DNA of 64,000 bases. Source: Gammaproteobacteria bacterium (GTDB lineage Bacteria; Pseudomonadota; Gammaproteobacteria; Tenderiales; Tenderiaceae). Positions within the stretch are counted from its first letter, which is position 1, and each line of letters begins with the position of its first letter. Shown one piece after another: positions 1 through 64,000 of this stretch. The translations under genes were made by a program, and so were the position numbers. The notes beneath the pieces are model-generated. The model ran no database searches, was not told where the DNA came from, and saw only the letters and a program-made list of their open reading frames with translations. The stretch is taken from NCBI GenBank assembly GCA_016200485.1, contig JACQEP010000010.1, positions 186,001 to 250,000 of the forward strand. The letters are read 5' to 3'.

Positions 1-786
1 GGACGCTTCCTCCCCAAAACTGATCCCGAACGTGGTGCGCCGTTTTGCGTCATCGGCCCGACGGTAAAACAGGAACTGTTCGGCAATACTCCAGCGCTTG
101 GTCAATGGTTGCGCATCGGCGATTATCGTTTTCGTGTCATCGGCGTACTTTCCGCCAAGGGACAATCATTGGGGACTGATTTGAACGATATGGTGGTCAT
201 TCCTGTCGCCTCGGCGCAAACCTTATTCAACACCGAATCCCTGTTCCGGATTTTAGTTCAGGCCAAAGGCCGCGACTCACTCGATGAAGCGCAATCGGCC
301 ATCAAATCCATCATGCGCGATCGTCACGATGGCGAGGAGGATGTGACCGTGATTACTCAGGACGCGGTACTGGCCACGTTTGATCGCATTTTTACTGCCC
401 TGACGTTTACGGTCGGTGGCATTGCCGCCGTGAGTTTGGCGGTCGCTGGCATTTTGATCATGAATATCATGCTGGTGGCGATTTCACAACGCACCGCCGA
501 AATTGGACTGCTCAAAGCCTTGGGCGCACCTGCCAGCGAAATTCTTACCTTATTTTTGAGCGAGGCCGGACTGCTCTCCTTGCTCGGCGGATTGATTGGA
601 TTAGCAGTTGGCTTGCTGGGCACAGCCCTGCTCGGCCACATTTTTCCAACCTTCCCAATTTCGGCTCCCAACTGGGCCATCATCGGCGCGCTGAGCGTGG
701 CCTTGATCACGGGCCTTGTCTTTGGCTGGCTGCCCGCACGCCGTGCCGCACAGCTCGACCCGGTACAAGCGCTGACACGCAGATAA
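1..786 (+). CDS. MacB/FtsX-type ABC transporter permease, 5'-truncated by window edge
   Basis: The reading frame is open from base 1, so the N-terminus lies outside the window; the first ATG in frame (109) is internal. What remains is the end of the periplasmic MacB core domain followed by three hydrophobic segments, the FtsX-type membrane domain. The stretch E-I-G-L-L-K-A-L-G-A is the usual loop that contacts the ATPase, and the protein ends with the typical L-P-A-R-R-A-A and D-P-V-Q-A-L. It is a close paralogue of the next gene, 4 bp downstream, so the two form one operon, presumably with an ATP-binding subunit and membrane fusion protein upstream. Substrate unknown; export of a lipoprotein, peptide or drug is the family role. 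Confidence 0.9.
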   Translation, partial: GRFLPKTDPERGAPFCVIGPTVKQELFGNTPALGQWLRIGDYRFRVIGVLSAKGQSLGTDLNDMVVIPVASAQTLFNTESLFRILVQAKGRDSLDEAQSAIKSIMRDRHDGEEDVTVITQDAVLATFDRIFTALTFTVGGIAAVSLAVAGILIMNIMLVAISQRTAEIGLLKALGAPASEILTLFLSEAGLLSLLGGLIGLAVGLLGTALLGHIFPTFPISAPNWAIIGALSVALITGLVFGWLPARRAAQLDPVQALTRR

Positions 787-790
787 TAAT

Positions 791-1990
791 ATGCGCACTC
801 AAGACAGCATCTTTCTTGCCCTGAGCGCGGTTCGCAGTCAACGCTTGCGCAGCTTTCTGACCACTCTCGGCATTGCTGTGGGTATTGCGGCCGTAGTGTT
901 GTTGACTGCCATCGGCGAAGGCATACACCGTTTCGTACTAGAGGAATTTACGCAATTCGGCACACATTTGTTGAGCGTCAGCCCAGGGCGCACCACGACC
1001 CATGGCATTCCGGGCGCCGTAATCAGCAACGTGCGTCCGTTGAGCTTGAGCGACTCCGAAGCGCTGCGTCATATTCCCCAGGTACTCGGTGTGGTGCCGG
1101 TCGTACAAGGCAATGCTGCCGTCGAGATTGGCAACCGTAGCCGTCGCGCGACGCTCTTCGGCGTAGGCCCGCAAGCACCAGACGTATGGCAGTTTAAAGT
1201 GGCGCTCGGGCAATTTTTGCCTGCCGATGATCCCATCAACCCGCGCGCATTTGTTGTGCTTGGCAGTAAAGTCCGCACTGAACTCTTTGGTCACGCCAGC
1301 CCACTGGGAGGGATTGTGCGCATTGGCGGCTTTCGTTATCGCGTCATTGGCGTCATGGAATCCAAGGGCCAATTACTCGGCTTTGATCTCGATGATGCCA
1401 TTTATCTCCATACCGCGCGCGCGATGGAAGTGTTCAATCGCGAAAGCCTGATGGAAATTGATGTGCTTTATGCCACAGACGCCAATCCAGACACAATTTC
1501 TAATCGCATTAAACAAGTCATCAAGGCCCGCCATGGTGAAGATGACATTACCATCGTTACCCAGGAAGAAATGCTCAAGACACTTAACACTATACTCAAC
1601 GCACTAACACTCGCTGTCGGCGCGATTGGCAGCATTTCGTTGCTGGTCGGTGGCATTGGTATTCTCACCATCATGACCATCGCTGTCACTGAACGCACCA
1701 ACGAAATCGGTTTACTGCGCGCACTGGGCGCGGAACGCCGCCAGATTCAATGGCTATTTCTCAGCGAAGCTGTGACCTTGGGAATGATCGGCGGCCTGGC
1801 CGGCATGCTTATCGGTGTTGGCGGCAGCTTGTTATTGCACTGGCTGATTCCCGCTTTGCCGACGCATATTTCCACGTTTTACTTGATTTTGGCGGAATTG
1901 GTCGCCATCAGTATCGGTTTGCTTGCCGGCCTGCTACCCGCCCGCCGCGCCGCCAGACTCGACCCGATTGAGGCACTACGAGCTGAATAA
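791..1990 (+). CDS. MacB/FtsX-type ABC transporter permease
   Basis: A complete 399-residue permease. It has one N-terminal transmembrane helix (about residues 20-42), a long periplasmic MacB core domain (about 43-270), then three helices (about 272-300, 322-352, 362-388). The FtsX loop is visible as N-E-I-G-L-L-R-A-L-G-A, and the end reads L-P-A-R-R-A-A-R-L-D-P-I-E-A-L. It lacks a fused ATPase domain, unlike E. coli MacB, so it needs a separate ATP-binding subunit, not seen in the window. It is paralogous to the truncated gene just upstream; two different permeases in tandem suggest a heterodimeric membrane part. Substrate cannot be inferred. Confidence 0.93.
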   Translation: MRTQDSIFLALSAVRSQRLRSFLTTLGIAVGIAAVVLLTAIGEGIHRFVLEEFTQFGTHLLSVSPGRTTTHGIPGAVISNVRPLSLSDSEALRHIPQVLGVVPVVQGNAAVEIGNRSRRATLFGVGPQAPDVWQFKVALGQFLPADDPINPRAFVVLGSKVRTELFGHASPLGGIVRIGGFRYRVIGVMESKGQLLGFDLDDAIYLHTARAMEVFNRESLMEIDVLYATDANPDTISNRIKQVIKARHGEDDITIVTQEEMLKTLNTILNALTLAVGAIGSISLLVGGIGILTIMTIAVTERTNEIGLLRALGAERRQIQWLFLSEAVTLGMIGGLAGMLIGVGGSLLLHWLIPALPTHISTFYLILAELVAISIGLLAGLLPARRAARLDPIEALRAE

Positions 1991-2061
1991 CATCCTGGTT
2001 GACAGACACTTGCCAAGCGTAGACGATATCAATATCACCCTCGAAAAATGGTTAAGTCGTT

Positions 2062-2658
2062 ATGGAAAAATCTGCACTGATACAAAAACTCACAGAACTC
2101 AAAACCAAACAGGCTGCTATCGACAATGCCTGGAAAAAGGCTGGCAACCGGGAACTCCTACAGTTTTTTGTTGAAATCATGCCCAAGGTGGTAAAAGCCG
2201 AGCGGTGCAGCATTTTTATTCACGATCCGGTCGATGCCAATATCTGGGTCCAATGCGGCACAGGCGTCCAGGAACGCCAGATCAATGTCCCGGAATCAAA
2301 CTCTATTGTTGGCCGCGTGATCAAAGAAGGCAAACCCGTTTTCGAGAGCGGCATGGAACAGCAGATGGGCGCACACGATGCCGTTGCACTCAAGACCGGT
2401 TACGTCACCTATAACACGCTTTGCGTCCCTGTGAATGGCGTCACTACCAAAACAGTCAATGGTGCCATCCAGGTCATCAATAAAATCGGCGCCACTGAAT
2501 TCAACAAAGACGACTTGGCCGTGCTCGAGAAACTTGGCTTTCACATTCAGATGCACATCGAGAATATTTTTCTGCGCCAGGAAATGGCCAAGATCTCGAC
2601 ACAAATGAGCGAACAGATTGCAGTGATGGAGAAGAAGCTAAAAGAAATGGGCGGTTAA
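2062..2658 (+). CDS. GAF domain protein
   Basis: A soluble 198-residue protein with a single GAF domain (about residues 18-165: an F-V-E-I-M-P-K-V-V segment, then the central C-S-I-F and I-V-G-R-V strands and a G-A-I-Q-V-I-N-K strand typical of GAF folds). A short charged helix with coiled-coil character follows at the C-terminus. GAF domains bind small ligands such as cyclic nucleotides or sense redox state; no output domain is attached, so it may act on a partner. It ends 7 bp from the end of the convergent diguanylate cyclase gene, a plausible partner, but the opposite orientation means this is only an inference. Confidence 0.85.
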   Translation: MEKSALIQKLTELKTKQAAIDNAWKKAGNRELLQFFVEIMPKVVKAERCSIFIHDPVDANIWVQCGTGVQERQINVPESNSIVGRVIKEGKPVFESGMEQQMGAHDAVALKTGYVTYNTLCVPVNGVTTKTVNGAIQVINKIGATEFNKDDLAVLEKLGFHIQMHIENIFLRQEMAKISTQMSEQIAVMEKKLKEMGG

Positions 2659-2665
2659 CCGCCAG

Positions 2666-4381
2666 TTACTTCTGGCTTTGGAACTGATTACGACCCTGCT
2701 TCTTGGCCCGATACAATGCCTCGTCTGCCCGCTGGTAGACCTTCTCCGCATCATCTCCCTCTTTAAACTGCGCCACTCCACCCGAGACAGTAATCGGCAC
2801 CGGGGTTCCGTTATAAGCAAACTCCAACGCCTGCACATTGGCACGGAGTTTTTCCGCCACCGTCATCGCATCGCCCAAGGGAGTTTCAGGAAGGATGATG
2901 GCGAATTCCTCGCCCCCCACCCTCGCCAGAAAATCCGCATCGCGAACGCTCTTCTTCAGGATCTTGGCAATCACCTTCAGGGCACGATCACCGGCCTTAT
3001 GGCCATAGGTATCATTGATATTTTTAAAATGATCAACGTCACACAAGATCAGGCTCAATGGATGTTTGTAGCGTTGCCAACGCGCATATTCCAGCACTGC
3101 ACGCTGCTCATACGCCAATCGATTGGGAATTTCCGTGAGCGTATCGGTCAAGGCCTGGGCACGCTCTTCTTCCAGACGCAGATGCAAGCTGCGACTTTCG
3201 TTTTCCATGATGTTAACATGCTGCGCCATCGCCATTAACTGCATTTCCAACGCTTTCTGACGCTGATCCTCATGCTGGCGCTGCTCGGCGAGCCGCTGCT
3301 TGATATTTTCCAGGCTCCCCTGAATCGATGTCTTTAACTGGTTAATATCGGTTGCCGAATTAACAGCATCCTGAATCTCATCAACACCCGCTTTCATCAT
3401 GGCATCGAGATGCTTCCCACCTTCAAATGAAGCCTTGCGATGCCCTTCCACACCTTCGACGACATTATCCAGCTCACGCAAACGTTGAGTCATTTGCTGG
3501 AGAAACGCCTCAAGCTCTGCCTTCTCCTGCTCCAGGGCATTGCGCATATCGACCACCAGCATAATGACGGCTTCGGTGGTTGCACGCACCTCCTCCGCCT
3601 CTATGCCTTCGAGTAAAGTTTGCTTGAGTTCCTGCACTCGATCGAAAAACGGTGGTGGAAATGCCAAACATTCCAGAAATTCCAGAAACAGATCTTCAAT
3701 ACGAAATGCATGCGGCGTGTAATTTTCTTTTGGTCCTTCTTTATAAGGGATATAACTTGAGCGGGGTGTAGGCGCCACTGAACTATCATCCGCTACACCG
3801 ACACTTGCCTTCTCAGTAGATGGCTTGGGCGTAATTACAGCCGCCCCCTCCTTGCGGCCAAACAAGCGGCCAAAGAATCCAGTCTCATCTGCTTGTCCGC
3901 CAATTTCTACCGCCTCCTGGAGGCAGTCTTTCAGCAAGGCGGCGACTTCTGTCACCCACTCTTCGAGCTTGACACCCTCAGCAGACGAGCGCAGTTTTTG
4001 TTGCAACTTTTCGGAACGGCGACGGTATCGTTTAGGAACGGAAAATCTTTCCAATAACAAGGCCAGCGCTTCGGCAGGATCAGGGACATGCTTCTTTTCA
4101 CGTGTTTTCCGTTCATCCAGCGCTTTTACATGCTCGGCCAACCTAGCCACCAAGCGGTCGATTTCCTGGGCGTTATCGCGATCCTGCAAAGCTCGGCGCA
4201 AGGCACTGATCTGTTTATCGAGCTCGGTATCAACACCCGTGGAAATCAGTGCCAGGCGCCCCAAACCACGGCGCAGCACTTCATCAGAGAAGCTCCAGAC
4301 CTTCTCCTTGATCTCCAGTTGTTCCAGCGATTCCAAGTACTTGTTTCGCCAGTTTTCTGTAGGTGAGCCTTCGTCTACCAT
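2666..4381 (-). CDS. diguanylate cyclase with long N-terminal helical region
   Basis: 571 residues. The C-terminal 170 form a GGDEF domain that would make cyclic di-GMP from two GTP. The active-site motif is G-G-E-E-F (residues 489-493) and the inhibitory I-site R-D-A-D (480-483) is intact five residues before it, so product feedback is expected. The first 400 residues are mostly charged helices with coiled-coil character (a typical stretch is around residues 290-410) and have no transmembrane segment, so the enzyme is cytosolic. The N-terminus has no domain I can name. Cyclic di-GMP control of type IV pili would fit the rest of the window, but no direct link is visible. Confidence 0.92.
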   Translation of the reverse strand: MVDEGSPTENWRNKYLESLEQLEIKEKVWSFSDEVLRRGLGRLALISTGVDTELDKQISALRRALQDRDNAQEIDRLVARLAEHVKALDERKTREKKHVPDPAEALALLLERFSVPKRYRRRSEKLQQKLRSSAEGVKLEEWVTEVAALLKDCLQEAVEIGGQADETGFFGRLFGRKEGAAVITPKPSTEKASVGVADDSSVAPTPRSSYIPYKEGPKENYTPHAFRIEDLFLEFLECLAFPPPFFDRVQELKQTLLEGIEAEEVRATTEAVIMLVVDMRNALEQEKAELEAFLQQMTQRLRELDNVVEGVEGHRKASFEGGKHLDAMMKAGVDEIQDAVNSATDINQLKTSIQGSLENIKQRLAEQRQHEDQRQKALEMQLMAMAQHVNIMENESRSLHLRLEEERAQALTDTLTEIPNRLAYEQRAVLEYARWQRYKHPLSLILCDVDHFKNINDTYGHKAGDRALKVIAKILKKSVRDADFLARVGGEEFAIILPETPLGDAMTVAEKLRANVQALEFAYNGTPVPITVSGGVAQFKEGDDAEKVYQRADEALYRAKKQGRNQFQSQK

Positions 4382-4495
4382 GAAGTTTCCTTAAAATTCT
4401 TTGGGCGAGCTGCAAAATCAGCTGCACCCTATCCATCCAATACTATCGACCAGACCAGGGCCAGGGCCAGGTAAAGAACCCGGACCGCCTCACGC

Positions 4496-5410
4496 TCAGA
4501 TCAACTCCACCACAAAAATTACTGCCAACCACCACCACACGCCACGGCTGATCATCCGCATGGCACGTTCCACATCATTGATCTTGGGCGCCGGGCCATC
4601 CCCCAATAATGGACGATAACGGGTTGTTTCATCATTGGGAACAGTCCCGCCCACGCTCACTCCCATCGCACCGCTGCCGGTGGTAATCAAAACACCATTA
4701 TTGGTATCGCGCCACACCAGGGCATATTCGCGCCAACACCCCAATGCCCTCGACCGGTCACCCAATAAGGCATAAGTCAGCGCCAGGCATCGCGCCGGCA
4801 ACCATTCCAATAGCCGACGAACTTTAGTCGCCGCCCAGGCCAGTTCGCGATCATGCTCTGAATTTTCATTCCAGATGCCGCTCAATAACTCCACCAGGCG
4901 ATACAACACCACTGCTGGCGCACCCGCAATCACAAACCAGAACAGAGGTGCAAACCACCCCGAATTGGCGCGGCTAAACATCCACTCCAGCAAGCCACGC
5001 AAAATACCGGGCTCTTCCACTCCTGAGACCTGAAAATCCACTAACGGTGCCAACGATTGCCGCGCTTCATTGATTTCAAACCGCCGTAAACGATCGAGCA
5101 CTGTTTCAACTTGCGACTCAATATCAGCGCTGCTCAGGGCAAGATATAACACCAGCACGTCAAACATCAGCCCAAATGGCCCAAGTGCCGACAGGATTGC
5201 CGCCAGCAGCACAAACGGCAGCACACATAAGGCCACAGCCACCAATGCCCGGCGTCGGCGCTGGCGGGTGGAGGATTCTCCGGTGGTATAAATCAGTTCA
5301 TCGACCCCATAGACCCAGGGGCCAAATGCCTCGGCGGGCCGCCAGCGCTTGGGTTCCCCCAGCCAGCGAGCCAGAATGACACCCAGCAAACACATCAGGA
5401 AAACGGTCAT
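4496..5410 (-). CDS. cobD: adenosylcobinamide-phosphate synthase (CobD/CbiB)
   Basis: An integral membrane protein of 304 residues that would attach aminopropanol or its phosphate to adenosylcobyric acid. Evidence: the N-terminal G-E-P-K-R-W motif right after the first membrane helix, the A-P-A-V-V-L-Y-R segment (about 167), the W-L-P-A-R-C-L-A-L segment, and the S-G-A-M-G-V-S-V-G-G motif (about residue 250) that is characteristic of CobD. It is divergent from cobQ, which supplies its substrate. AmpE is a remote relative and the first hit one might expect beside ampD, but the S-G-A-M-G-V motif and the cob neighbours favour CobD. Confidence 0.88.
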   Translation of the reverse strand: MTVFLMCLLGVILARWLGEPKRWRPAEAFGPWVYGVDELIYTTGESSTRQRRRRALVAVALCVLPFVLLAAILSALGPFGLMFDVLVLYLALSSADIESQVETVLDRLRRFEINEARQSLAPLVDFQVSGVEEPGILRGLLEWMFSRANSGWFAPLFWFVIAGAPAVVLYRLVELLSGIWNENSEHDRELAWAATKVRRLLEWLPARCLALTYALLGDRSRALGCWREYALVWRDTNNGVLITTGSGAMGVSVGGTVPNDETTRYRPLLGDGPAPKINDVERAMRMISRGVWWWLAVIFVVELI

Positions 5411-5480
5411 AATTCCCCCAGAATCAAGCTAGTGTACCCGAGGTCGTGCTAAATGGCGCCGAACATGGCCACTTGTCGGC

Positions 5481-5486
5481 TATAAT
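5481..5486 (+). promoter_or_regulatory. possible -10 box of cobQ
   Basis: A perfect TATAAT lies 8 bp before the cobQ ATG. With normal spacing transcription would begin about 2 bases before the start codon, giving a nearly leaderless mRNA. There is no good -35 hexamer at 16-18 bp, so this is a weak call. Confidence 0.3.
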
Positions 5487-5494
5487 TTCCCGCC

Positions 5495-6985
5495 ATGACT
5501 GCACAGGTTCTCATGATCCAGGGCTGCACCTCCGACGCCGGCAAAAGCGCGCTAGTGACGGGATTATGCCGTGTTTTGCAACGGCGCGGCATTCGCGTTG
5601 CGCCGTTCAAGCCACAAAATATGGCGCTTAACAGCGCAGTGACGGTGGATGGCGGCGAGATTGGCCGCGCCCAGGCGCTTCAGGCCCAGGCTTGCGGCTT
5701 GGAGCCGCATACTGACATGAACCCGGTGCTGCTTAAGCCCAACACCGATACCGGTGCCCAGGTCATCATCCATGGCCGTGCCCGCCAAACGATGAATGCC
5801 CGCGATTATCACGCTTACAAACCGGTGGCGATGCAGGCGGTGTTGGAATCCTTCCAGCGACTGCAATCCCGGTATGAAGTCATTATCGTCGAAGGCGCGG
5901 GCAGCCCCGCTGAAATCAATCTCCGCGACTGTGACATCGCCAACATGGGTTTTGCCGAGGCGGTCGATTGCCCGGTGCTGCTGATCGCCGACATTGATCG
6001 CGGCGGCGTATTTGCCCATTTGCATGGGACGCTGGCCCTGCTGTCAGCGACAGAACAGGTGCGAGTGCAGGGTTTTGTGATCAATCGCTTTCGTGGCGAT
6101 GTGAGTTTGCTGCAACCGGGTCTGGATTGGCTGCAAAACGCGACGGACAAACCGGTGCTCGGTGTACTGCCGTATCTACAAGGTTTGCATCTGGAGGCAG
6201 AAGATAGCGTTCAGTCACAGCAAACCACTCACGCGGGGCATCGTCTCAAAATCATCGCCCCCCGATTACCACGCATCAGCAATCACACAGACTTCGATGC
6301 ACTGCGCCTGCATCCGCAAGTAGATTTGCAATTTATCGGCCCGCAACAAGCCATTCCTACCGCCGATATTATTATTCTACCCGGCAGCAAAAGTGTGCGT
6401 AGCGATCTCGCCTGGTTACGGCAGCACGGCTGGGAAAAGGCCATCAACCGCCATCTGCGTTATGGCGGCAAGCTGTTAGGTATTTGTGGTGGCCTGCAAA
6501 TGCTGGGGCGAGAAATTCATGACCCGTTGGGACTGGAAGGCAATGCCGGCAGCAGCTCAGGACTGAACTTACTTGAATTCAACACAGTTCTCGAAGCTGA
6601 AAAACAACTGCGGCGCGTTAATGGTCGCTTGGCATTTGCCGACGCCGCCATAGAAGGTTATGAAATTCATTGCGGCGTCAGCTACGGGCCTGCCTTGGAA
6701 CAGCCCGCAGTAATTTTTGCCGATCGCAATGATGGCGTACGCTCAGATGACAATCAAATTCTCGGCACCTACGTGCATGGACTGTTCGATCATCCCCAAA
6801 CCTGTGCGGCATTACTGGATTGGGCGGGATTGAATCAAATTATTCATTTTGATTATCGCACTCTGCGCGAAGCGGGCATCGAACGTATGGCCGATGCTGT
6901 CGAAACGCATCTTGATCTTGAATGCATTGGTCGCTTGCTGAACCGAAAACTGGAAACCGCAACTAAACTCACCGCAGCCTTATAA
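5495..6985 (+). CDS. cobQ: cobyric acid synthase (glutamine-hydrolysing)
   Basis: 496 residues, full length for CobQ/CbiP. The enzyme amidates adenosylcobyrinic acid a,c-diamide at four carboxylates using glutamine and ATP. The N-terminal BioD-like domain has the P-loop-like G-C-T-S-D-A-G-K-S (residues 10-18). The C-terminal class I amidotransferase domain has its nucleophile in G-I-C-G-G-L-Q-M (Cys331) and the later Y-V-H-G histidine. The start at 5495 has no clear ribosome site; a second in-frame ATG at 5513 would also give a full N-terminus. The genes for cobyrinate a,c-diamide synthesis are not in the window, so the enzyme may act after uptake or after steps encoded elsewhere. Confidence 0.96.
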
Positions 6986-7304
6986 ATGTAGGGTGGGTTA
7001 GCATTTTTTGCGTAACCCACCAAGCGTGCCCAAAGCGCTTCGCGGGGCAGGCTCTTGCGCAGCAACACACAACTCTTTATCCCCTCCTCATGATCATGAG
7101 GGGGGGTGCCCCGCAGGGCGGGGTGGTGTGCGTGACGAACCACACACCAGTGAACCTTTCACCAACCACCACCCCGTCGCTACGCGCCACCCCTCCTCCT
7201 TTTTAGGAGGAGGGGATAAAAACCAATGCATCGACCGCCGCACCGGTCAAACCTTTATGAGCCCTCCGGCAAAGCCGGAGGTTTACCTTTGTTAATTAAA
7301 CGGC
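6986..7304. repeat. gene-free gap filled with short inverted repeats
   Basis: 319 bp between the convergent cobQ and cobS, with no credible gene. It holds a series of palindromes. At 6987-7020 GTAGGGTGGGTTA pairs with TAACCCAC. At 7087-7100 there is the perfect palindrome CTCATGATCATGAG. At 7110-7122 CCCCGC pairs with GCGGGG. At 7190-7215 CCCCTCCTCC pairs with GGAGGAGGGG, a unit found again at 45882. At 7263-7281 CCTCCGGC pairs with GCCGGAGG. It looks like an accumulation of REP-type elements at a convergent junction. Confidence 0.75.
7263..7290 (+). terminator. possible terminator at the cobQ/cobS junction
   Basis: CCTCCGGC-AAA-GCCGGAGG is an eight base-pair perfect hairpin followed by a short T-rich stretch (TTTACCTTTG). 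It could end transcription from cobQ, though it lies 280 bp past the stop codon, and the T tract is imperfect. Confidence 0.4.
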
Positions 7305-8036
7305 CTACAGCGCCAAAACCAATAGCGCCACCGTCTCCGTGATTTCAATACTGGCACCCGCAGTATCGCCCGTGGTTCCGCCCAAACGTTGCAACATCAT
7401 CCAGCGCAGCCAATACAATACAGCAGCCACAGCGATCAGCATTTCAAGCCCTGCCCAACCTGTTGCCAGGATTGCTAAAATAGCAACCACGGCCAGAACA
7501 ATATAGGCAGGTACACGCGGCATATTCTGTGCGGGCACAGCGCCTATACCATCGGGCCGTGCATAAGGCGTCCACAACAATAATGCCAGCGCCGACGCCC
7601 GCCCCACTATCGGCACCCACAACAGACTGATCCAGTCTTCGCCGTCCAACAAATTCTGCAGGGCCACAAACTTCAGTAACAGCATCAACACCACTGCCGT
7701 CACTGCCATCGGGCCGCAATACGGATCTTTCATGATCGCCAGGGTTCGATCACGATTGCCATGACCGCCAATCCAGGCATCGACGCTATCGGCCAAACCA
7801 TCAATATGCAAGGCACCCGTGATCATCACCCAAGCGGCGAGAATCACTGCCGCCCCGATCATGGTCGAAGTAGTCCACAGCAATCCTGCCAGACACAGTA
7901 ACAATACACCGATGCCCCCCCCCACCAACGGGTACAACAGCATCGAACGACCAAGATCTGTGGGAGATAAATCACCTAAGCGCGGAGTGGGAACCCGCGT
8001 CAGAAATTGCAGCGCAATCCAGAATGGGCGCAACAT
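7305..8036 (-). CDS. cobS: adenosylcobinamide-GDP ribazoletransferase (cobalamin synthase)
   Basis: A 243-residue integral membrane enzyme that joins adenosylcobinamide-GDP to alpha-ribazole (phosphate), the last assembly step of cobalamin. Family signs are the N-terminal F-L-T-R-V-P motif (about residues 12-17), the G-A-L-H-I-D-G-L-A-D-S-V-D motif (about 73-85) with its aspartates, and several membrane helices. It starts directly after cobC on the same strand (the cobC stop ends one base before it), so the two are co-transcribed and probably translationally coupled. It is the last gene of the HPr-rel-A/cob operon. Confidence 0.95.
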   Translation of the reverse strand: MLRPFWIALQFLTRVPTPRLGDLSPTDLGRSMLLYPLVGGGIGVLLLCLAGLLWTTSTMIGAAVILAAWVMITGALHIDGLADSVDAWIGGHGNRDRTLAIMKDPYCGPMAVTAVVLMLLLKFVALQNLLDGEDWISLLWVPIVGRASALALLLWTPYARPDGIGAVPAQNMPRVPAYIVLAVVAILAILATGWAGLEMLIAVAAVLYWLRWMMLQRLGGTTGDTAGASIEITETVALLVLAL

Positions 8037-8645
8037 TTACAAACGCCCCGCGTGGAACATCAAACTGGCAAGCGCATGCTGCCCAACACCATCGATTCGA
8101 ATCCGGCTGATCGCCGCATTCGGCACATCGATACGAAAAATCCGTTCCAACGGTACATCCAATACCTGACGTACCACCATCCGTATCACACCCGCATGCC
8201 CGACCAGCAGCACATGCTGCCCAGCATGTTGCTCAAGCAATGACTGCCAAGCGGTGCCAATTCGTTCCCTGAATTGCAGCAATGACTCGGCACCAGGCGG
8301 TGTATTGGCAACCGGGTCACTGTAAAACCGAAATAGCGCTTGTGGATCAGTGGCCGTAATTTGTTCCTTGGTACGACCTTCCCAGGCACCAAAACCAATT
8401 TCCTTAAAGCGATCGTCAAAACTCAATGGCAATGCGTGCCGCTGCGCCAGTTCGCGCGCAAATTCAGCGCAACGTGACAACGGGGAACTGACAATGGCTT
8501 GCCACGGGTTATGATCTCCGACCGCTTCGCGCATCTGACGCCAACCTTTTTCACTCAGCGGATCATCGACTTGGCCACGGTATTTGCTGCCACCGACTGG
8601 CTCACCGTGACGAATCAAATCGATAATGGTTGTCTGATCGTCCAT
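8037..8645 (-). CDS. cobC: alpha-ribazole phosphatase, histidine phosphatase family
   Basis: Removes the phosphate from alpha-ribazole 5'-phosphate (or from the finished cobalamin phosphate). The start at 8645 was chosen because the catalytic L-I-R-H-G-E-P motif then lies at residues 9-15, as in the family; a longer frame to 8750 only reads through a repeat element. The second catalytic region is L-V-G-H-A-G-V-I-R. Product 202 residues. It is separated from cobT by about 200 bp containing an inverted-repeat element, which probably interrupts an older, tighter operon. There is no strong ribosome site before the start. Confidence 0.9.
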   Translation of the reverse strand: MDDQTTIIDLIRHGEPVGGSKYRGQVDDPLSEKGWRQMREAVGDHNPWQAIVSSPLSRCAEFARELAQRHALPLSFDDRFKEIGFGAWEGRTKEQITATDPQALFRFYSDPVANTPPGAESLLQFRERIGTAWQSLLEQHAGQHVLLVGHAGVIRMVVRQVLDVPLERIFRIDVPNAAISRIRIDGVGQHALASLMFHAGRL

Positions 8646-8658
8646 TTTATAATTAATC

Positions 8659-8837
8659 AACACAGAGACACGGAGAACACAAAGGTATTGGATAATAGTG
8701 AACTGAATGATCATTATCTCCATTGAGATAACTAACGTTTCGCCCCGCAAATATTTGATTCATGCGATTACGATAGAGCGAAACATTCATCGGCCCATCA
8801 GTGGCGAAAAACTCTATGCTCTCCGTGCCTCTGTGGT
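8659..8837. repeat. inverted-repeat (MITE-like) element between cobT and cobC
   Basis: About 180 bp bounded by imperfect inverted repeats: ACACAGAGACACGGAGA at the left and, read on the other strand, CCACAGAGGCACGGAGA at the right. The interior has no open frame of note. It separates two genes whose neighbours are otherwise tightly packed, so it is probably an insertion into the operon. The left end reaches close to the cobC start codon. Confidence 0.6.
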
Positions 8838-8849
8838 AAATACTCATGA

Positions 8850-9902
8850 TCATGACTTTTCCGAAACACCCGCCTGCGCAAACGTCGCCATTTCGTTGTG
8901 CAGTGCACAAGCCAAACGCAACAATGGCACAGCGGTTGCCGCACCACTGCCTTCACCCAGGCGCATGCCAAGGTCCAACAATGGCTGTGACGCCAGAGCG
9001 TCCACTATATGGCGATGCCCTGGCTCGGCCGAGGCGTGTGCCACAAACCACCACGCACCCGCTTCACGCTGCATACGTTGCGCCACCAGCGCCGCGCTGC
9101 TGGCGATGAAACCATCAACAATCACCGGCAAGCCTTCCTGTGCCGCCGCCAGATACGCTCCCGCCATTGCTGCTATCTCAAACCCGCCCAGGCATCGTAA
9201 CACATCGAGCGGCCCGTTCACCGCCGGCGCATGCACATCAATCGCCTTCTGAATCACTGCCGTCTTGTGTTCAACACCCACCTGATTCAACCCTGTACCA
9301 GGCCCCACTAACTGCCGCACAGGTTTTCCTAACAACACCGCCGCAATCGCTGTCGCTGCCGTAGTATTGGCAATCCCCATATCACCTGCGATAAAGAGTT
9401 CTGCACCGCGCGCCAGCGCGCGTTGCACTGCTGCGCGCCCTACTGCCAATGCCTGCGCCATTTGTGCTTCAGTCATCGCCGGCATCTTGGCAAAATTCGC
9501 GGTTCCATCCGCCACCCGCTGATCAATTACGCCAGCCATGGCGCCCAGTTCATATTTAACACCAACGTCCACCACTTCCAGGTCAGCGCTCAACTGTCGT
9601 GCCAATACATTAATCGCGGCACCGCCGCTGGCGAAGTTGCGCACCATTTCCCGCGTTACGACTTGTGGAAACGCCGACACACCTTCATCGGCTACACCAT
9701 GATCCCCGGCAAACACAGTAATACTTACTTTATCCGCCCGCGGCCGATCCGTGTTCTGCATCGCGCACAACTGCACGGCCAATTCTTCGAGCCGCCCCAA
9801 TGAGCCCGGCGGTTTGGTCAGCTGTAACTGATAAGCCAGCGCATGTTGCTGTGCCGCACTGGCAATAGATTTCACCGGATTTTGCAACCACTCAAGACTC
9901 AC
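8850..9902 (-). CDS. cobT: nicotinate-nucleotide-dimethylbenzimidazole phosphoribosyltransferase
   Basis: 350 residues, standard CobT length. It makes alpha-ribazole 5'-phosphate from 5,6-dimethylbenzimidazole (or another base) and nicotinate mononucleotide. The catalytic glutamate is Glu317 in G-E-G-S-G-A-A, at exactly the residue number used for the Salmonella enzyme. Other family segments are the K-P-P-G-S-L-G-R-L-E-E-L start, F-A-G-D-H-G-V and G-D-M-G-I-A-N-T-T-A-A-T-A. It follows cobU after 4 bp. No dimethylbenzimidazole synthesis gene is nearby. Confidence 0.97.
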   Translation of the reverse strand: MSLEWLQNPVKSIASAAQQHALAYQLQLTKPPGSLGRLEELAVQLCAMQNTDRPRADKVSITVFAGDHGVADEGVSAFPQVVTREMVRNFASGGAAINVLARQLSADLEVVDVGVKYELGAMAGVIDQRVADGTANFAKMPAMTEAQMAQALAVGRAAVQRALARGAELFIAGDMGIANTTAATAIAAVLLGKPVRQLVGPGTGLNQVGVEHKTAVIQKAIDVHAPAVNGPLDVLRCLGGFEIAAMAGAYLAAAQEGLPVIVDGFIASSAALVAQRMQREAGAWWFVAHASAEPGHRHIVDALASQPLLDLGMRLGEGSGAATAVPLLRLACALHNEMATFAQAGVSEKS

Positions 9903-9906
9903 GACT

Positions 9907-10449
9907 TTATCCTTTCATCTGCAACGGCAGCCCTGCCACCATCAACACCACTTGTTCGCATTGCGTCGCTAGCGCCTGATGCAACACACCTGCTTCATCA
10001 CAAAATCGCCGACTGAGCTGTCCCATCGGCACCACACCCATATTCACTTCATTACTGACAAAAATGATGCGCCCCGGCAAACTTCCCGCAATCTTCAGCA
10101 ACTCCTCTCGCTGCCGTTCCAATTCGGCATCATCTTCCAGCAGCAACAAATTCGTCAACCACAAGGTCAAACAATCAACAATCAGACAACGATCCTGCGC
10201 CGCGTGCTGCTGCAAAGCCATCGCCAAGGCAATGGACTCTTCAATCAATACCCAGTCAGCAGGCCGCTCGGCACGATGTTTCTCGATACGCGCCTGCATC
10301 TCCACATCCCTTGTTGTGGCAGTAGCAATATACACCACCGGCAAACCGCTCACCGCAGCCAACGACTGGGCATACCTGCTTTTCCCGGAGCGTACCCCGC
10401 CCAGAATCAGGCTATGAAATTGTGGGTTCTTGTAAACTGCATTCACCAT
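9907..10449 (-). CDS. cobU: adenosylcobinamide kinase / adenosylcobinamide-phosphate guanylyltransferase
   Basis: 180 residues. It phosphorylates adenosylcobinamide and then attaches GMP, both for de novo synthesis and salvage. The P-loop is G-G-V-R-S-G-K-S-R near the N-terminus, followed by the A-T-A-T-T-R-D segment and the R-I-E-K-H-R-A-E-R-P motif whose histidine carries GMP in the family. The ATG at 10449 overlaps the TGA of the upstream nucleotidyltransferase by one base (TGATG), so translation is coupled. This is the junction where a cobalamin operon has been fused to the HPr-rel-A cassette. An alternative TTG start lies one codon upstream. Confidence 0.95.
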   Translation of the reverse strand: MVNAVYKNPQFHSLILGGVRSGKSRYAQSLAAVSGLPVVYIATATTRDVEMQARIEKHRAERPADWVLIEESIALAMALQQHAAQDRCLIVDCLTLWLTNLLLLEDDAELERQREELLKIAGSLPGRIIFVSNEVNMGVVPMGQLSRRFCDEAGVLHQALATQCEQVVLMVAGLPLQMKG

Positions 10450-11549
10450 CAATTATCCCCGCCCAGCGGCGCCGAAGTCGTATGACGCTTGAACGCCTTA
10501 CGCACCAAGTGCGGGATCAATAAATGAGGCGGCATCCGCAGGTGGTGTGACCGCACATATAACAACCAGCGAGCCGTCGGCGTAAACCAGTCTTCGCAAC
10601 TTTCATGCGTCGGCGCCAGCGCCCTGGTAAACAGACTATCCATCCAGCGACTCATGGCCTGACCACCCCCCATGCTTGCGATGCGGGATAATACACTCTC
10701 CGGAATCGGGGTCGCCAACATTCGTTGCGTGTACCGTAAGGCATAAAACAAGGGGCGCCCCAAACCCAACTCTCCCGCACGTGCACACAGCTGATCCCAG
10801 AAACCTTCATCTGCCGAAAAATGCCGCAACAACAAATCAAGATCGCTCAAATCCCGCAGCCCATGCTCCAACTCACCATCACTGAATAAATGGGCCGCAC
10901 TATGCAAAACCAGGTCGCAATCACTCAGCACCAAAACACCTGCCATATCGTCGACAGGTTGCGCCGAGGCAAACAGCTTTGCAGGGTCGAGCGGCAAATG
11001 TCCTGTTGGCGGCAGAATCGTGTGATGCACATCCAACACCGTCTGGCGTTGCATATGTTGCAATGGTGGTATCTCATGCATCCAGATTCGATAATACCGC
11101 TGATCGTAAGCGTCATGATGCGTGGTCATCCAGCCATGCAACATCAAGCCATTCTCAACGGCTGCCAGCCTTTCTTTTGGCACCAGGATGTCGATATCGG
11201 AAAATAACCGTCCCACCGCGGGTGGCAAATCTGCCATGAGATAGGCAGCGCCTTTGAGCAACACGATTGGCACGTTTAATGTCGCCACTGCCTGTGCTAT
11301 TTTCGCCACTTCAAAACGCACGACTTGCGCATGTTTTTCGACAACGCATATCGCAGATTCAAGATGGACGCGGGGTTGTGCTGGCACAGTTTCCAGCAAG
11401 CCACCACGTTGCAGAATCACCGCGATTCTGCCTAGCAACTCGGCGAAACGTGCCTGTCTGATTAGCAAATCCCATTCGGCGAGTGAATACTGACGACTCT
11501 GCTCCGGCGAGCGAATTATTTCTGTGACCAAATTGCGCCGGATATTCAT
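10449..11549 (-). CDS. nucleotidyltransferase family protein of the HPr-rel-A type cassette (NTP_transf_5-like)
   Basis: 366 residues, no signal peptide. The core of a nucleotidyltransferase fold is visible: L-L-K-G-A-A-Y (residues 97-103) and the metal-binding F-S-D-I-D-I-L-V (116-123, Asp118 and Asp120). This matches the uncharacterised nucleotidyltransferase family usually found beside HprK-related kinases. Its ATG overlaps the stop of the kinase gene (ATGA). In lasso-peptide clusters a protein of this general kind modifies a phosphorylated C-terminal serine, so one reasonable idea is that it acts after the kinase on the exported 219-residue protein. No substrate is known. Confidence 0.8.
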   Translation of the reverse strand: MNIRRNLVTEIIRSPEQSRQYSLAEWDLLIRQARFAELLGRIAVILQRGGLLETVPAQPRVHLESAICVVEKHAQVVRFEVAKIAQAVATLNVPIVLLKGAAYLMADLPPAVGRLFSDIDILVPKERLAAVENGLMLHGWMTTHHDAYDQRYYRIWMHEIPPLQHMQRQTVLDVHHTILPPTGHLPLDPAKLFASAQPVDDMAGVLVLSDCDLVLHSAAHLFSDGELEHGLRDLSDLDLLLRHFSADEGFWDQLCARAGELGLGRPLFYALRYTQRMLATPIPESVLSRIASMGGGQAMSRWMDSLFTRALAPTHESCEDWFTPTARWLLYVRSHHLRMPPHLLIPHLVRKAFKRHTTSAPLGGDN

Positions 11550-12466
11550 TGTGCTGGCTCCAACGCATTGAATATTTGTAGCGCATCATCCAGCTGGCTA
11601 TATTTGAAACTGTAGCACTGGCATTGATCCAGCATTGAGGTCAACGCTTTAAAAGCGCTGCCTGACAGAATATTATAATTAAAACTATTTTCTGCCAGCC
11701 GCATGCAGATCCGGCCTTTGGAAAGCGGGGATAACACTGCCTCCGCACCTGCCTCGTAACGAGGCAGAATCACCCATGCCGCTCTTGCAGGAATATTTGC
11801 CCGCTGAACGCTAGCCAGTGACGGTTTCATATGCGCCACCACGCCTTTATGGGTGTCGACGGCCAGCCGCCCGAGCACTGCCTCGGGCGCATAATTCCGA
11901 ATAATATCGATCGATTGATTTTTAAGACTGACCGGCCTGGGGATAGGGATCACCAGATTCTGTTCAAGACTTAGCAATGCCATTTCATCTGATAGCAATC
12001 GCCAGCCACGATTAATCAAGGCAGCACACAGCGTACTTTTTCCCGACCCCGGCGGTCCCGGCAAAATTACGGCATAACCATTTTTTTCAATGACCGCTGC
12101 ATGAATATTCAAATAACGATGAATATGATTGGCAACACACCAGTTGAGCGCCCACTCAAACATCGGGAAGGCCTGACTCAGCGGCAACGGCTTGAAGGGA
12201 TGATAACCGTCGAATGAAAATTCGACTTGTGGTTTTAACCAATGGCGCCAATTGCGCGGACGCGCCAGCTTGACGTGAAAATCCGCAAACTCTGATTCGA
12301 GCAAAGGATAATCACCATAAAGCAAATGAATGCCTTCGGCGACTGTTGGTAAGGACGATCGCAGGTGAACAACCAATGGCCCAGTGCGAAGATAGACCCC
12401 CGGATCCGCCAACCGTTGCCGCAACTCTGCCGCAGAAAGCGAGGACAGGGTCAATCCGGCAGGCAC
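11546..12466 (-). CDS. HprK-related kinase (HprK-related kinase A type)
   Basis: 306 residues. The C-terminal half is an HPr kinase-like P-loop domain: L-P-G-P-P-G-S-G-K-S-T-L (residues 135-146) followed by a D-E pair at about 160 (L-L-S-D-E-M), where HprK has its acidic catalytic residues. The first 120 residues are specific to this branch. There are no PTS genes in the window, so it is not a classic HPr regulator. The same fold in lasso-peptide pathways phosphorylates the last serine of the precursor. Start taken as GTG 12466, overlapping the PqqD-like gene by 16 bp; a TTG at 12454 is a less complete alternative. Confidence 0.85.
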   Translation of the reverse strand: MPAGLTLSSLSAAELRQRLADPGVYLRTGPLVVHLRSSLPTVAEGIHLLYGDYPLLESEFADFHVKLARPRNWRHWLKPQVEFSFDGYHPFKPLPLSQAFPMFEWALNWCVANHIHRYLNIHAAVIEKNGYAVILPGPPGSGKSTLCAALINRGWRLLSDEMALLSLEQNLVIPIPRPVSLKNQSIDIIRNYAPEAVLGRLAVDTHKGVVAHMKPSLASVQRANIPARAAWVILPRYEAGAEAVLSPLSKGRICMRLAENSFNYNILSGSAFKALTSMLDQCQCYSFKYSQLDDALQIFNALEPAQ

Positions 12467-12738
12467 TCGATCACACCCAACTGCGCCAGCCCCTGCAATC
12501 TGGCTTGAATCAATTCCACGAACTCCGCATCGGCCTCACAGGCGTGAGATATAGCCATTTGTTCAATCAATACCTGTTGCTCAAATGGTAATCTAGTCAG
12601 AGAACGGATCAATACCGCACTGAGTGTATCAAAGAGATGGGTATCACCGGAGAAGCGGTCAAACACGACTACCTCGTCTTCCCAGGTATGCCAGAGAGGG
12701 TTAAACCCCGGCATCAATTGCCAGCGCTGCGATTTCAT
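12451..12738 (-). CDS. PqqD-like protein of the HPr-rel-A type cassette
   Basis: A 95-residue protein with the PqqD fold pattern: a beta start, then D-R-F-S-G-D-T-H-L-F-D-T-L-S-A-V-L (residues 27-43) and two helices ending in L-A-Q-L-G-V-I-E. PqqD-like domains bind the leader part of peptide substrates and deliver them to modifying enzymes. It lies between the candidate substrate gene and the kinase, and overlaps the kinase gene by 16 bp. It is too distant from PqqD itself to suggest pyrroloquinoline quinone, and no pqqA, pqqC or pqqE is present. Confidence 0.8.
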   Translation of the reverse strand: MKSQRWQLMPGFNPLWHTWEDEVVVFDRFSGDTHLFDTLSAVLIRSLTRLPFEQQVLIEQMAISHACEADAEFVELIQARLQGLAQLGVIECLPD

Positions 12739-12759
12739 GCCAGCAATGATAATGCGTCT

Positions 12760-12780
12760 CGCCGCTGACTAAAAGCGGCG
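12760..12780 (-). promoter_or_regulatory. stem-loop between the exported protein gene and the PqqD-like gene
   Basis: CGCCGC and GCGGCG pair perfectly around a nine-base loop, without a following T tract on the transcribed strand. It lies in the only gap of the cassette (67 bp). It could stabilise or process the mRNA so that the first gene is made in excess over the modifying enzymes. Confidence 0.4.
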
Positions 12781-12805
12781 TGACCGTTCTTATTACCCGA
12801 TATTA

Positions 12806-13465
12806 TCAGGAACCGAACAGCGTCTGCACGGTACCCGCGCGATCCTCGGCGTGATTCCAGGCATCGAACAGCGCGGCCAGTGCGGCGGTATTACCGTAGT
12901 TATTGTTATACAGTGTGATCACCGTATCCGGTGACATCCCCCAGTTTTCCTGATTCAGACCAAAGCGTTGCAACCCCCACGCCTCCAAGGCGTTAAGGTA
13001 TGCAGCCACCGTCTGAAAGCCCATCTGAAAGGGATCCTGGCTGCCATCCATATCCATCACCTGGATCAACGTGGCCCCGCCAAACTTACTACCCGCGAAA
13101 ATGGAGTGGAACAGCGTAGTGGGGAGCGCGGGCGCGGGCCAATTTTCTTTATTACGATACGCGGTGCCATATTGTGTGCGGCTGGCTTTTTTTCCTTCGG
13201 CGAAAAAAGTCCCACCCTTCCAGAAACCGGGAGACCTACCAAAACAGGTGCCAGTGCTTGTGTTGGACAGATTCCCCGAGAGCAACCCTGATAGCGTGCA
13301 GTTGTAATACCCCAACGCCGGACGGCTGGCCAAGGTCATGATGACGGGGGCAGCGATAAGACTGGCGCGGGTGAACTGGCGCCGCGACTGATCGGTGCCT
13401 TTCTCCGGCGCGGTCACCGGCACGTTATCCTGAGATTGATCCTGCTGCCCATGTTCATTCATCAT
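12806..13465 (-). CDS. Tat-exported protein with SPGFWK motif, candidate substrate of the HPr-rel-A cassette
   Basis: 219 residues. The N-terminal 27 are polar, then S-R-R-Q-F-T (residues 27-32) is a twin-arginine motif, followed by a hydrophobic segment (34-46) and a likely cleavage site near A-L-G (50-52). The mature part has two cysteines (56, 74), a Ser/Asn/Thr-rich stretch (59-72) and S-P-G-F-W-K (78-83), a motif seen in many secreted bacterial proteins. It is about 140 residues, without membrane segments, and the last residue is Ser219. A good ribosome site (GGAGAG) precedes the start. It is the first gene of the cassette, next to a peptide-binding PqqD-like protein, so it is the natural candidate for modification and export. 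Function unknown. Confidence 0.75.
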   Translation of the reverse strand: MMNEHGQQDQSQDNVPVTAPEKGTDQSRRQFTRASLIAAPVIMTLASRPALGYYNCTLSGLLSGNLSNTSTGTCFGRSPGFWKGGTFFAEGKKASRTQYGTAYRNKENWPAPALPTTLFHSIFAGSKFGGATLIQVMDMDGSQDPFQMGFQTVAAYLNALEAWGLQRFGLNQENWGMSPDTVITLYNNNYGNTAALAALFDAWNHAEDRAGTVQTLFGS

Positions 13466-13618
13466 TCCAACTCTCCAAACCTTAACCTGCTAAATCCACA
13501 AAATCTGAGCAATTATATAATATTAAACCTGCCGACAACACTCAGAACGGGTATTTAATTTTTAAATGCAAAAAACGTACCATACAAGATAACGGATTGT
13601 TATATATAGAGATTTAAA

Positions 13619-13636
13619 TTGCACCAACCCTGCCGA
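13619..13636 (-). promoter_or_regulatory. sigma-54-like promoter of the HPr-rel-A/cob operon
   Basis: On the minus strand TCGGCAGGGTTGGTGCAA fits the -24/-12 pattern, with GG and GC separated by exactly 10 bases. It points at the exported protein gene, leaving an A/T-rich leader of about 140 bases. An inverted repeat lies just upstream. The -24 box differs from the best consensus in two places, so it needs testing. Confidence 0.45.
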
Positions 13637-13643
13637 GCGGGCC

Positions 13644-13666
13644 AAGTGTAAAGTTTTCCGACACTT
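13644..13666. promoter_or_regulatory. inverted repeat, possible regulator site
   Basis: AAGTGT and ACACTT are perfect inverted halves around AAAGTTTTCCG, in the divergent region between the exported protein gene and the adenosyltransferase gene. The site is nine bases upstream of the sigma-54-like promoter on the minus strand. It could bind a dimeric regulator of either gene. Confidence 0.4.
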
Positions 13667-13763
13667 AAAGGGCACAGTGTCATGCTGGCCAGCCAGGAAC
13701 CGCTTCTGTTATCGTAACTTTATTTATACGTTATCAGAAACTACTGCGGACAGGCATTCCAAC

Positions 13764-14315
13764 ATGGGACACAGACTCTCCAAGATATATACCCGTACCG
13801 GTGACTCCGGCACCACCGGTCTGGGCAACGGCCAGCGGGTGGATAAGGACTGTCCGCGTGTCGAAGCCTTTGGCACGGTGGACGAACTCAACAGCCATAT
13901 TGGAGTGCTGCTCTCCCATTCGCTGCCAGAGGCCATCGAATCCTGCCTGACAGCGGTCCAGCACGACCTCTTCGACCTCGGCGGCGAGTTGTGCATTCCG
14001 GGGCATAGCGTCATTAAACCCGAACACATCCAGCGCTTGGAAAAATGGCTGGACACCTTCAACACCGAGCTGCCGCCACTCAAGGAATTTATCCTCCCCG
14101 GGGGCAGCCCAAGCGCGGCCAGCTGCCACGTGGCGCGTACCGTCTGCCGCCGCGCCGAACGGCGAGTGACCACGCTGATGCGATCCGAGCCCGTCAATGC
14201 TGAAATCTTGATCTATCTCAATCGCCTGTCGGATCTGTTATTTGTGCTGGCAAGAACCCTCACCCATTTCGATCACGGCCACGAAATTCTCTGGCAGCGC
14301 GGGCACCGCTCCTGA
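13764..14315 (+). CDS. cob(I)yrinic acid a,c-diamide adenosyltransferase, PduO type
   Basis: 183 residues. It transfers the adenosyl group of ATP to cob(I)alamin or a precursor. The N-terminal I-Y-T-R-T-G-D-S-G-T-T-G-L-G (residues 8-21) is the PduO-type ATP site; R-V-E-A-F-G-T-V-D-E-L-N follows, and the C-terminal helix holds N-R-L-S-D-L-L-F-V-L-A-R. The start at 13764 places this motif as in the family; a longer frame to 13677 has no family similarity. It is divergent from the HPr-rel-A/cob operon and completes the corrinoid salvage set. The family is also written PduO, CobO or BtuR-like; the PduO type is unrelated in fold to CobA. Confidence 0.95.
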   Translation: MGHRLSKIYTRTGDSGTTGLGNGQRVDKDCPRVEAFGTVDELNSHIGVLLSHSLPEAIESCLTAVQHDLFDLGGELCIPGHSVIKPEHIQRLEKWLDTFNTELPPLKEFILPGGSPSAASCHVARTVCRRAERRVTTLMRSEPVNAEILIYLNRLSDLLFVLARTLTHFDHGHEILWQRGHRS

Positions 14316-14405
14316 ATAGTGCATGACCAAAGATTGCGCCACGGGTATAATTGCCGGCTTTAATGGGCATTGTTTCCGGGTCTTTGACTTCCAATAATTA
14401 AATTC

Positions 14406-15206
14406 ATGCAGCCCCCCATTGTCATAATCGGTATCGGTGAAATGGCCGGTGTATTCGCGCGTGGACTATTACGTTGCGGACATCCGCTGATCCCCATCCT
14501 GCGCCATATGGAGCTGGAACAGGAAGCGCTCACCATCCCGGCACCGCACTTGGTATTAGTCGCTGTCGCAGAGGCCGACCTCCAGCCACTGCTTGAAAAA
14601 ACGCCAATTGCCTGGCGCGACCGGCTGGTGTTGCTACAAAACGAATTGCTGCCGCGCGATTGGGAACACCACGGCCTCGACAACCCGACAATCATCTCCG
14701 TGTGGTTCGAAAAAAAGAAAGGTCAGGACGCAAAAGTGTTGCTGCCATCGCCGGTTTTTGGTCCGCATGCTCACACGGTCAGCGCAGCACTCAATGCCAT
14801 CGCCATCCCCAGCACCATTCTTAGCGATGCCGAAGCGCTTCGTTATGAGCTGGTACGCAAGAATGTTTATATCCTGACCATTAATATTGCGGGCCTGATC
14901 ACTGGCGGCACCGTCACGGAGCTCTGGCGCAACCATCAACCATTGGCGCGTGCGGTGGCCGATGACGTGATGACGATTCAGGAATACCTGGTCGGAGATT
15001 CGCTGCCACGAGAACGACTGATCAATGGCATGCTGGAGGCCTTTGCCGGCGATCCCGAACATAAATGCCTCGGCCGCACGGCATCACAACGTCTGGAGCG
15101 CGCCTTGCAGATTGCCGATGCGGCCGGTCTCTCGGTGCCCACATTGGAAGAGCTGGGGGCGCGCTTTCTTAACCGGCCATCGCTGCAGTCAAAGGTTGGC
15201 ACGTGA
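14406..15206 (+). CDS. NAD(P)-binding Rossmann-fold protein, ketopantoate reductase-like
   Basis: 266 residues. The N-terminus has a dinucleotide-binding G-I-G-E-M-A-G-V-F (residues 9-17) after a beta strand, and the general build (Rossmann domain to about 150, helical C-terminal domain) recalls PanE/ApbA ketopantoate reductases or 6-phosphogluconate dehydrogenase relatives. The usual PanE catalytic Lys/Glu positions cannot be assigned with confidence, so the substrate is unknown. The stop overlaps the start of the large secreted protein (GTGA), an odd partner for a cytosolic dehydrogenase. Confidence 0.6.
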   Translation: MQPPIVIIGIGEMAGVFARGLLRCGHPLIPILRHMELEQEALTIPAPHLVLVAVAEADLQPLLEKTPIAWRDRLVLLQNELLPRDWEHHGLDNPTIISVWFEKKKGQDAKVLLPSPVFGPHAHTVSAALNAIAIPSTILSDAEALRYELVRKNVYILTINIAGLITGGTVTELWRNHQPLARAVADDVMTIQEYLVGDSLPRERLINGMLEAFAGDPEHKCLGRTASQRLERALQIADAAGLSVPTLEELGARFLNRPSLQSKVGT

Positions 15207-18200
15207 ACTATCGTCTTTTCCAAGCCGTATTCCGTTGCTCATATTTTTTCCTGATGGGATGTTTATCGCTATTTATTGGTGGCGCACAGGCAGCCACCTA
15301 CACCATCACCGACCTTGGCGCCAATATCCAGCCACTGAGTATCACTGACTCTGGTCAGATTGTCGGCATCGACACGACCACCACACCGCCACGCGCGGTG
15401 TATAGAAGTGGAGGCTCTTGGCTAACATTACATAACTCCGGCAAAGCCGTTTCCGCCGGTGACAGTGGTCTCATCGCTGGCCACATCATCAATTCTCCCA
15501 ATCGGGCACAACTGTGGCGCGATGGGCAAACCATCAATGAACTTGATACCTTCAGTGGCATGCTTGAGGCGCGCGGCATCAACGGGCTCGATGAAGTAGT
15601 AGGCATCCGCAAACTCGATAGCGGCGCCAGACGCCCATTTATTTTTGATTACGTCACCGGCTCACTCAAAACACTCACCACGCTCGGTGGCGCAGAAGGC
15701 TGGGCCAATGCCATCAATCAACGCGGCCAGGTCACAGGCAGCGCCCAGGATAGTAATGCCCAGCCAACCGCGTTTATTTATTTGCCCGATAAAGACACCG
15801 TCACCAGCCTGCAAACCCTCAGCGGCTTTACCGGCAGCGAGGGAGCATCTATCAACGATTCAGGAATCGTTGCCGGATGGGCGTTTAACGGCTCATCGGA
15901 AAATCTGGGACGGCGTGCAATCCTGAGCTCAACCGAAAAGGGTATTATCAATTTGGGTGCCCTCGATAAGGACGTCACCAGCTTTGCCAAAGGGATCAAC
16001 AACGGCGAGATCGTTGTTGGACAATCCATTGGCGCCAATGGTAATGAGCGTGCCTTTCTGTATCAGTTTGCAAGCACTGAACGTTCTGTCATTACCGTCG
16101 CCCCCAATAATCTCAATCGAGTACTCACGGGTGATGCCAATGGCGCCGGCATCTATCAATCCCTGAATAAAGGTCTGACCTGGGATGTAACAAATATCGG
16201 CCTCAACGACAAACATGTATCCTGCATCGAATTCGACAAGACAAACACCAACCTCATCTATGCCTGTACTGCCGGTGGCTTATACAAGAGCGTCGATGGC
16301 GGCGTCACTTGGTTCTTTACTTCTAAAGGCATCGATAAACCCACCACCATAGGCACAGGTACCGATCCCGCCCACGTTTTTGTCATCCTCATAGATGCAC
16401 GCAATCCCAATCACTTGTTTGTTGGTGCCGAAGTGGGTCTGTTCGAAAGCAATGACACCGGCACGACGTGGAAGCAAATCACAGATGTGGCTGGCGCGGT
16501 CTATGATCTTATCCAACAACCTTCCACCAAGACCCAGTTTTTCGCCGCGACCACACGCGGCGTCTACCGTTTCCGCGAAGGCACCACAGGCGCCACTTGG
16601 CAACAATCCAATGGTGATGCCCGCGCCACCCCCTCCACCGGACTTGTCCCCCTGCAAGTCGCCGCTTTGGCCATCGATCCCAATGAACCCAGCACCCTGT
16701 TTGCGGGAACCCTGGGGGGTAGTGTTTACTCCACATCGATTAACCCTGATACCCCGCTAAGCTGGTCTCAAAAAACCACCGGCATGACCAATACCGAGGC
16801 GGTCTACTCACTCAAGTTTGACACCGAGGATTTGACAACAGTTGGCGCGAGCCACATCAGCAAACTCTATGCCGGTACCACACGCGGCCTGTTTACTACC
16901 ACTGACCAAGGCACGACCTGGACCCGCAACGCCAACTTTCAGACGGGTGGCGTCTATTCGATGTCGTTCAGTTCAAATTTCGCCACCCTTTATCTCACCA
17001 CGCATGATGGCAATTCATGGTACAGCGACGACAGAGGCGCAAACTGGACCAATATCACGCGCGGCTCCGTCACGGGCGACACATACGAAATCCTGAATGT
17101 GCCCACTTCACCGCCGGTCATTCTGGCCGGTAGTTCAAAAGGCGTTTTTAAACTCAACGTAGATAGCTGGCAAGCCGCCTTCAGTGCCGCTGCCGGGACA
17201 AAAGTCGTTACCATCGTTGCCAATACCTTGACCAATCCCGCAACCTACTGGCTAGGCACCACTGACAAAGGGATTTATCGTTCCACCGATGGCGGCACCA
17301 GCTGGAACACAATCAACACCGGACTGAATAACTGGAATGTGTACGCCTTGGTTGCCGATACCAGTGCCAGCCCGGTGCGTCTCTATGCAGGCACCATGAA
17401 CGGTGTTTACCGCAGCGACGACAATGGTAACTCATGGACCTTGGGCAATACCGGGCTGAGTAACGGCAATGTCTACAGCTTGCTGCTCGACACCCACACC
17501 AGCCCCAATCGACTGTACGCAGGCACTGCCAATGGCGTTTATCGCTCGACGGACAATGGCAACAGCTGGGTTCCTGTAAATACCGGACTACAAAACATTC
17601 CTATCTCCAGTTTATTGATCACCAGTACCTGGGATCTTTATGCCGCCAGCACCAAGAGTGGCGTTTTCAAAAGCACAGACAGTGGAGTTACCTGGAGCAA
17701 CATCAGTGCCGCTCCGCTCAATAGCACCGTCCACGCCATCAAGCGTGATTCCGCTAACACTATCTATGCGGCTACCGCCAAAGGGGTATACAAATATTCT
17801 GTCGGCACCTGGTCAAACATCAGCAATGCCAGTTTAAGCGACATCGAGGTTTTCGGCCTGGAAGTTATTGATGCCAACACCCTCTACGCCGGCACCAATA
17901 GCAAGGGCGTTTATTCCACCACCGATGGCGGAAGCACATGGTCCGTGTTAGATAAAGGACTCACCGAAACCTCCGTCACCATCCAAGACATCACCAGCAT
18001 CGTCAATAATGCCGACTGGGAACTGCATGACGCCACCGCCATCAACAACAACGGACAAATCATCGGCTGGGGCATGTATCAGGGACAAGCGCACGGTTAT
18101 TTATTAACCCCTGCCAATGGCGTACTCACTGCCAACTTGAGCATTAGCCAATCGGTATATCCTTCCACCATCAAGAAGGGCATACCGCTGACTTTCCAGA

Positions 18201-18844
18201 TTCGCATCTACAATGCCGGCCCTACCACCGCCACCAATGTACGGTTCAAGGATTGGCTCCCACCCAACACCCTCTACCATCATGCGTCCACCAACAATGG
18301 TGGCTGCGTCAAGGAACCGGGCGAAGTGGTACGCTGCTCACTGTTTGATATTGCGCCGGGCGCCACAGCCATTATCAATATTTCGCTACAACCGAATGTA
18401 GAGAGCCAGAAACTACGCAACATCGCGCAGGTGAAAGCGGATCAAATCGATACCAACTTCAGTGACAACACAACGGGTGAGACCGATTATGTTCAGGTAG
18501 ACCGCTGCTTTATCGCAACGGCGGCTTATGGCTCCTTCCTTGACCCCCATGTCGAGACCTTGCGTAACTTCCGCGATGAGGTATTACTAAAATCGGAGAT
18601 CGGACGTGTGTTCGTAAAATATTATTATCAATATTCGCCACAACTGGCAAAGATCATCAGCGAACATGCATCGCTGAAACTGCTGACACAAGCGATCTTG
18701 ACGCCGATTATCTTTGCAATCACCTATCCTATCGTAGCGCTTCTGATACTGACTTTACTCGGTAGCTGGCTTATTCGGCGCCGGTTTCAAAACGGTAGGG
18801 GCACGGCGCGCCGTGCCCCTACTATGCCGGCCGCACCTTATTAA
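15203..18844 (+). CDS. large secreted HAF / Asp-box / DUF11 protein with CFI-box C-terminus
   Basis: 1213 residues. A signal peptide (about 1-31, ending A-Q-A) leads into HAF repeats (about 33-290; I-T-D-S-G-Q-I-V-G, I-N-Q-R-G-Q-V-T-G). A long run of Asp-box (BNR) repeats follows (about 300-930; S-x-D-x-G-x-T-W units such as S-T-D-G-G-T-S-W), as in beta-propellers of sialidases and Vps10 proteins. Then come another HAF unit, a DUF11 domain (about 965-1095) and a C-terminal CFI-box segment: C-F-I-A-T-A-A-Y-G-S at 1102-1111, a membrane helix (about 1165-1188) and R-R-R. It should be surface-anchored. The last 16 residues come from a REP palindrome read in frame. GTG start, overlapping the preceding stop. 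Confidence 0.85.
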   Translation: MNYRLFQAVFRCSYFFLMGCLSLFIGGAQAATYTITDLGANIQPLSITDSGQIVGIDTTTTPPRAVYRSGGSWLTLHNSGKAVSAGDSGLIAGHIINSPNRAQLWRDGQTINELDTFSGMLEARGINGLDEVVGIRKLDSGARRPFIFDYVTGSLKTLTTLGGAEGWANAINQRGQVTGSAQDSNAQPTAFIYLPDKDTVTSLQTLSGFTGSEGASINDSGIVAGWAFNGSSENLGRRAILSSTEKGIINLGALDKDVTSFAKGINNGEIVVGQSIGANGNERAFLYQFASTERSVITVAPNNLNRVLTGDANGAGIYQSLNKGLTWDVTNIGLNDKHVSCIEFDKTNTNLIYACTAGGLYKSVDGGVTWFFTSKGIDKPTTIGTGTDPAHVFVILIDARNPNHLFVGAEVGLFESNDTGTTWKQITDVAGAVYDLIQQPSTKTQFFAATTRGVYRFREGTTGATWQQSNGDARATPSTGLVPLQVAALAIDPNEPSTLFAGTLGGSVYSTSINPDTPLSWSQKTTGMTNTEAVYSLKFDTEDLTTVGASHISKLYAGTTRGLFTTTDQGTTWTRNANFQTGGVYSMSFSSNFATLYLTTHDGNSWYSDDRGANWTNITRGSVTGDTYEILNVPTSPPVILAGSSKGVFKLNVDSWQAAFSAAAGTKVVTIVANTLTNPATYWLGTTDKGIYRSTDGGTSWNTINTGLNNWNVYALVADTSASPVRLYAGTMNGVYRSDDNGNSWTLGNTGLSNGNVYSLLLDTHTSPNRLYAGTANGVYRSTDNGNSWVPVNTGLQNIPISSLLITSTWDLYAASTKSGVFKSTDSGVTWSNISAAPLNSTVHAIKRDSANTIYAATAKGVYKYSVGTWSNISNASLSDIEVFGLEVIDANTLYAGTNSKGVYSTTDGGSTWSVLDKGLTETSVTIQDITSIVNNADWELHDATAINNNGQIIGWGMYQGQAHGYLLTPANGVLTANLSISQSVYPSTIKKGIPLTFQIRIYNAGPTTATNVRFKDWLPPNTLYHHASTNNGGCVKEPGEVVRCSLFDIAPGATAIINISLQPNVESQKLRNIAQVKADQIDTNFSDNTTGETDYVQVDRCFIATAAYGSFLDPHVETLRNFRDEVLLKSEIGRVFVKYYYQYSPQLAKIISEHASLKLLTQAILTPIIFAITYPIVALLILTLLGSWLIRRRFQNGRGTARRAPTMPAAPY
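17246..17590 (+). repeat. tandem 44-45 codon repeats inside the Asp-box protein
   Basis: Three consecutive units with the pattern L-Y-A-G-T-x-N-G-V-Y-R-S-x-D-N-G-N-S-W, then N-T-G-L. They are spaced 135 and 132 bases apart, and the last two are near-identical in protein and close in DNA. This points to recent internal duplication of propeller blades. Confidence 0.7.
18795..18822. repeat. REP-like perfect palindrome (GTAGGGGCACGG type)
   Basis: GTAGGGGCACGGCG followed by its exact reverse complement CGCCGTGCCCCTAC. Identical 28-base copies lie at 52392-52419 and 58517-58544. This one is inside the end of the preceding reading frame, where it encodes the R-G-T-A-R-R-A-P tail. Confidence 0.9.
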
Positions 18845-18950
18845 CCCGGTGATGAAATATGTAGGAGCGGCTCTGCCGCGATCATTCGAATGATCCGATC
18901 TATTTTGCCGCCATGTTAATAATCGGCCGCAATAGATCAATAGTAAAATA

Positions 18951-19349
18951 TCAGGCCAGATATCGCTCCGCCTTTAATAAACGCTCTCTAAATTTTGTGC
19001 TTGCCAACACCCAGGCAAGCAAAGCACCACCGGCATCCGCCGCCAGATCGGCATACTCAAAACTGCGGTAACCTGAGAAAAGTTGCAATAACTCAAGCCC
19101 ATATCCCAGCGCGATAAAAAACAACAACCACAGCCAATGCCCGCGCCGCTGAAATAACTGTCCAAACCAGGCCATCATCGTAAAATAACTGAAGAAGTGC
19201 CCCAACTTGTCGGCATATTTCAGACCTTCGACGCTGATCGGCGATGGCGTTAACGACTCATAACACACCCAGGCAACCAGCATCACGCCTATCGTCAGCC
19301 ACACACCAAAAAATTTTAATGGCTGACGCTTCAGCCGCAGCATCGGCAT
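18951..19349 (-). CDS. VanZ-like membrane protein
   Basis: 132 residues with four hydrophobic segments. The VanZ pattern is visible: D-K-L-G-H-F-F-S-Y-F (about residues 47-56) and the Y-G-L-E-L-L-Q (about 83-89) and Y-R-S-F-E-Y-A-D-L-A-A-D-A-G-G (about 93-107) motifs. The family is poorly understood; the founding member raises teicoplanin resistance. It follows mak by 4 bp, so it is the third gene of an ampD-mak-vanZ operon, a context that fits cell-wall or sugar metabolism only loosely. Confidence 0.88.
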   Translation of the reverse strand: MPMLRLKRQPLKFFGVWLTIGVMLVAWVCYESLTPSPISVEGLKYADKLGHFFSYFTMMAWFGQLFQRRGHWLWLLFFIALGYGLELLQLFSGYRSFEYADLAADAGGALLAWVLASTKFRERLLKAERYLA

Positions 19350-19353
19350 TTTT

Positions 19354-20265
19354 CTAATTTACAGCTTGCTCCAGCGGCCACAACCACGCCGCCCCGCGCA
19401 CGCCCGAAGAATCGCCATGCTTGGCGGACACCAATCGGGTCAGCACCGTATCCGAAAACACATACTTACCCCAGATTTTGGGCACATGAACATATAAAGA
19501 TTCGATATTGGAAACACCGCCGCCCAACACGATCACTTCCGGATCAAGCACATTGATCACCGAGGCCAAGGCCCGCGCCAAACGATCCTCATAGCGCGCC
19601 AGGGTTTCATTGGCTTCATGATGCCTCTGATTAGCCAGCGCGCTCAGTTCAGCGGCAGAATATTTACGCCGCGTCATGTTGTAATGATCACGCGTCAGTG
19701 CCGGACCACTCAGAAACGTTTCAATACAGCCCCGCTTGCCGCAATAACAGGGAGGTCCCGGCATTTCATCCCATTGCGGCCAGGGAATCGGATTGTGGCC
19801 CCATTCACCGGCAATCGCGTTCGGCCCTTGTACCAAGCGGCCATGCACCACAATTCCACCGCCGGTGCCCGTTCCAATAATCACGCCAAATACATTATTC
19901 GCACCCATCGCGGCACCATCAGTCGCCTCAGAAAGTGCAAAACAATCCGCGTCATTGGCTAAACGCACCGGGCGTTTTAATAAGTTTTCAATGTCCTGCT
20001 GTAACGGCTTACCGATCAAACATACTGAATTTGAATTCTTGATCAATCCCGTCGCAGGCGAAATCGCGCCCGGCGTGCCAACACCGACCGATCCCTTCAA
20101 ACCCGTATCTTGTTCAAGCGCCGCGACCAGATCGGCCACCGTCTGCACCGTTTCCGGATAATTGCCTTGCGGCGTTCGCACCCGACGTCGCGCAAGCTCC
20201 GCGCCGTCATCGGCCAGTGCCATCGCTTCTATCTTGCTCCCACCCAGATCGATTCCGATACGCAT
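19354..20265 (-). CDS. mak: ROK-family fructokinase
   Basis: 303 residues, very like E. coli Mak along its length. It phosphorylates fructose and some other hexoses with ATP. The N-terminal phosphate loop is G-I-D-L-G-G-S-K (residues 4-11), the catalytic aspartate is in N-D-A-D (104-107), and the zinc site is H157 with C173, C175 and C180 in C-Y-C-G-K-R-G-C. The C-terminus A-K-H-G-D-S-S-G-V-R-G-A-A-W-L-W-P is a strong Mak signature. It starts one base after the ampD stop. An N-acetylglucosamine or N-acetylmuramate-related role next to ampD is possible, but the Mak signature is better. Confidence 0.92.
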   Translation of the reverse strand: MRIGIDLGGSKIEAMALADDGAELARRRVRTPQGNYPETVQTVADLVAALEQDTGLKGSVGVGTPGAISPATGLIKNSNSVCLIGKPLQQDIENLLKRPVRLANDADCFALSEATDGAAMGANNVFGVIIGTGTGGGIVVHGRLVQGPNAIAGEWGHNPIPWPQWDEMPGPPCYCGKRGCIETFLSGPALTRDHYNMTRRKYSAAELSALANQRHHEANETLARYEDRLARALASVINVLDPEVIVLGGGVSNIESLYVHVPKIWGKYVFSDTVLTRLVSAKHGDSSGVRGAAWLWPLEQAVN

Positions 20266-20266
20266 G

Positions 20267-20854
20267 TCATTTTCTCGGTTTTAGTAAACGTCGCAAATAA
20301 CGCCAATCAAAGAATGGCCCAGGATCGGTTTTACGTCCAGGCGCAATATCGCTGTGCCCCACAACATGTTCACGCACGATTCCAGGATAATGTTTCATCG
20401 CTGCACGGATCACCGCCGCCAAACGTAAATACTGAACATGCTCATAGGGTTGAGCATCGCACCCTTCCAACTCAATACCAATCGAAAAATCATTACAACG
20501 CTCACGCCCGGCGAAACAGGATTGCCCCGCATGCCAGGCGCGTTTCTGAAACGGCACGTACTGTACAATTTCACCATCACGCCGGATCAAAATGTGCGAT
20601 GACACACGCACCCCCTCTATCTCTTTAAAAAAAGGATGCTGCGCGGAATTCAGTGTATTGGTAAACAGCGCATCGATGTATGGCCCGCCGAATTCGCCTG
20701 GTGGCAAACTGATCCCATGCACTACCAGCAAATTGATTTCGGTTTCCGACGGACGTTCATCGTAATTAGGTGAAACCACCCTTCTTACGCCTTTAAGCCA
20801 TCCCTCGGCATCCACTGCCTGACGTGGATTCTTCATCATTGAATACAACCCCAA
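20267..20854 (-). CDS. ampD: 1,6-anhydro-N-acetylmuramyl-L-alanine amidase AmpD
   Basis: 195 residues. This cytosolic zinc amidase splits the peptide from 1,6-anhydro-MurNAc in murein recycling and thereby tunes AmpR-type beta-lactamase induction. The zinc ligands and active site appear in L-L-V-V-H-G-I-S-L-P-P (His about 46), Y-V-P-F-Q-K-R-A-W-H-A-G-Q-S, and G-H-S-D-I-A-P-G-R-K-T-D-P-G-P (His and Asp near the end). There is no signal peptide, which separates it from AmiD. ATG codons 5 and 6 codons downstream are also possible starts. No ampE or ampR is adjacent. Confidence 0.96.
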   Translation of the reverse strand: MGLYSMMKNPRQAVDAEGWLKGVRRVVSPNYDERPSETEINLLVVHGISLPPGEFGGPYIDALFTNTLNSAQHPFFKEIEGVRVSSHILIRRDGEIVQYVPFQKRAWHAGQSCFAGRERCNDFSIGIELEGCDAQPYEHVQYLRLAAVIRAAMKHYPGIVREHVVGHSDIAPGRKTDPGPFFDWRYLRRLLKPRK

Positions 20855-20931
20855 AGCGAGCCCTGTTGTCGGAGTCTAACACGGTCAAAACGAGTTCCAG
20901 GAGAGGAGTGAGCGAAACGGAGAAAATATGA

Positions 20932-21007
20932 TGGTGCCGGATATAGGAGTCGAACCTACGGCCTTCGCATTACGAATGCGCTGCTCTACCAACTGAGCTA
21001 ATCCGGC
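20932..21007 (-). tRNA. tRNA-Thr (anticodon CGT)
   Basis: A 76-base cloverleaf including an encoded CCA. The acceptor stem is GCCGGAT/ATCCGGC, the D arm GCTC-AGTTGGTA-GAGC, the anticodon loop TTCGTAA (CGT), and the T arm carries GGTTCGACTCC. It closely matches the known E. coli tRNA-Thr(CGT). The first anticodon-stem pair is G-A. Confidence 0.97.
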
Positions 21008-21058
21008 AACGGGGAGGAGTATATAGAACGGGCTGGGGTGAAACAACCTGAAGCAAGA

Positions 21059-21529
21059 CTACGCCTGCTGATTACGAACCTTAATCACCACATCGACTCC
21101 TTCCGCCACGGTACCAGGGGGTAGTTGCGGCAGCTGACCCATGACCACGCAGCCGGGGTCAACATCCAACAGCTCGCCGGTATCGACGTTATAAAAATGA
21201 TGATGCGGGGACATCGTCGGGTCGTAGAAGACCTTGGTCGGATCGACAATCACTTCCCGGACCAGACCCTTGCTGGCAAACAAACCTAAGGTGTTGTAAA
21301 TCGTGGCCTTGGAGGCGACGGACCGTTGCTTGTTAACCATGGCCAACACTTGCTCGGCCGACACATGCTGGGGCCTGGAAAACAGGACTTGTGCGATCTC
21401 GACCCGTTGCTGGGTCGGATTCACGCCTTTTTTCCGCATGGCTTCAATCACTTCGCCACGGGTGAGGGGATAATTCGAGGTCATACTCATTGTATCGGCC
21501 ATAATTCCCGACGATTTAACTTTATACAC
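21059..21529 (-). CDS. Fur-family transcriptional regulator
   Basis: 156 residues. The winged-helix half reads N-P-T-Q-Q-R-V-E-I-A-Q-V-L (about residues 36-48) and S-K-A-T-I-Y-N-T-L (about 72-80), as in Fur proteins. The metal-binding half has the H-H-H-F-Y-N motif. The C-X-X-C zinc pairs of true Fur are absent; only one cysteine is present. That fits the Irr/PerR-like branch that senses iron, haem or peroxide. It starts next to thiO (1 bp gap between thiO start side and this gene's end of the operon order: thiO first, then this gene), so the two are likely co-transcribed. The true start may be the internal ATG at residue 10 or 15. Confidence 0.88.
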   Translation of the reverse strand: MYKVKSSGIMADTMSMTSNYPLTRGEVIEAMRKKGVNPTQQRVEIAQVLFSRPQHVSAEQVLAMVNKQRSVASKATIYNTLGLFASKGLVREVIVDPTKVFYDPTMSPHHHFYNVDTGELLDVDPGCVVMGQLPQLPPGTVAEGVDVVIKVRNQQA

Positions 21530-21530
21530 T

Positions 21531-22637
21531 TTATACCAATTCTACCTGGGCTGCACGCGCCCCGGACAAGGCATAAGGCCGAACATCCAACACCGGTTGC
21601 CGTTCAAGAATGATGTCGGCCAATAAACGGGCTGCTGCAGGCCCGGTTACCACGCCATTACGAAAATGTCCGGCATTAACGTACAACCCGGCAAACCGGG
21701 GATGGCCACCTATATAAGGAATCCCTTCTGGTGCGCCAGGGCGCAATCCGGCCCAATGCCGCACCACCGGATGCTCGGCCAAGCACGGAATCATGGTTAC
21801 CGCGGCCTGATAAAGTGCCTGGTAAGCCTCATCGGTGGTCGATTTATCAAAGCCGACATCTTCCAGCGTACTGCCGACCAGCACCAATCCATCACGCCGC
21901 GGGATCACATACTTGCCGTTTCGCAGCACAATCCGTGACACCGTCCCTGGCGGGGTCTGAAATTGAATCATCTGGCCACGCACCGGTTTGACCTGCACTT
22001 GCGACATCAGCCCACCGAGAATTTGCCCACTCCAGGCGCCGCCGGCCACCACCACGCCATCGGCCACGATCCGGCCCTGGCTCGTTTCCAGTCCGATCAC
22101 TCTATCTTCTTGAATTAAAATGCGTTTTGACTCGCAATTCGGCACCAGCGAAACTCCATTTCGCTGCAACATAACCACCAGGGCCTGGAGCAAACGAGGG
22201 TTACGAACCTGCCCGATATTCTTCAGCCAAAGTGCTGATGCCGCCGCACCGATATTCGGTTCAATTAATGAAAACTCATCAAAATCAATAGATTGGATAT
22301 TGGCTTGATGATTTTCACCCCAGCACAGCGCCGGAGCCTCGTCTTTGGCATCCAGAATCAACAGGCCACTTTGAACATATTCCGGATCAATCCCGGAAAT
22401 TTCATGTAACTCGTTAATTAGCTTGGGAAATTCTCGCTGCCCCCAAGCTGCAATGGCCGTTACCGCCTCCGGATAACGCCACGGATAAAGCGGCGACAGA
22501 ATCCCGCCCCCCGCCCACGAGGACTCGCGCCCGATCTCACCACGTTCAATGAGCGTGACCTTAGCCCCTGCCAGACACAACTCCCGCGCCAGCAATAGCC
22601 CGGAGAGTCCACCACCAACAATCACACACTCAGTCAT
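21531..22637 (-). CDS. thiO: glycine oxidase ThiO (FAD-dependent)
   Basis: 368 residues with the chosen start at 22637, which places the FAD-binding G-G-G-L-S-G-L-L-L-A-R-E-L at residues 8-20 as in DAO-family enzymes. It oxidises glycine to the imine used for the thiazole of thiamine. Other family parts are S-S-W-A-G-G-G-I-L-S-P-L, the V-V-A-G-G-A-W-S-G motif and the C-terminal G-H-F-R-N-G-V. A ThiO-like gene beside the minor pilin cluster is also the arrangement in Pseudomonas aeruginosa. The Fur-family gene follows directly. Confidence 0.9.
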   Translation of the reverse strand: MTECVIVGGGLSGLLLARELCLAGAKVTLIERGEIGRESSWAGGGILSPLYPWRYPEAVTAIAAWGQREFPKLINELHEISGIDPEYVQSGLLILDAKDEAPALCWGENHQANIQSIDFDEFSLIEPNIGAAASALWLKNIGQVRNPRLLQALVVMLQRNGVSLVPNCESKRILIQEDRVIGLETSQGRIVADGVVVAGGAWSGQILGGLMSQVQVKPVRGQMIQFQTPPGTVSRIVLRNGKYVIPRRDGLVLVGSTLEDVGFDKSTTDEAYQALYQAAVTMIPCLAEHPVVRHWAGLRPGAPEGIPYIGGHPRFAGLYVNAGHFRNGVVTGPAAARLLADIILERQPVLDVRPYALSGARAAQVELV

Positions 22638-22792
22638 GTGACAATTATCACATAAATTCCACTGCCTTCGGTCGGTCACGGCCGCTCATCGGCCCCGCAA
22701 CACCACTCACCCCAGTCCCCCTGCGAACCGGGTCAACTCCCTTATCAGCCTACCGATAACTAATACGTCGAAACCCTAAATGGCTGAGTGAT

Positions 22793-23275
22793 ATGCAGTT
22801 CACACTTTACAAAGCACCCCCCCAAAGCGGATTTACGCTGGTCGAGCTGATGATTACGCTCGCGATAGCGGCGATTTTGGTATCGGTCGCGGTGCCCAGT
22901 TTTACCGATATGGTCGCGAGTAATCGGATAACCACTCAAGCCAACCAGTTCGTTACCGCCATGAACCTGGCGCGTAGCGAGGCGATCAAGCGCAATGCCG
23001 CGATTAATGTCACGTCCGCTGGTGCAACCTGGGCCAGTGGCTGGGCGGTCACTGTCGCCGCCAACGGAACAGTCGTGCGCAATTTTGCAGCACTTGAGGG
23101 CAGCTCTACGCTCGCCAGTGCTGGTAATGTTGCAACATTTCAATACCAAGCCAGCGGCCGGGTGAACGTCGCTGACACACTCTCACTGTGTGATAGCCGA
23201 ACCGGCGAAATGGGCCGCACAATCACCATCTCGCTCACCTGTCGCGTCAACACTGCCCCCCTTGCTTGTCCATAG
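22793..23275 (+). CDS. type IV minor pilin, GspH/FimT family
   Basis: 160 residues. The prepilin site is Q-S-G|F-T-L-V-E-L-M (Gly11 before the cut, Glu5 of the mature form present), followed by a 20-residue hydrophobic helix. The downstream N-x-F-V-T-A-M-N-L-A-R-S-E-A-I-K-R motif marks the GspH/FimT/FimU family. It is the first gene of minor pilin operon A and should prime pilus assembly together with PilV, PilW, PilX and PilE. There is no equivalent in operon B. FimT versus FimU cannot be told apart safely. Confidence 0.92.
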   Translation: MQFTLYKAPPQSGFTLVELMITLAIAAILVSVAVPSFTDMVASNRITTQANQFVTAMNLARSEAIKRNAAINVTSAGATWASGWAVTVAANGTVVRNFAALEGSSTLASAGNVATFQYQASGRVNVADTLSLCDSRTGEMGRTITISLTCRVNTAPLACP

Positions 23276-23283
23276 GTGACAAC

Positions 23284-23877
23284 GTGAACATTTATCATCG
23301 TCCAGGAAAATCAAAAATGACCGGTCTCACTATGATTGAGATCCTGGTGACCTTGATTATCCTCGCCGTTGGTTTGCTGGGCATTGCCGCACTACAAATC
23401 GTCGGCCTACGCAGCACTGGGGGATCTGAAAATCGAACACAAGCCACACTCTTCGCCAACGAGATTGCTGAACGGATGCGCGCCAATATTGATGGCGTGA
23501 ACAATAACCTGTATATCGCCAATTTAAACGCCGCCAGCTGCGCTGCACCGCCCGTCCCTTACTGCAGCGATAATTTCAATGGTGGCGCCGCCGTCGCGGC
23601 AGCGCCTTGTACGCCGACCAACATGGCGACCTTTGATCTCTCTGAATGGTTCTGCGGCGTTTCTTCAGGTGGCACATTCGTAGGAGGCGTAAGAAACACA
23701 TTACCCGGCTCGACAGCCACTATCACGTGTAACGATAACAATGCACTCGACCTCGATGCCTGTACAGACAACTCAAGTCATACTATCACTATCAACTGGT
23801 CTGAGCGTAACTCCAACCAAAGCGCGGGCGCGGCAGCCACGGTCAATCAAAACATATCGATGACAATACAGCCATGA
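23284..23877 (+). CDS. pilV: type IV minor pilin PilV (operon A)
   Basis: The GTG at 23284 is preferred because AGGTGAC lies five bases before it; the frame also runs up to a TTG at 23266. The prepilin site is M-T-G|L-T-M-I-E-I-L, an atypical Leu at position 1 but with Glu5 kept, then L-A-V-G-L-L-G-I-A-A-L-Q, the PilV signature. The C-terminal part is rich in Asn, Ala and Cys. It begins 8 bp after the FimT-like gene and overlaps pilW by 4 bp, so the operon is translationally coupled. Confidence 0.9.
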   Translation: MNIYHRPGKSKMTGLTMIEILVTLIILAVGLLGIAALQIVGLRSTGGSENRTQATLFANEIAERMRANIDGVNNNLYIANLNAASCAAPPVPYCSDNFNGGAAVAAAPCTPTNMATFDLSEWFCGVSSGGTFVGGVRNTLPGSTATITCNDNNALDLDACTDNSSHTITINWSERNSNQSAGAAATVNQNISMTIQP

Positions 23878-24617
23878 ATCATCAAGCACGCATTTTGCCG
23901 AATTCACGCACTCGTCAAGCCGGACTTACTCTGGTTGAAATGATGGTGGCCATCACTATCAGTCTGATACTCATGGCCGGCGTGACTCAAATATTTCTCA
24001 GCAGCAAATCCTCCCATACCGTGCAAAATGGCATGGTGCAATTACAAGAAAATGCCCGCTTTGCCTTGGATTCACTGGCCAATGATATTCAGATGGCAGG
24101 ATTCGCGGTTGCCACCGCAGCACCGAACAGAGTTACCATTGCCAGAACCCTGAACAATGCCGCAGCCAATGCCATCGCCGGCATAACCATAGCAGCAGGC
24201 AGCGATACTATTGAAGTCAATTATCAATCCGCCACTGATTGCCTTGGCAACGGTACAGGTATTGGTGGCATTGCAACTAACCTATATTTCACCGACGGCA
24301 CGAATCTCATGTGCAGCTCTAATGGCGGCGCCGCGCAAGTGATTGCCGAAGGTGTCGAAGACATGCAGATTCTCTATGGCATCGATACAAATAGCGATGG
24401 CATTGCCAATCAATATGTTGCAGCCAATGCCGGCATGACCATAACGCAAATTGTCAGCGTACGAATTGCATTGCTAGTAAACACAGTGAACTCAGTAGGC
24501 CTGAGCGCCGCCGGCACCTACTCCCTGCTCAATGAAACACCTGTCGGCCCGTTCAACGACAACCTGTTAAGACAGGTGTATACGCGTACCATAATCTTGC
24601 GCAACCAAATAACGTGA
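23874..24617 (+). CDS. pilW: type IV minor pilin PilW (operon A)
   Basis: 247 residues. The prepilin site is Q-A-G|L-T-L-V-E-M-M (about residue 17), followed by the PilW block S-S-K-S-S-H-T-V-Q-N-G and L-Q-E-N-A-R-F-A-L-D, which is strongly conserved in PilW proteins. Near the C-terminus, E-G-V-E-D-M-Q-I-L-Y-G-I-D is also typical and is repeated almost unchanged in the operon B copy. It overlaps pilV by ATGA and pilX by GTGA. Confidence 0.93.
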   Translation: MNHQARILPNSRTRQAGLTLVEMMVAITISLILMAGVTQIFLSSKSSHTVQNGMVQLQENARFALDSLANDIQMAGFAVATAAPNRVTIARTLNNAAANAIAGITIAAGSDTIEVNYQSATDCLGNGTGIGGIATNLYFTDGTNLMCSSNGGAAQVIAEGVEDMQILYGIDTNSDGIANQYVAANAGMTITQIVSVRIALLVNTVNSVGLSAAGTYSLLNETPVGPFNDNLLRQVYTRTIILRNQIT

Positions 24618-25123
24618 GCGAAGTTATGAAAGTGACTATAGATTACCGAAATAAACAGAAAGGCGTGGTACTGGTTATCAGCCTGATGATCCTGCTAGTA
24701 CTCACGATCATTGGTATTGCGTCTGTATCCAACGCCACCATAGAAGAGCGTATGGCCACTAATTTCCATCACACAACACAGTCGTTCCAGAAAGCGGAAA
24801 CTACAATTAGCAATGTCATTAATGCAGGCACATTAGGAGCCCCCGCATATGCCCAAGCGAATGACCCATTACTTCAAGCCGCTAATGTCGGCCAGGGAAA
24901 CCCCATTGGACCTATAGCCGATGCTACAGTGGATCCATTGGCAGCCAGCACATACACAGTCACTTTCCAAGGCGAACAAGCCGACGCGTGTCCAGGCAAC
25001 CCAGTTACCCAGGAATCGCCATTCATATGTAACGGCTATCAAGTGACAAGTACAGCTTCTATTGCGAACAGCGGTGCTGCTACAACACATATCCAAGGCC
25101 TCGGTCATGTCGAGCCCCGCTAA
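24614..25123 (+). CDS. pilX: type IV minor pilin PilX (operon A)
   Basis: 169 residues from a GTG that overlaps the pilW stop; an ATG 12 bases on is also possible. The N-terminus K-Q-K-G-V-V-L-V-I-S-L-M-I-L-L-V-L-T and then E-E-R-M-A-T-N has the PilX pattern. As in other PilX proteins the Glu5 of ordinary pilins is missing. It should sit near the pilus tip with PilY1. Confidence 0.9.
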   Translation: MSEVMKVTIDYRNKQKGVVLVISLMILLVLTIIGIASVSNATIEERMATNFHHTTQSFQKAETTISNVINAGTLGAPAYAQANDPLLQAANVGQGNPIGPIADATVDPLAASTYTVTFQGEQADACPGNPVTQESPFICNGYQVTSTASIANSGAATTHIQGLGHVEPR

Positions 25124-25150
25124 TTACGTTTCAACTTGGAGAAATTAATT

Positions 25151-25483
25151 ATGATCATTTTCGCGCGTAATAAAGGTTTGGTACCAGCTCTGCTTGCTGC
25201 AGGACTTCTTGTCTCGTTACAGACTGCTGGCGCCACAGCACCTCGAGAACATGGTGCCGAGGTGGACAATATTACTGTCGATCTTAATAAAGAAACTGAT
25301 GGCGGCACTCTGCGTGCGTACGGATGTAAAGAATGTCCGCTAGAACTGACAGTGAACAGCGAAACCATATTTTATATGGATAGCAAAGTAATTAACCTCA
25401 ATAAAGTTCGTGATCTATCCGGAAGGCCGGGCACAGTGATTTATCAAAAGGAAAACAAAACTGTTCTCAAGGTCATGTGGTAA
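25151..25483 (+). CDS. small exported protein of unknown function between pilX and pilY1
   Basis: 110 residues from the ATG at 25151, which has GGAGA nine bases before it. A signal peptide is clear (about residues 1-28, ending near A-G-A-T-A). The mature 80 residues have one C-K-E-C pair (about 61-64) and end V-L-K-V-M-W. I do not recognise the family. It lies inside minor pilin operon A and has no counterpart in operon B. It might be a periplasmic partner of this PilY1, perhaps redox-active through the cysteine pair. Confidence 0.7.
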   Translation: MIIFARNKGLVPALLAAGLLVSLQTAGATAPREHGAEVDNITVDLNKETDGGTLRAYGCKECPLELTVNSETIFYMDSKVINLNKVRDLSGRPGTVIYQKENKTVLKVMW

Positions 25484-25543
25484 GCCATTAACCAGGTTCG
25501 AATTAGAATGCTCCAGTACTCGGGCAATTAAGTGAGGCGTGCT

Positions 25544-28500
25544 ATGAAAACGATATTCCAACAGCTTAAGTACTTTACCTTAATCACCAGTGCCGCTTTA
25601 TGGATGGGCGGTTCAGTCATGGCTGAGGATGTCGAAGTCTATCTGGGCAATAATCTGGCCGCCTCAGATATCCGGCCCAATATCACGTTCATCATCGACA
25701 CTTCAGGCAGTATGAATACAGCGGATGTCACCGAGACAGCTGCCTCCCCAACCTATGATGCCACTGGAACCTATACCGGCAGCTGTAGCGCTACCAGGGT
25801 CTATTGGAGCACTACCGGCACTCCACCGGATTGCAGTACCACTAATCAATATGTCAGCACTAGCGCCAACAAGTGTAATGCTTCTGCCAGTGCATTAGGC
25901 AGTAGCGCAGGCGCTTCCGGTTATTATTCGGGCCGGTTTGCACAAAATAACAGCAGTACCTGGGGTGGTCTTAGCACCAGCCAGCACACCAATTATCTTG
26001 AGTGTCAGACGGATTGGGGGGTACATGGCAAGGCGAGTGGCGATGGAAAACCATACCCTGCCAATGGCGCCAATGGCCCATGGAATTCGAACGTTGCCAA
26101 GGGTATTGCCTGGGCTGCCACCGGCGGCAACTACACTCTCTACAGCGGCAATTATCTGAACTGGCGCACCAATCCCACTATCACCATCAGCAAGACGCGC
26201 CTGGAAACCGTAAAGGAGGTATTCGCCAACCTGATGGGTAGCCTCCACAATGTCAATATTGCCATCATGCGTTACGACAATAGGAGCACCACATCAAATT
26301 TGGGTGGCTACTTCGTGATGCCGATGCAGCAATTGACCGATGCTAACAAGCAAAGCTACATCGACACCGTTAACGCTTTCACCGCGGGCGGTTACACCCC
26401 CCTGGCCGAAACTTTGTACGAATCCTATCTGTATTATCGCGGTGACACCGTGAAGTTTGGTAATAGCACCAGCCCAGCCCATAACGTGGCCAGTGTGTTG
26501 GATCCCGCTAACAGCAATAAGTATAAGAGCCCAATCGAATACCCATGTCAGAAGAATTTCGTCGTATTTCTAACTGATGGTGAACCAACTTACGATACGG
26601 ATGCGGACACTGCGATTAAGGCTCTTTCAGGATTTTCCGGGGTCACGGGATCTGCCACCTGTAGCGGCGACTGCATGGACGAACTAGCGCAGTATATGAA
26701 TACCAAGGACTGCCGAACCAACCTTGACGGCGACCAAAAAGTGAGCCTGTATACCGTAGGCTTTGGCCAAGACGTTGTTCACGTGGCTCCTAATCCTCCG
26801 ACTGCTGCCGAAACGCTTCTGACCAATGCAGCCACGAAAGGCGGTGGCAAGTTTTATACCGCAGTGAATTCCACCGAACTGACAGATGCATTTAACGGCA
26901 TCATGGTCGATATCCTGGCCGTCAATACTTCCTTTATCGCCCCGGCGGTTTCGGTGAATGCATTTAATCGGTTTGCGCATCGTAGTGAACTGTATTACGC
27001 CCTGTTCAAACCGAGCTCGGAGCCAAAATGGTATGGCAACGTTAAGCGCTTCAAACTGACCGGCGATCCAGCAACAATAGTCGATGCCAATCTAGTCGAT
27101 GCTGTTGATGTGAACACGGGTTTCTTCAAAACCACGGCAACTAGTTTCTGGACACCTGCAACCGAGGCCCCAGATGGTGATGATGTCAAAAAGGGCGGCG
27201 CGGCCAGTGTATTGGCCTTGCCACGAACCGTGTACACCTACACAGGCGCCACGGCGCCCAATAACGTGATTTTATCCGCCGCGAGCAATAGTCTGAATGA
27301 AAATAATACGGCTGTCACCAAAACCATGTTGGGTGATGCCGCGATGACAGATGTACGTCGAACTGAGCTGCTACAATGGGTGCGCGGCGTGGATCTGCTG
27401 GATGAGGATACTGATACCTCGGTGACCGACATTCGCCACTATATGGGAGCTCCACTCCACTCTAAACCTGTTCTTATTACCTACGGCGGAACCGATGCCA
27501 GCCCAGATATCACACTGTTCGTCGGCACCAGTGAAGGTAATCTGGCGGCAATCAATGCCAGCAATGGCACTGAGGTGTTCTCTTTTACACCGCAGGAATT
27601 ACTGCCAAATTTGGCAACCCTGTATGATAACTCATCAAACATCTCGACAGTTTATGGTTTAGATGGGCCGTTAACCAAGTGGGTCAATGACGCCAATGAC
27701 AATGGAGTATTGTTGACTGCGGGCGGTGCTACCGAAGCTGGCGAATTTGCTTACCTCTATCAGGGCATGCGTCGCGGTGGCAAGAATTATTATGCCCTCA
27801 ATGTCACCAACCGTAGCGCCCCCGTGCTCAAATGGGTAATTACGGGCGGCGTTGGAGAGTTCAGCGAGTTGGCCCAAACCTGGTCGTCTGCTCAAAAAAC
27901 CAAAATCAAACTGAATGGTACTGACAGAAACGTGCTCATCTTCGGTGGTGGCTATGATCCTGCCCAGGATAGTAATACCACTGTTCAAAATGACACCATG
28001 GGTCGTGCCGTCTTCATTGTTGATGCCGATACTGGCGCCAAACTCTGGCAAGCAGGACCTGCCGGCTCCAGCAACGGCGGCAACCCGAATCTGGTTCTGA
28101 GCGACATGAAGTACAGTATTCCATCCGATGTCAGCATAATCGACATCAATCATGATGGTTATGCCGATCGCTTGTATGTTGGAGATATGGGCGGCCAGAT
28201 CTGGCGCTTTGACCTAAGCACTAGTAACACTGGGGCGGGTAACCTGGCCACAGCTGGTGTCATCGCCAAACTCGGCGACACCACCGTGGCTGGCAACCGC
28301 CGCTTCTACTATGCTACGGATGTATCACTGTCCCTCGATAAATCTAATCTTAATATTGCCATCGGCTCAGGTTGGCGTGAACACCCATTAGATACCGCCG
28401 TACATGATGCTTTCTTCATCATTCGCGACACAAATATCTATGGTCCTGCTCTCGACGCAAATGGCAGCCCTGTTTACACCGCCATCACCCTGTCAGATCT

Positions 28501-29014
28501 CTATGATGCGACGGCCAATGACATTGGACAGGGGGTAACCACAACTAGTGCTGCCCTATCCGGAAAGAAAGGATTGTATATTTGGCTGAAGGATTCCGCG
28601 GGTAACTTTATTGGTGAAAAAGTGGTGGCACCCTCAGTGACATTGGCAGGCATGGTCTTGTTTACCACCTATACACCAACTGCTGCCGCTGCCAACAGCT
28701 GCGCCCCTAGTCAAGGCGTTGCCAATTTCTATTTGGTCAATGTCACTGACTTCACACCAAAGGCTAATCTGGACGGTTCGGCCGATAGCACCAATTTGAC
28801 CACATCGGACCGGAAAACTGCTCTCACCAGAGGCGGCCTTGCCTCAACGCCAAGCGTAATCATTAACGGCGAGGCATTAGGCACTAATAACGCTGACAAT
28901 GCGATCGTCATTCTCTGCGGCGCCGAAAAATGTATTAAGGACCCCGACACGAACAAGAAGATCTCGAGAGAGTTATTACAGCCGCCGATTAAAACCTATT
29001 GGCAGAAACAATGA
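25544..29014 (+). CDS. pilY1: type IV pilus tip adhesin PilY1 (operon A)
   Basis: 1156 residues from ATG 25544 (GTG 25532 is the alternative). A signal peptide ends near M-A-E (about residue 28). An N-terminal von Willebrand A-type domain has the metal site F-I-I-D-T-S-G-S-M, and the region between 60 and 170 carries several cysteines. The C-terminal PilY1 beta-propeller holds the calcium loop D-I-N-H-D-G-Y-A-D followed by R-L-Y-V-G-D-M-G-G-Q-I-W-R-F-D-L, as in Pseudomonas PilY1. It should cap the pilus tip and promote pilus extension, adhesion and surface sensing. It differs strongly from the operon B copy. Confidence 0.95.
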   Translation: MKTIFQQLKYFTLITSAALWMGGSVMAEDVEVYLGNNLAASDIRPNITFIIDTSGSMNTADVTETAASPTYDATGTYTGSCSATRVYWSTTGTPPDCSTTNQYVSTSANKCNASASALGSSAGASGYYSGRFAQNNSSTWGGLSTSQHTNYLECQTDWGVHGKASGDGKPYPANGANGPWNSNVAKGIAWAATGGNYTLYSGNYLNWRTNPTITISKTRLETVKEVFANLMGSLHNVNIAIMRYDNRSTTSNLGGYFVMPMQQLTDANKQSYIDTVNAFTAGGYTPLAETLYESYLYYRGDTVKFGNSTSPAHNVASVLDPANSNKYKSPIEYPCQKNFVVFLTDGEPTYDTDADTAIKALSGFSGVTGSATCSGDCMDELAQYMNTKDCRTNLDGDQKVSLYTVGFGQDVVHVAPNPPTAAETLLTNAATKGGGKFYTAVNSTELTDAFNGIMVDILAVNTSFIAPAVSVNAFNRFAHRSELYYALFKPSSEPKWYGNVKRFKLTGDPATIVDANLVDAVDVNTGFFKTTATSFWTPATEAPDGDDVKKGGAASVLALPRTVYTYTGATAPNNVILSAASNSLNENNTAVTKTMLGDAAMTDVRRTELLQWVRGVDLLDEDTDTSVTDIRHYMGAPLHSKPVLITYGGTDASPDITLFVGTSEGNLAAINASNGTEVFSFTPQELLPNLATLYDNSSNISTVYGLDGPLTKWVNDANDNGVLLTAGGATEAGEFAYLYQGMRRGGKNYYALNVTNRSAPVLKWVITGGVGEFSELAQTWSSAQKTKIKLNGTDRNVLIFGGGYDPAQDSNTTVQNDTMGRAVFIVDADTGAKLWQAGPAGSSNGGNPNLVLSDMKYSIPSDVSIIDINHDGYADRLYVGDMGGQIWRFDLSTSNTGAGNLATAGVIAKLGDTTVAGNRRFYYATDVSLSLDKSNLNIAIGSGWREHPLDTAVHDAFFIIRDTNIYGPALDANGSPVYTAITLSDLYDATANDIGQGVTTTSAALSGKKGLYIWLKDSAGNFIGEKVVAPSVTLAGMVLFTTYTPTAAAANSCAPSQGVANFYLVNVTDFTPKANLDGSADSTNLTTSDRKTALTRGGLASTPSVIINGEALGTNNADNAIVILCGAEKCIKDPDTNKKISRELLQPPIKTYWQKQ

Positions 29015-29046
29015 GCCTGTTAACAGTAAATAGTGGAGACTTGCGC

Positions 29047-29463
29047 ATGAAAAGGAGAACAAAGGGATTTACCTTGATTGAACTTATGATCGCGGTGGCA
29101 ATCGTCGCCATACTGGCGGCGATTGCCTACCCTTCCTATGTCAGTCAAGTTCAGCAAGCGCGGCGTGCGGATGCTCAGGGGGCTTTGGTAAGCTTAAGTA
29201 ATGCGATGGAACGCTACTTTGCTGCCAATAATACCTATGTTGGTGCTGCACTCGGGGCTGGGGGGATTTTTTCAAGCACGGTCCCGATTGACGGTGGCAC
29301 CCCCACCTACAATCTTTCCATTACCGCCGTCACTGCCAACACCTACACCCTGCAGGCGGCTCCCGTAGGGGCACAGGCCGGAAACGGCAACGTAAGATTG
29401 ACAAGCACGGGTATCAAAACCTGGGATGCCAATAACAATGGCAGCTATGATCACAGCTGGTAG
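29047..29463 (+). CDS. pilE: type IV minor pilin PilE (operon A)
   Basis: 138 residues. The ATG at 29047 follows GGAGAC and puts the prepilin site K-G|F-T-L-I-E-L-M at residues 7-14; the frame extends to 28999 inside pilY1 but that part has no similarity. The ComP/PilE-type pattern A-I-A-Y-P-S-Y and A-R-R-A-D-A-Q-G-A-L is clear. It is the last gene of operon A and is followed by a terminator. Confidence 0.92.
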   Translation: MKRRTKGFTLIELMIAVAIVAILAAIAYPSYVSQVQQARRADAQGALVSLSNAMERYFAANNTYVGAALGAGGIFSSTVPIDGGTPTYNLSITAVTANTYTLQAAPVGAQAGNGNVRLTSTGIKTWDANNNGSYDHSW

Positions 29464-29490
29464 CCAACTCCAGTCATAAATTGTGTCATT

Positions 29491-29517
29491 GGGTGCCTCA
29501 GGGCGCCCTTTCTTTTA
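29491..29517 (+). terminator. terminator of minor pilin operon A
   Basis: GGGTGCC-TCAG-GGCGCCC hairpin (seven pairs, one T-G) followed by TTTCTTTT, 27 bp after the pilE stop. Confidence 0.75.
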
Positions 29518-29666
29518 CCACTTGTCGTGTTAAATCTGCCGCTCGTCTCCAGCAAGCCCTCAGCCCTTTTCGAACACTAGGCTAGCAGTTAAGCTTGCCA
29601 ACGTAATTGCATCTGCGACCCTGATGACGACAAAAGAAACCCAGGGCGCAATATTGGGGAATTCAA

Positions 29667-30170
29667 GTGAACGGAACTCACTTCGCTTTAAAACAGCGTG
29701 GTCTTACTATATTGGAAATTCTGATCGCCCTCGTCATTCTGGCTGTCGGGCTGCTGGGCGTGGCCGGATTACAAGCCTCGGCCCTGCGCAACAACCATAG
29801 TGCCTATCTCAAGAGCCAGGCGACGACGATGGTGATGGACATGGCTGACCGCATTCGCGCCAATCCTCGCGGCGCGACCCTGTATGCGGGCTATGACAGC
29901 GCTAACGCCAAGCCAGAGGATCCTGGTTGTCTGAACAAGGGTTGTAGCAGCAGTCAATTGTCGCAATACGATCTCTATGAGTGGCACCAACAACTCACTA
30001 ACCTCAAACAACCATTATTGCCTGGTGGGCGCGGCATTATCACCCTGAATGGGGATACTTATTCAGTCGTCATCCTCTGGCAAGAGGCTTGGGATAGCAG
30101 CACTCATGCTCAGTGCATTGCCGATCAGGCCGCCGACTACGCCTGTTTCAGCACGAATTTCCGCTTATGA
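29667..30170 (+). CDS. pilV: type IV minor pilin PilV (operon B)
   Basis: 167 residues from a GTG. The prepilin site is Q-R-G|L-T-I-L-E-I-L, then L-A-V-G-L-L-G-V-A-G-L-Q as in the operon A copy. The motif D-M-A-D-R-I-R-A-N-P-R-G follows, typical of PilV. It opens operon B, about 150 bp after the operon A terminator, so it probably has its own promoter. Its stop overlaps the pilW start (ATGA). Confidence 0.9.
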   Translation: MNGTHFALKQRGLTILEILIALVILAVGLLGVAGLQASALRNNHSAYLKSQATTMVMDMADRIRANPRGATLYAGYDSANAKPEDPGCLNKGCSSSQLSQYDLYEWHQQLTNLKQPLLPGGRGIITLNGDTYSVVILWQEAWDSSTHAQCIADQAADYACFSTNFRL

Positions 30171-31255
30171 GAATTCAACTTCACCTCCAGCCATGTAGGG
30201 TGCGCCATGCGCACGCGGCATCAGTTAATCCAACTTCTGGTGCGCACGGCGCACCCTACCGAATCGGTAATCTGGCGTTACGGCAGCGCGGCTTGAGCTT
30301 GGTGGAGATGATGATCGCCATTACATTGGGGATGATTTTGATCGCAGGCGTCATCCAGATTTTTAGCTCATCGAAACAAACCTACCGCGTTCAGGAGGCC
30401 ATGGGGCGCCTTCAGGAGAATGCCCGCTTTGCATTGGATGTGCTCGGACATGACTTAAGAATGGCGGGGAATCTGGGTTGTAACAGTAGCGTCACCCCCC
30501 AAAATCACGTCGCTGATCTGCCCGATTTTGGTTCCGGTATTGCAGGTTATGAGTCGAACATGTTACCGGCGCCGATATACGCCGACAAAACGTTAAAAAC
30601 AGGCGAGGTCATCAAGAATACCGACGCTGTCTTGGTTAACTCCACTGAAGACAACTTCGCCGTCATTAACGCAGCAGGAACCTCAATTTCTATAAACAAA
30701 AACGATAGCAAAATATTTGAGAACGGCGACATAGTCATTATCAGCGATTGCCATAATGCTGAAATTGTTAGACTTAACGCTGTCAACACCAGCACTGGGC
30801 AGATCACCATCGCCAGTGCTTTGAGCAACACCTATCGGAGCGATGCTCAAATCGGCCATCTTCACTCCGCGATCTATTACCTTGCCACTGATACCAACAC
30901 TGGCCTTCGCAATCTCTACCGTCGCCGCTTACAGGAAAAAGGGGGGACTCCTAGCGTTGTGCCTGAGCCTCTAATAGAAGGCATCGAAGACATGCAAATC
31001 CTTTACGGCGAAGACGTCAATGGCGATGGTAATACCCTCCGCTATGTCGCCGCCAATCATGCCGATATGAAAAAAGTGGTGAGCCTGCGTCTTCATCTAT
31101 TGTTCACCTCGCTGGAGAAGAATCTCGCGCCAGGCCCACAAAGCTATTGGTTCAATGGTGCAATGGTTACCCAGCCCGCCAACACCACAGACCGGCGTCT
31201 GTTCCGCGCCTTTACCACGACCGTTAAACTCCGCAATAAGGCTATCCAGTCATGA
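30167..31255 (+). CDS. pilW: type IV minor pilin PilW (operon B), with repeat inserted in the leader
   Basis: 362 residues from the ATG at 30167 (ATGA overlap with pilV). The prepilin site Q-R-G|L-S-L-V-E-M-M is at about residue 41, far later than usual, because a REP-like unit (30195-30259) is read in frame within the leader. The rest is normal PilW: S-S-K-Q-T-Y-R-V-Q-E, L-Q-E-N-A-R-F-A-L-D and E-G-I-E-D-M-Q-I-L-Y-G. It is about 115 residues longer than the operon A copy, half in the leader and mid region. PilD may still cut it; long leaders are known in some prepilins. Confidence 0.88.
   Translation: MRIQLHLQPCRVRHAHAASVNPTSGAHGAPYRIGNLALRQRGLSLVEMMIAITLGMILIAGVIQIFSSSKQTYRVQEAMGRLQENARFALDVLGHDLRMAGNLGCNSSVTPQNHVADLPDFGSGIAGYESNMLPAPIYADKTLKTGEVIKNTDAVLVNSTEDNFAVINAAGTSISINKNDSKIFENGDIVIISDCHNAEIVRLNAVNTSTGQITIASALSNTYRSDAQIGHLHSAIYYLATDTNTGLRNLYRRRLQEKGGTPSVVPEPLIEGIEDMQILYGEDVNGDGNTLRYVAANHADMKKVVSLRLHLLFTSLEKNLAPGPQSYWFNGAMVTQPANTTDRRLFRAFTTTVKLRNKAIQS
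30195..30259. repeat. REP-like inverted repeat inside the pilW leader
   Basis: GTAGGGTGCGCCATGCGCAC at the left and GGTGCGCACGGCGCACCCTA at the right are inverted versions of each other around a 24-base core. The right half occurs again at 40854-40874 between ribF and ileS. The unit has no stop in the pilW frame and encodes about 22 residues. Confidence 0.8.
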
Positions 31256-31773
31256 AGCAACAACACGGCTCGGCATTAATCATCAGTCTGTTAATCCTGT
31301 TGGTGATGACCATGATAGGCATCAGCGCCATGAGCACCGCCACCATGGAAGAAAAAATGTCCGCCAATGATCGCAATCAGAAAGTTGCCTTTCTTGCGGC
31401 AGAGGCGGGGCTGACTGAAGCCGAAGCATCGATCGCCCAAAATAATACCTATCAAAACTTGCAAAAAATGAGCGCCGGGGAACACTCGAGCATCTATAAA
31501 ATGGGGGCGCTCAGCACCAGTAGCCTATTTGATCCCAACAAGTGGCAAGCGGGTGCTGGCTGCACTGTCACCAAAGTCATGGGCAACAATGGTAACCAGC
31601 CTGCTTGCTACAAGGTTGAGATTCTGGAACAAACAACCCCTGGAGAAATCTGCGGTTACGGAGATTGCTCGCCGAAACCTCAATTGGTCCGTATCACCAC
31701 GCGCGGCACCGACAGCACGGGCATTGCCACAGCCCTGGTGCAAACCCACTTTGAATATGAATTAGCGCAATAA
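31252..31773 (+). CDS. pilX: type IV minor pilin PilX (operon B)
   Basis: 173 residues, overlapping pilW by ATGA. The N-terminus M-K-Q-Q-H-G-S-A-L-I-I-S-L-L-I-L-L-V-M-T and M-E-E-K-M-S-A-N-D-R-N have the PilX pattern, without Glu5. Four cysteines lie in the C-terminal 70 residues. Related to, but well diverged from, the operon A copy. Confidence 0.9.
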   Translation: MKQQHGSALIISLLILLVMTMIGISAMSTATMEEKMSANDRNQKVAFLAAEAGLTEAEASIAQNNTYQNLQKMSAGEHSSIYKMGALSTSSLFDPNKWQAGAGCTVTKVMGNNGNQPACYKVEILEQTTPGEICGYGDCSPKPQLVRITTRGTDSTGIATALVQTHFEYELAQ

Positions 31774-31786
31774 CGAGATATCCCTG

Positions 31787-34700
31787 ATGCCGATCACTCA
31801 GTCATTTAGCAGGTTGTTGAAAAATGCTTTTAGTTCCTTCTCTCTGAGGGAGAAGGCTACGAGTGCATGGATGCACGAGGCAGGGCAACACAAAGAGCAG
31901 TTGCCGAGAATGGAATTTAAAAATCAAACGGTTATGAGTCATTTAACCCCTCACCCCAACCCTCTCCCTCGGGGAGAGGGAGTTTTTCAACCACCTGTTA
32001 GAAATCGTATCCAGGCTTTGCTGGCCGGATTTTTCCTGGCAATCGCCACTGGCACCCCCATTACTCATGCTGCACCTGGCGCACTGGAACAAAGCCCGCT
32101 TTTCACGGGCAATGCCGTACCTCCCAATATCTTCTTTCTGAATGATGATTCGGGAAGTATGGCGTGGGAAACCCTCACGCCCGACCTCAAGAATCAAGGC
32201 CGGTTTGCCAGCGCCCAGCCGAAGGGTGGCACGCAATTTATCGACCAAGTCATACACCGCTCTGGTTGTCAGTTTAGCTATGGATCCATTTTCGAAGACA
32301 GCGGCATCATCACTTGCGAAGTTGCGGCTGAGGAAGAATGGCGCATTCGCACCTATAGCTTTAACACTCTTTACTACAATCCTGATCGGATCTACGAGCC
32401 TTGGCAGGGAAATGACAAGAGTGGAAAAGCATATGAGAACATGAACATTGATAGCGCCCTGATTGATCCCTACAATCCTGGCAAGGGTAACATTAATCTT
32501 TTAACTCAGTCTGCAGAGAAGGACCGTAGCTACTACAGTAGCGATGCCTGGAAAAAATGGTGTGGCACAAAAGGATACTCCTTAAGTGATTGCAAGGGCT
32601 GGCGCTACTATAAATGGAATGACAAAAACAAAAATGGCCTTTACGAAAATGGTGAGGAAGAGGTGCAATGGGTACAAAACCTAACAACAGAACAACAAAC
32701 CAACTTCGCCAACTGGTTCAGCTACCACCGCAGTCGTAACCATGAGGCAAAATACGCTCTAAGCAAGGCCATTAACGAAGCCAGCAATGCCCGGCTTGGC
32801 TACGGCGCTCTAAATAGCACTCAACGCATCCGCATTGGTGACAGCTCCGACGCCAATCGCTCCGCTGTACTCAAAAAATTGTTTGAGACTGGCGCCGCCA
32901 ATACTACCCCCTTACGTCAACAGCTAAAACAGATCGGCGAGTACTATAAAACTGGGAATTTCTTTGGCAACAATGGTGATTCACCCATATTAAACCGTGA
33001 AGATGGAGGTACTTGTCAGCTCAACGCCACCATCCTCATGACCGATGGTTTTTACAATGATAAATCACCAGATGTTGGCAACATCGATGGCGATAACGGC
33101 AATCCCTACGCAGACGCATACAGCAATACTCTTGCCGATGTGGCGATGTATTATTACGAAAATGATTTATCCGGCCTGCCAAACAAGGTTCCCACGACGC
33201 CTAATGATCCCGCCGATCATCAACACATGAACACTTATGGCGTTGCCTTTGGTCTGATTGGTGAACACGATCCGGAAACGACAAATATTCGTACCCCGGG
33301 TTTTGCCTGGCCCGATCCATCTATAACCGATACCGCAAAAATCGATGACCTCTGGCACGCCACTGTGAATAGCCGGGGCCTATTTTTCAGCGCCCAAAAA
33401 CCGGATGCCCTGGTGAACACCTTGACCTCAGCGGTACGCAACATCACCGGCCGCGTCAACAGTGCCAGCCGGGTGGCCATCACATCGTCCAACTTTACAG
33501 CGGGCAGCAACCTGTTTTTCACTCAATTTACCCCCGGCACTTGGTCTGGTGATCTGATTGCAATGAACCGAGATGCAACAGGTGCGCTCAACACATCATG
33601 GAAGGCCAGCGAACAGCTTGAAACAACCGCGCCCAGTGACCGACAAATCCTCAGTTACGATGGCCGCAAAGGGATTTCATTCAAATGGGACTCACTCAGC
33701 ACGGCTCAACAGCAATACCTTGGCAACAACCTGACCGTGAATTATTTACGCGGTGATCGCAGCAATGAAGGTAAAGATCTGCGCGTGCGTGATGGCGTAT
33801 TGGGTGACATCATCAACTCCGGGCCAATCTTCGTCGGCGCACCAGGATTGATGTATCCCAATATTGATCCCTTCGGCGATGCCAAGCACCGCTACAGCGA
33901 CTTCTGGAACACCAATAAAAATCGCACGCCAATCGTCTATGTCGGCGTTAATGACGGCATGCTCCACAGCTTTAATGCCAGTACTGGCAAGGAACTTCTC
34001 GCCTATGTGCCACTCAGCATCACGGCTAATTTGCGTAGCCTGAGCGACCCGAATTACGCACATCATTATTTTGTTGATCAAACACCTGCAGTCAGCGATG
34101 CCTTCTTTAGTGCAACGACTGGCGGTACTGCTGACTGGCATACCGTGCTTGTGGGTGCCCTCGGTGCGGGTGGTCGTGGTATTTATGCCCTTGATGTTAC
34201 GAATCCCAATACCTTTAGTGAAGCCAATGCTTCCAATATCGTACTTTGGGAGTTCACGGCGGCGAATGACAATAATGGCAAAACCAGTGATTTAGGCTTT
34301 ACCCTCGCCCGCCCCGTCATCGCTCTCACCAACGCCAAACGCGGCGGCAATGGACCCAATCGCTGGGCCGCAATCGTCGGCAATGGTTACAATTCCGACA
34401 GTGGCATCGCCAAGCTTTTGGTTCTGTTCCTCGATGCCGATCTCAGTGATGGTTGGAACTATGGTAGCGATTACGTCGAAATCACTACCGCGAGCGGCGG
34501 TACTGACGATAAAAACGGTTTATCCTCCCCATCAGCTGTCGATAGCGATGGTGATGGCATTATGGATCGCGTTTACGCCGGCGACTTACGCGGCAATCTT
34601 TGGGCATTTGATCTCAGCAGTACCGACACAAGCAACTGGAAAATCACCTATGGTAATACAGCTGAGCCCAAACCTCTGTTTGTTGCGCTCAATCGCGCCG

Positions 34701-35422
34701 GAAAACGCCAGCCGATTACGGCAAAACCGGCTGTTGCACGCCTTGCGTCCATCCCCAACACCAGCAATAACACGCCCAATTTGATGATTTATTTTGGCAC
34801 CGGGCAATACCTCAGCCGTAACGATATTGGCAATCATCAAACTCAAACGTTCTATGGTGTAAGAGATAGTGGACATGGCAATCTTTCACGCAGTGCGTTA
34901 CAGGCACAGACCGTGGAAACTGGCAGCGTCAACACTGACAACGGCAACGTTAATGCCCGCATCACAAAAGATATTCACATCGCTTACGATGATCCAAAAG
35001 CACCCAGTTCCGGCTGGTACATAGACCTTGATTCCGCCTCTGCCAGCACGGGTGAACGCGTCGTCACCAATGCCCTCGTGCGTAATGACATCGTTTACTT
35101 CACCACATTTACGCCGAGTGCCGATAAATGCGATCAAGGCGGAGCAAGCTGGTTTATGTTCGTCCGTGCCGATAACGGCGCGCCGCCACCGTCTGAACTT
35201 GTTGACATCACCCGCAACAAAATCCTGGATCAGAATGATCGCCTAAAAGACATTCCGGCTTCGGGTGTACAACTTTTAAACGACGGCTCACAGGCTGGAC
35301 TGGGGGGCGTTACTTTAGGTAATGAGGAAGCAATCATCAACAAAGATACGATACTCAAGCTCAACCCGAAAGTCGCCAAAACAGGGCGCCGTCTTTCATG
35401 GCGTGAAATAAGAAGGAATTAA
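31787..35422 (+). CDS. pilY1: type IV pilus tip adhesin PilY1 (operon B), N-terminus interrupted by MITE-like insertion
   Basis: 1211 residues as read. After seven residues (M-P-I-T-Q-S-F) the frame runs through 192 bp of inserted repeat (31807-31998) before the true signal peptide (about residues 73-97, [13 protein letters not shown]). Taking the insertion out restores a normal signal peptide in frame. The N-terminal domain has N-D-D-S-G-S-M, and the C-terminal propeller has the calcium loop D-S-D-G-D-G-I-M-D with [12 protein letters not shown]. Whether the protein is still exported is unclear; the hydrophobic segment is now internal and might act as a membrane anchor. No internal start with a good ribosome site lies just before it. 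Confidence 0.88.
31807..32000. mobile_element. MITE-like element inserted in pilY1 (operon B)
   Basis: Terminal inverted repeats TAGCAGGTTGTTGAAAAA (left) and, on the other strand, TAACAGGTGGTTGAAAAA (right) match at 16 of 18 positions. The ends share a TA that can be the target duplication. Inside are a CTCTCCCTCGGGGAGAG palindrome and a GCATGGATGCACGAGG unit, both found elsewhere in the window. There is no transposase. Net insertion is 192 bp (64 codons). Confidence 0.85.
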
Positions 35423-35429
35423 GCGAGAT

Positions 35430-35828
35430 ATGCACAGAAGACGCATCGGCTTTACTTTGATTGAACTGATGATCGCCGTGGCCATCATTGGAATTTTGGC
35501 CGCGATCACTTACCCAGCCTACCAGGACCAGATACGCAAATCGCGGCGATCCGATGGCATTGCACTGCTGACCAATGGTATTGCGCTACAAGAGCGTTAC
35601 TTTACCGACCACAACACCTATACAGTAATGTTGGCTGACCTAGGTTACACGGCCAACGCCCCGTCAGAGCATAACTTTTATCAAATGTCTGCCGTTGCCT
35701 GCGGCGCCGGCATCAAGGAATGTGTTCAACTTACCGCTGTCCCACAAGGTGCCCAGGCCACGGATGGCAACCTTGTTATTAACTCTACCGGCACCAAGAC
35801 CCGTAATGGCAAGCCGGGATGGGATTAA
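35430..35828 (+). CDS. pilE: type IV minor pilin PilE (operon B)
   Basis: 132 residues. The prepilin site is [10 protein letters not shown] (residues 5-14) with a six-residue basic leader, then [14 protein letters not shown] and R-K-S-R-R-S-D-G. Two cysteines (about 89 and 95) may form the usual C-terminal disulfide loop. Close in type to the operon A PilE. It is the last gene of operon B. Confidence 0.92.
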
Positions 35829-35905
35829 GGAAACACTGCTTAATTCAATCAAACAATGGGCGCAATGCGCGATTTTTTTATAACAGGGCGCAGCGGAGAT
35901 CAATT

Positions 35906-35932
35906 GTAGGGGCGGGTTTAAAACCCGCCCCT
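35906..35932. repeat. REP-like palindrome (GTAGGGGCGGGTTT type)
   Basis: GTAGGGGCGGGTTT pairs with AAACCCGCCCC. Related copies lie at 49360-49388, 60362-60390, 61624-61652 and, more divergent, 62511-62538. Confidence 0.85.
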
Positions 35933-36060
35933 TGCATGCATACCCCCTCATCCTAGCCTTCTCCCTGAGGGAGAAGGGACTAAACACCTATTTCAACAAG
36001 CTGTTAAGGAAGTTCTGGTTAATTCACTAAAGCGGAGTCTGGTGCGATGTAATTCACGCC

Positions 36061-36082
36061 GGGGCGATTCATGAATCGCCCC
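36061..36082. repeat. palindrome (GGGGCGATTCATGAATCG type)
   Basis: GGGGCGATTCA and its exact reverse complement TGAATCGCCCC. An identical 22-base palindrome is at 52437-52458, there next to a GTAGGGGCACGG palindrome. Confidence 0.85.
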
Positions 36083-36097
36083 TACAACCACTTAAGG

Positions 36098-36333
36098 AAC
36101 CTCTGATTAATTCGATCAAGCAGATGGATGCAAGGCGCAAATGGGCGAAAAAGCGGACGAGCACATGGATGTGCGAGGTAGGGCCATGCATGGCCGCTTC
36201 GGGCTCCTGCCCTCTCGCGGCATTCATACATCCATGTATTTCAGTGCGGTTGCCGAGTTTACACATAGTAAATGAGCATTTTGAGCCCATTTGCAACGCC
36301 GCAGACGCTGCTTCAGCGAATTAAGCAGAGGTT
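36098..36333. mobile_element. MITE-like element whose right end forms the 3' end of ispH
   Basis: Terminal inverted repeats AACCTCTGATTAATTCG (36098-36114) and, on the other strand, AACCTCTGCTTAATTCG (36317-36333) match at 16 of 17 positions. The 236-bp unit contains a long GGATG...CATCC-rich interior shared with the element at 43721-44121 (CCGCTTCGGGC, CCCTCTCGCGGCATT, CATCCATGTA). The right repeat encodes the last residues and stop of IspH. Confidence 0.8.
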
Positions 36334-37268
36334 TTCTGCAAATCTTTCGGCAGGGAGAAGGTAATATTTTCTTCACGTCCCGTCACTTGCTCAACGTGCG
36401 CCGCGCCCCATTCCTTCAGCCGCTCGATCACCGCCTGCACCAAAACTTCTGGTGCTGATGCGCCAGCCGTCACACCAACAGAGCGAACGTCTTGCAACCA
36501 TTCGCGCTGAATTTGGCTCGCGTCGTCAATCAAATGCGCCTTGGCACCCGACTTCTCTGCCAATTCCCGCAACCGATTGGAATTTGAGCTGTTAGGCGAA
36601 CCCACGACCAGGATCATTTCAGAACGGCTTGCCAGATCTTTCACCGCATCCTGACGATTCTGAGTGGCATAACAAATATCATCTTTGCGTGGCCCAACAA
36701 TCTTTGGAAACCGCTCGCGCAGCGCATCAATAATTGCACGCGCATCGTCCACTGACAGTGTTGTTTGTGTGACAAAGGCCAGGTGATCAGAATTCTTTAC
36801 CGATAACGCAGCAACGTCCGACACATCCTCAACCAGATAAGCCCCACCCTTCCCCACTTCAGGCGCGTACTGACCTAACGTACCCTCCACTTCGGGATGC
36901 CCCTCATGACCTATCAAAATCACTTCACGGCCTTCTTTGGCGTAGCGCATCACTTCCAGATGCACTTTAGTTACCAAGGGACAGGTCGCATCGAATATTT
37001 TTAAACCACGTTGTTCGGCCTCATGCCAAACCGCCTTGGAAACCCCGTGCGCGCTGAAAATGACCGTCGCATCATCCGGCACTTCACTCAGTTCATCAAC
37101 AAATACCGCACCACGCTGACGTAGACCATCGACCACAAATTTGTTATGCACCACTTCATGACGAACGTAGATCGGCGCGCCGAACACTTCCAGCGCTCGC
37201 TCAACGATACTGATCGCCCGATCGACGCCGGCGCAAAAACCTCGGGGATTGGCTAATAAAACGTCCAT
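36321..37268 (-). CDS. ispH: 4-hydroxy-3-methylbut-2-enyl diphosphate reductase
   Basis: 315 residues, full length. The last step of the MEP isoprenoid pathway, using a [4Fe-4S] cluster. Cluster cysteines are in P-R-G-F-C-A-G-V (Cys12), D-A-T-C-P-L-V-T (about 96) and the [11 protein letters not shown] region with its partner cysteine at about residue 193 (D-I-C-Y-A-T-Q-N-R). H-G-V-S and E-G-H-P-E-V-E-G-T are present too. The final T-S-A-stop is encoded by the end of a MITE-like element. It ends the murJ-to-ispH block; fkpB, often between lspA and ispH, is missing. Confidence 0.97.
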
Positions 37269-37284
37269 AGATATCTCACATATA

Positions 37285-37320
37285 TGTAGGTTGGGTTAGG
37301 CGAAGCCGTAACCCAACATC
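37285..37320. repeat. short inverted repeat between lspA and ispH
   Basis: GTAGGTTGGGTTA and TAACCCAAC pair around GGCGAAGCCG, itself a small palindrome. It resembles the unit at 6987-7020 after cobQ. It fills most of the 80-bp gap where fkpB often lies. Confidence 0.7.
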
Positions 37321-37348
37321 ATCGCCGTAGGCGATACCACGCAAAAAA

Positions 37349-37849
37349 TCATTCACTGCGCTTCGCGCTTTCATCGTCGGCATTTTTTCTTCTCAACCCA
37401 TCGATCAGCAACAACACCACGCCCACCGTAATCGCCGAGTCAGCGATATTAAATGCCGGCCAATGCCACTGCTCATAATAGACATCAATAAAATCGACGA
37501 CGTGACCGATGACAATGCGATCCCAAACATTTCCCAAAGCGCCACCCAATACCAAGGTCAAACCCACAACAACCCAGCGTTCAGCGACTGTCAGGCGTTT
37601 GATCCACAGCACGATAAATACCGACACCGCAAGCGCCAACGTCACAAAAAACCAGCGCTGCCAACCACCCGCGTCTGCCAGAAAACTAAACGCTGCCCCA
37701 GTATTATAGGCCAACATGAAATTCAACCCAGGAAGCAACTCCACAGGTGAATAGGGTGGCAACATAGATACCACGATATTTTTAGTGATCTGGTCAAGCG
37801 CGATCACTGCCACCGACAACCATAACCAACGCAACATACTAGAACCCAT
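37349..37849 (-). CDS. lspA: lipoprotein signal peptidase
   Basis: 166 residues, four membrane helices. Aspartyl protease that cuts the signal peptide of diacylglyceryl-modified prolipoproteins. The catalytic aspartates are in G-N-V-W-D-R-I and F-N-I-A-D-S-A-I, with the family blocks A-L-D-Q-I-T-K and N-T-G-A-A-F-S-F. Lies downstream of ileS as in most gammaproteobacteria, here with a 137-bp gap holding a palindrome. Confidence 0.97.
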
Positions 37850-37900
37850 CTCAAAATTGATTATATCGGCACGATAATACCAGGGGCACTCATTTTCATC

Positions 37901-37925
37901 CCCTCTCCCGCCAGGCGGGAGAGGG
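37901..37925. repeat. perfect palindrome between ileS and lspA
   Basis: CCCTCTCCCGCC, one base, then GGCGGGAGAGGG: twelve perfect pairs. A member of the CTCTCCC family spread through the window (also 31960, 35957, 40893 and 41003). It has no T tract, so it is more likely a repeat than a terminator. Confidence 0.8.
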
Positions 37926-37986
37926 AGTAATGCATACAGCCATGTTTTTTATCTCTTTACAACGTTGAGATAGGCTCTAGTGGTCA

Positions 37987-40818
37987 TCAAGCAAAACGCC
38001 GCTGTTCACCGTTACCAGCGACATTCTCGACACAACGACCACACAACTCAGGATGTTCGGCATTGGTTCCCACATCGTCGCGATGATGCCAGCAGCGCAC
38101 ACACTTGCCATGTTCAGAGGGAGACACTTGCACCCATATTTCATCATTATTGCTCAGCGTGTAATGCGTGGTCTCTTCTGGAACAACCGTGGTGTTATGA
38201 ACACGGGCATAGGAAGTGATCAACACAAACCGCAATTCATCACCTAACTTTATCAAGCGATCATGCAACTCGCGGCCACAGAACAGATCGACTTCGGCAT
38301 CGAGTGAACCACCAATTCCGCCAGCAACACGTAAACGTTCCAACTCTTTCTTGACTGCTTCGCGGACTTCCAGCACCTCTGTCCAGAATTCAGCACCAAA
38401 GGCCTCTTCGTTCACGACAGGGAATTCATGCCAGGTCGCTAAAAAAACGGATTCGGCACGTTTACCCGGAATATTGCTCCAGATCTCTTCGGCGGTGAAA
38501 CTGAGAATTGGTGCCAACCAGCGCACCATGGCCTCGGCAATGTGATACATCGCTGTTTGGCAGGAACGGCGCGCGATGCTTTCGGTTTGCGTGGTGTATT
38601 GCCGATCTTTAACGATATCGAGATAAAAACCGCCTAGATCGACAGCGCAAAAATTATGCACATCCTGATAAATCCGGTGGAACTCATACTTGTCGTAAGC
38701 GGCTTTCACTTCCATCTGCAACAGACGCGCCCGTTGCAGCGCCCAACGATCCAGCGCCAGCATCTGATCGACCGGCACACTGTGTAGCGCCGGATCAAAG
38801 CCATTCAAATTTGAAAGCAGGAAGCGCGCCGTATTACGCATCCGGCGATATGCATCCGCCGTGCGTTTCAAAATCTCATCCGACACACTCATCTCGGCAC
38901 GATAATCCGTCGCCGCGACCCACAAGCGCAGAATATCGGCGCCCAGTGAATTCGCGACTTGCTGCGGCGCGACGATATTGCCCTTGGACTTGGACATCTT
39001 TTCGCCTTTGGCATCGACAGTAAAGCCATGCGTCAACACCGCTTTGTATGGTGCTTTACCGCGCATTGCTACCGCTGTCAGCAATGACGACTGAAACCAA
39101 CCACGATGCTGATCCGATCCTTCCAGATACAAATCCGCAGGCAGTTGTAATTCTGGACGTCGCTCCAGCACGGCAGCGTGGGTCACACCGGAATCAAACC
39201 AAACATCCAGCGTATCGCTCACCTTGTCATACTGCGCCGCATCGGTACCTAACAAGTCAGCGGTGTTAAGATCAAACCAGGCATCAATACCACCTTGCTC
39301 GATACGTTTGGCAACAGTCTCAACTAATTCTTCAGTCCGCGGATGCAAGTGCCCGGTTTCCTTGTGCACAAACAAGGCAATCGGTACACCCCAGGTGCGC
39401 TGGCGCGAAACACACCAGTCCGGACGTTTGGCAACCATGCCTTCAATACGCGCCTGCCCCCAGTCGGGCAACCACTTTGAATCCTTGATCGCCTGCATCG
39501 CCTGATCGCGCAGGCCATTCTGCTCCATGCTGATAAACCACTGCGGCGTGGCGCGGAAAATTATCGGCGTTTTGTGGCGCCAGCAATGCGGATAACTGTG
39601 ACGCAAGGCAGCTGCACGCACCAGCTTGCCTTTGCTCTTTAACACTTCAATCACTGAATCATTGGCCTTGAACACATGTTCACCGGCAAACAATTCGGTA
39701 TTCGGTAGAAACTTGCCGTCACCACCCACCGGATTATCCACTTTCAAGCTGTAACGTGTACCGACCACATAGTCATCCTGACCATGGCCCGGCGCGGTAT
39801 GCACCGCACCGGTACCGGCGTCGGTTGTCACGTGATCGCCAAGAATGATGGGGACTTCGCGGTTATAAAACGGATGCGCCAGCTCCAAACCTTCCAGCGC
39901 GCTGCCCTTGCTGTAAGCCACGATGCGGTAATCGTTGAATTCATAACGTGCCATCGCGTCTTTCAGCAGTGCTTCGGCGATCACCAAACGTTCGACACCA
40001 TGTTCACCTTCGCATTGAACCACGGCGTAATCCAGATCCGGATTCAAACACACTGCTTGATTAGCAGGCAGGGTCCAGGGCGTGGTGGTCCAAATCACGA
40101 CTGAAATCGGCCCCTTGCCTTCGTGTGCTTCAACGTGATGGCAACGCTGCATGAAGGCCACATCATCCAGCACCGTGAAGCGCACGTCGATGGCAGGCGA
40201 TGTTTTGTCTTCGTATTCAACTTCCGCTTCCGCCAATGCCGAACCGCAATCGACACACCAATGCACTGGCTTACTGCCTTTGTGCAAATGGCCGTTTTTC
40301 ACAATGCGGCCCAAGCTGCGAACAATATCCGCTTCGAATTTATAATCCATGGTGAGATAAGGATTATCCCAATCACCGATCACGCCCAGGCGTTTGAAGT
40401 CTTCGCGCTGCTGACTCACTTGTTCCTGAGCATAACTGCGACAGGCCTGACGAAAAGTTTTGGCATCAACCTTGTAGCCTGCCTTGCCGACTTTCTTTTC
40501 GACCTGCAATTCGATGGGCAGGCCATGACAATCCCAACCCGGCACATAGGGCGCATCGAGGCCGCTCATCGCTTTGGATTTGACGATAATATCCTTCAAC
40601 ACCTTGTTCACGGCATGACCGATGTGAATCTGGCCGTTGGCATAGGGCGGGCCGTCATGCAGGATGAATTTATCGCGACGGTCGCCCGCTGCACGCAACT
40701 TGCCGTAGAGATCCATCGCCTGCCATTGTTTTACCATTTCCGGTTCGCGATTCGGCAAACTTGCCTTCATCGGAAATTCGGTATTGGGCAAGTTCAAGGT
40801 ATGTTTGTAATCCGCCAT
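37987..40818 (-). CDS. ileS: isoleucyl-tRNA synthetase
   Basis: 943 residues, full length. Class I synthetase with the I-H-I-G-H-A signature near residue 63 and K-M-S-K-S near residue 605. The editing domain ([11 protein letters not shown], about 240) and the C-terminal zinc site C-V-R-C-W-H-H and C-G-R-C are present. This is the bacterial IleS type that is sensitive to mupirocin. It follows ribF on the same strand, with about 200 bp of repeats in between. Confidence 0.98.
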
Positions 40819-40853
40819 CGTGTGCTCTTCAAATTAAAAAATTCAATCATCAT

Positions 40854-41030
40854 GGTGCGCACGGCGCACCCTACATTAATTTACAATCCCTTCTCCCAGA
40901 GGGAGAAGGTTAGGGTGAGGGGATAAAACAAATTTACCCCCTCACCCCCGGCAACTGCTCCATGCGTTGCCCTACCTCGTGCATCCATGCACTCGCCGCC
41001 CTCTCCCTGAGGGAGAGGGGGTCGAAATTT
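40854..41030. repeat. cluster of short repeats between ribF and ileS
   Basis: The 214-bp gap holds, in order, half of the GGTGCGCACGGCGCACCCTA unit (40854-40874), a CTTCTCCCAGAGGGAGAAG palindrome (40890-40909), GTTAGGGTGAGGGG and its inverted partner CCCCTCACCCCC (40910-40950), a CCTCGTGCATCCATGCAC unit (40976-40993) and CCCTCTCCCTGAGGGAGAGG (41001-41021). No gene fits. This is probably a nested set of insertions in a once tighter operon. Confidence 0.75.
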
Positions 41031-41032
41031 TT

Positions 41033-41998
41033 TCATTTAATTTGTAATTGCCGATCATTACCAGGCGTTGAATCCATCGCAAAATACGCCCGCGCAGTTT
41101 CCGCATCCCGCACAATCTGCGCCTTAAGTGCTTCCAGCGATTCAAACCGCTTTTCATCACGTAGCTTCTTCAAAAACGCGACTTCGACATAGCGACCGTA
41201 TAAATCACCGCTGAAATTTAACAAATGCACTTCCAACAAACTTCGCGTGCCATCTACCGTCGGCCGGATACCAACATTGGCGACGCCCGGTTGCGGCTCA
41301 CCTTCTACACCAAACATCTCCACTGCAAACACGCCCTGCACCGGTGTTACTTTGCGGTGCAAATAAAGATTAGCGGTAGGAAAACCTATCGTCCGACCGC
41401 GCTGATCACCACGCGCCACGCGACCCGTCATGCGATAACTGCGCCCCAGCAATTTTTCCGCCGTCGCCATATCACCCGCCACTAGCGCCTGACGAATACG
41501 CGTGCTGCTCACCCGCTCACCGTCAATATTAAAACTGTGCATGTTCACGACTTGAAAGCCGTGCCGCTCACCTGCCGCCTGCAACGAGGCAAAGTCGCCC
41601 TGGCGTTGATGACCAAAACGAAAATCATCGCCAACCGCAACATAACGCGCATCCAAGCCCTGCACCAACACACGTTCGATAAAATCAGCAGCCGGCATTT
41701 GCGCCAACTGTTCATTAAACGGCAACACCAACACCCGATCCACCGAATAACGCCGTAAGGCCTGCAATTTCTCGCGTAGCCGCATCAAGCGCGGCGGCGT
41801 ATTGGCACCCAAAAAATATTCCTGTGGCTGTGGTTCAAACATCACCACCAGCGTCGGCACATTCAACTTGCCCCCAGCCTCCGCCAATTGCCCCAGCACC
41901 GCCTGATGCCCCAGATGCACACCATCGAAATTGCCGATGCTCAGCACGCAGCCGCGATGGCGTGGCCGCAAACCATGCAGACCGCGAATTAATTCCAT
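41033..41998 (-). CDS. ribF: bifunctional riboflavin kinase / FAD synthetase
   Basis: 321 residues from ATG 41998, chosen because it sets S-I-G-N-F-D-G-V-H-L-G-H at residues 17-28 as in the family. A longer frame to 42259 only reads the strand that encodes the end of murJ in another frame. The N-terminal adenylyltransferase domain makes FAD from FMN; the C-terminal riboflavin kinase domain (from about 185; R-G-R-T-I-G-F-P-T-A-N-L) makes FMN. It lies 38 bp after murJ and before ileS. Confidence 0.97.
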   Translation of the reverse strand: MELIRGLHGLRPRHRGCVLSIGNFDGVHLGHQAVLGQLAEAGGKLNVPTLVVMFEPQPQEYFLGANTPPRLMRLREKLQALRRYSVDRVLVLPFNEQLAQMPAADFIERVLVQGLDARYVAVGDDFRFGHQRQGDFASLQAAGERHGFQVVNMHSFNIDGERVSSTRIRQALVAGDMATAEKLLGRSYRMTGRVARGDQRGRTIGFPTANLYLHRKVTPVQGVFAVEMFGVEGEPQPGVANVGIRPTVDGTRSLLEVHLLNFSGDLYGRYVEVAFLKKLRDEKRFESLEALKAQIVRDAETARAYFAMDSTPGNDRQLQIK

Positions 41999-42036
41999 CG
42001 CTTTAGTCCTGAAAAATAGGCTGGAAAGTATAACAT

Positions 42037-43605
42037 TTACGCCCGCTTCCGCCTCCCCAGCAAGCCCGATAGATTCACGCCCAGCAAATGCAGCGTCACC
42101 CCATACACCAGCAATGCCGCACCCACCCATAACCCAAGGTTCTGGCCCCTCTGTGCTGCATTCCAGGTCGCCCATTGTTCCAGCCCGGGCACCCCAAACA
42201 GCAACAGCGCCGCCATCGCCCCGTTGGCCAATAACATCTGCCCCCAGAGCCGTTTCCAACCGGCCTGCGGTTGATAAATATCCTCACGCCGCAAGGCACG
42301 GTACAACTGCCAGACATTGACATAGCCCGCCAACGCCGTCGCCAGCGCCAATCCCGCATGCGGCGCTGGCAAATGCAGCAGAATCATGGGCACGACCACC
42401 AGCAGGTTAAAACCCATGTTCACCGCAATCGAGATCATGGCAAAGCGCACTGGCGTGCGCGTGTCCTGACGGGCATAAAAACCAGGCGCCAACACCTTCA
42501 CCAGCATGAACGACAGCAAACCAAAGGAATAGGTAATCAGGCTGTAATTCGACATTTCCAGGTCATGCCGGGTAAATTCGCCGTAATAAAACAGCGTTGC
42601 CAGCAAGGGGCCAGACAACACCATCAACCCGACCGTCGCTGGGATACCAATCAGCATCACCCAGCGCATCCCCCAATCCAGGGTTTGCGAAAATTCTGCC
42701 GCAGAACGCTCGGCCACATTGCGCGACAGGCTCGGCAGGATCACCGTCCCCAACGCCACGCCGATCACGCCCAACGGCAATTCCACCAACCGATCCGAGT
42801 AATACAACCACGACACGCTGCCGCTGATCATGAACGAAGCGATGATGGTGTTGAGCAACAAATTGATCTGCGACACGGATGAGCCAAAAATCGACGGCAA
42901 CATGAGACTAATCACCCGCCGCACGCCGGAATCGCGCCAGCCCCAACGCGGCCAACGCAATAGGCCAATCTTGCGCAACGCCGGAAATTGCAGCACCAGC
43001 TGTAAAATACCGCCGAAAAACACGCTCCAGGCCACGGCCATGATTGGCTCATCCAGCAGCGGCGCCAGCCACAGGGTGCCACTGATCATGGAGATGTTCA
43101 GAAACGTCGGCATCAACGCCGGGATGGTAAACCGGCCATAACTATTGAGCACCGCCCCCGCCAGTGCCGAGAGCGAGACCAATAAAATATAGGGGAACGT
43201 CACCCGTAACAGCGCGCTGGCGAGATCGAACTTGCCGCCCTCATCAATAAATCCCGGGGCAAAGGCCATGATCAACACTGGCGCCGCCGCCACGCCAACG
43301 ATCATAATTAGCGTCAGCACCCCAAACAGGGTGCCGGCCACACGCTCGACCAGGTGCTGGACCTCGGTCTCACCGCGCTGGGTGCGGTATTCCGATAACA
43401 CCGGGATGAAGGCCTGGGACAACGCCCCCTCGGCCGTGATCCGCCGCAACAGATTGGGGATTTTAAAGGCGACGAAGAAGGCGTCGGCCTCGGCACTGGC
43501 ACCGAACATCCGGGCCATGGCCACGTCACGGATATAGCCCAGCACCCGCGACAACATGGTTAGCATGCCCACCTTGGCAGTGGATTTGGCCAGCGATTTA
43601 CTCAT
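42037..43605 (-). CDS. murJ: lipid II flippase MurJ
   Basis: 522 residues with about 14 membrane helices. It flips lipid II to the periplasmic side for peptidoglycan synthesis. The N-terminus has M-L-S-R-V-L-G-Y-I-R-D, A-D-A-F-F-V-A-F-K-I-P-N-L-L-R-R and A-E-G-A-L-S-Q-A-F-I-P-V, the MurJ/MviN signature with its essential arginines. It heads the murJ-ribF-ileS-lspA-ispH run and is divergent from rpsT, the usual gammaproteobacterial arrangement. Confidence 0.97.
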   Translation of the reverse strand: MSKSLAKSTAKVGMLTMLSRVLGYIRDVAMARMFGASAEADAFFVAFKIPNLLRRITAEGALSQAFIPVLSEYRTQRGETEVQHLVERVAGTLFGVLTLIMIVGVAAAPVLIMAFAPGFIDEGGKFDLASALLRVTFPYILLVSLSALAGAVLNSYGRFTIPALMPTFLNISMISGTLWLAPLLDEPIMAVAWSVFFGGILQLVLQFPALRKIGLLRWPRWGWRDSGVRRVISLMLPSIFGSSVSQINLLLNTIIASFMISGSVSWLYYSDRLVELPLGVIGVALGTVILPSLSRNVAERSAAEFSQTLDWGMRWVMLIGIPATVGLMVLSGPLLATLFYYGEFTRHDLEMSNYSLITYSFGLLSFMLVKVLAPGFYARQDTRTPVRFAMISIAVNMGFNLLVVVPMILLHLPAPHAGLALATALAGYVNVWQLYRALRREDIYQPQAGWKRLWGQMLLANGAMAALLLFGVPGLEQWATWNAAQRGQNLGLWVGAALLVYGVTLHLLGVNLSGLLGRRKRA

Positions 43606-43720
43606 AATCCCTTGAATTTACCTCATTCCCTGCCAAAGCGCCGCAAAAACAAGGGATTGTAGCGGGTACTCAAACTAAATACACGCCGCACAATCTATCC
43701 CGTTACCCCGCTCCTCGAAC

Positions 43721-44121
43721 ATAGGTACCTACACAAGTCACGACTCGGCATTATGCCCACCACCCACCCCTTCGGGGCACCCCTCGGAGGGGAGAATCTG
43801 CCCCTCTCCTTGGATAAGGGTGAGGAGGGAAAAGGAAAAGGTCCAGTGGACCTTTTCCCCTCCGAACGGGTGCGAAAATTCGCACCCTGGGCGGGATGTG
43901 GACGCGAAACGGACGCGAGTGCATGGATGCACGAGGTACGAGCCCATGGATGGGCGAGGTAGACTGCGCCGGGAGCTGGCAGTCGAGGGCAACGCATGGC
44001 CGCTTCGGGCATCCATGCCCTCTCGCGGCATTTGTACATCCATGTACTTCAGAGCAGTTGCCGAGGATGGTTGAAGACGGTGACAGAATACATGCTCATC
44101 GTGACTTGTGTAGATACCTAT
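43721..44121. mobile_element. 401-bp MITE-like element between murJ and rpsT
   Basis: Terminal inverted repeats of 22 bases: the left begins ATAGGTACCTACACAAGTCA (43721), and the right (44100-44121), read on the other strand, begins ATAGGTATCTACACAAGTCA. One mismatch. The interior has no gene: it contains CCCTCGGAGGGG and AAGGTCCA-GTGGACCTT palindromes, GGGTGCGAAAATTCGCACCC, and the GCATGGATGCACGAGG/CCCTCTCGCGGCATT unit shared with the ispH element. It fills most of the 655-bp murJ-rpsT gap. Confidence 0.8.
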
Positions 44122-44173
44122 GCTCCCCCAGGCAGGAAGAGGCAAAAACTCTTTACCAACACGCCATTGGACG

Positions 44174-44202
44174 TTGACAAAAGGGCTCAAATCGGGGATA
44201 TT
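44174..44202 (+). promoter_or_regulatory. promoter of rpsT
   Basis: TTGACA, 17 bases, then GATATT, 58 bp before the start codon. It lies just downstream of the MITE-like element, so the promoter itself is intact. Confidence 0.75.
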
Positions 44203-44260
44203 ACCGGCCCTTCGACCCTCGAATGGTCACGATAGACAGAATTTTGTAAGGAGCTTTACC

Positions 44261-44521
44261 TTGGCTAATACCGCACAAGCAAAGAAACGCGCCCGTCAGG
44301 CCGAAAAACACCGTGAGCTGAACTCCAGCCAGCGTTCGACGCTGCGCACCGCTATTAAAAAGGCTGTGGGCGCCATCAAGGCCGGCAACAAGACCGAAGC
44401 CACTGCTGCCTACCAGGCCGCCGTCCCGGTCATCGACTCTATGGCACGTAAGGGCCTGATCCACATGAACAAGGCTGCCCGCCACAAGAGCCGCCTGAAC
44501 CAGCACCTCAAGGCGCTGTAA
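44261..44521 (+). CDS. rpsT: 30S ribosomal protein S20
   Basis: 86 residues from TTG 44261, with AAGGAGC seven bases before it. The sequence A-N-T-A-Q-A-K-K-R-A-R-Q-A-E-K matches S20 from its second residue. E. coli rpsT also uses UUG and is autoregulated at translation, so the rare start is probably functional here too. S20 binds 16S rRNA early in assembly. The longer frame upstream to 44120 runs through the promoter and is not real. Confidence 0.98.
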   Translation: MANTAQAKKRARQAEKHRELNSSQRSTLRTAIKKAVGAIKAGNKTEATAAYQAAVPVIDSMARKGLIHMNKAARHKSRLNQHLKAL

Positions 44522-44548
44522 TTCAGAGAAAAGGTAAAAGATCAAAGT

Positions 44549-44575
44549 AAAAAGCCGACTGAGTGTCGGCTTTTT
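44549..44575 (+). terminator. terminator of rpsT, possibly two-way with proB
   Basis: AAAAAGCCGAC, TGAG, then TGTCGGCTTTTT. The A and T tracts on both sides allow it to end transcription from both rpsT and the convergent proB. Confidence 0.85.
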
Positions 44576-44636
44576 CGCTTCTGTGAAAGGCGCCACACGC
44601 CTCTTACCTTTCCCCTTTTATCTTTTATCTGATCTT

Positions 44637-45767
44637 TTACATCAACACCAAGTTATCGCGGTGGATCAGCTCCAGCTCGTCCACGTAACCGAGGATTGAC
44701 TCAATCCGCTCACTCGCCTGCCCCATGATCTTGCGGGTCTCATCGGCGCTGTAATTCACCAGACCGCGGGCGATCTCCTTGCCAGCCGCATTCTGACAAA
44801 CCACCAGTTCGCCCCGGCCAAATTCACCATCGACCGCCCTCACCCCCACTGCCAGCAGACTGCGGCCGGACTCGCACAGCACCTTCACTGCGCCATCATC
44901 CAGGGTCAAACGACCCGTGAGCTTCATATGCCCCGCCATCCAGCGCTTACGGGCGGCCAAGGGCTGACGACCAGGCAACAGCAGGGTACCGATCTCCTCG
45001 CCTGCAGCGATCTTCTGCAGCACGCCAGACTCGCGGCCAGGGGCAATCAAGGTCGCCGTCCCGGACCGGGCCGCGCGCTCTGCTGCCTTGACCTTGGTCA
45101 CCATCCCACCCCGGCCCAGCGAACCCACCCCACCACCGGAGGCCATTCGAATCAGATCAGGATCACCCGCCTGCCGTTCACGAATAAACACCGCATTCGG
45201 ATTTTGGCGCGGATCGCTCTCATACATACCGGCCTGATCGGTCAGCAGCACCAGCAATTCGGCCTCGACCAGATTCCCCACCAGCGCCGCCAGTGTATCG
45301 TTGTCGCCAAAGCGAATCTCGTCCACCGCCACGGTATCGTTTTCATTGATCACCGGCACCACACCCAGATCAAGCAGGGTGCGCAAGGTACTCCGGGCGT
45401 TGAGATAACGACGGCGATCCGCCAGATCCTCATGGGTCAGCAACACCTGCGCGGTGTGTATGGCAAAGCGTTGAAAATAAGACTCGTAGGCCTGCACCAA
45501 GCCCATCTGTCCGACGGCAGCCGCGGCCTGTAACTGGTGCAATTCACGAGGACGCGTCTTCCAGCCAAGACGCTTCATGCCTTCAGCGACGGCACCGGAA
45601 GACACCAGCACCACCTGCGCACCGGACTGGCGTAGCGCCGCGATCTGTTCGACCCAGGCAGCAATGATTTCGTGATTTAAACCGCGGCCATCATTCGTGA
45701 CCAGAGAACTGCCGACCTTCACCACCCAGCGGCGCGATTTACCCAAGCGTTGGCGATTGTCAGTCAT
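44637..45767 (-). CDS. proB: glutamate 5-kinase
   Basis: 376 residues, the full two-domain form. The N-terminal amino acid kinase domain starts the proline pathway by phosphorylating glutamate ([10 protein letters not shown], about residues 16-25; V-I-N-E-N-D-T-V-A and [10 protein letters not shown]). A C-terminal PUA domain follows (about 285-372; [15 protein letters not shown]). It sits downstream of obgE as in other gammaproteobacteria, and would be inhibited by proline. proA is not adjacent. Confidence 0.97.
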
Positions 45768-45881
45768 GAATCAATCTCAAAATGTTTAAAAACCAGTTAA
45801 ATCGCGCCAGCAAAACCAGCGACTTTGACCGAGCACCCCAAAACCACGAGCCATTCGACAACGGTCAGTGACACAAAACTA

Positions 45882-45914
45882 TTATCCCCTCCTCCTTAAA
45901 GGAGGAGGGGATAA
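45882..45914. repeat. inverted repeat between obgE and proB
   Basis: TTATCCCCTCCTCC, TTAAA, then GGAGGAGGGGATAA: fourteen perfect pairs. The core unit (CCCCTCCTCC/GGAGGAGGGGATAAAAA) also stands at 7190-7221 after cobQ. Confidence 0.85.
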
Positions 45915-45937
45915 AAATCAAAGTTCGTTAGCCTCGC

Positions 45938-47002
<1,065 letters not shown>

Positions 47003-47029
47003 TTATTAAAAAAGTTATTAAAAAAGCAT

Positions 47030-47123
47030 AAACCGCCAAGGGCGCTAAGGACGCCAAGAAAAACAAAATCACTGATCGCCTGCTGATACATTTTTCTTTG
47101 CGCCCTTAGCGGCCTTCGCGGTT
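47030..47123. repeat. inverted-repeat element between obgE and rpmA
   Basis: About 94 bp with imperfect inverted ends: AACCGCCAAGGGCGCTAAGG at the left and, on the other strand, AACCGCGAAGGCCGCTAAGG at the right. This is a widespread bacterial repeat type. It lies within the rplU-rpmA-obgE run, after the rpmA terminator. Confidence 0.7.
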
Positions 47124-47150
47124 ACAAATCCAGAAAACCCAACCACAAAC

Positions 47151-47177
47151 AAAAAGCCCCGTCGTGGACGGGGCTCG
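47151..47177 (-). terminator. terminator after rpmA
   Basis: On the minus strand GAGCCCCGTCCACGACGGGGC followed by TTTTT (GCCCCGTC pairs with GACGGGGC). It ends the rplU-rpmA transcript 25 bp after the rpmA stop and so may separate obgE from it. Confidence 0.85.
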
Positions 47178-47201
47178 GATATTACTTTTGTGACATCTAA
47201 A

Positions 47202-47459
47202 TCAAGCCGGAACCACGCTCACAAATTTGCGACGCGCCGGGCCTTTGACTTCGAACACGACTGTGCCATCTGATTTGGCGAACAAGGTGTGGTCATTACC
47301 ACAACCCACATTCACCCCGGGGTGGAAACGGGTGCCGCGTTGACGCACCAGAATGTTACCGGCCAACACGAACTGGCCACCAAAACGCTTCACGCCTAAG
47401 CGTTTCGCTTCTGAGTCGCGACCGTTGCGGCTACTACCGCCTGCCTTTTTATGTGCCAT
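47202..47459 (-). CDS. rpmA: 50S ribosomal protein L27
   Basis: 85 residues. [16 protein letters not shown] is the canonical L27 N-terminus, which reaches the peptidyl transferase centre. It is not preceded by the cleavable extension found in Firmicutes. It lies 28 bp after rplU and is followed by a strong terminator. Confidence 0.99.
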
Positions 47460-47487
47460 GGCTTTCTACTCCTAAACTAATCTGCGA

Positions 47488-47799
47488 TTAACCAGCGATG
47501 CCGGTAATCTGCAATTCGGTGTAATCCTGACGGTGACCCGTCTGCTTTTGATGATGCTTACGGCGACGGAACTTGACGATCTTGATCTTCTCGCCACGAC
47601 CGTGAGCCTTAACGGTAGCAGTCACTTTGCCGCCAGCCACAAAGGGCGCGCCAATCTTGACCTTATCTCCGTCAGCAACCATCAAAACCTTATCCAGCTC
47701 AACGCTGGCACCGGCTTCAGCCGGCAATTTTTCAACACGCACCACATCGCCTTCAGCGACGCGATACTGCTTTCCACCCGTAACAATGACAGCGTACAT
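47488..47799 (-). CDS. rplU: 50S ribosomal protein L21
   Basis: 103 residues from ATG 47799, which follows GGAGAG and matches the canonical [12 protein letters not shown] start. The frame continues to 47865 but that part is leader. The C-terminus with [16 protein letters not shown] is the typical 23S rRNA-binding tail. Confidence 0.99.
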
Positions 47800-47880
47800 G
47801 CCGTACTCTCCAAAAACCGTTGTTGCTCTAGCGCCATATTCGGCTAGGCGTGATATGGTACCCAAACCAAAGAACGCGCA

Positions 47881-47909
47881 ATTTTAGCCGTCTTCGGGCC
47901 CCGCGTCAA
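47881..47909 (-). promoter_or_regulatory. promoter of rplU-rpmA
   Basis: On the minus strand TTGACG, 17 bases, TAAAAT, about 80 bases before the rplU start. A strong sigma-70 pattern with a leader long enough for regulation of ribosomal protein synthesis. Confidence 0.75.
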
Positions 47910-47968
47910 ACCCAAAACATTCCCTTGCTGTCTTGTAAGCCATGGGCATTCACTTCTAAAATGGGCAA

Positions 47969-48994
47969 ATGCTTAATTATTATAACTCGACCGACCTGAC
48001 CCACCCAGCGACGACTGGGGGCCCACCTGACCTCGAGGACATCCTCAGTCTGACGCAGACCGACATGGCGGCGGTCAACCTGCTGATCCAACGCCGCCTG
48101 CATTCAGAGGTCGCACTGATCAATCAGGTAAGCCATTATATTATTAACAGTGGCGGCAAACGGTTGCGTCCGTTACTGACCCTGCTCAGCGCCCGCGCCT
48201 TTGGTTATTATGGTCAGCAACATATTGATATTGCTGCAATTATTGAATTCATCCACACCGCCACGCTACTCCATGACGACGTAGTGGACGGCTCGGAGAT
48301 GCGGCGTGGGCAGGATACCGCCAACAACGTCTGGGGCAATCAGGCCAGCGTCCTGGTGGGGGATTTTCTCTACTCCCGCTCCTTTGAAATGATGGTGGAA
48401 CTGCAGAACATGCGGATCATGGAAATCCTGGCCCACGCCACCAATACTATCGCCGAGGGCGAGGTTCTGCTGCTGCTGAATTGTCACGATGCAGACACCA
48501 CCGAGGCCCGCTATATGGAAGTCATCCACTCCAAGACCGCCAAATTATTTGAAGCCGCCGCCCAACTCGGCGCCGTGGTTAGCCACCAGCCCCCCGCCGT
48601 AGAGCGGGCCATGGCCGCCTATGGCATGCACCTGGGCACCGCCTTCCAGCTGATCGACGATGTTCTGGACTACAGCGCCTCGCCCCAGGAAATGGGCAAA
48701 AACATCGGCGACGACCTGGCCGAAGGCAAACCGACACTACCCTTGATTCATGTCATGAAAGTGGGCACCTCCGCTCAACAAACCGCAGTTCGTCATGCCA
48801 TCGAAGAAGGCGGGCGCGAGCATATTGGTGCAGTAATCCGCGCAATTGAATCGACTGGGGCGATCGCGTACACTGCGCACCTGGCACAGGAGGAGGCCGA
48901 CAAGGCCATGGCCGCAATCGCCGACCTCCCTCCCGGACCGTATAAAAAGGCATTATTTACACTCGCCGAATTTTCCGTCAACCGCCATTACTAA
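47969..48994 (+). CDS. ispB: octaprenyl diphosphate synthase (trans-polyprenyl synthase)
   Basis: 341 residues. It makes the side chain of ubiquinone or menaquinone by adding isopentenyl units to farnesyl diphosphate. The two aspartate motifs are L-L-H-D-D-V-V-D (about residues 99-106) and Q-L-I-D-D-V-L-D-Y (about 230-238); G-G-K-R-L-R-P is also present. The N-terminus is about 22 residues longer than E. coli IspB. It is divergent from rplU, the standard arrangement, and its stop lies three bases before tRNA-Pro, so the tRNA is probably cut from the same transcript. Confidence 0.95.
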   Translation: MLNYYNSTDLTHPATTGGPPDLEDILSLTQTDMAAVNLLIQRRLHSEVALINQVSHYIINSGGKRLRPLLTLLSARAFGYYGQQHIDIAAIIEFIHTATLLHDDVVDGSEMRRGQDTANNVWGNQASVLVGDFLYSRSFEMMVELQNMRIMEILAHATNTIAEGEVLLLLNCHDADTTEARYMEVIHSKTAKLFEAAAQLGAVVSHQPPAVERAMAAYGMHLGTAFQLIDDVLDYSASPQEMGKNIGDDLAEGKPTLPLIHVMKVGTSAQQTAVRHAIEEGGREHIGAVIRAIESTGAIAYTAHLAQEEADKAMAAIADLPPGPYKKALFTLAEFSVNRHY

Positions 48995-48997
48995 ACT

Positions 48998-49074
<77 letters not shown>

Positions 49075-49100
49075 TTTCACCAACCTGGATGGGATAGCCC

Positions 49101-49328
49101 GTGACTAGACTTATCATTCTGCTGGCACTCGTGATCGTCGCGATTTACTTCGTGCGCCGTACCTTTTTAGTCAAGCCTCCCGCCAGCGACAAACGCGATG
49201 TACCCGGCAAAACGGCGGACATGATCCGCTGCGAACTTTGCGGCCTGCACGTCCCCCGCGCCGAGGCCGTAGTACGCAATAATCACAATTATTGTTGCGA
49301 GGATCACGCCAACCGCGCCAATCATTGA
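49101..49328 (+). CDS. small membrane-anchored zinc-ribbon protein, PP0621 type
   Basis: 75 residues from GTG. One N-terminal membrane helix (about residues 3-19) followed by a short basic stretch and a cytosolic tail with C-E-L-C-G-L-H-V-P and Y-C-C-E-D-H, a likely zinc-binding site. Such proteins are often found just before the pilS-pilR pair in gammaproteobacteria, as here. Function unknown. Confidence 0.75.
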   Translation: MTRLIILLALVIVAIYFVRRTFLVKPPASDKRDVPGKTADMIRCELCGLHVPRAEAVVRNNHNYCCEDHANRANH

Positions 49329-49359
49329 ACTCCCGCGCCAAACTACCGATATATAACAC

Positions 49360-49388
49360 GTAGGGGCGGGTTTCAAACCCGCCCCTAC
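49360..49388. repeat. REP-like palindrome (GTAGGGGCGGGTTT type)
   Basis: GTAGGGGCGGGTTT, one base, then AAACCCGCCCCTAC: a perfect palindrome with a single central base. It fills the gap before pilS. Confidence 0.9.
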
Positions 49389-49425
49389 GATTGATTACCC
49401 CACACCCCAAACCAGCGGAGATTGG

Positions 49426-51060
49426 ATGGCCGCAAACCCGGTCGAGATCGATAACGCCGACACCCAGGCTGAGCACGAGACCTCTCACGCCGGCTGGCGG
49501 GCCTTGCGTTTACTGAACCTGTATCGCCTGATCCTGGCCGGTCTGTTCGTCATTCTCGCGTATACCAATACCGATCTTCCAGCCGTTGGCCAATTCTTCC
49601 CTGAGCTTTTTGCCACCACGGCGGTGATTTATCTCATCGCCGCCATCGGCATCACCTTTGCCATCGCCTGGCGGCGGCCAGATTTCACCACCCAAGTCTA
49701 TGGCCAGGTGCTATTCGATATTGCCGTCATCACCGTCGTCATGCACGCCAGCGGCGGGATTAAGAGCGGCTTGGGCATGTTACTGATTGTCACCGTCGCG
49801 GCTGGCAGTGTGTTACTGGCAGGACAAGCCGCGATTCGCTTTGCGGCCACAGCGGCGATTTTCACACTTGGCGAACATATCTATTTCCAGCTCACCAATC
49901 CGCTGCAAAGCACCGATTACACCCACGCCGGGCTGCTTGGTGCGGCCTTCTTCGCCACGGCCCTGCTCGGTCATGCCCTCGCCAAACGTATCCGTGAAAG
50001 TGAGGCCCTGGCAGCACAGCGCGGCGTCGATCTTGCCAACATGGAACAACTGGCGCAATACGTGATTCAACGCATGCAAACCGGCGTTCTAGTGATGGAT
50101 GAAAACGAACGTCTGTGGCTGGTCAATGAATCGGCGCGACACTTGCTTGGCCTGCCAACAGAATCACAACGTCTGCCGCTGACCCAATTTTGCCCGCCGC
50201 TGGCGGAACAATATCATCGTTGGAACAACGATGAAGATTTCACCCCGGCGCGCTTTCGCCCGGCGCAGAGCGTCACCGAAGTGCTGCCACGCTTTGCCAA
50301 ACTGGGCGATGAAGGTGGCACGCTGATTTTTCTCGAAGATACCGCCACCTTGTCGCAACAGGCACAGCAACTCAAACTCGCATCACTCGGCCGGCTGGCG
50401 GGCAGCATTGCCCATGAGATTCGCAATCCACTCGGCGCCATCAGCCACGCCGGACAATTGCTGGCCGAATCCTCGCACCTTGATAGCGGCGAGTTGCGCC
50501 TGACGGAAATCATTCGCAGCAATTCGCAACGCATGAATCACATCATCGAAAATGTGTTGCAAATTGGCCGCCGCCGTCAGGCAAAACCCGAGGACATCAT
50601 GCTCGAACCCTGGCTGCAGGATTTTATTGATGAATTCAGCCGTAGCCAGCAAATTGATACGGCATGGATTACTATTTCCGTTATACCATCTTCATTAAGC
50701 GTGCACTTTGATCCCAGCCAACTGCATCAGATTCTCTGGAATCTTTGCCACAATGCCGTGCGTCACAGCCGCAATCACAGCAGTCATCCGCAGGTTGAGA
50801 TTCGTGTCGGCATGCAACATGACGCCCCCATCCCCTATCTCAATGTCATCGACAATGGGCCGGGCATTGATCCTGAAACAGCGGAACACATCTTCGAGCC
50901 TTTTTTCACCACTGAGACCAAAGGCACAGGGCTAGGCTTATACATTGCACGCGAATTGAGCGAGTGCAATCAGGCGCATTTGGCGTATTTGCCCGCCACC
51001 AGTGGTGGCAGCTGTTTTCGCCTGATCTTTGCCGACCCCCGACGGCGGAGGGTCGCGTAA
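49426..51060 (+). CDS. pilS: sensor histidine kinase PilS
   Basis: 544 residues. Six membrane helices in about the first 185 residues, then a PAS domain (about 205-310; V-M-D-E-N-E-R-L-W-L-V-N), the phosphorylation site S-I-A-H-E-I-R-N-P-L-G (His330) and an ATPase domain with N-L-C-H-N-A-V-R-H-S, D-N-G-P-G-I and G-L-G-L-Y-I. In Pseudomonas PilS interacts with pilin in the membrane and lowers pilA transcription when pilin is plentiful. It lies directly before pilR, with the stop and start codons adjoining. Confidence 0.94.
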   Translation: MAANPVEIDNADTQAEHETSHAGWRALRLLNLYRLILAGLFVILAYTNTDLPAVGQFFPELFATTAVIYLIAAIGITFAIAWRRPDFTTQVYGQVLFDIAVITVVMHASGGIKSGLGMLLIVTVAAGSVLLAGQAAIRFAATAAIFTLGEHIYFQLTNPLQSTDYTHAGLLGAAFFATALLGHALAKRIRESEALAAQRGVDLANMEQLAQYVIQRMQTGVLVMDENERLWLVNESARHLLGLPTESQRLPLTQFCPPLAEQYHRWNNDEDFTPARFRPAQSVTEVLPRFAKLGDEGGTLIFLEDTATLSQQAQQLKLASLGRLAGSIAHEIRNPLGAISHAGQLLAESSHLDSGELRLTEIIRSNSQRMNHIIENVLQIGRRRQAKPEDIMLEPWLQDFIDEFSRSQQIDTAWITISVIPSSLSVHFDPSQLHQILWNLCHNAVRHSRNHSSHPQVEIRVGMQHDAPIPYLNVIDNGPGIDPETAEHIFEPFFTTETKGTGLGLYIARELSECNQAHLAYLPATSGGSCFRLIFADPRRRRVA

Positions 51061-52392
51061 GTGAGTGATCGTTACCTCGTCCTGTTAATTGACGATGAGC
51101 CCGACATCCTGGAGCTACTCACGCTCACGCTGGCGCGCATGGAGATTGACGCCGATACTGCCGCCGATATACAGCAGGCCCGTCAACGATTATCCGAAAA
51201 AAAATATGATCTCTGCCTCACCGATATGCGCCTGCCAGACGGCAATGGCATCGAATTGGTTGAACACATACAACAACACTATCCAGAATTACCCGTGGCG
51301 ATGATCACCGCGCATGGCAACATGGATGCCGCCGTTGCCGCACTCAAAGCCGGCGCCTTTGATTTTGTGTCCAAACCCGTCGATCTGGCCATACTGCGCA
51401 AATTGGTCAACGCCGCACTCAAACTTTCACCGCGCGATAAAAAATCCGAGAGCACGCCACGCGAAATCCTGCTCGGCGACTCCGAGGCCATCAAAACCAT
51501 CCGCAGCAAGATACTCAAACTCGCGCGCAGCCAGGCACCAGTGTATATCAGCGGCGAATCCGGCAGTGGCAAAGAATTGGTCGCACGATTAATTCACGAC
51601 AAAGGCCCACGCGCCGACAAAGCCTTCGTCCCCGTCAATTGCGGCGCGATCCCCGAACAATTAATGGAAAGCGAATTCTTCGGTCACAAGAAAGGATCGT
51701 TCACCGGCGCCAATACCGACAAGCCCGGCCTGTTTCAAGCGGCCGATGGCGGAACCTTGTTTTTAGATGAAGTCGCCGACCTGCCGCTGCATATGCAAGT
51801 CAAACTCTTGCGCGCGATCCAGGAAAAGGCCGTGCGTCCCGTCGGCGCCGCACAAGAAATACCCGTCGATGTGCGTATCCTCAGCGCCACCCACAAAGAC
51901 CTCGCCAAGCTGGTGGCACAAAACCAGTTCCGGCAAGATCTGTATTACCGCATCAATGTCATCGAACTGCACGTACCCAGCCTGCGCGAACGGCGCGAAG
52001 ATATTCCGCTGCTGGCGGAACACCTGCTCACCAAAATCGCCGCCACCATGGGCACAGACAAACCCAAGCTTTCGACCGATGCCGAAACCGCGCTTCACCA
52101 TCATGCCTTCCCCGGTAACGTCCGCGAGCTGGAAAACATCCTCGAACGCGCCGCCACGCTGTGTGAGCACAATGTGATCCAGGCTGCCGATCTGCACCTG
52201 CCAGCAATCTCTGCCGAAACCAGCACCCAACCCGCCACACTGGATATTGACCAACAACTTGCCGACCAGGAAAAAAACAGCATCATGCGTGCCCTGGAAC
52301 AAACCCGGTTTAACAAAACGGCTGCTGCCAAGTTGCTGGGGATTACTTTTCGGCAGTTGCGGTATCGGTTGAAAAAATTGGGGTTGGAGTAG
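51061..52392 (+). CDS. pilR: sigma-54-dependent response regulator PilR
   Basis: 443 residues from a GTG immediately after the pilS stop. Receiver domain with Asp55 as phospho-acceptor (L-T-D-M-R-L-P-D), AAA+ domain with Walker A G-E-S-G-S-G-K-E (165-172) and the sigma-54 contact loop G-S-F-T-G-A (212-217, the common S variant of GAFTGA), and a C-terminal Fis-type helix-turn-helix. It should activate the pilA promoter at 53737. The TAG stop lies at the edge of a GTAGGGGCACGG palindrome. Confidence 0.95.
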   Translation: MSDRYLVLLIDDEPDILELLTLTLARMEIDADTAADIQQARQRLSEKKYDLCLTDMRLPDGNGIELVEHIQQHYPELPVAMITAHGNMDAAVAALKAGAFDFVSKPVDLAILRKLVNAALKLSPRDKKSESTPREILLGDSEAIKTIRSKILKLARSQAPVYISGESGSGKELVARLIHDKGPRADKAFVPVNCGAIPEQLMESEFFGHKKGSFTGANTDKPGLFQAADGGTLFLDEVADLPLHMQVKLLRAIQEKAVRPVGAAQEIPVDVRILSATHKDLAKLVAQNQFRQDLYYRINVIELHVPSLRERREDIPLLAEHLLTKIAATMGTDKPKLSTDAETALHHHAFPGNVRELENILERAATLCEHNVIQAADLHLPAISAETSTQPATLDIDQQLADQEKNSIMRALEQTRFNKTAAAKLLGITFRQLRYRLKKLGLE

Positions 52393-52458
52393 TAGGGGCA
52401 CGGCGCGCCGTGCCCCTACAGACACACCTGCAAATTGGGGCGATTCATGAATCGCCCC
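52392..52458. repeat. two adjoining palindromes after pilR
   Basis: 52392-52419 is identical to the 28-base palindrome at 18795 and 58517. 52437-52458 is identical to the GGGGCGATTCA palindrome at 36061. Together they occupy most of the first 70 bp after pilR; the remaining 150 bp up to the terminator show nothing recognisable. Confidence 0.85.
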
Positions 52459-52607
52459 GGACCCCAACCATTTTTCATGGCACGGGCGTGGGAATGGAAG
52501 ATTTGATGCAACGCTCAATCACACCATTTAATAAATTGCCGAAAAACGATCCCTGAGGGAATCGGGAAATACAGTGCCCTGGCAGACGCTTCTTCCATGG
52601 ACAGACT

Positions 52608-52642
52608 AAATAAAAAGCCCGGTTAATCTGGGCCTTTTATTT
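52608..52642 (-). terminator. terminator of the brnT-brnA operon
   Basis: AAATAAAAAGCCCGG, TTAAT, then CTGGGCCTTTTATTT. On the minus strand it lies 18 bp after the brnA stop with an A/T flank that gives a U tract. It can work in both directions. Confidence 0.7.
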
Positions 52643-52659
52643 AGCAAAGTTGCCTCATC

Positions 52660-52953
52660 TTAATGCCGATGTTCATCTACCCATTCCTTGAGTGCCTCAT
52701 CCATGCGCCGCTGCCACCCGGGGCCAGTGGCTCGGAAATATTTAATCACTTCGGACGATAACCGCACATTGACAGGTACCTTACGCGGTGTTTTCTGTGC
52801 GCCACGCTGTCCAGGGAGGCGCTTGGGCAGCACTGTCAACAATTCCGGTGGTAACACTTCAGCAGCGGGTTTGGCCTTGGCAAACCATTCAGCGTCTAGT
52901 TCCGGGGTTTCATCATTAATCAGTTCAGGATTGGGTTTCTTGGGCTTTTTCAT
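52660..52953 (-). CDS. brnA: BrnA-type antitoxin
   Basis: 97 residues. The C-terminal V-N-V-R-L-S-S-E-V-I-K-Y-F-R-A-T-G-P-G-W-Q-R-R-M-D-E-A-L is a ribbon-helix-helix DNA-binding domain of the BrnA type. The N-terminal 60 residues would wrap the BrnT toxin. The gene overlaps brnT by 29 bp in the usual toxin-first order, and the complex should repress its own promoter. Confidence 0.92.
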   Translation of the reverse strand: MKKPKKPNPELINDETPELDAEWFAKAKPAAEVLPPELLTVLPKRLPGQRGAQKTPRKVPVNVRLSSEVIKYFRATGPGWQRRMDEALKEWVDEHRH

Positions 52954-53206
52954 AGCGGTTTACCTCTGCATTGGCCTTGCGCAGGCTGATAACCCGGATG
53001 CCTCCGGGGGTCAAAGTGAAAATCAAGACATGAAGCCGTTCTTCATCAATGAAGCCGATGGCTTGGAACCGGGATTCTGGATAGGGGTTGCGGGTATCTT
53101 GCACAACAAGAGCACTATCCCACTCAAAATCCTCCGCTAAGTCGAAGGGCAACCCGCGCTCACGGGTGTTCTTTTCAGATTTGGCGGGGTCGAAGTCGAT
53201 TTTCAT
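52925..53206 (-). CDS. brnT: BrnT-type toxin (putative ribonuclease)
   Basis: 93 residues. F-D-P-A-K-S-E-K-N-T-R-E-R-G (residues 5-18), the central R-F-Q-A-I-G-F-I and H-V-L-I-F-T and the late R-V-I-S-L-R-K-A-N-A-E-V-N-R-Y match the BrnT family, which cuts RNA and halts translation. There is no ribosome site before the start codon, and the predicted transcription start is only a few bases away, so the toxin may be made from a nearly leaderless message. Confidence 0.93.
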   Translation of the reverse strand: MKIDFDPAKSEKNTRERGLPFDLAEDFEWDSALVVQDTRNPYPESRFQAIGFIDEERLHVLIFTLTPGGIRVISLRKANAEVNRYEKAQETQS

Positions 53207-53213
53207 AATTTAA

Positions 53214-53243
53214 TTGTATATACAAATAAATGGATAATGTCAA
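53214..53243 (-). promoter_or_regulatory. promoter and operator of brnT-brnA
   Basis: On the minus strand TTGACA (53243-53238), 17 bases, TATACA (53220-53215). The perfect 12-base palindrome TTGTATATACAA (53214-53225) covers the -10 box and is the likely BrnA-BrnT operator. Confidence 0.65.
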
Positions 53244-53736
53244 GCTTTTTGTAGATACAGATACTACGCATCGCCCCAGATTGATACGCGACACTCAGAC
53301 CAGCGTTGACCGGCCTGGGCGGCCAGATTGCTGAATTTTTTTGACTCGTTCATGGGGCATACTCGCTTGGCCCAGTAAAGTGTTGCTTTAGCACCACTTA
53401 TGTGCCACAGCGATCACAGGCCACGGCACCAGCGGTGTGGCCGTCTTGCAATCAGGTACGCTCCTTCAACCTGGAAACAAGAGAACGTGCCGGCACTGTG
53501 CGCTATGTTGAAACACTGGATGCAGCCATCGCCGAAGAAATTACTAGCCGCGTTATTCAGAGTCATTGACCCCAGCACCTAATCGCCAGCAAACGTCACT
53601 TTACGTCACAAACTGACCATTTTTGTCACCTTGGCATGTTAGAACCCGTCCAAAAACGCCCATTTTTAAGCCCTTAACCAGCCAAAACCACCCGAACTGT
53701 GATCGATGTCATATTATTAAGCCTTCCTGACACACT

Positions 53737-53752
53737 TGGCACAGCCCGTGCA
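53737..53752 (+). promoter_or_regulatory. sigma-54 promoter of pilA
   Basis: TGGCACAGCCCGTGCA, with GG and GC separated by exactly ten bases, the -24/-12 pattern. Only the G before TGC departs from the best consensus. It lies 128 bp before the pilA start, and the activator gene pilR is 1.4 kb upstream. Confidence 0.85.
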
Positions 53753-53879
53753 ACATCCACTACAAGACGAAGGACTCGACTGCTAACTAAAGTCTTAGTC
53801 GCAAGGACCGATATGAGTTAGCGTATTCAACCCGTGATTTACATAGATTTGTCTAACAACTGAACTGAGGAGAAACATC

Positions 53880-54287
53880 ATGAAGAAGCAACAAGGTTTT
53901 ACCCTGATTGAATTGATGATTGTGGTCGCGATCATTGGTATTTTGGCGGCTGTGGCGATTCCTGCATACCAGACCTATACCAAGAAGGCCAAGTTCTCGG
54001 AAGTGGTGATGGCGGTCACCCCCTATAAGACTGCTTTTGAAGTTGCTGCGCAACAAGGCAATTTCGATGTAAGTACCATTACAGGTGCTGATACCGGCTC
54101 AAATGGTATTCCTGCGGCTGCTGGTGCAAGTGGTGTCGTCACCTCCGTAGCCATGGTGGATGGTGTCATCACTGCTACCGGAACGCCAGCCGTAGACAGC
54201 GTCACCTTCACACTAACGCCTAACGGAATTGTGCCGCCGATTCAATGGACCAAAGGCGGTACCTGCGTAGCTGCGGGTCTTTGCTAA
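53880..54287 (+). CDS. pilA: type IV major pilin PilA
   Basis: 135 residues. The leader M-K-K-Q-Q-G is cut before [11 protein letters not shown] (Glu5 of the mature pilin present), giving an N-methylated phenylalanine. The C-terminal disulfide loop is very short, Cys129 to Cys135 at the very end of the protein. GGAGAA stands nine bases before the ATG. It stands alone between a sigma-54 promoter and a strong terminator, as expected for a highly expressed subunit, and directly upstream of the assembly genes. Confidence 0.97.
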
Positions 54288-54311
54288 CATCCTACAGGCC
54301 AATGGCCGAAC

Positions 54312-54339
54312 AAAAGGGCATCTTCGGATGCCCTTTTTT
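54312..54339 (+). terminator. terminator of pilA
   Basis: AAAAGGGCATC, TTCG, GATGCCCTTTTTT: an eleven-pair stem with a stable UUCG loop and a T tract, 25 bp after the stop. Confidence 0.95.
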
Positions 54340-54401
54340 ATTATTAATATTCTACTGGTCAGTTCAATATTGAATCTGTCGAATTAATTTGGGATCACTG
54401 A

Positions 54402-54551
54402 TTAATCCAGTTTTTCTGCCGCATCTCGACCCGTATCTTCTGTATGGCCTGCACATGACTGACATGCCGTACGCATCTGCGCAGTATAGAAGCCTGTCTG
54501 CGCGCCCATCAGACGAAACTCTATCATTCCGGGCATCTGCGGCCATTCCAT
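54402..54551 (-). CDS. possible small protein or gene remnant between pilA and pilB
   Basis: 49 codons from ATG 54551 to TAA. The frame stays open about 18 codons upstream as well. The translation contains F-R-L-M-G-A-Q-T-G-F-Y-T-A-Q-M-R-T-A-C and a C-Q-S-C pair. Its composition looks more like protein than random sequence, but there is no ribosome site and I recognise no family. It may be a decayed gene. Otherwise the 359-bp gap holds only the pilA terminator and the pilB leader. Confidence 0.25.
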   Translation of the reverse strand: MEWPQMPGMIEFRLMGAQTGFYTAQMRTACQSCAGHTEDTGRDAAEKLD

Positions 54552-54646
54552 GACTAGGCCAATCGCCTGATTAAAGTAATGGCCTTCTGCTGTCGAAATT
54601 AACTATGTTGGAATGCTTTATATCAAGTAAAGGGATTCACTTTGGA

Positions 54647-56356
54647 ATGAATACTGTTGCCCCACCTCTGACTGGCCTAGCCCAACGCTTGGTCAGCGAT
54701 GGTCTGATGGCGCGCGAGGCCGCCGAACAGGCCTATCAAGCTGCTGCCGCAGAAAAAATGCCGCTGGTGCGTTATCTGGTGAGCAAAAAACTGCTGGATG
54801 GCTTGACCATTGCCAACGCAGCCTCGCATGAATTCGGGGTACCGGTGTTCGACATCGACGCCATGGACATGGACATGGCGGCAACCTCCCTGATTAACGA
54901 AAAGCTGATCCGCAAACACGGGGTCATACCCTTAATGAAACGCGGCAATCGCCTCTTCGTCGCCATCTCCGACCCCACTAATTTTCTGGCGCTGGATGAA
55001 ATAAAATTTGCCACCGGCACCAATACCGAAGCAGTCCTGGTAGAGGAAGACAAGCTCGGCAAAATTATCGAAAAGTCACTCGAATCAAAAACCCAGGCCA
55101 TGGAGGGGCTGGAAGACAGCGACCTTGATGATCTCGACATTACCGGTGGTGATGAAGTCCCGGCTGACGACACCAGCGAAAAAGATGTCGACGATGCCCC
55201 CGTCGTGCGTTTCATCAATAAAATATTGTTGGATGCGATTAACAAAGGCGCCTCGGATATTCACTTCGAGCCTTATGAGAAAATATATCGCGTCCGCTTC
55301 CGCCAGGATGGCATGCTGCATGAAGTCACCAATCCACCAGTATCGCTGGCGCCAAAACTCTCCGCCCGCATCAAGGTCATGGCGCGGCTGGATATCTCGG
55401 AAAAACGTGTGCCACAGGACGGCCGCATCAAGCTCAAAATCACCAAGGATCGTGCTATCGATTTCCGTGTGAATACCTGTCCGACCTTGTTTGGTGAAAA
55501 AATAGTCATGCGTATTCTTGACCCGAGCAGTGCCAAGCTCGGGATTGATGCGCTGGGTTATGAACCGGAACAAAAACAGCTTTATATTGATGCCTTGAAT
55601 AAACCCTATGGCATGATCCTGGTCACTGGACCGACGGGTAGCGGTAAAACGGTTTCTCTGTATACAGGTTTGAATATTCTCAACACCGTAGATCGTAATA
55701 TCTCCACCGCTGAAGACCCGGCGGAAATTAACCTGCCCGGCGTGAATCAGGTCAATGTCAATCCCAAGGTCGGCCTCACCTTCGCGGCGGCACTGAAGGC
55801 ATTTTTGCGCCAGGACCCGGACGTGATCATGGTCGGGGAAATTCGTGACCTGGAAACCGCCGAGATTGCGATCAAGGCCGCGCAGACCGGCCACATGGTG
55901 CTTTCGACCCTGCATACCAACGATGCGCCACAAACGTTATCACGCTTGTTGAATATGGGCGTGGCGCCGTTCAACATCGCTTCGGCAGTGAACCTGATCA
56001 TTGCCCAACGCCTGGCACGAAAATTGTGTTCTCATTGCAAAGCAGTGGCCGATATCCCACCCGCAGCGTTACTGGAAGAAGGTTTTAGCGAGGCCGACGT
56101 TGAGACAGGACTCACCATTTATAAACCGGTCGGCTGCGACCAATGCACCGAAGGGTACAAGGGACGTGTCGGTATTTATCAGGTACTACCGTTCTCCGAA
56201 GAAATGGGTAGACTGATCATGGCCGGTGGCAACGCCATCCAGGTCGCCGACCAGGCCGAGAAAGAAGGGGTACCTGACCTCAAAAAATCTGGCCTACTGA
56301 AAGTGAAAAACGGTTTGACCAGCCTCGAAGAAATTCATCGCGTAATCACGGATTAA
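54647..56356 (+). CDS. pilB: type IV pilus assembly ATPase PilB
   Basis: 569 residues from ATG 54647, whose following residues (L-A-Q-R-L-V-S-D-G-L) line up with the start of Pseudomonas PilB; an ATG at 54605 would add 14. The N-terminal domain (1-150) is the kind that binds cyclic di-GMP in some PilB/MshE proteins. The ATPase has Walker A G-P-T-G-S-G-K-T (328-335), the Asp and His boxes (E-D-P-A-E-I, T-L-H-T-N-D-A) and a zinc site C-S-H-C and C-D-Q-C. It powers pilus extension. Confidence 0.97.
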   Translation: MNTVAPPLTGLAQRLVSDGLMAREAAEQAYQAAAAEKMPLVRYLVSKKLLDGLTIANAASHEFGVPVFDIDAMDMDMAATSLINEKLIRKHGVIPLMKRGNRLFVAISDPTNFLALDEIKFATGTNTEAVLVEEDKLGKIIEKSLESKTQAMEGLEDSDLDDLDITGGDEVPADDTSEKDVDDAPVVRFINKILLDAINKGASDIHFEPYEKIYRVRFRQDGMLHEVTNPPVSLAPKLSARIKVMARLDISEKRVPQDGRIKLKITKDRAIDFRVNTCPTLFGEKIVMRILDPSSAKLGIDALGYEPEQKQLYIDALNKPYGMILVTGPTGSGKTVSLYTGLNILNTVDRNISTAEDPAEINLPGVNQVNVNPKVGLTFAAALKAFLRQDPDVIMVGEIRDLETAEIAIKAAQTGHMVLSTLHTNDAPQTLSRLLNMGVAPFNIASAVNLIIAQRLARKLCSHCKAVADIPPAALLEEGFSEADVETGLTIYKPVGCDQCTEGYKGRVGIYQVLPFSEEMGRLIMAGGNAIQVADQAEKEGVPDLKKSGLLKVKNGLTSLEEIHRVITD

Positions 56357-56357
56357 T

Positions 56358-57599
56358 ATGGCGGAAAAAACATCAGACACCAAAACCAAGACCCAAGATA
56401 CTTTTCTTTGGGAAGGCACTGACAAACGCGGCAACCGCGCCAAGGGCGAAGTGCGTGGTATATCGCTCACCCTGGCCAAGGCCGAACTTCGGCGCCAGGG
56501 TGTCAATGTGCTCAAAATCAACAGGAAGTCCAAACCGCTGCTGGGGGGTGCTAGGAAAAAGAAAATCGGACCCAAAGACATTTCCATTTTCAGTCGCCAG
56601 ATGGCCACCATGATGAGTTCCGGTGTACCACTTGTACAATCATTTGAGATTATCGGTCGTGGCCATGAGAACCCGGCGATGATGGAGCTCATCCTCCAGA
56701 TCAAGGCGGATGTCGAAGGCGGCAACTCGCTGGCCGAAGCCCTGGCCAAACATCCGCAGTATTTCGATGCCCTTTACGTCAATCTAGTGAATGCGGGTGA
56801 GCAAGCCGGTATCTTGGAGACATTGCTCAACAAGATTGCCATCTACAAGGAAAAGGTCGAAGCCATCAAGGGCAAAATCAAGAAAGCTCTGTTTTATCCC
56901 GCCGCCGTTGTAACTGCCGCTATTATCGTTTCTTTCATCTTACTTTATTTTGTCATTCCGCAATTTGCTGCCCTGTTCCAGGGCTTTGGCGCAGATCTAC
57001 CGGCAATGACCCTGGCCGTGGTCGCCATGTCCAATTTCGTGATCAAGTGGTGGTATCTGATCATTGGCGCATTTGTCGGGGCTGGCTATGCCTTTATCGA
57101 AGCCAAAAAACGATCTCAACCCTTTAACGATTTTCTTGATCGATCAATTTTGAAGGCTCCAATTTTTGGCGAAATTATTCGCAAAGCCACCATTGCCCGT
57201 TTTGCCCGCACTCTGTCTACCATGTTTGCTGCTGGTGTACCCTTGGTAGAAGCCATGGCGACCGTCGCTGGCGCAGCTGGGAATATTGTTTATGCCAATG
57301 CCATCCTGCGTATGCGCGATGAAATTTCCACCGGTACCACCTTGACCCAATCCATGCGCCAGACCGGCCTCTTTCCCAATATGGTGGTGCAATTGGTGGC
57401 CATCGGCGAAGAGGCCGGCTCATTGGACGCCATGCTGGCCAAAGTTGCTGACTTTTACGAGGAAGAGGTTGATAATGCGGTCGATGGCCTCAGTAGCCTG
57501 ATGGAACCCTTGATCATGGCCTTTCTCGGCGTGATTATCGGCGGCATGGTGGTGGCGATGTACCTGCCTATCTTCAAGATGGGTCAAGTGGTCGGATAA
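56358..57599 (+). CDS. pilC: type IV pilus platform protein PilC
   Basis: 413 residues, one base after pilB. Two tandem GspF-type cytosolic domains (about 75-200 and 275-400) and three membrane helices (about 178-202, 226-250, 380-405). I-F-S-R-Q-M-A-T-M-M-S-S-G-V-P-L and F-A-R-T-L-S-T-M-F-A-A-G-V-P-L are the paired family motifs. It couples PilB to pilin insertion in the inner membrane. Confidence 0.97.
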   Translation: MAEKTSDTKTKTQDTFLWEGTDKRGNRAKGEVRGISLTLAKAELRRQGVNVLKINRKSKPLLGGARKKKIGPKDISIFSRQMATMMSSGVPLVQSFEIIGRGHENPAMMELILQIKADVEGGNSLAEALAKHPQYFDALYVNLVNAGEQAGILETLLNKIAIYKEKVEAIKGKIKKALFYPAAVVTAAIIVSFILLYFVIPQFAALFQGFGADLPAMTLAVVAMSNFVIKWWYLIIGAFVGAGYAFIEAKKRSQPFNDFLDRSILKAPIFGEIIRKATIARFARTLSTMFAAGVPLVEAMATVAGAAGNIVYANAILRMRDEISTGTTLTQSMRQTGLFPNMVVQLVAIGEEAGSLDAMLAKVADFYEEEVDNAVDGLSSLMEPLIMAFLGVIIGGMVVAMYLPIFKMGQVVG

Positions 57600-57611
57600 A
57601 TTATCTACACA

Positions 57612-58496
57612 ATGACCGTAATCGAATACCTCAGCGCCCAGCCGCTGTTTTTCATTGCCATTATCACCATCCTCGGCGCCACTGTCGGCAGCTTCCTCAA
57701 TGTCGTGATCTATCGCCTACCGCTGATACTGGAGCGGCAATGGCAGGAACAATGCGCCGAGTTACAACATCCGGATGGCAAGTTAACCCCTGCCGTTTCA
57801 GAACCCTTCAATCTTGCGGTGCCGCGCTCACGTTGTCCGCAATGCGGCCATCAAATCCGCGCTATCGAAAACATTCCAATCATCAGCTATCTCTTGCTGC
57901 GCGGCCGTTGCGCAAAGTGCAAGGTACATATCTCGATTCGTTACCCTATCATCGAGGCGGTAACGGCAGTGTTATCCGGCTTTGTCGCCTGGCATTTCGG
58001 TGTTGGCTGGGAAGCCGCCTGTGCCTTGGTTCTCACCTGGTCTTTGATTCCGCTGACCATGATCGATTTTGATCATCAGCTATTACCCGACGTCATTACC
58101 CTTCCCTTTCTCTGGGTGGGACTCGCCGCCAGCCTGTTCAGCGTCTTCACCTATCCCGGCGCAGCGATCATCGGTGCGCTGGCCGGTTATCTGAGCTTGT
58201 GGAGCATTTATTGGGCCTTCAAGCTACTCACCGGCAAGGAGGGCATGGGCTATGGCGACTTTAAACTGCTGGCGATGCTCGGCGCCTGGCTCGGCTGGCA
58301 GGCGTTGCCGGTGGTGATTCTGCTTTCGGCCTTTGTCGGCGCCGTGGTAGGCATCAGCTTGATTCTGTTCCTCGGCCGCGACCGCCAGTTGCCGATCCCT
58401 TATGGCCCTTACCTCGCTGCCGCGGGCTGGATCACCATGATCTGGGGCAATGATTTGACGCGGTTGTATTTGAAGATGGCGGGGTTGAATTCGTAG
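57612..58496 (+). CDS. pilD: prepilin leader peptidase / N-methyltransferase PilD
   Basis: 294 residues with about eight membrane helices. The cytosolic zinc loop has C-P-Q-C and C-A-K-C (about residues 75-78 and 100-103). The aspartyl protease site is in M-I-D-F-D-H-Q and G-Y-G-D-F-K-L-L. It would process PilA and all the minor pilins of both operons. Its TAG stop lies in a GTAGGGG repeat unit. Confidence 0.97.
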   Translation: MTVIEYLSAQPLFFIAIITILGATVGSFLNVVIYRLPLILERQWQEQCAELQHPDGKLTPAVSEPFNLAVPRSRCPQCGHQIRAIENIPIISYLLLRGRCAKCKVHISIRYPIIEAVTAVLSGFVAWHFGVGWEAACALVLTWSLIPLTMIDFDHQLLPDVITLPFLWVGLAASLFSVFTYPGAAIIGALAGYLSLWSIYWAFKLLTGKEGMGYGDFKLLAMLGAWLGWQALPVVILLSAFVGAVVGISLILFLGRDRQLPIPYGPYLAAAGWITMIWGNDLTRLYLKMAGLNS

Positions 58497-58516
58497 GGGT
58501 GTGATCCCCCTCGCCC

Positions 58517-58544
58517 GTAGGGGCACGGCGCGCCGTGCCCCTAC
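58517..58544. repeat. REP-like perfect palindrome (GTAGGGGCACGG type)
   Basis: Identical to the units at 18795 and 52392. A further unit, GTAGGGGTGTGATCCCCCT (58493-58511), stands directly before it and supplies the pilD stop codon. Confidence 0.9.
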
Positions 58545-58611
58545 CACGCCTGCAAAATCCATCTCCACGGCAGATATAGCAATTTTCCCCCGTTTCAGTT
58601 ATCACTATACA

Positions 58612-59217
58612 ATGTTCATCGTTGGCCTTACCGGCGGTATTGGCAGTGGCAAGTCCACTGTGGCCCGTTTTTTTGCCGAAATGGGGGTGCCGGTGATCGA
58701 TGCCGACATCATTGCCCGCGAAGTGGTCGAGCCGGGCCAGGCGGCGCTGGACGAAATCATCACCGCCTTCGGCCCGGAAATGCTGGACCCCGATGGTCGC
58801 CTTGACCGCACCCGGCTCCGGCGCGAGGTATTCGCCACCCCTGCCAAACGCCAGGTGCTGGAAGCCATTCTCCACCCGCGCATCCGCGCCGAGATGGAAA
58901 AACGCGCTGCCGATCTCAACGCCCCCTACTGTATTTTCGTCATCCCCTTACTGGTTGAAACCGGCCAGCGCAGCCATCTGGATCGGGTATTGGTGGTGGA
59001 CACAAGACCGGAACAACAGCGGCAACGGGTGCGGGAACGCGATGCGTTAAGTGACGCCGAAATCGACGCCATTCTTGCAGTGCAAACCTCGCGCAAAGAT
59101 CGTCTGGCAGTGGCCGATGATGTGATCACTAATAATAACGACCTTAATCACTTGAAAACTCAAGTTTTTGACCTTAATCTCCGTTATATTGCCTTAGCAG
59201 GGCAGAAAAAAGATTAA
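58612..59217 (+). CDS. coaE: dephospho-CoA kinase
   Basis: 201 residues from ATG 58612, which starts M-F-I-V-G-L-T-G-G-I-G-S-G-K-S-T with the P-loop at 8-15. A longer frame reads back through the palindromes to 58501 and is not real. It phosphorylates dephospho-CoA, the last step of coenzyme A synthesis. D-A-D-I-I-A-R and V-I-P-L-L-V-E are further family motifs. Downstream of pilD as in Pseudomonas. Confidence 0.97.
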   Translation: MFIVGLTGGIGSGKSTVARFFAEMGVPVIDADIIAREVVEPGQAALDEIITAFGPEMLDPDGRLDRTRLRREVFATPAKRQVLEAILHPRIRAEMEKRAADLNAPYCIFVIPLLVETGQRSHLDRVLVVDTRPEQQRQRVRERDALSDAEIDAILAVQTSRKDRLAVADDVITNNNDLNHLKTQVFDLNLRYIALAGQKKD

Positions 59218-59316
59218 TGGGGTTCAGTTTGGCGACAGAGTGAATTTTTTTGCACTTGTCTGGTTGCGCAAGTCAGATGATCGCGTAAACTATAACGCAT
59301 CCATCTACCCAACCCG

Positions 59317-60174
59317 ATGGTTGCGCCTGTGAACAGATACTCCGCCACTGCAACAAAATATAACTCCGAAGCACAGACGACTTCGGCATTAAAGGGACGA
59401 CAAGCGACGGTGCGCGACCAGATCGTGTTCGAACAACCGCTGAATGAACGGATACGGACATTTCTCCGGCTGGAGTTTCTGTTCGAACAATGCCGCGCCT
59501 TTACCTTCCGCGATTCCGTGTGGGACAGCCGGGCGTCGATGAATGCCCTGTTTGACCTGAGCAATGCCTTCAGCCGCGCCGATATCAAAACTGAACTCCT
59601 GAAAGAGCTGGAGCGTCAGACCAATTTCCTTGAAAAGCTGGCAGAGAATCCAAAGGTTGACCGGACCGTCCTGGATCAGCTGCTGAGCGAAATGGATGTC
59701 TTGATCGACCGCCTCCATTCCCTGCCAGTGCAATCGCTCGACATTCGTTCCAATGAATTTTTGAATAGCGTCAAACAGCGCAGCGCCATCTCGGGTGGTT
59801 GCTGTGATTTCGATTTGCCGTCCTACCATTTCTGGTTGTCTCAGCCCACCGAGCGTCGTGCTGCCGACATGAGCCGCTGGCTGGAACCTTTCGAACCGAT
59901 TCGCGAGTCTGTCAACATCCTGTTACGCCTGATCCGTGAAAGTGGCCATACCAGCGATGAAGTCGCCGAGAGCGGTTTCTTCCAGAAGAATCTCGATCAA
60001 ACCAGCATTTGCCAGTTGATCCGGGTCACCGTCGCCAGCAGTTATCCTTATTTTGCCGAAATCAGTGGTAGCAAACATCGCTTCACCGTACGTTTCTTGC
60101 GTCACGGCGGCGCTGAACGTCCCACCCAAGCCGAAGAAAACGTTCCCTTCAAACTAACCTGCTGCATGTTATGA
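59317..60174 (+). CDS. zapD: cell division protein ZapD
   Basis: 285 residues. [21 protein letters not shown] (about residues 36-56) is the conserved ZapD start; the family protein bundles FtsZ filaments. The first 30 residues are poorly conserved, and a GTG 12 bases downstream is also possible. It overlaps yacG by ATGA. The coaE-zapD-yacG order is common in gammaproteobacteria. Confidence 0.93.
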
Positions 60175-60365
60175 GCGGTCCCAAAGTGGTGTCCTGCCCC
60201 ACCTGCGGCAAACCCGTGGTCTGGCAGGTGGAATCCCGTTGGCGTCCTTTCTGTTGTGAGCGCTGCCGTTTGATTGATCTGGGCGAATGGGCGAGTGAAT
60301 CGCGAAGAATCCCCGTGGAGGATGCGAGGGCAGATTTTGAATCCGATCAGGATACACCCCCGTAG
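60171..60365 (+). CDS. yacG: DNA gyrase inhibitor YacG
   Basis: 64 residues with zinc ligands C9-P-T-C12 and C28, C32, and the [17 protein letters not shown] block. In E. coli it binds GyrB and blocks DNA binding. The stop codon TAG lies in the first bases of a GTAG-type palindrome. Confidence 0.95.
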
Positions 60366-60390
60366 CGGCGGGTTTCAAACCCGTCCCTAC
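60362..60390. repeat. REP-like palindrome (GTAGCGGCGGGTTT type)
   Basis: GTAGCGGCGGGTTT, one base, AAACCCGTCCCTAC: near-perfect. It supplies the yacG stop codon and sits between two convergent genes. Confidence 0.85.
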
Positions 60391-60401
60391 AATGCGATTC
60401 A

Positions 60402-61340
60402 TCACCCCCACAACCCCCGAATCGCGGCGATGCCTTGGGCACCGTAATTAAAGGCGGTTTTTAAATCTTCCACATGCAGACCACCGAGCGCATAGACCGG
60501 CATCGGCACAGCATCGACGAGGCTGCGAAATTGATTCCAACCCAGCGGCGTTATTTCGGGGTGGCTGGCGGTGGTTTGCACTGGTCCTAACACGGCGAAA
60601 TCTACACCTATGCTCGCGGCATGTAGCAACTCTTGCGCATTGTGACAAGACGCGGCCACCCAATAATTGGATGGCAAGGGCCGTTGATGCCATTGCCGCA
60701 ATCGTTCAGCCGTTAGATGCACACCATCAGCACCCAGTTCTTCCACCCATCCCGGTTCGGCGTTGAGCAATAGCTTTACGTTCTGAGCATGACATAACTC
60801 GATCACCTTGGACGCCAAATTGCGGTACTCCGCTGGCGCCAGCGATTTGGCCCGTAGTTGTACCAGCCGCAATGAGTGCCGGGGAATGGCCTGCTGTAAT
60901 TGATCGAGGAATGCCGGAATATCGCCCGGCTCTGGCGTGATCAAATAGCGATCCGGCAATCGGGCGGCGGCGATAATCGGCACATTGGCGGCGGGAAAGG
61001 CGCGGCTGGGCAATTCTTCAGGCGTCAGCCATGCAATCGCCTGCCCTTCGCGGCCTTCTGGGCGGCCACGAAACCGGTCCACGCGCCAGACATCGAGCAG
61101 CACGGCCCGTTCGGGATACCGATGCTGCACCCGGATCAAGGGCCGAGCCTGTTCGATGTTGATTCCCACTTCTTCCTGTAGCTCGCGATCCAGCGCCGCC
61201 AGCACCTCTTCCCCCGGCTCCACCTTGCCCCCCGGGAACTCCCACAAGCCGCCCTGGTGCTTATCCAGCGGCCGCTGGGCAATCAGGACCCGGCCCTGAT
61301 CGTCGACAATGACCGCTGCTGCAACGTGTAAAAAGTCCAC
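60402..61340 (-). CDS. mutT: MutT-type Nudix hydrolase fused to a thiamine-phosphate synthase-like domain
   Basis: 312 residues. The N-terminal Nudix domain has G-G-K-V-E-P-G-E-E (residues 38-46) and R-E-L-Q-E-E-V-G (52-59), as in MutT, which removes 8-oxo-dGTP. From about residue 135 a ThiE/TenI-like barrel follows (L-V-Q-L-R-A-K, L-L-L-N, G-A-D-G-V-H-L, A-L-G-G-L). This fusion is usual in gammaproteobacteria; the second domain's reaction is not known. The arginine and lysine of ThiE are partly kept (R-A-K-S). Confidence 0.93.
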   Translation of the reverse strand: MDFLHVAAAVIVDDQGRVLIAQRPLDKHQGGLWEFPGGKVEPGEEVLAALDRELQEEVGINIEQARPLIRVQHRYPERAVLLDVWRVDRFRGRPEGREGQAIAWLTPEELPSRAFPAANVPIIAAARLPDRYLITPEPGDIPAFLDQLQQAIPRHSLRLVQLRAKSLAPAEYRNLASKVIELCHAQNVKLLLNAEPGWVEELGADGVHLTAERLRQWHQRPLPSNYWVAASCHNAQELLHAASIGVDFAVLGPVQTTASHPEITPLGWNQFRSLVDAVPMPVYALGGLHVEDLKTAFNYGAQGIAAIRGLWG

Positions 61341-61371
61341 TTACCCCCCGAAATCATTTTTTTGCTGATTT

Positions 61372-61387
61372 TGTGAACTGGATCACA
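61372..61387. promoter_or_regulatory. CRP/Vfr-type binding site
   Basis: TGTGA-ACTGGA-TCACA is a perfect 5-6-5 palindrome, flanked by TT and GTTT as in the CRP consensus. It lies 32 bp upstream of mutT and 84 bp before the small membrane protein gene, between divergent genes, so it could act on either. Confidence 0.6.
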
Positions 61388-61470
61388 GTTTTACTGCCAC
61401 CCACGCCTCAGAAATATTTTCCCGATCCGACTATAAATAATATAAACCTTTGTAATTCAGGAGTCGGACC

Positions 61471-61620
61471 ATGATCAAACTAGTACTCATTATCAGCGGC
61501 ATGTTTTCAGCTTATGCGATTAGCGACGCCATCCAGGCACTCGCTGCATACCAGGATTTGATCCTGGGGGTGTTGCTGCTGCTGTTGATATCGCCCTGGG
61601 TCACGAAACAGTTTGATTAA
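61471..61620 (+). CDS. small membrane protein
   Basis: 49 residues: M-I-K-L-V-L-I-I-S-G-M-F, then a polar turn (S-D-A-I-Q-A-L-A-A-Y-Q-D) and a second hydrophobic segment (L-I-L-G-V-L-L-L-L-L-L-I) ending T-K-Q-F-D. A good ribosome site (CAGGAG) stands 8 bases before the ATG, and a CRP-type site lies upstream. No family recognised. Its stop codon overlaps that of the convergent gene. Confidence 0.6.
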   Translation: MIKLVLIISGMFSAYAISDAIQALAAYQDLILGVLLLLLISPWVTKQFD

Positions 61621-62123
61621 CCTGCAGGGGCAGGTTTAAAACCCACCCCTACAGCTTTTAATCGCTCACGATCCACGCGGTGCGTACTGGCAAAACCTTC
61701 GACATAACGCCCCGTGGCCGGCAAAAACCGGAACAGCGAAAAATCGCCAAACTCAAACCACAATTCAGCATCAGGGAAGCGCTGGAGATAACAGTCACGA
61801 ACCTCGGAATAACGCCCATCCTCGGGAGCGATCATTTCCACCCGCCCTTGCAGCATCAATCGCGCCAATTGCTGCGGATCTCCGCTACCAGTATCAGGCT
61901 CGCTGATCGCAATTGAAATATCAGGTTCTTCAAGCAGGTTTTGCGTATGCCGCGCCAGCTTGCTTAACAATAACCAGAACTCGCTGAAATCAGCATCCAC
62001 GGCATAGGCCACCCAGGCGACATAAGGCTTGGCATCTTCCATCGTACCGAGCGCTGCCCAGCGTTGATTGCGGATAAGATGAGCTAGCCGACCATCATCG
62101 GCCGGTTTCATGGGTGAGCGCAT
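61617..62123 (-). CDS. pyridoxamine 5'-phosphate oxidase-fold protein (HugZ/HutZ-like)
   Basis: 168 residues. H-L-I-R-N-Q-R-W-A-A-L-G-T-M, then L-L-L-S-K-L-A-R-H-T-Q-N-L-L and D-T-G-S-G-D-P-Q-Q-L-A-R-L-M-L-Q-G are typical of the FMN-binding split-barrel proteins related to haem-use proteins HugZ/HutZ. Flavin or haem binding cannot be decided from sequence. The last ten residues (G-V-G-F-K-P-A-P-A-G) are encoded by a repeat unit. It starts directly at the stop of the upstream gene. Confidence 0.85.
   Translation of the reverse strand: MRSPMKPADDGRLAHLIRNQRWAALGTMEDAKPYVAWVAYAVDADFSEFWLLLSKLARHTQNLLEEPDISIAISEPDTGSGDPQQLARLMLQGRVEMIAPEDGRYSEVRDCYLQRFPDAELWFEFGDFSLFRFLPATGRYVEGFASTHRVDRERLKAVGVGFKPAPAG
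61624..61652. repeat. REP-like palindrome at the 3' end of the HugZ-like gene
   Basis: GCAGGGGCAGGTTT, one base, AAACCCACCCCTAC. It is related to the GTAGGGGCGGGTTT family and is read through as the C-terminal tail of the gene on the minus strand. Confidence 0.8.
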
Positions 62124-62480
62124 TTAGACAAACACATCTATTTGGCTGGCGCGCGCAATATTGAGCTGCGCGGTTTCCTGATATTGGCGCAGGGCCTCAC
62201 TCACGCCGGCCCCATATTCGTTTTGCAATTGCTCGTTGAAGCGGCGCCGTTGCAAAAATTCGCGCCCGGAAATTTCATCGTTAGCATGTGCTGCTTCGCG
62301 TGGCTTGTTGAGAACCTCACCCTCAATGATTTGTTCAACGGGTGCGGTATCGCTACGCGATTCACGACCAACGGGCTTAACGACAGGCGTTTCACGCGCA
62401 GGAACCCCGCGTGGCTCAATACGCCGGGCAGCATTGCCGTCATAATAAACGGCAAGATTGGAGGTCGATGAAATATTCAT
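62124..62480 (-). CDS. conserved-looking hypothetical protein
   Basis: 118 residues, soluble. A disordered, Pro/Arg-rich first half (A-R-R-I-E-P-R-G-V-P-A-R) leads to V-E-Q-I-I-E-G-E-V-L, then F-L-Q-R-R-R-F-N-E-Q-L and a final I-D-V-F-V. Short proteins with this build and an I-D-x-F/Y-ending occur in other gammaproteobacteria, but I know no function. It ends where the HugZ-like gene begins, so they share an operon. Confidence 0.65.
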   Translation of the reverse strand: MNISSTSNLAVYYDGNAARRIEPRGVPARETPVVKPVGRESRSDTAPVEQIIEGEVLNKPREAAHANDEISGREFLQRRRFNEQLQNEYGAGVSEALRQYQETAQLNIARASQIDVFV

Positions 62481-62510
62481 TCGCTGCCCGTTATACCCCG
62501 TTGGTGATTA

Positions 62511-62538
62511 GCAGGGGCGAGTCATGTCTCGCCCCTGC
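62511..62538. repeat. palindrome after yfaZ
   Basis: GCAGGGGCGAG and CTCGCCCCTGC pair around TCATGT. It lies 1 bp past the yfaZ stop on the minus strand and might act as a weak terminator, though a T tract is missing. Confidence 0.7.
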
Positions 62539-62539
62539 A

Positions 62540-63109
62540 TTAAAACTTCATTCTCAGACCCACATGCAGCCCCTTGTCGAGCGTCACAGTCGCGCCGGGA
62601 TCCAAATCTGCCTTGATCTGGCGAAATCCAACGTAAACCGCCGCCTCGGGCAACACTTCATACTGCACCCGGCCGCCAATCTCGGAGAATTGACTGGCAT
62701 CACCAAAAGTGGTGATGTCCGGCGCAAAGTTGCCATAAAACGCGATTCCCAAGCGCCGCTCACTTGGCGGCACCACCAGAACTTCACCGCCCAAGGTCAA
62801 GGCCAGAACATCCTTATTGATGTTATCGAACGATACCCCGTATCCCCTGAATCCGACGCCCAGATGCACACCCGGCGCGCGACTGCCCGCCTCGCCCGAC
62901 ATCATCATTCCGGCACTGGCCATAAGATCATCATTCTCGGTATACAACGCCCCGATATCGAAATCGGTATGGCCATATTTGCTGTGGCTCATCGGCGCGT
63001 AATAGCGAACCTGAGCCGTATCGTTACTCAAACTGATATCCAATTCACCGGCTGTAACAGCCGTACTCGCCGCAACCAGCAGCGCGACCGTGGCAACATG
63101 CAACTTCAT
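62540..63109 (-). CDS. YfaZ family outer membrane protein
   Basis: 189 residues. A signal peptide (1-20, ending V-T-A) is followed by alternating beta-strand sequence and the YfaZ parts L-D-I-S-L-S-N-D-T-A-Q-V and Y-T-E-N-D-D-L-M-A-S-A-G. The protein ends in G-L-R-M-K-F, an outer membrane barrel sorting signal with terminal Phe. Role unknown. Confidence 0.88.
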   Translation of the reverse strand: MKLHVATVALLVAASTAVTAGELDISLSNDTAQVRYYAPMSHSKYGHTDFDIGALYTENDDLMASAGMMMSGEAGSRAPGVHLGVGFRGYGVSFDNINKDVLALTLGGEVLVVPPSERRLGIAFYGNFAPDITTFGDASQFSEIGGRVQYEVLPEAAVYVGFRQIKADLDPGATVTLDKGLHVGLRMKF

Positions 63110-63229
63110 CTCACAACTCCATTCTTGGCTTTAGGTTAAATCGGCCCCAATGGTAACACGGTCATGTCACGCTCAAAATCACAGCAACCCAACTGTCTAA
63201 AATAGACGACAGTTGAAGGGCTTTCCAGG

Positions 63230-63922
63230 TTAGTCGGCTCGAGCCACCACCCAGACATCGATCCGCGCTACCCCCGCGCGGCGTAGCGCCTGAGCTAGAA
63301 CAGCAACTGTGCTACCGGTGGTCATCACATCATCAACCAGGGCGACGTGCCGCGTGTCCAATGCAGGATCCACCTTAAAGGCTCCCTTTAGGTTGCGGTG
63401 CCGAGCCACGGCATCCAGGCCGGATTGAGCGGGGGTATCACGTTCACGGCGGCAGGCCTGGGCCAACAGCGGAACACTCAAAGCCTCTGCCACTGGCCGG
63501 GCCAGCTCCAGGGCCTGGTTGAAGCCGCGCTGGCGCAGGCGTAGTGGATGCAGTGGCACCGGGATAATTGCGTCCGGGCGCGGCCAGACTCCGGCAAGCT
63601 GCTGCGCCAATAAATCACCGAGTAAACGAGCCACATAGAGCTTACGGTTAAATTTGAGCCGCTGGATCAAGTGGTCCACCGGCTCGCGGTAATGAAACAA
63701 GGCCCGCGTGGTCGCGAATGGCGGCGGGTCTTGCTGACAGGCACCACAGGTCCCTGCCACCGGCAATGGCATCGCACAGTGCTGACAGGCCGTTTTCAGA
63801 TAGGGCAGATCGGCCTCGCAGCCCGGACACAAATCGCGCCCCGCTGCCCCCGGCCCATGACATAGCACACAGGTAGGGGGCAATAACCACTCGTGGGTAT
63901 TTTTTAACCACTTGTCAACCAT
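63230..63922 (-). CDS. comF: ComF family phosphoribosyltransferase-like protein
   Basis: 230 residues. An N-terminal zinc finger (C-V-L-C, C-P-G-C, C-Q-H-C, about residues 18-50) and a C-terminal phosphoribosyltransferase domain with V-A-L-V-D-D-V-M-T-T-G-S-T. Needed for DNA uptake in naturally competent bacteria, where it links to PriA and the transformation machinery. With a full type IV pilus set in the window this fits competence, but no other com gene is here. GntX is the E. coli name for a relative. Confidence 0.93.
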   Translation of the reverse strand: MVDKWLKNTHEWLLPPTCVLCHGPGAAGRDLCPGCEADLPYLKTACQHCAMPLPVAGTCGACQQDPPPFATTRALFHYREPVDHLIQRLKFNRKLYVARLLGDLLAQQLAGVWPRPDAIIPVPLHPLRLRQRGFNQALELARPVAEALSVPLLAQACRRERDTPAQSGLDAVARHRNLKGAFKVDPALDTRHVALVDDVMTTGSTVAVLAQALRRAGVARIDVWVVARAD

Positions 63923-64000
63923 TGCTCATCCCTAAAGTTGACAGCGCAGACGCTACCCTTCATAGTCCCGTTTTTAGCGTCACACCACCCTAATTCATTC

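Follow-up and report, generated by a model that had tools for sequence, protein, structure and literature searches.

A four-gene cassette in the 64,000-nucleotide stretch of gammaproteobacterial DNA analyzed here (the window) probably encodes a leader-guided modification system, in which a PqqD-like protein would dock on the twin-arginine (Tat) leader of an exported protein, an HprK-related kinase would phosphorylate a serine just behind that leader, a nucleotidyltransferase would elaborate the phosphate, and the Tat system would export the product. Sequence comparison supports this reading at several levels: the genes occur together, the leader and the catalytic residues are conserved, a serine behind the leader is invariant, and related systems form a graded set whose partners extend from short peptides to proteins of 200–300 aa. 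On the best reading, the chemistry would be that of linear polyphosphorylated peptides (LPPs) and phosphorylated lasso peptides, but with a Tat signal as the leader and folded proteins as the substrates.

Composition and recurrence of the cassette

As originally predicted, the four genes lie in a row on the minus strand, in the order exported protein, PqqD-like protein, HprK-related kinase A, NTP_transf_5 nucleotidyltransferase; ORF calls and family profile scores confirm this arrangement (Table 1). Both the kinase (TIGR04352) and the PqqD-like protein (TIGR04353) pass the curated cut-offs of the HPr-rel-A families in NCBIfam. The PqqD-like and kinase genes overlap by 16 bases, the kinase and nucleotidyltransferase genes by 4, and the nucleotidyltransferase gene and cobU by 4. 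The cassette is directly flanked by two cobalamin genes, cobU and a gene for a PduO-type adenosyltransferase. TatC is encoded in the source genome.

Table 1. Features of the cassette in the window.
Feature	Position	Strand	Basis or remark
Exported partner, putative substrate, 219 aa	12806..13465	-	ORF; SRRQF at residues 27–31; ends in Ser219
Twin-arginine leader, residues 1–52	13310..13465	-	SRRQF ... PVIMTLASRPALG; putative signal for both export and docking
C56-T-L-S59-G-L-L-S63-G-N-L-S67 motif, candidate modification region	13265..13300	-	Conserved in relatives
Ser59 codon	13289..13291	-	Ser in 100 and Thr in 1 of 101 relatives
Ser63 codon, invariant	13277..13279	-	Ser in all 101 relatives, with no Thr; invariant alignment column
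Helical C-terminal domain, residues 110–212	12830..13138	-	AlphaFold2 pLDDT mostly 80–95
PqqD-like protein (RiPP recognition element type), 95 aa	12451..12738	-	TIGR04353, 51.5 bits (cut-off 35)
HprK-related kinase A, 306 aa	11546..12466	-	TIGR04352, 408 bits (cut-off 200)
Nucleotidyltransferase-like protein, 366 aa	10449..11549	-	PF14907 (NTP_transf_5), 192 bits (cut-off 31)

The recurrence of the cassette in other genomes is more than chance. The exported partner adjoins the PqqD/kinase/nucleotidyltransferase trio in 79 of 80 named loci from other genomes, and in a sample of the class it lies beside the trio in 40 of the 41 genomes with a kinase above the cut-off, the remaining locus ending at a contig edge. 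The original prediction would have been refuted by a partner absent from most genomes with the trio; the partner is instead regularly adjacent, and its proposed status as a conserved partner, and likely substrate, of the three enzymes is upheld. Across 369 genomes, a leader-bearing partner was found in 37 of 41 with a cut-off-passing kinase versus 6 of 328 without one (Fisher p 5e-40). Three of the four kinase genomes lacking a leader-bearing match have an adjacent divergent partner and the fourth reaches the end of its contig. In all six excess genomes a short leader peptide is encoded next to an HprK-like kinase that scores under the cut-off. The nucleotidyltransferase gene directly follows the kinase gene in 79 of the 79 loci with room for it.

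The apparent absence of the PqqD gene from some loci is an artefact of start choice, the PqqD gene overlapping the kinase ORF there, and so is the apparent absence of the nucleotidyltransferase from 17 loci. Locus L045 encodes a kinase and a nucleotidyltransferase without PqqD or partner, and in L270 and L271 PqqD and the partner are present with no kinase detected.

Neighboring genes vary among loci. An XrtA-type exopolysaccharide export gene is found beside 13 of 79 cassettes and PrmC near 13 of 79; together with the cobalamin genes of the window, these neighborhoods point to no single role. The four-gene cassette appears to be widespread in bacteria but functionally undescribed: the HPr-rel-A family names TIGR04352 and TIGR04353 give no substrate, and no paper using them was found in the literature searched.

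Leader and candidate modification site of the exported protein

The exported protein of the window has the anatomy of a Tat signal, with an S/T-R-R-x-F motif, a hydrophobic stretch and an AxA-type cleavage point (SRRQF...ALG), and is predicted to be exported. The arginine pair is kept in 100 of 101 relatives (R28 in 100, R29 in 101), and T/S44 and S47 are found in 98 and 86 of them, respectively. A T+8 register to the expected cleavage point is common to three substrate classes. The TLxSRP element of the leader occurs in none of the seven other Tat-like signals of the source genome, which served as the control set.

Just behind the leader lie the conserved serines, in the context C-x-x-S59-G-x-x-S63-G-N. 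Mean column identity among the 101 relatives is 14%, versus near-invariance of these two serines; within the motif, C56 is kept in 99, S59 in 100, S63 in 101 and S67 in 87 relatives. The motif (C56–S67) was not found in homologous domains outside the cassettes. AlphaFold2 gives residues 1–70 a pLDDT of about 47–62, so that the S59/S63 segment has low predicted order and falls outside the confidently predicted fold. The exported protein and 86 relatives matched no Pfam or NCBIfam family beyond isolated weak hits, and comparison of the protein with the PDB by sequence and by fold returned nothing convincing. Both the partner family and the candidate site are newly recognized in this analysis.

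The original prediction had placed phosphorylation on the C-terminal residue, Ser219. PadeK, ThcoK and SyanK do modify a C-terminal serine (PMC9266682), and the exported protein of the window ends in one. This site is now most improbable. The last residue is Ser or Thr in 14 of 101 relatives (14%), compared with a Ser plus Thr content of 15.5% in the preceding 20 residues, and in the short partners described below it may be D, Y, S, H, K or others. The last residue varies freely, and on the original prediction's own terms Ser219 is therefore discarded as the modified site; the conserved candidates are internal.

S59 and S63 could also be structural, being near the conserved C56 and C74. In one such account the PqqD-like protein would serve as a proofreading chaperone of the Tat pathway, covering the signal until folding is complete, and the kinase and nucleotidyltransferase would act on another target, for example an exopolysaccharide. 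Chaperones that bind Tat signals are known (redox enzyme maturation proteins; PMC3316669), the XrtA-type neighbors would suit an exopolysaccharide target, and the serines do lie between conserved cysteines. However, partners with unrelated mature parts retain only the leader and the nearby serine, the serines belong to a low-confidence segment rather than to the fold, and the four genes stay together as their neighbors change. We consider the chaperone account unlikely.

Short peptides and divergent partners

Related kinase/PqqD/nucleotidyltransferase loci encode short peptides of 56–149 aa that bear the same leader. Their leaders carry the motif YxxPx[LVI] (Y in 20 and P in 21 of 21), which is the RRE-binding motif of lasso peptides and LPPs (PMC13381572), and the PqqD proteins of these loci score best on lasso PqqD models. 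An almost invariant Gly-Ser is located near the start of the mature part in all short peptides that fit the register. Divergent partners have in common only the leader and a serine at mature position +2 or +3 (9 of 9). The substrate class of the window does not retain YxxP (P40 in 36 of 101), and recognition of the leader by the PqqD-like protein of the window is therefore inferred from its relatives.

In a blind test, 398 genomes were searched with the leader alone; of the 29 other loci obtained, 13 lie no more than 1.5 kb from an NTP_transf_5 gene. The search also yielded Cys-rich peptides near genes for radical SAM/SPASM proteins, PqqD, kinase and nucleotidyltransferase; about half of the matches are ordinary Tat proteins without a cassette. 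One locus, L213 (G272), fits the short-peptide model without RR or kinase and was rejected as a false positive. The anatomy of the loci would suit RiPP systems, with putative leader-bearing precursors encoded beside predicted modifying enzymes. We think it somewhat more likely than not that Pseudomonadota harbor a large superfamily, so far without a described function, of RRE-guided systems that modify serine and use the Tat signal as the RiPP leader. Its substrates would range from peptides some 56 aa long, in certain cases accompanied by a radical SAM/SPASM enzyme, to folded proteins of 200–300 aa. A serine near the new N-terminus would receive a phosphate that is then elaborated, and the product would be exported ready-made by Tat.

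Putative modifying enzymes and comparison with known systems

In the kinase, a His, the Walker A Lys and an Asp-Glu pair are invariant among 28 relatives and align with the catalytic His, P-loop and Asp-Asp of HprK; lasso kinases have the motif His-Lys-Asp-Asp, and the window kinase has Glu in place of its final Asp. The similarity to HprK might suggest an HPr kinase/phosphorylase with a regulatory role, targeting HPr or PqqD, with the exported protein as a co-regulated output. The similarity is distant, since the TIGR00679 score of 27.3 bits is far under the cut-off of 240, and the kinase is constantly coupled to a leader-bearing partner and not to PTS genes, making a regulatory role very unlikely.

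The nucleotidyltransferase has the invariant residues R114, D118 and D120, and its AlphaFold2 model (pLDDT 93.7) is closest in the PDB to nucleotidyltransferase folds, for example ANT(2'')-Ia. Fusions of PqqD with HprK, and of a glycosyltransferase with PqqD and HprK, were also found. The latter fusions, the retained R114, D118 and D120 and the unbroken kinase–nucleotidyltransferase gene order would also fit direct nucleotidylation or glycosylation of the serine of the exported protein, the HprK-like protein supplying or removing phosphate elsewhere. Against this, characterized RRE-associated HprK-like kinases phosphorylate a precursor serine, deletion of LppN has no visible effect (PMC13381572), and PsmN acts on serine that is already phosphorylated, PsmN-dependent hexoses sitting on phosphoserine (PMC9266682). 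Direct modification is accordingly improbable.

In the preferred reading, phosphorylation before elaboration, the exported protein would be made with a Tat signal that doubles as leader. The PqqD-like protein would bind this leader and present the substrate to the kinase, which would phosphorylate a serine behind it, most likely Ser63 and/or Ser59. The NTP_transf_5 protein, by analogy with PsmN, may then elaborate the phosphate by nucleotidylation or sugar addition. The Tat system can carry pre-modified folded proteins; the product would leave by this route, with the leader cut near residue 52 and the modified serine 7–11 residues from the new N-terminus.

A close precedent is the LPPs of Bacillota, whose precursors of 35–200 aa are modified on an internal serine (Popov et al. 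2026, PMC13381572); LppK phosphorylates Ser3 of the LPP core (AQSNWK) and not Thr or Tyr (PMC13381572). The original prediction that no such system had been described must be qualified, since LPPs are made by this enzyme set. Both systems combine an RRE (PqqD-like), an HprK-like kinase and an NTP transferase, and the LPP leader motif YxxPx[V/L] is matched here by the short peptides only. The phosphorylated LPP serine is near the core N-terminus, as is the candidate here, and LPP precursors have a similarly conserved N-terminus and variable C-terminus; a location often near polysaccharide loci is a further likeness. The full LPP motif is YxxPxVLxHQxIxFETxxS, whereas the window leader is IAAPVIMTLASRP, and the HQxIxFET part is found in none of the related short peptides. 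The LPP cluster includes a SipW-like peptidase and an MsbA-like exporter, neither of which directly flanks the window cassette, and the present loci differ in belonging to Pseudomonadota and in their twin-arginine leader and predicted folded substrate domain.

The comparison with lasso-peptide kinases, made at the outset, is apt. Phosphorylated lasso peptides (paeninodin with PadeK, ThcoK, SyanK, and pseudomycoidin with PsmK/PsmN) likewise pair an RRE with an HprK-like kinase bearing His/Lys/Asp, and a nucleotidyltransferase-family protein acts after phosphorylation (PMC9266682). Their modified residue is the C-terminal serine of a macrolactam peptide, in contrast to an internal candidate and a variable C-terminus here. 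Their B2 protease and C cyclase are not among the genes flanking the window cassette and are absent from the 25 commonest neighbor families of the 79 loci. SynChlorMet clusters also combine HprK-like (ScmC) and PqqD-like (ScmD) proteins, and have radical SAM/SPASM enzymes in common with the class D loci here. All scores fall far short of the family cut-offs, the window reaching 32.5 bits for ScmC (cut-off 125) and relatives at most 40.5 for ScmD (cut-off 100).

The serine phosphate chemistry of this enzyme set has so far been demonstrated on small peptides only. If the preferred reading is correct, the HPr-rel-A trio gains a substrate and a site, RiPP-style leader-guided chemistry extends beyond peptides to folded proteins destined for export, and a single signal peptide serves both as a docking site for modification and as a Tat export signal. 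Sinorhizobium meliloti strain Ak57 carries a related locus, L291, on its pSymB replicon, with a kinase, a nucleotidyltransferase and a 103-aa peptide; the proposal is therefore open to immediate testing in a species amenable to genetics.

Gene association across genomes

The cassette genes of the window have overlapping ends and lie between cobU on one side and a PduO-type cob(I)alamin adenosyltransferase gene on the other. The exported protein is single copy in this genome, which also encodes TatC. The trio is already named HPr-rel-A in NCBIfam.

Coordinates of the cassette and of features at loci from other genomes (L-numbers)
Locus	Feature	Position	Strand	Basis
Window	Exported protein, 219 aa	12806-13465	minus	ORF
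Window	PqqD-like protein	12451-12738	minus	TIGR04353, above curated cut-off
Window	HprK-related kinase A	11546-12466	minus	TIGR04352, above curated cut-off
Window	NTP_transf_5 protein	10449-11549	minus	PF14907, above curated cut-off
Window	1213-aa protein; five sortilin/VPS10-type stretches, DUF11 domain, CFIATAAYGS C-terminal region	15203-18844		
L218	Glycosyltransferase 2 fused with PqqD and HprK-like kinase	728-2656		
L219	HprK-like kinase fused with glycosyltransferases 2 and 25	868-3276		
L285 (Methylobacterium tardum pMt-1)	Unannotated 94-aa ORF	2621-2905		
L291 (Sinorhizobium meliloti pSymB)	Kinase and peptide locus	3542-6225		

All ORFs from 80 named loci encoding kinase relatives were classed by profiles grown from the window proteins. 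The exported partner is immediately upstream in 78 of the 80, downstream in one (L096) and absent in one, the Nitrosospira MAG locus L045, which has the kinase and NTase without PqqD. PqqD was found in 79/80 loci; its apparent absence from some of these reflects an overlap with the kinase ORF. At each of the 79 loci that extend far enough, the NTase is the next gene after the kinase, the 17 seeming exceptions being longer overlapping ORFs.

In a fixed class-wide sample of 369 genomes, 41 encode the kinase above cut-off and 47 have a partner match, four of these covering no more than the partner's C-terminal domain, within large proteins lacking leader and motif. A leader-bearing partner occurs in 37 of the 41 kinase genomes versus 6 of the 328 others (Fisher p 5e-40). 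The kinase genomes lacking a match number four: three encode a divergent leader-bearing partner adjoining the kinase (L013, L211, L214), and in the fourth the locus (L221) ends at the contig end. In the extra genomes (6/6), a more distant HprK-like kinase adjoins a short leader-bearing peptide. At two further loci (L270, L271) a PqqD-like gene adjoins a leader-bearing partner and a kinase was not detected.

Candidate modification site and enzymes

The original prediction placed phosphorylation at the C-terminal Ser219. Among 101 partner sequences, 12 end in Ser and 2 in Thr (14/101), and the preceding 20 residues are 15.5% Ser+Thr; this is the background rate, and Ser219 is therefore no candidate. 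Directly behind the leader lies the motif C56-x-x-S59-G-x-x-S63-G-N-x-S67, with Ser at position 63 in 101/101 and at position 59 in 100/101, and with C56 kept in 99/101, in an alignment with a mean column identity of 14%. AlphaFold2 predicts a confident helical domain at residues 110-212; residues 1-70 have a pLDDT of about 47-62 and lie outside it, so packing of the predicted fold does not explain the invariant serines. Outside cassettes, the TPGYWKNH-like C-terminal domain has neither leader nor motif. A single orphan copy with both (L276) is found in a cassette-bearing genome. Elsewhere outside cassettes, this domain, covered by no Pfam family, stands at the end of large, exported-looking proteins (L277-L282).

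Aligned with HprK, the His, Walker A Lys and Asp are kept in 28/28 kinase relatives. The catalytic residues of lasso kinases are His-Lys-Asp-Asp (PMC9266682), whereas the cassette kinase has His-Lys-Asp-Glu. R114, D118 and D120 are conserved in the NTase, whose predicted fold shows a weak similarity to nucleotidyltransferases, ANT(2'')-Ia among them. Sequence comparison establishes the gene association, leader, serines and catalytic residues. Natural fusions, among them PqqD-HprK fusions at L171 and L285, tie PqqD, kinase and glycosyltransferase activities together.

LppK, the kinase of linear polyphosphorylated peptides (LPPs), places phosphates onto Ser3 of the core and does not accept Thr or Tyr there (PMC13381572), a preference that fits the Ser-only conservation in the partner. 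In pseudomycoidin, hexoses are added to phosphoserine in a PsmN-dependent manner (PMC9266682). On these precedents we propose the order PqqD, kinase, NTase, Tat: PqqD would dock the leader, the kinase would phosphorylate S63 and/or S59, the NTase could elaborate the phosphate from a putative donor, and the product would be exported by Tat.

Proposed substrate classes and leader recognition

A leader with the register T-L/V-x6-A/G ahead of the expected cleavage point is common to three substrate classes. The window protein belongs to class A. Class B comprises nine loci with kinases above cut-off and unrelated mature parts, all nine with Ser at +2 or +3. Class C is made up of 56-149 aa peptides that adjoin kinases below the TIGR04352 cut-off, PqqD and NTP_transf_5, along with some orphans. 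The class C leader, SRRxFLKKxAYxAPxVLTLxAxPxxA, is followed by Gly-Ser; in the first alignment (n=14), the invariant positions were R, R, F, Y, A, P and A within the leader plus the G and S after it, and the peptides are variable elsewhere. At rhizobial and roseobacter loci (L291, L288, L289, L287), an HprK-like kinase is accompanied by NTP_transf_5 and by a twin-arginine peptide of 70-103 aa in which a Ser closely follows the cleavage point; the N-terminal 49 residues are kept across many Sinorhizobium plasmids.

The motif Y-x-x-P-x-[IVL] is present in class C leaders (Y 20/21, P 21/21), and discrete RREs bind [Y/W]xxPx[L/V/I/A/F/Y] in a study of LPPs and lasso peptides (PMC13381572). Class C PqqD proteins score best against lasso-peptide PqqD models. 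The YxxP-type motif and the TLxSRP element occur in 0/7 other Tat-like signals of the window's genome. YxxP is largely lost in class A (P40 in 36/101), so for this class we infer docking of the leader by PqqD.

The class C alignment, trimmed to the leader so that nothing downstream could steer the search, was run against 398 genomes of the phylum. An NTP_transf_5 gene lies within 1.5 kb at 13 of the 29 other loci; the remaining matches are mostly ordinary Tat proteins. Wider stretches around the matches encode Cys-rich precursors (Y[VIAT]PP in the leader, ..S[AS]GxxACCPC in the core), a radical SAM/SPASM protein, PqqD, an HprK-like kinase and an NTase. A radical SAM/SPASM protein and PqqD adjoining a small Cys-rich precursor are a hallmark of RiPP clusters, so leaders reached by this search are very likely RiPP leaders. 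L262-L269, L273 and L275, from other Pseudomonadota, combine a twin-arginine leader, an ACCPC core, radical SAM/SPASM, PqqD, HprK-like kinase and NTP_transf_5, and probably represent an undescribed RiPP class.

Both the enzyme kit and the chemistry have been described before, for lasso peptides and LPPs. The partner family, the internal serine and the Tat signal as a candidate RRE leader appear new, as does the apparent reach to folded exported proteins and many Pseudomonadota, as far as searched in literature largely without subscription papers and preprints.

A second test used plasmid records reached through the kinase. Seven of the nine loci have a twin-arginine ORF beside the kinase with Ser close behind the cleavage point, five recognised by profile and two by pattern. 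Among the seven are Sinorhizobium meliloti pSymB, Methylobacterium tardum pMt-1 and a class A locus on a Vibrio alfacsensis plasmid (CSITSCMSGNAS). On pMt-1, the 94-aa ORF has an RR leader, YTAPVLL and then ASGS, and immediately precedes the PqqD-HprK fusion.
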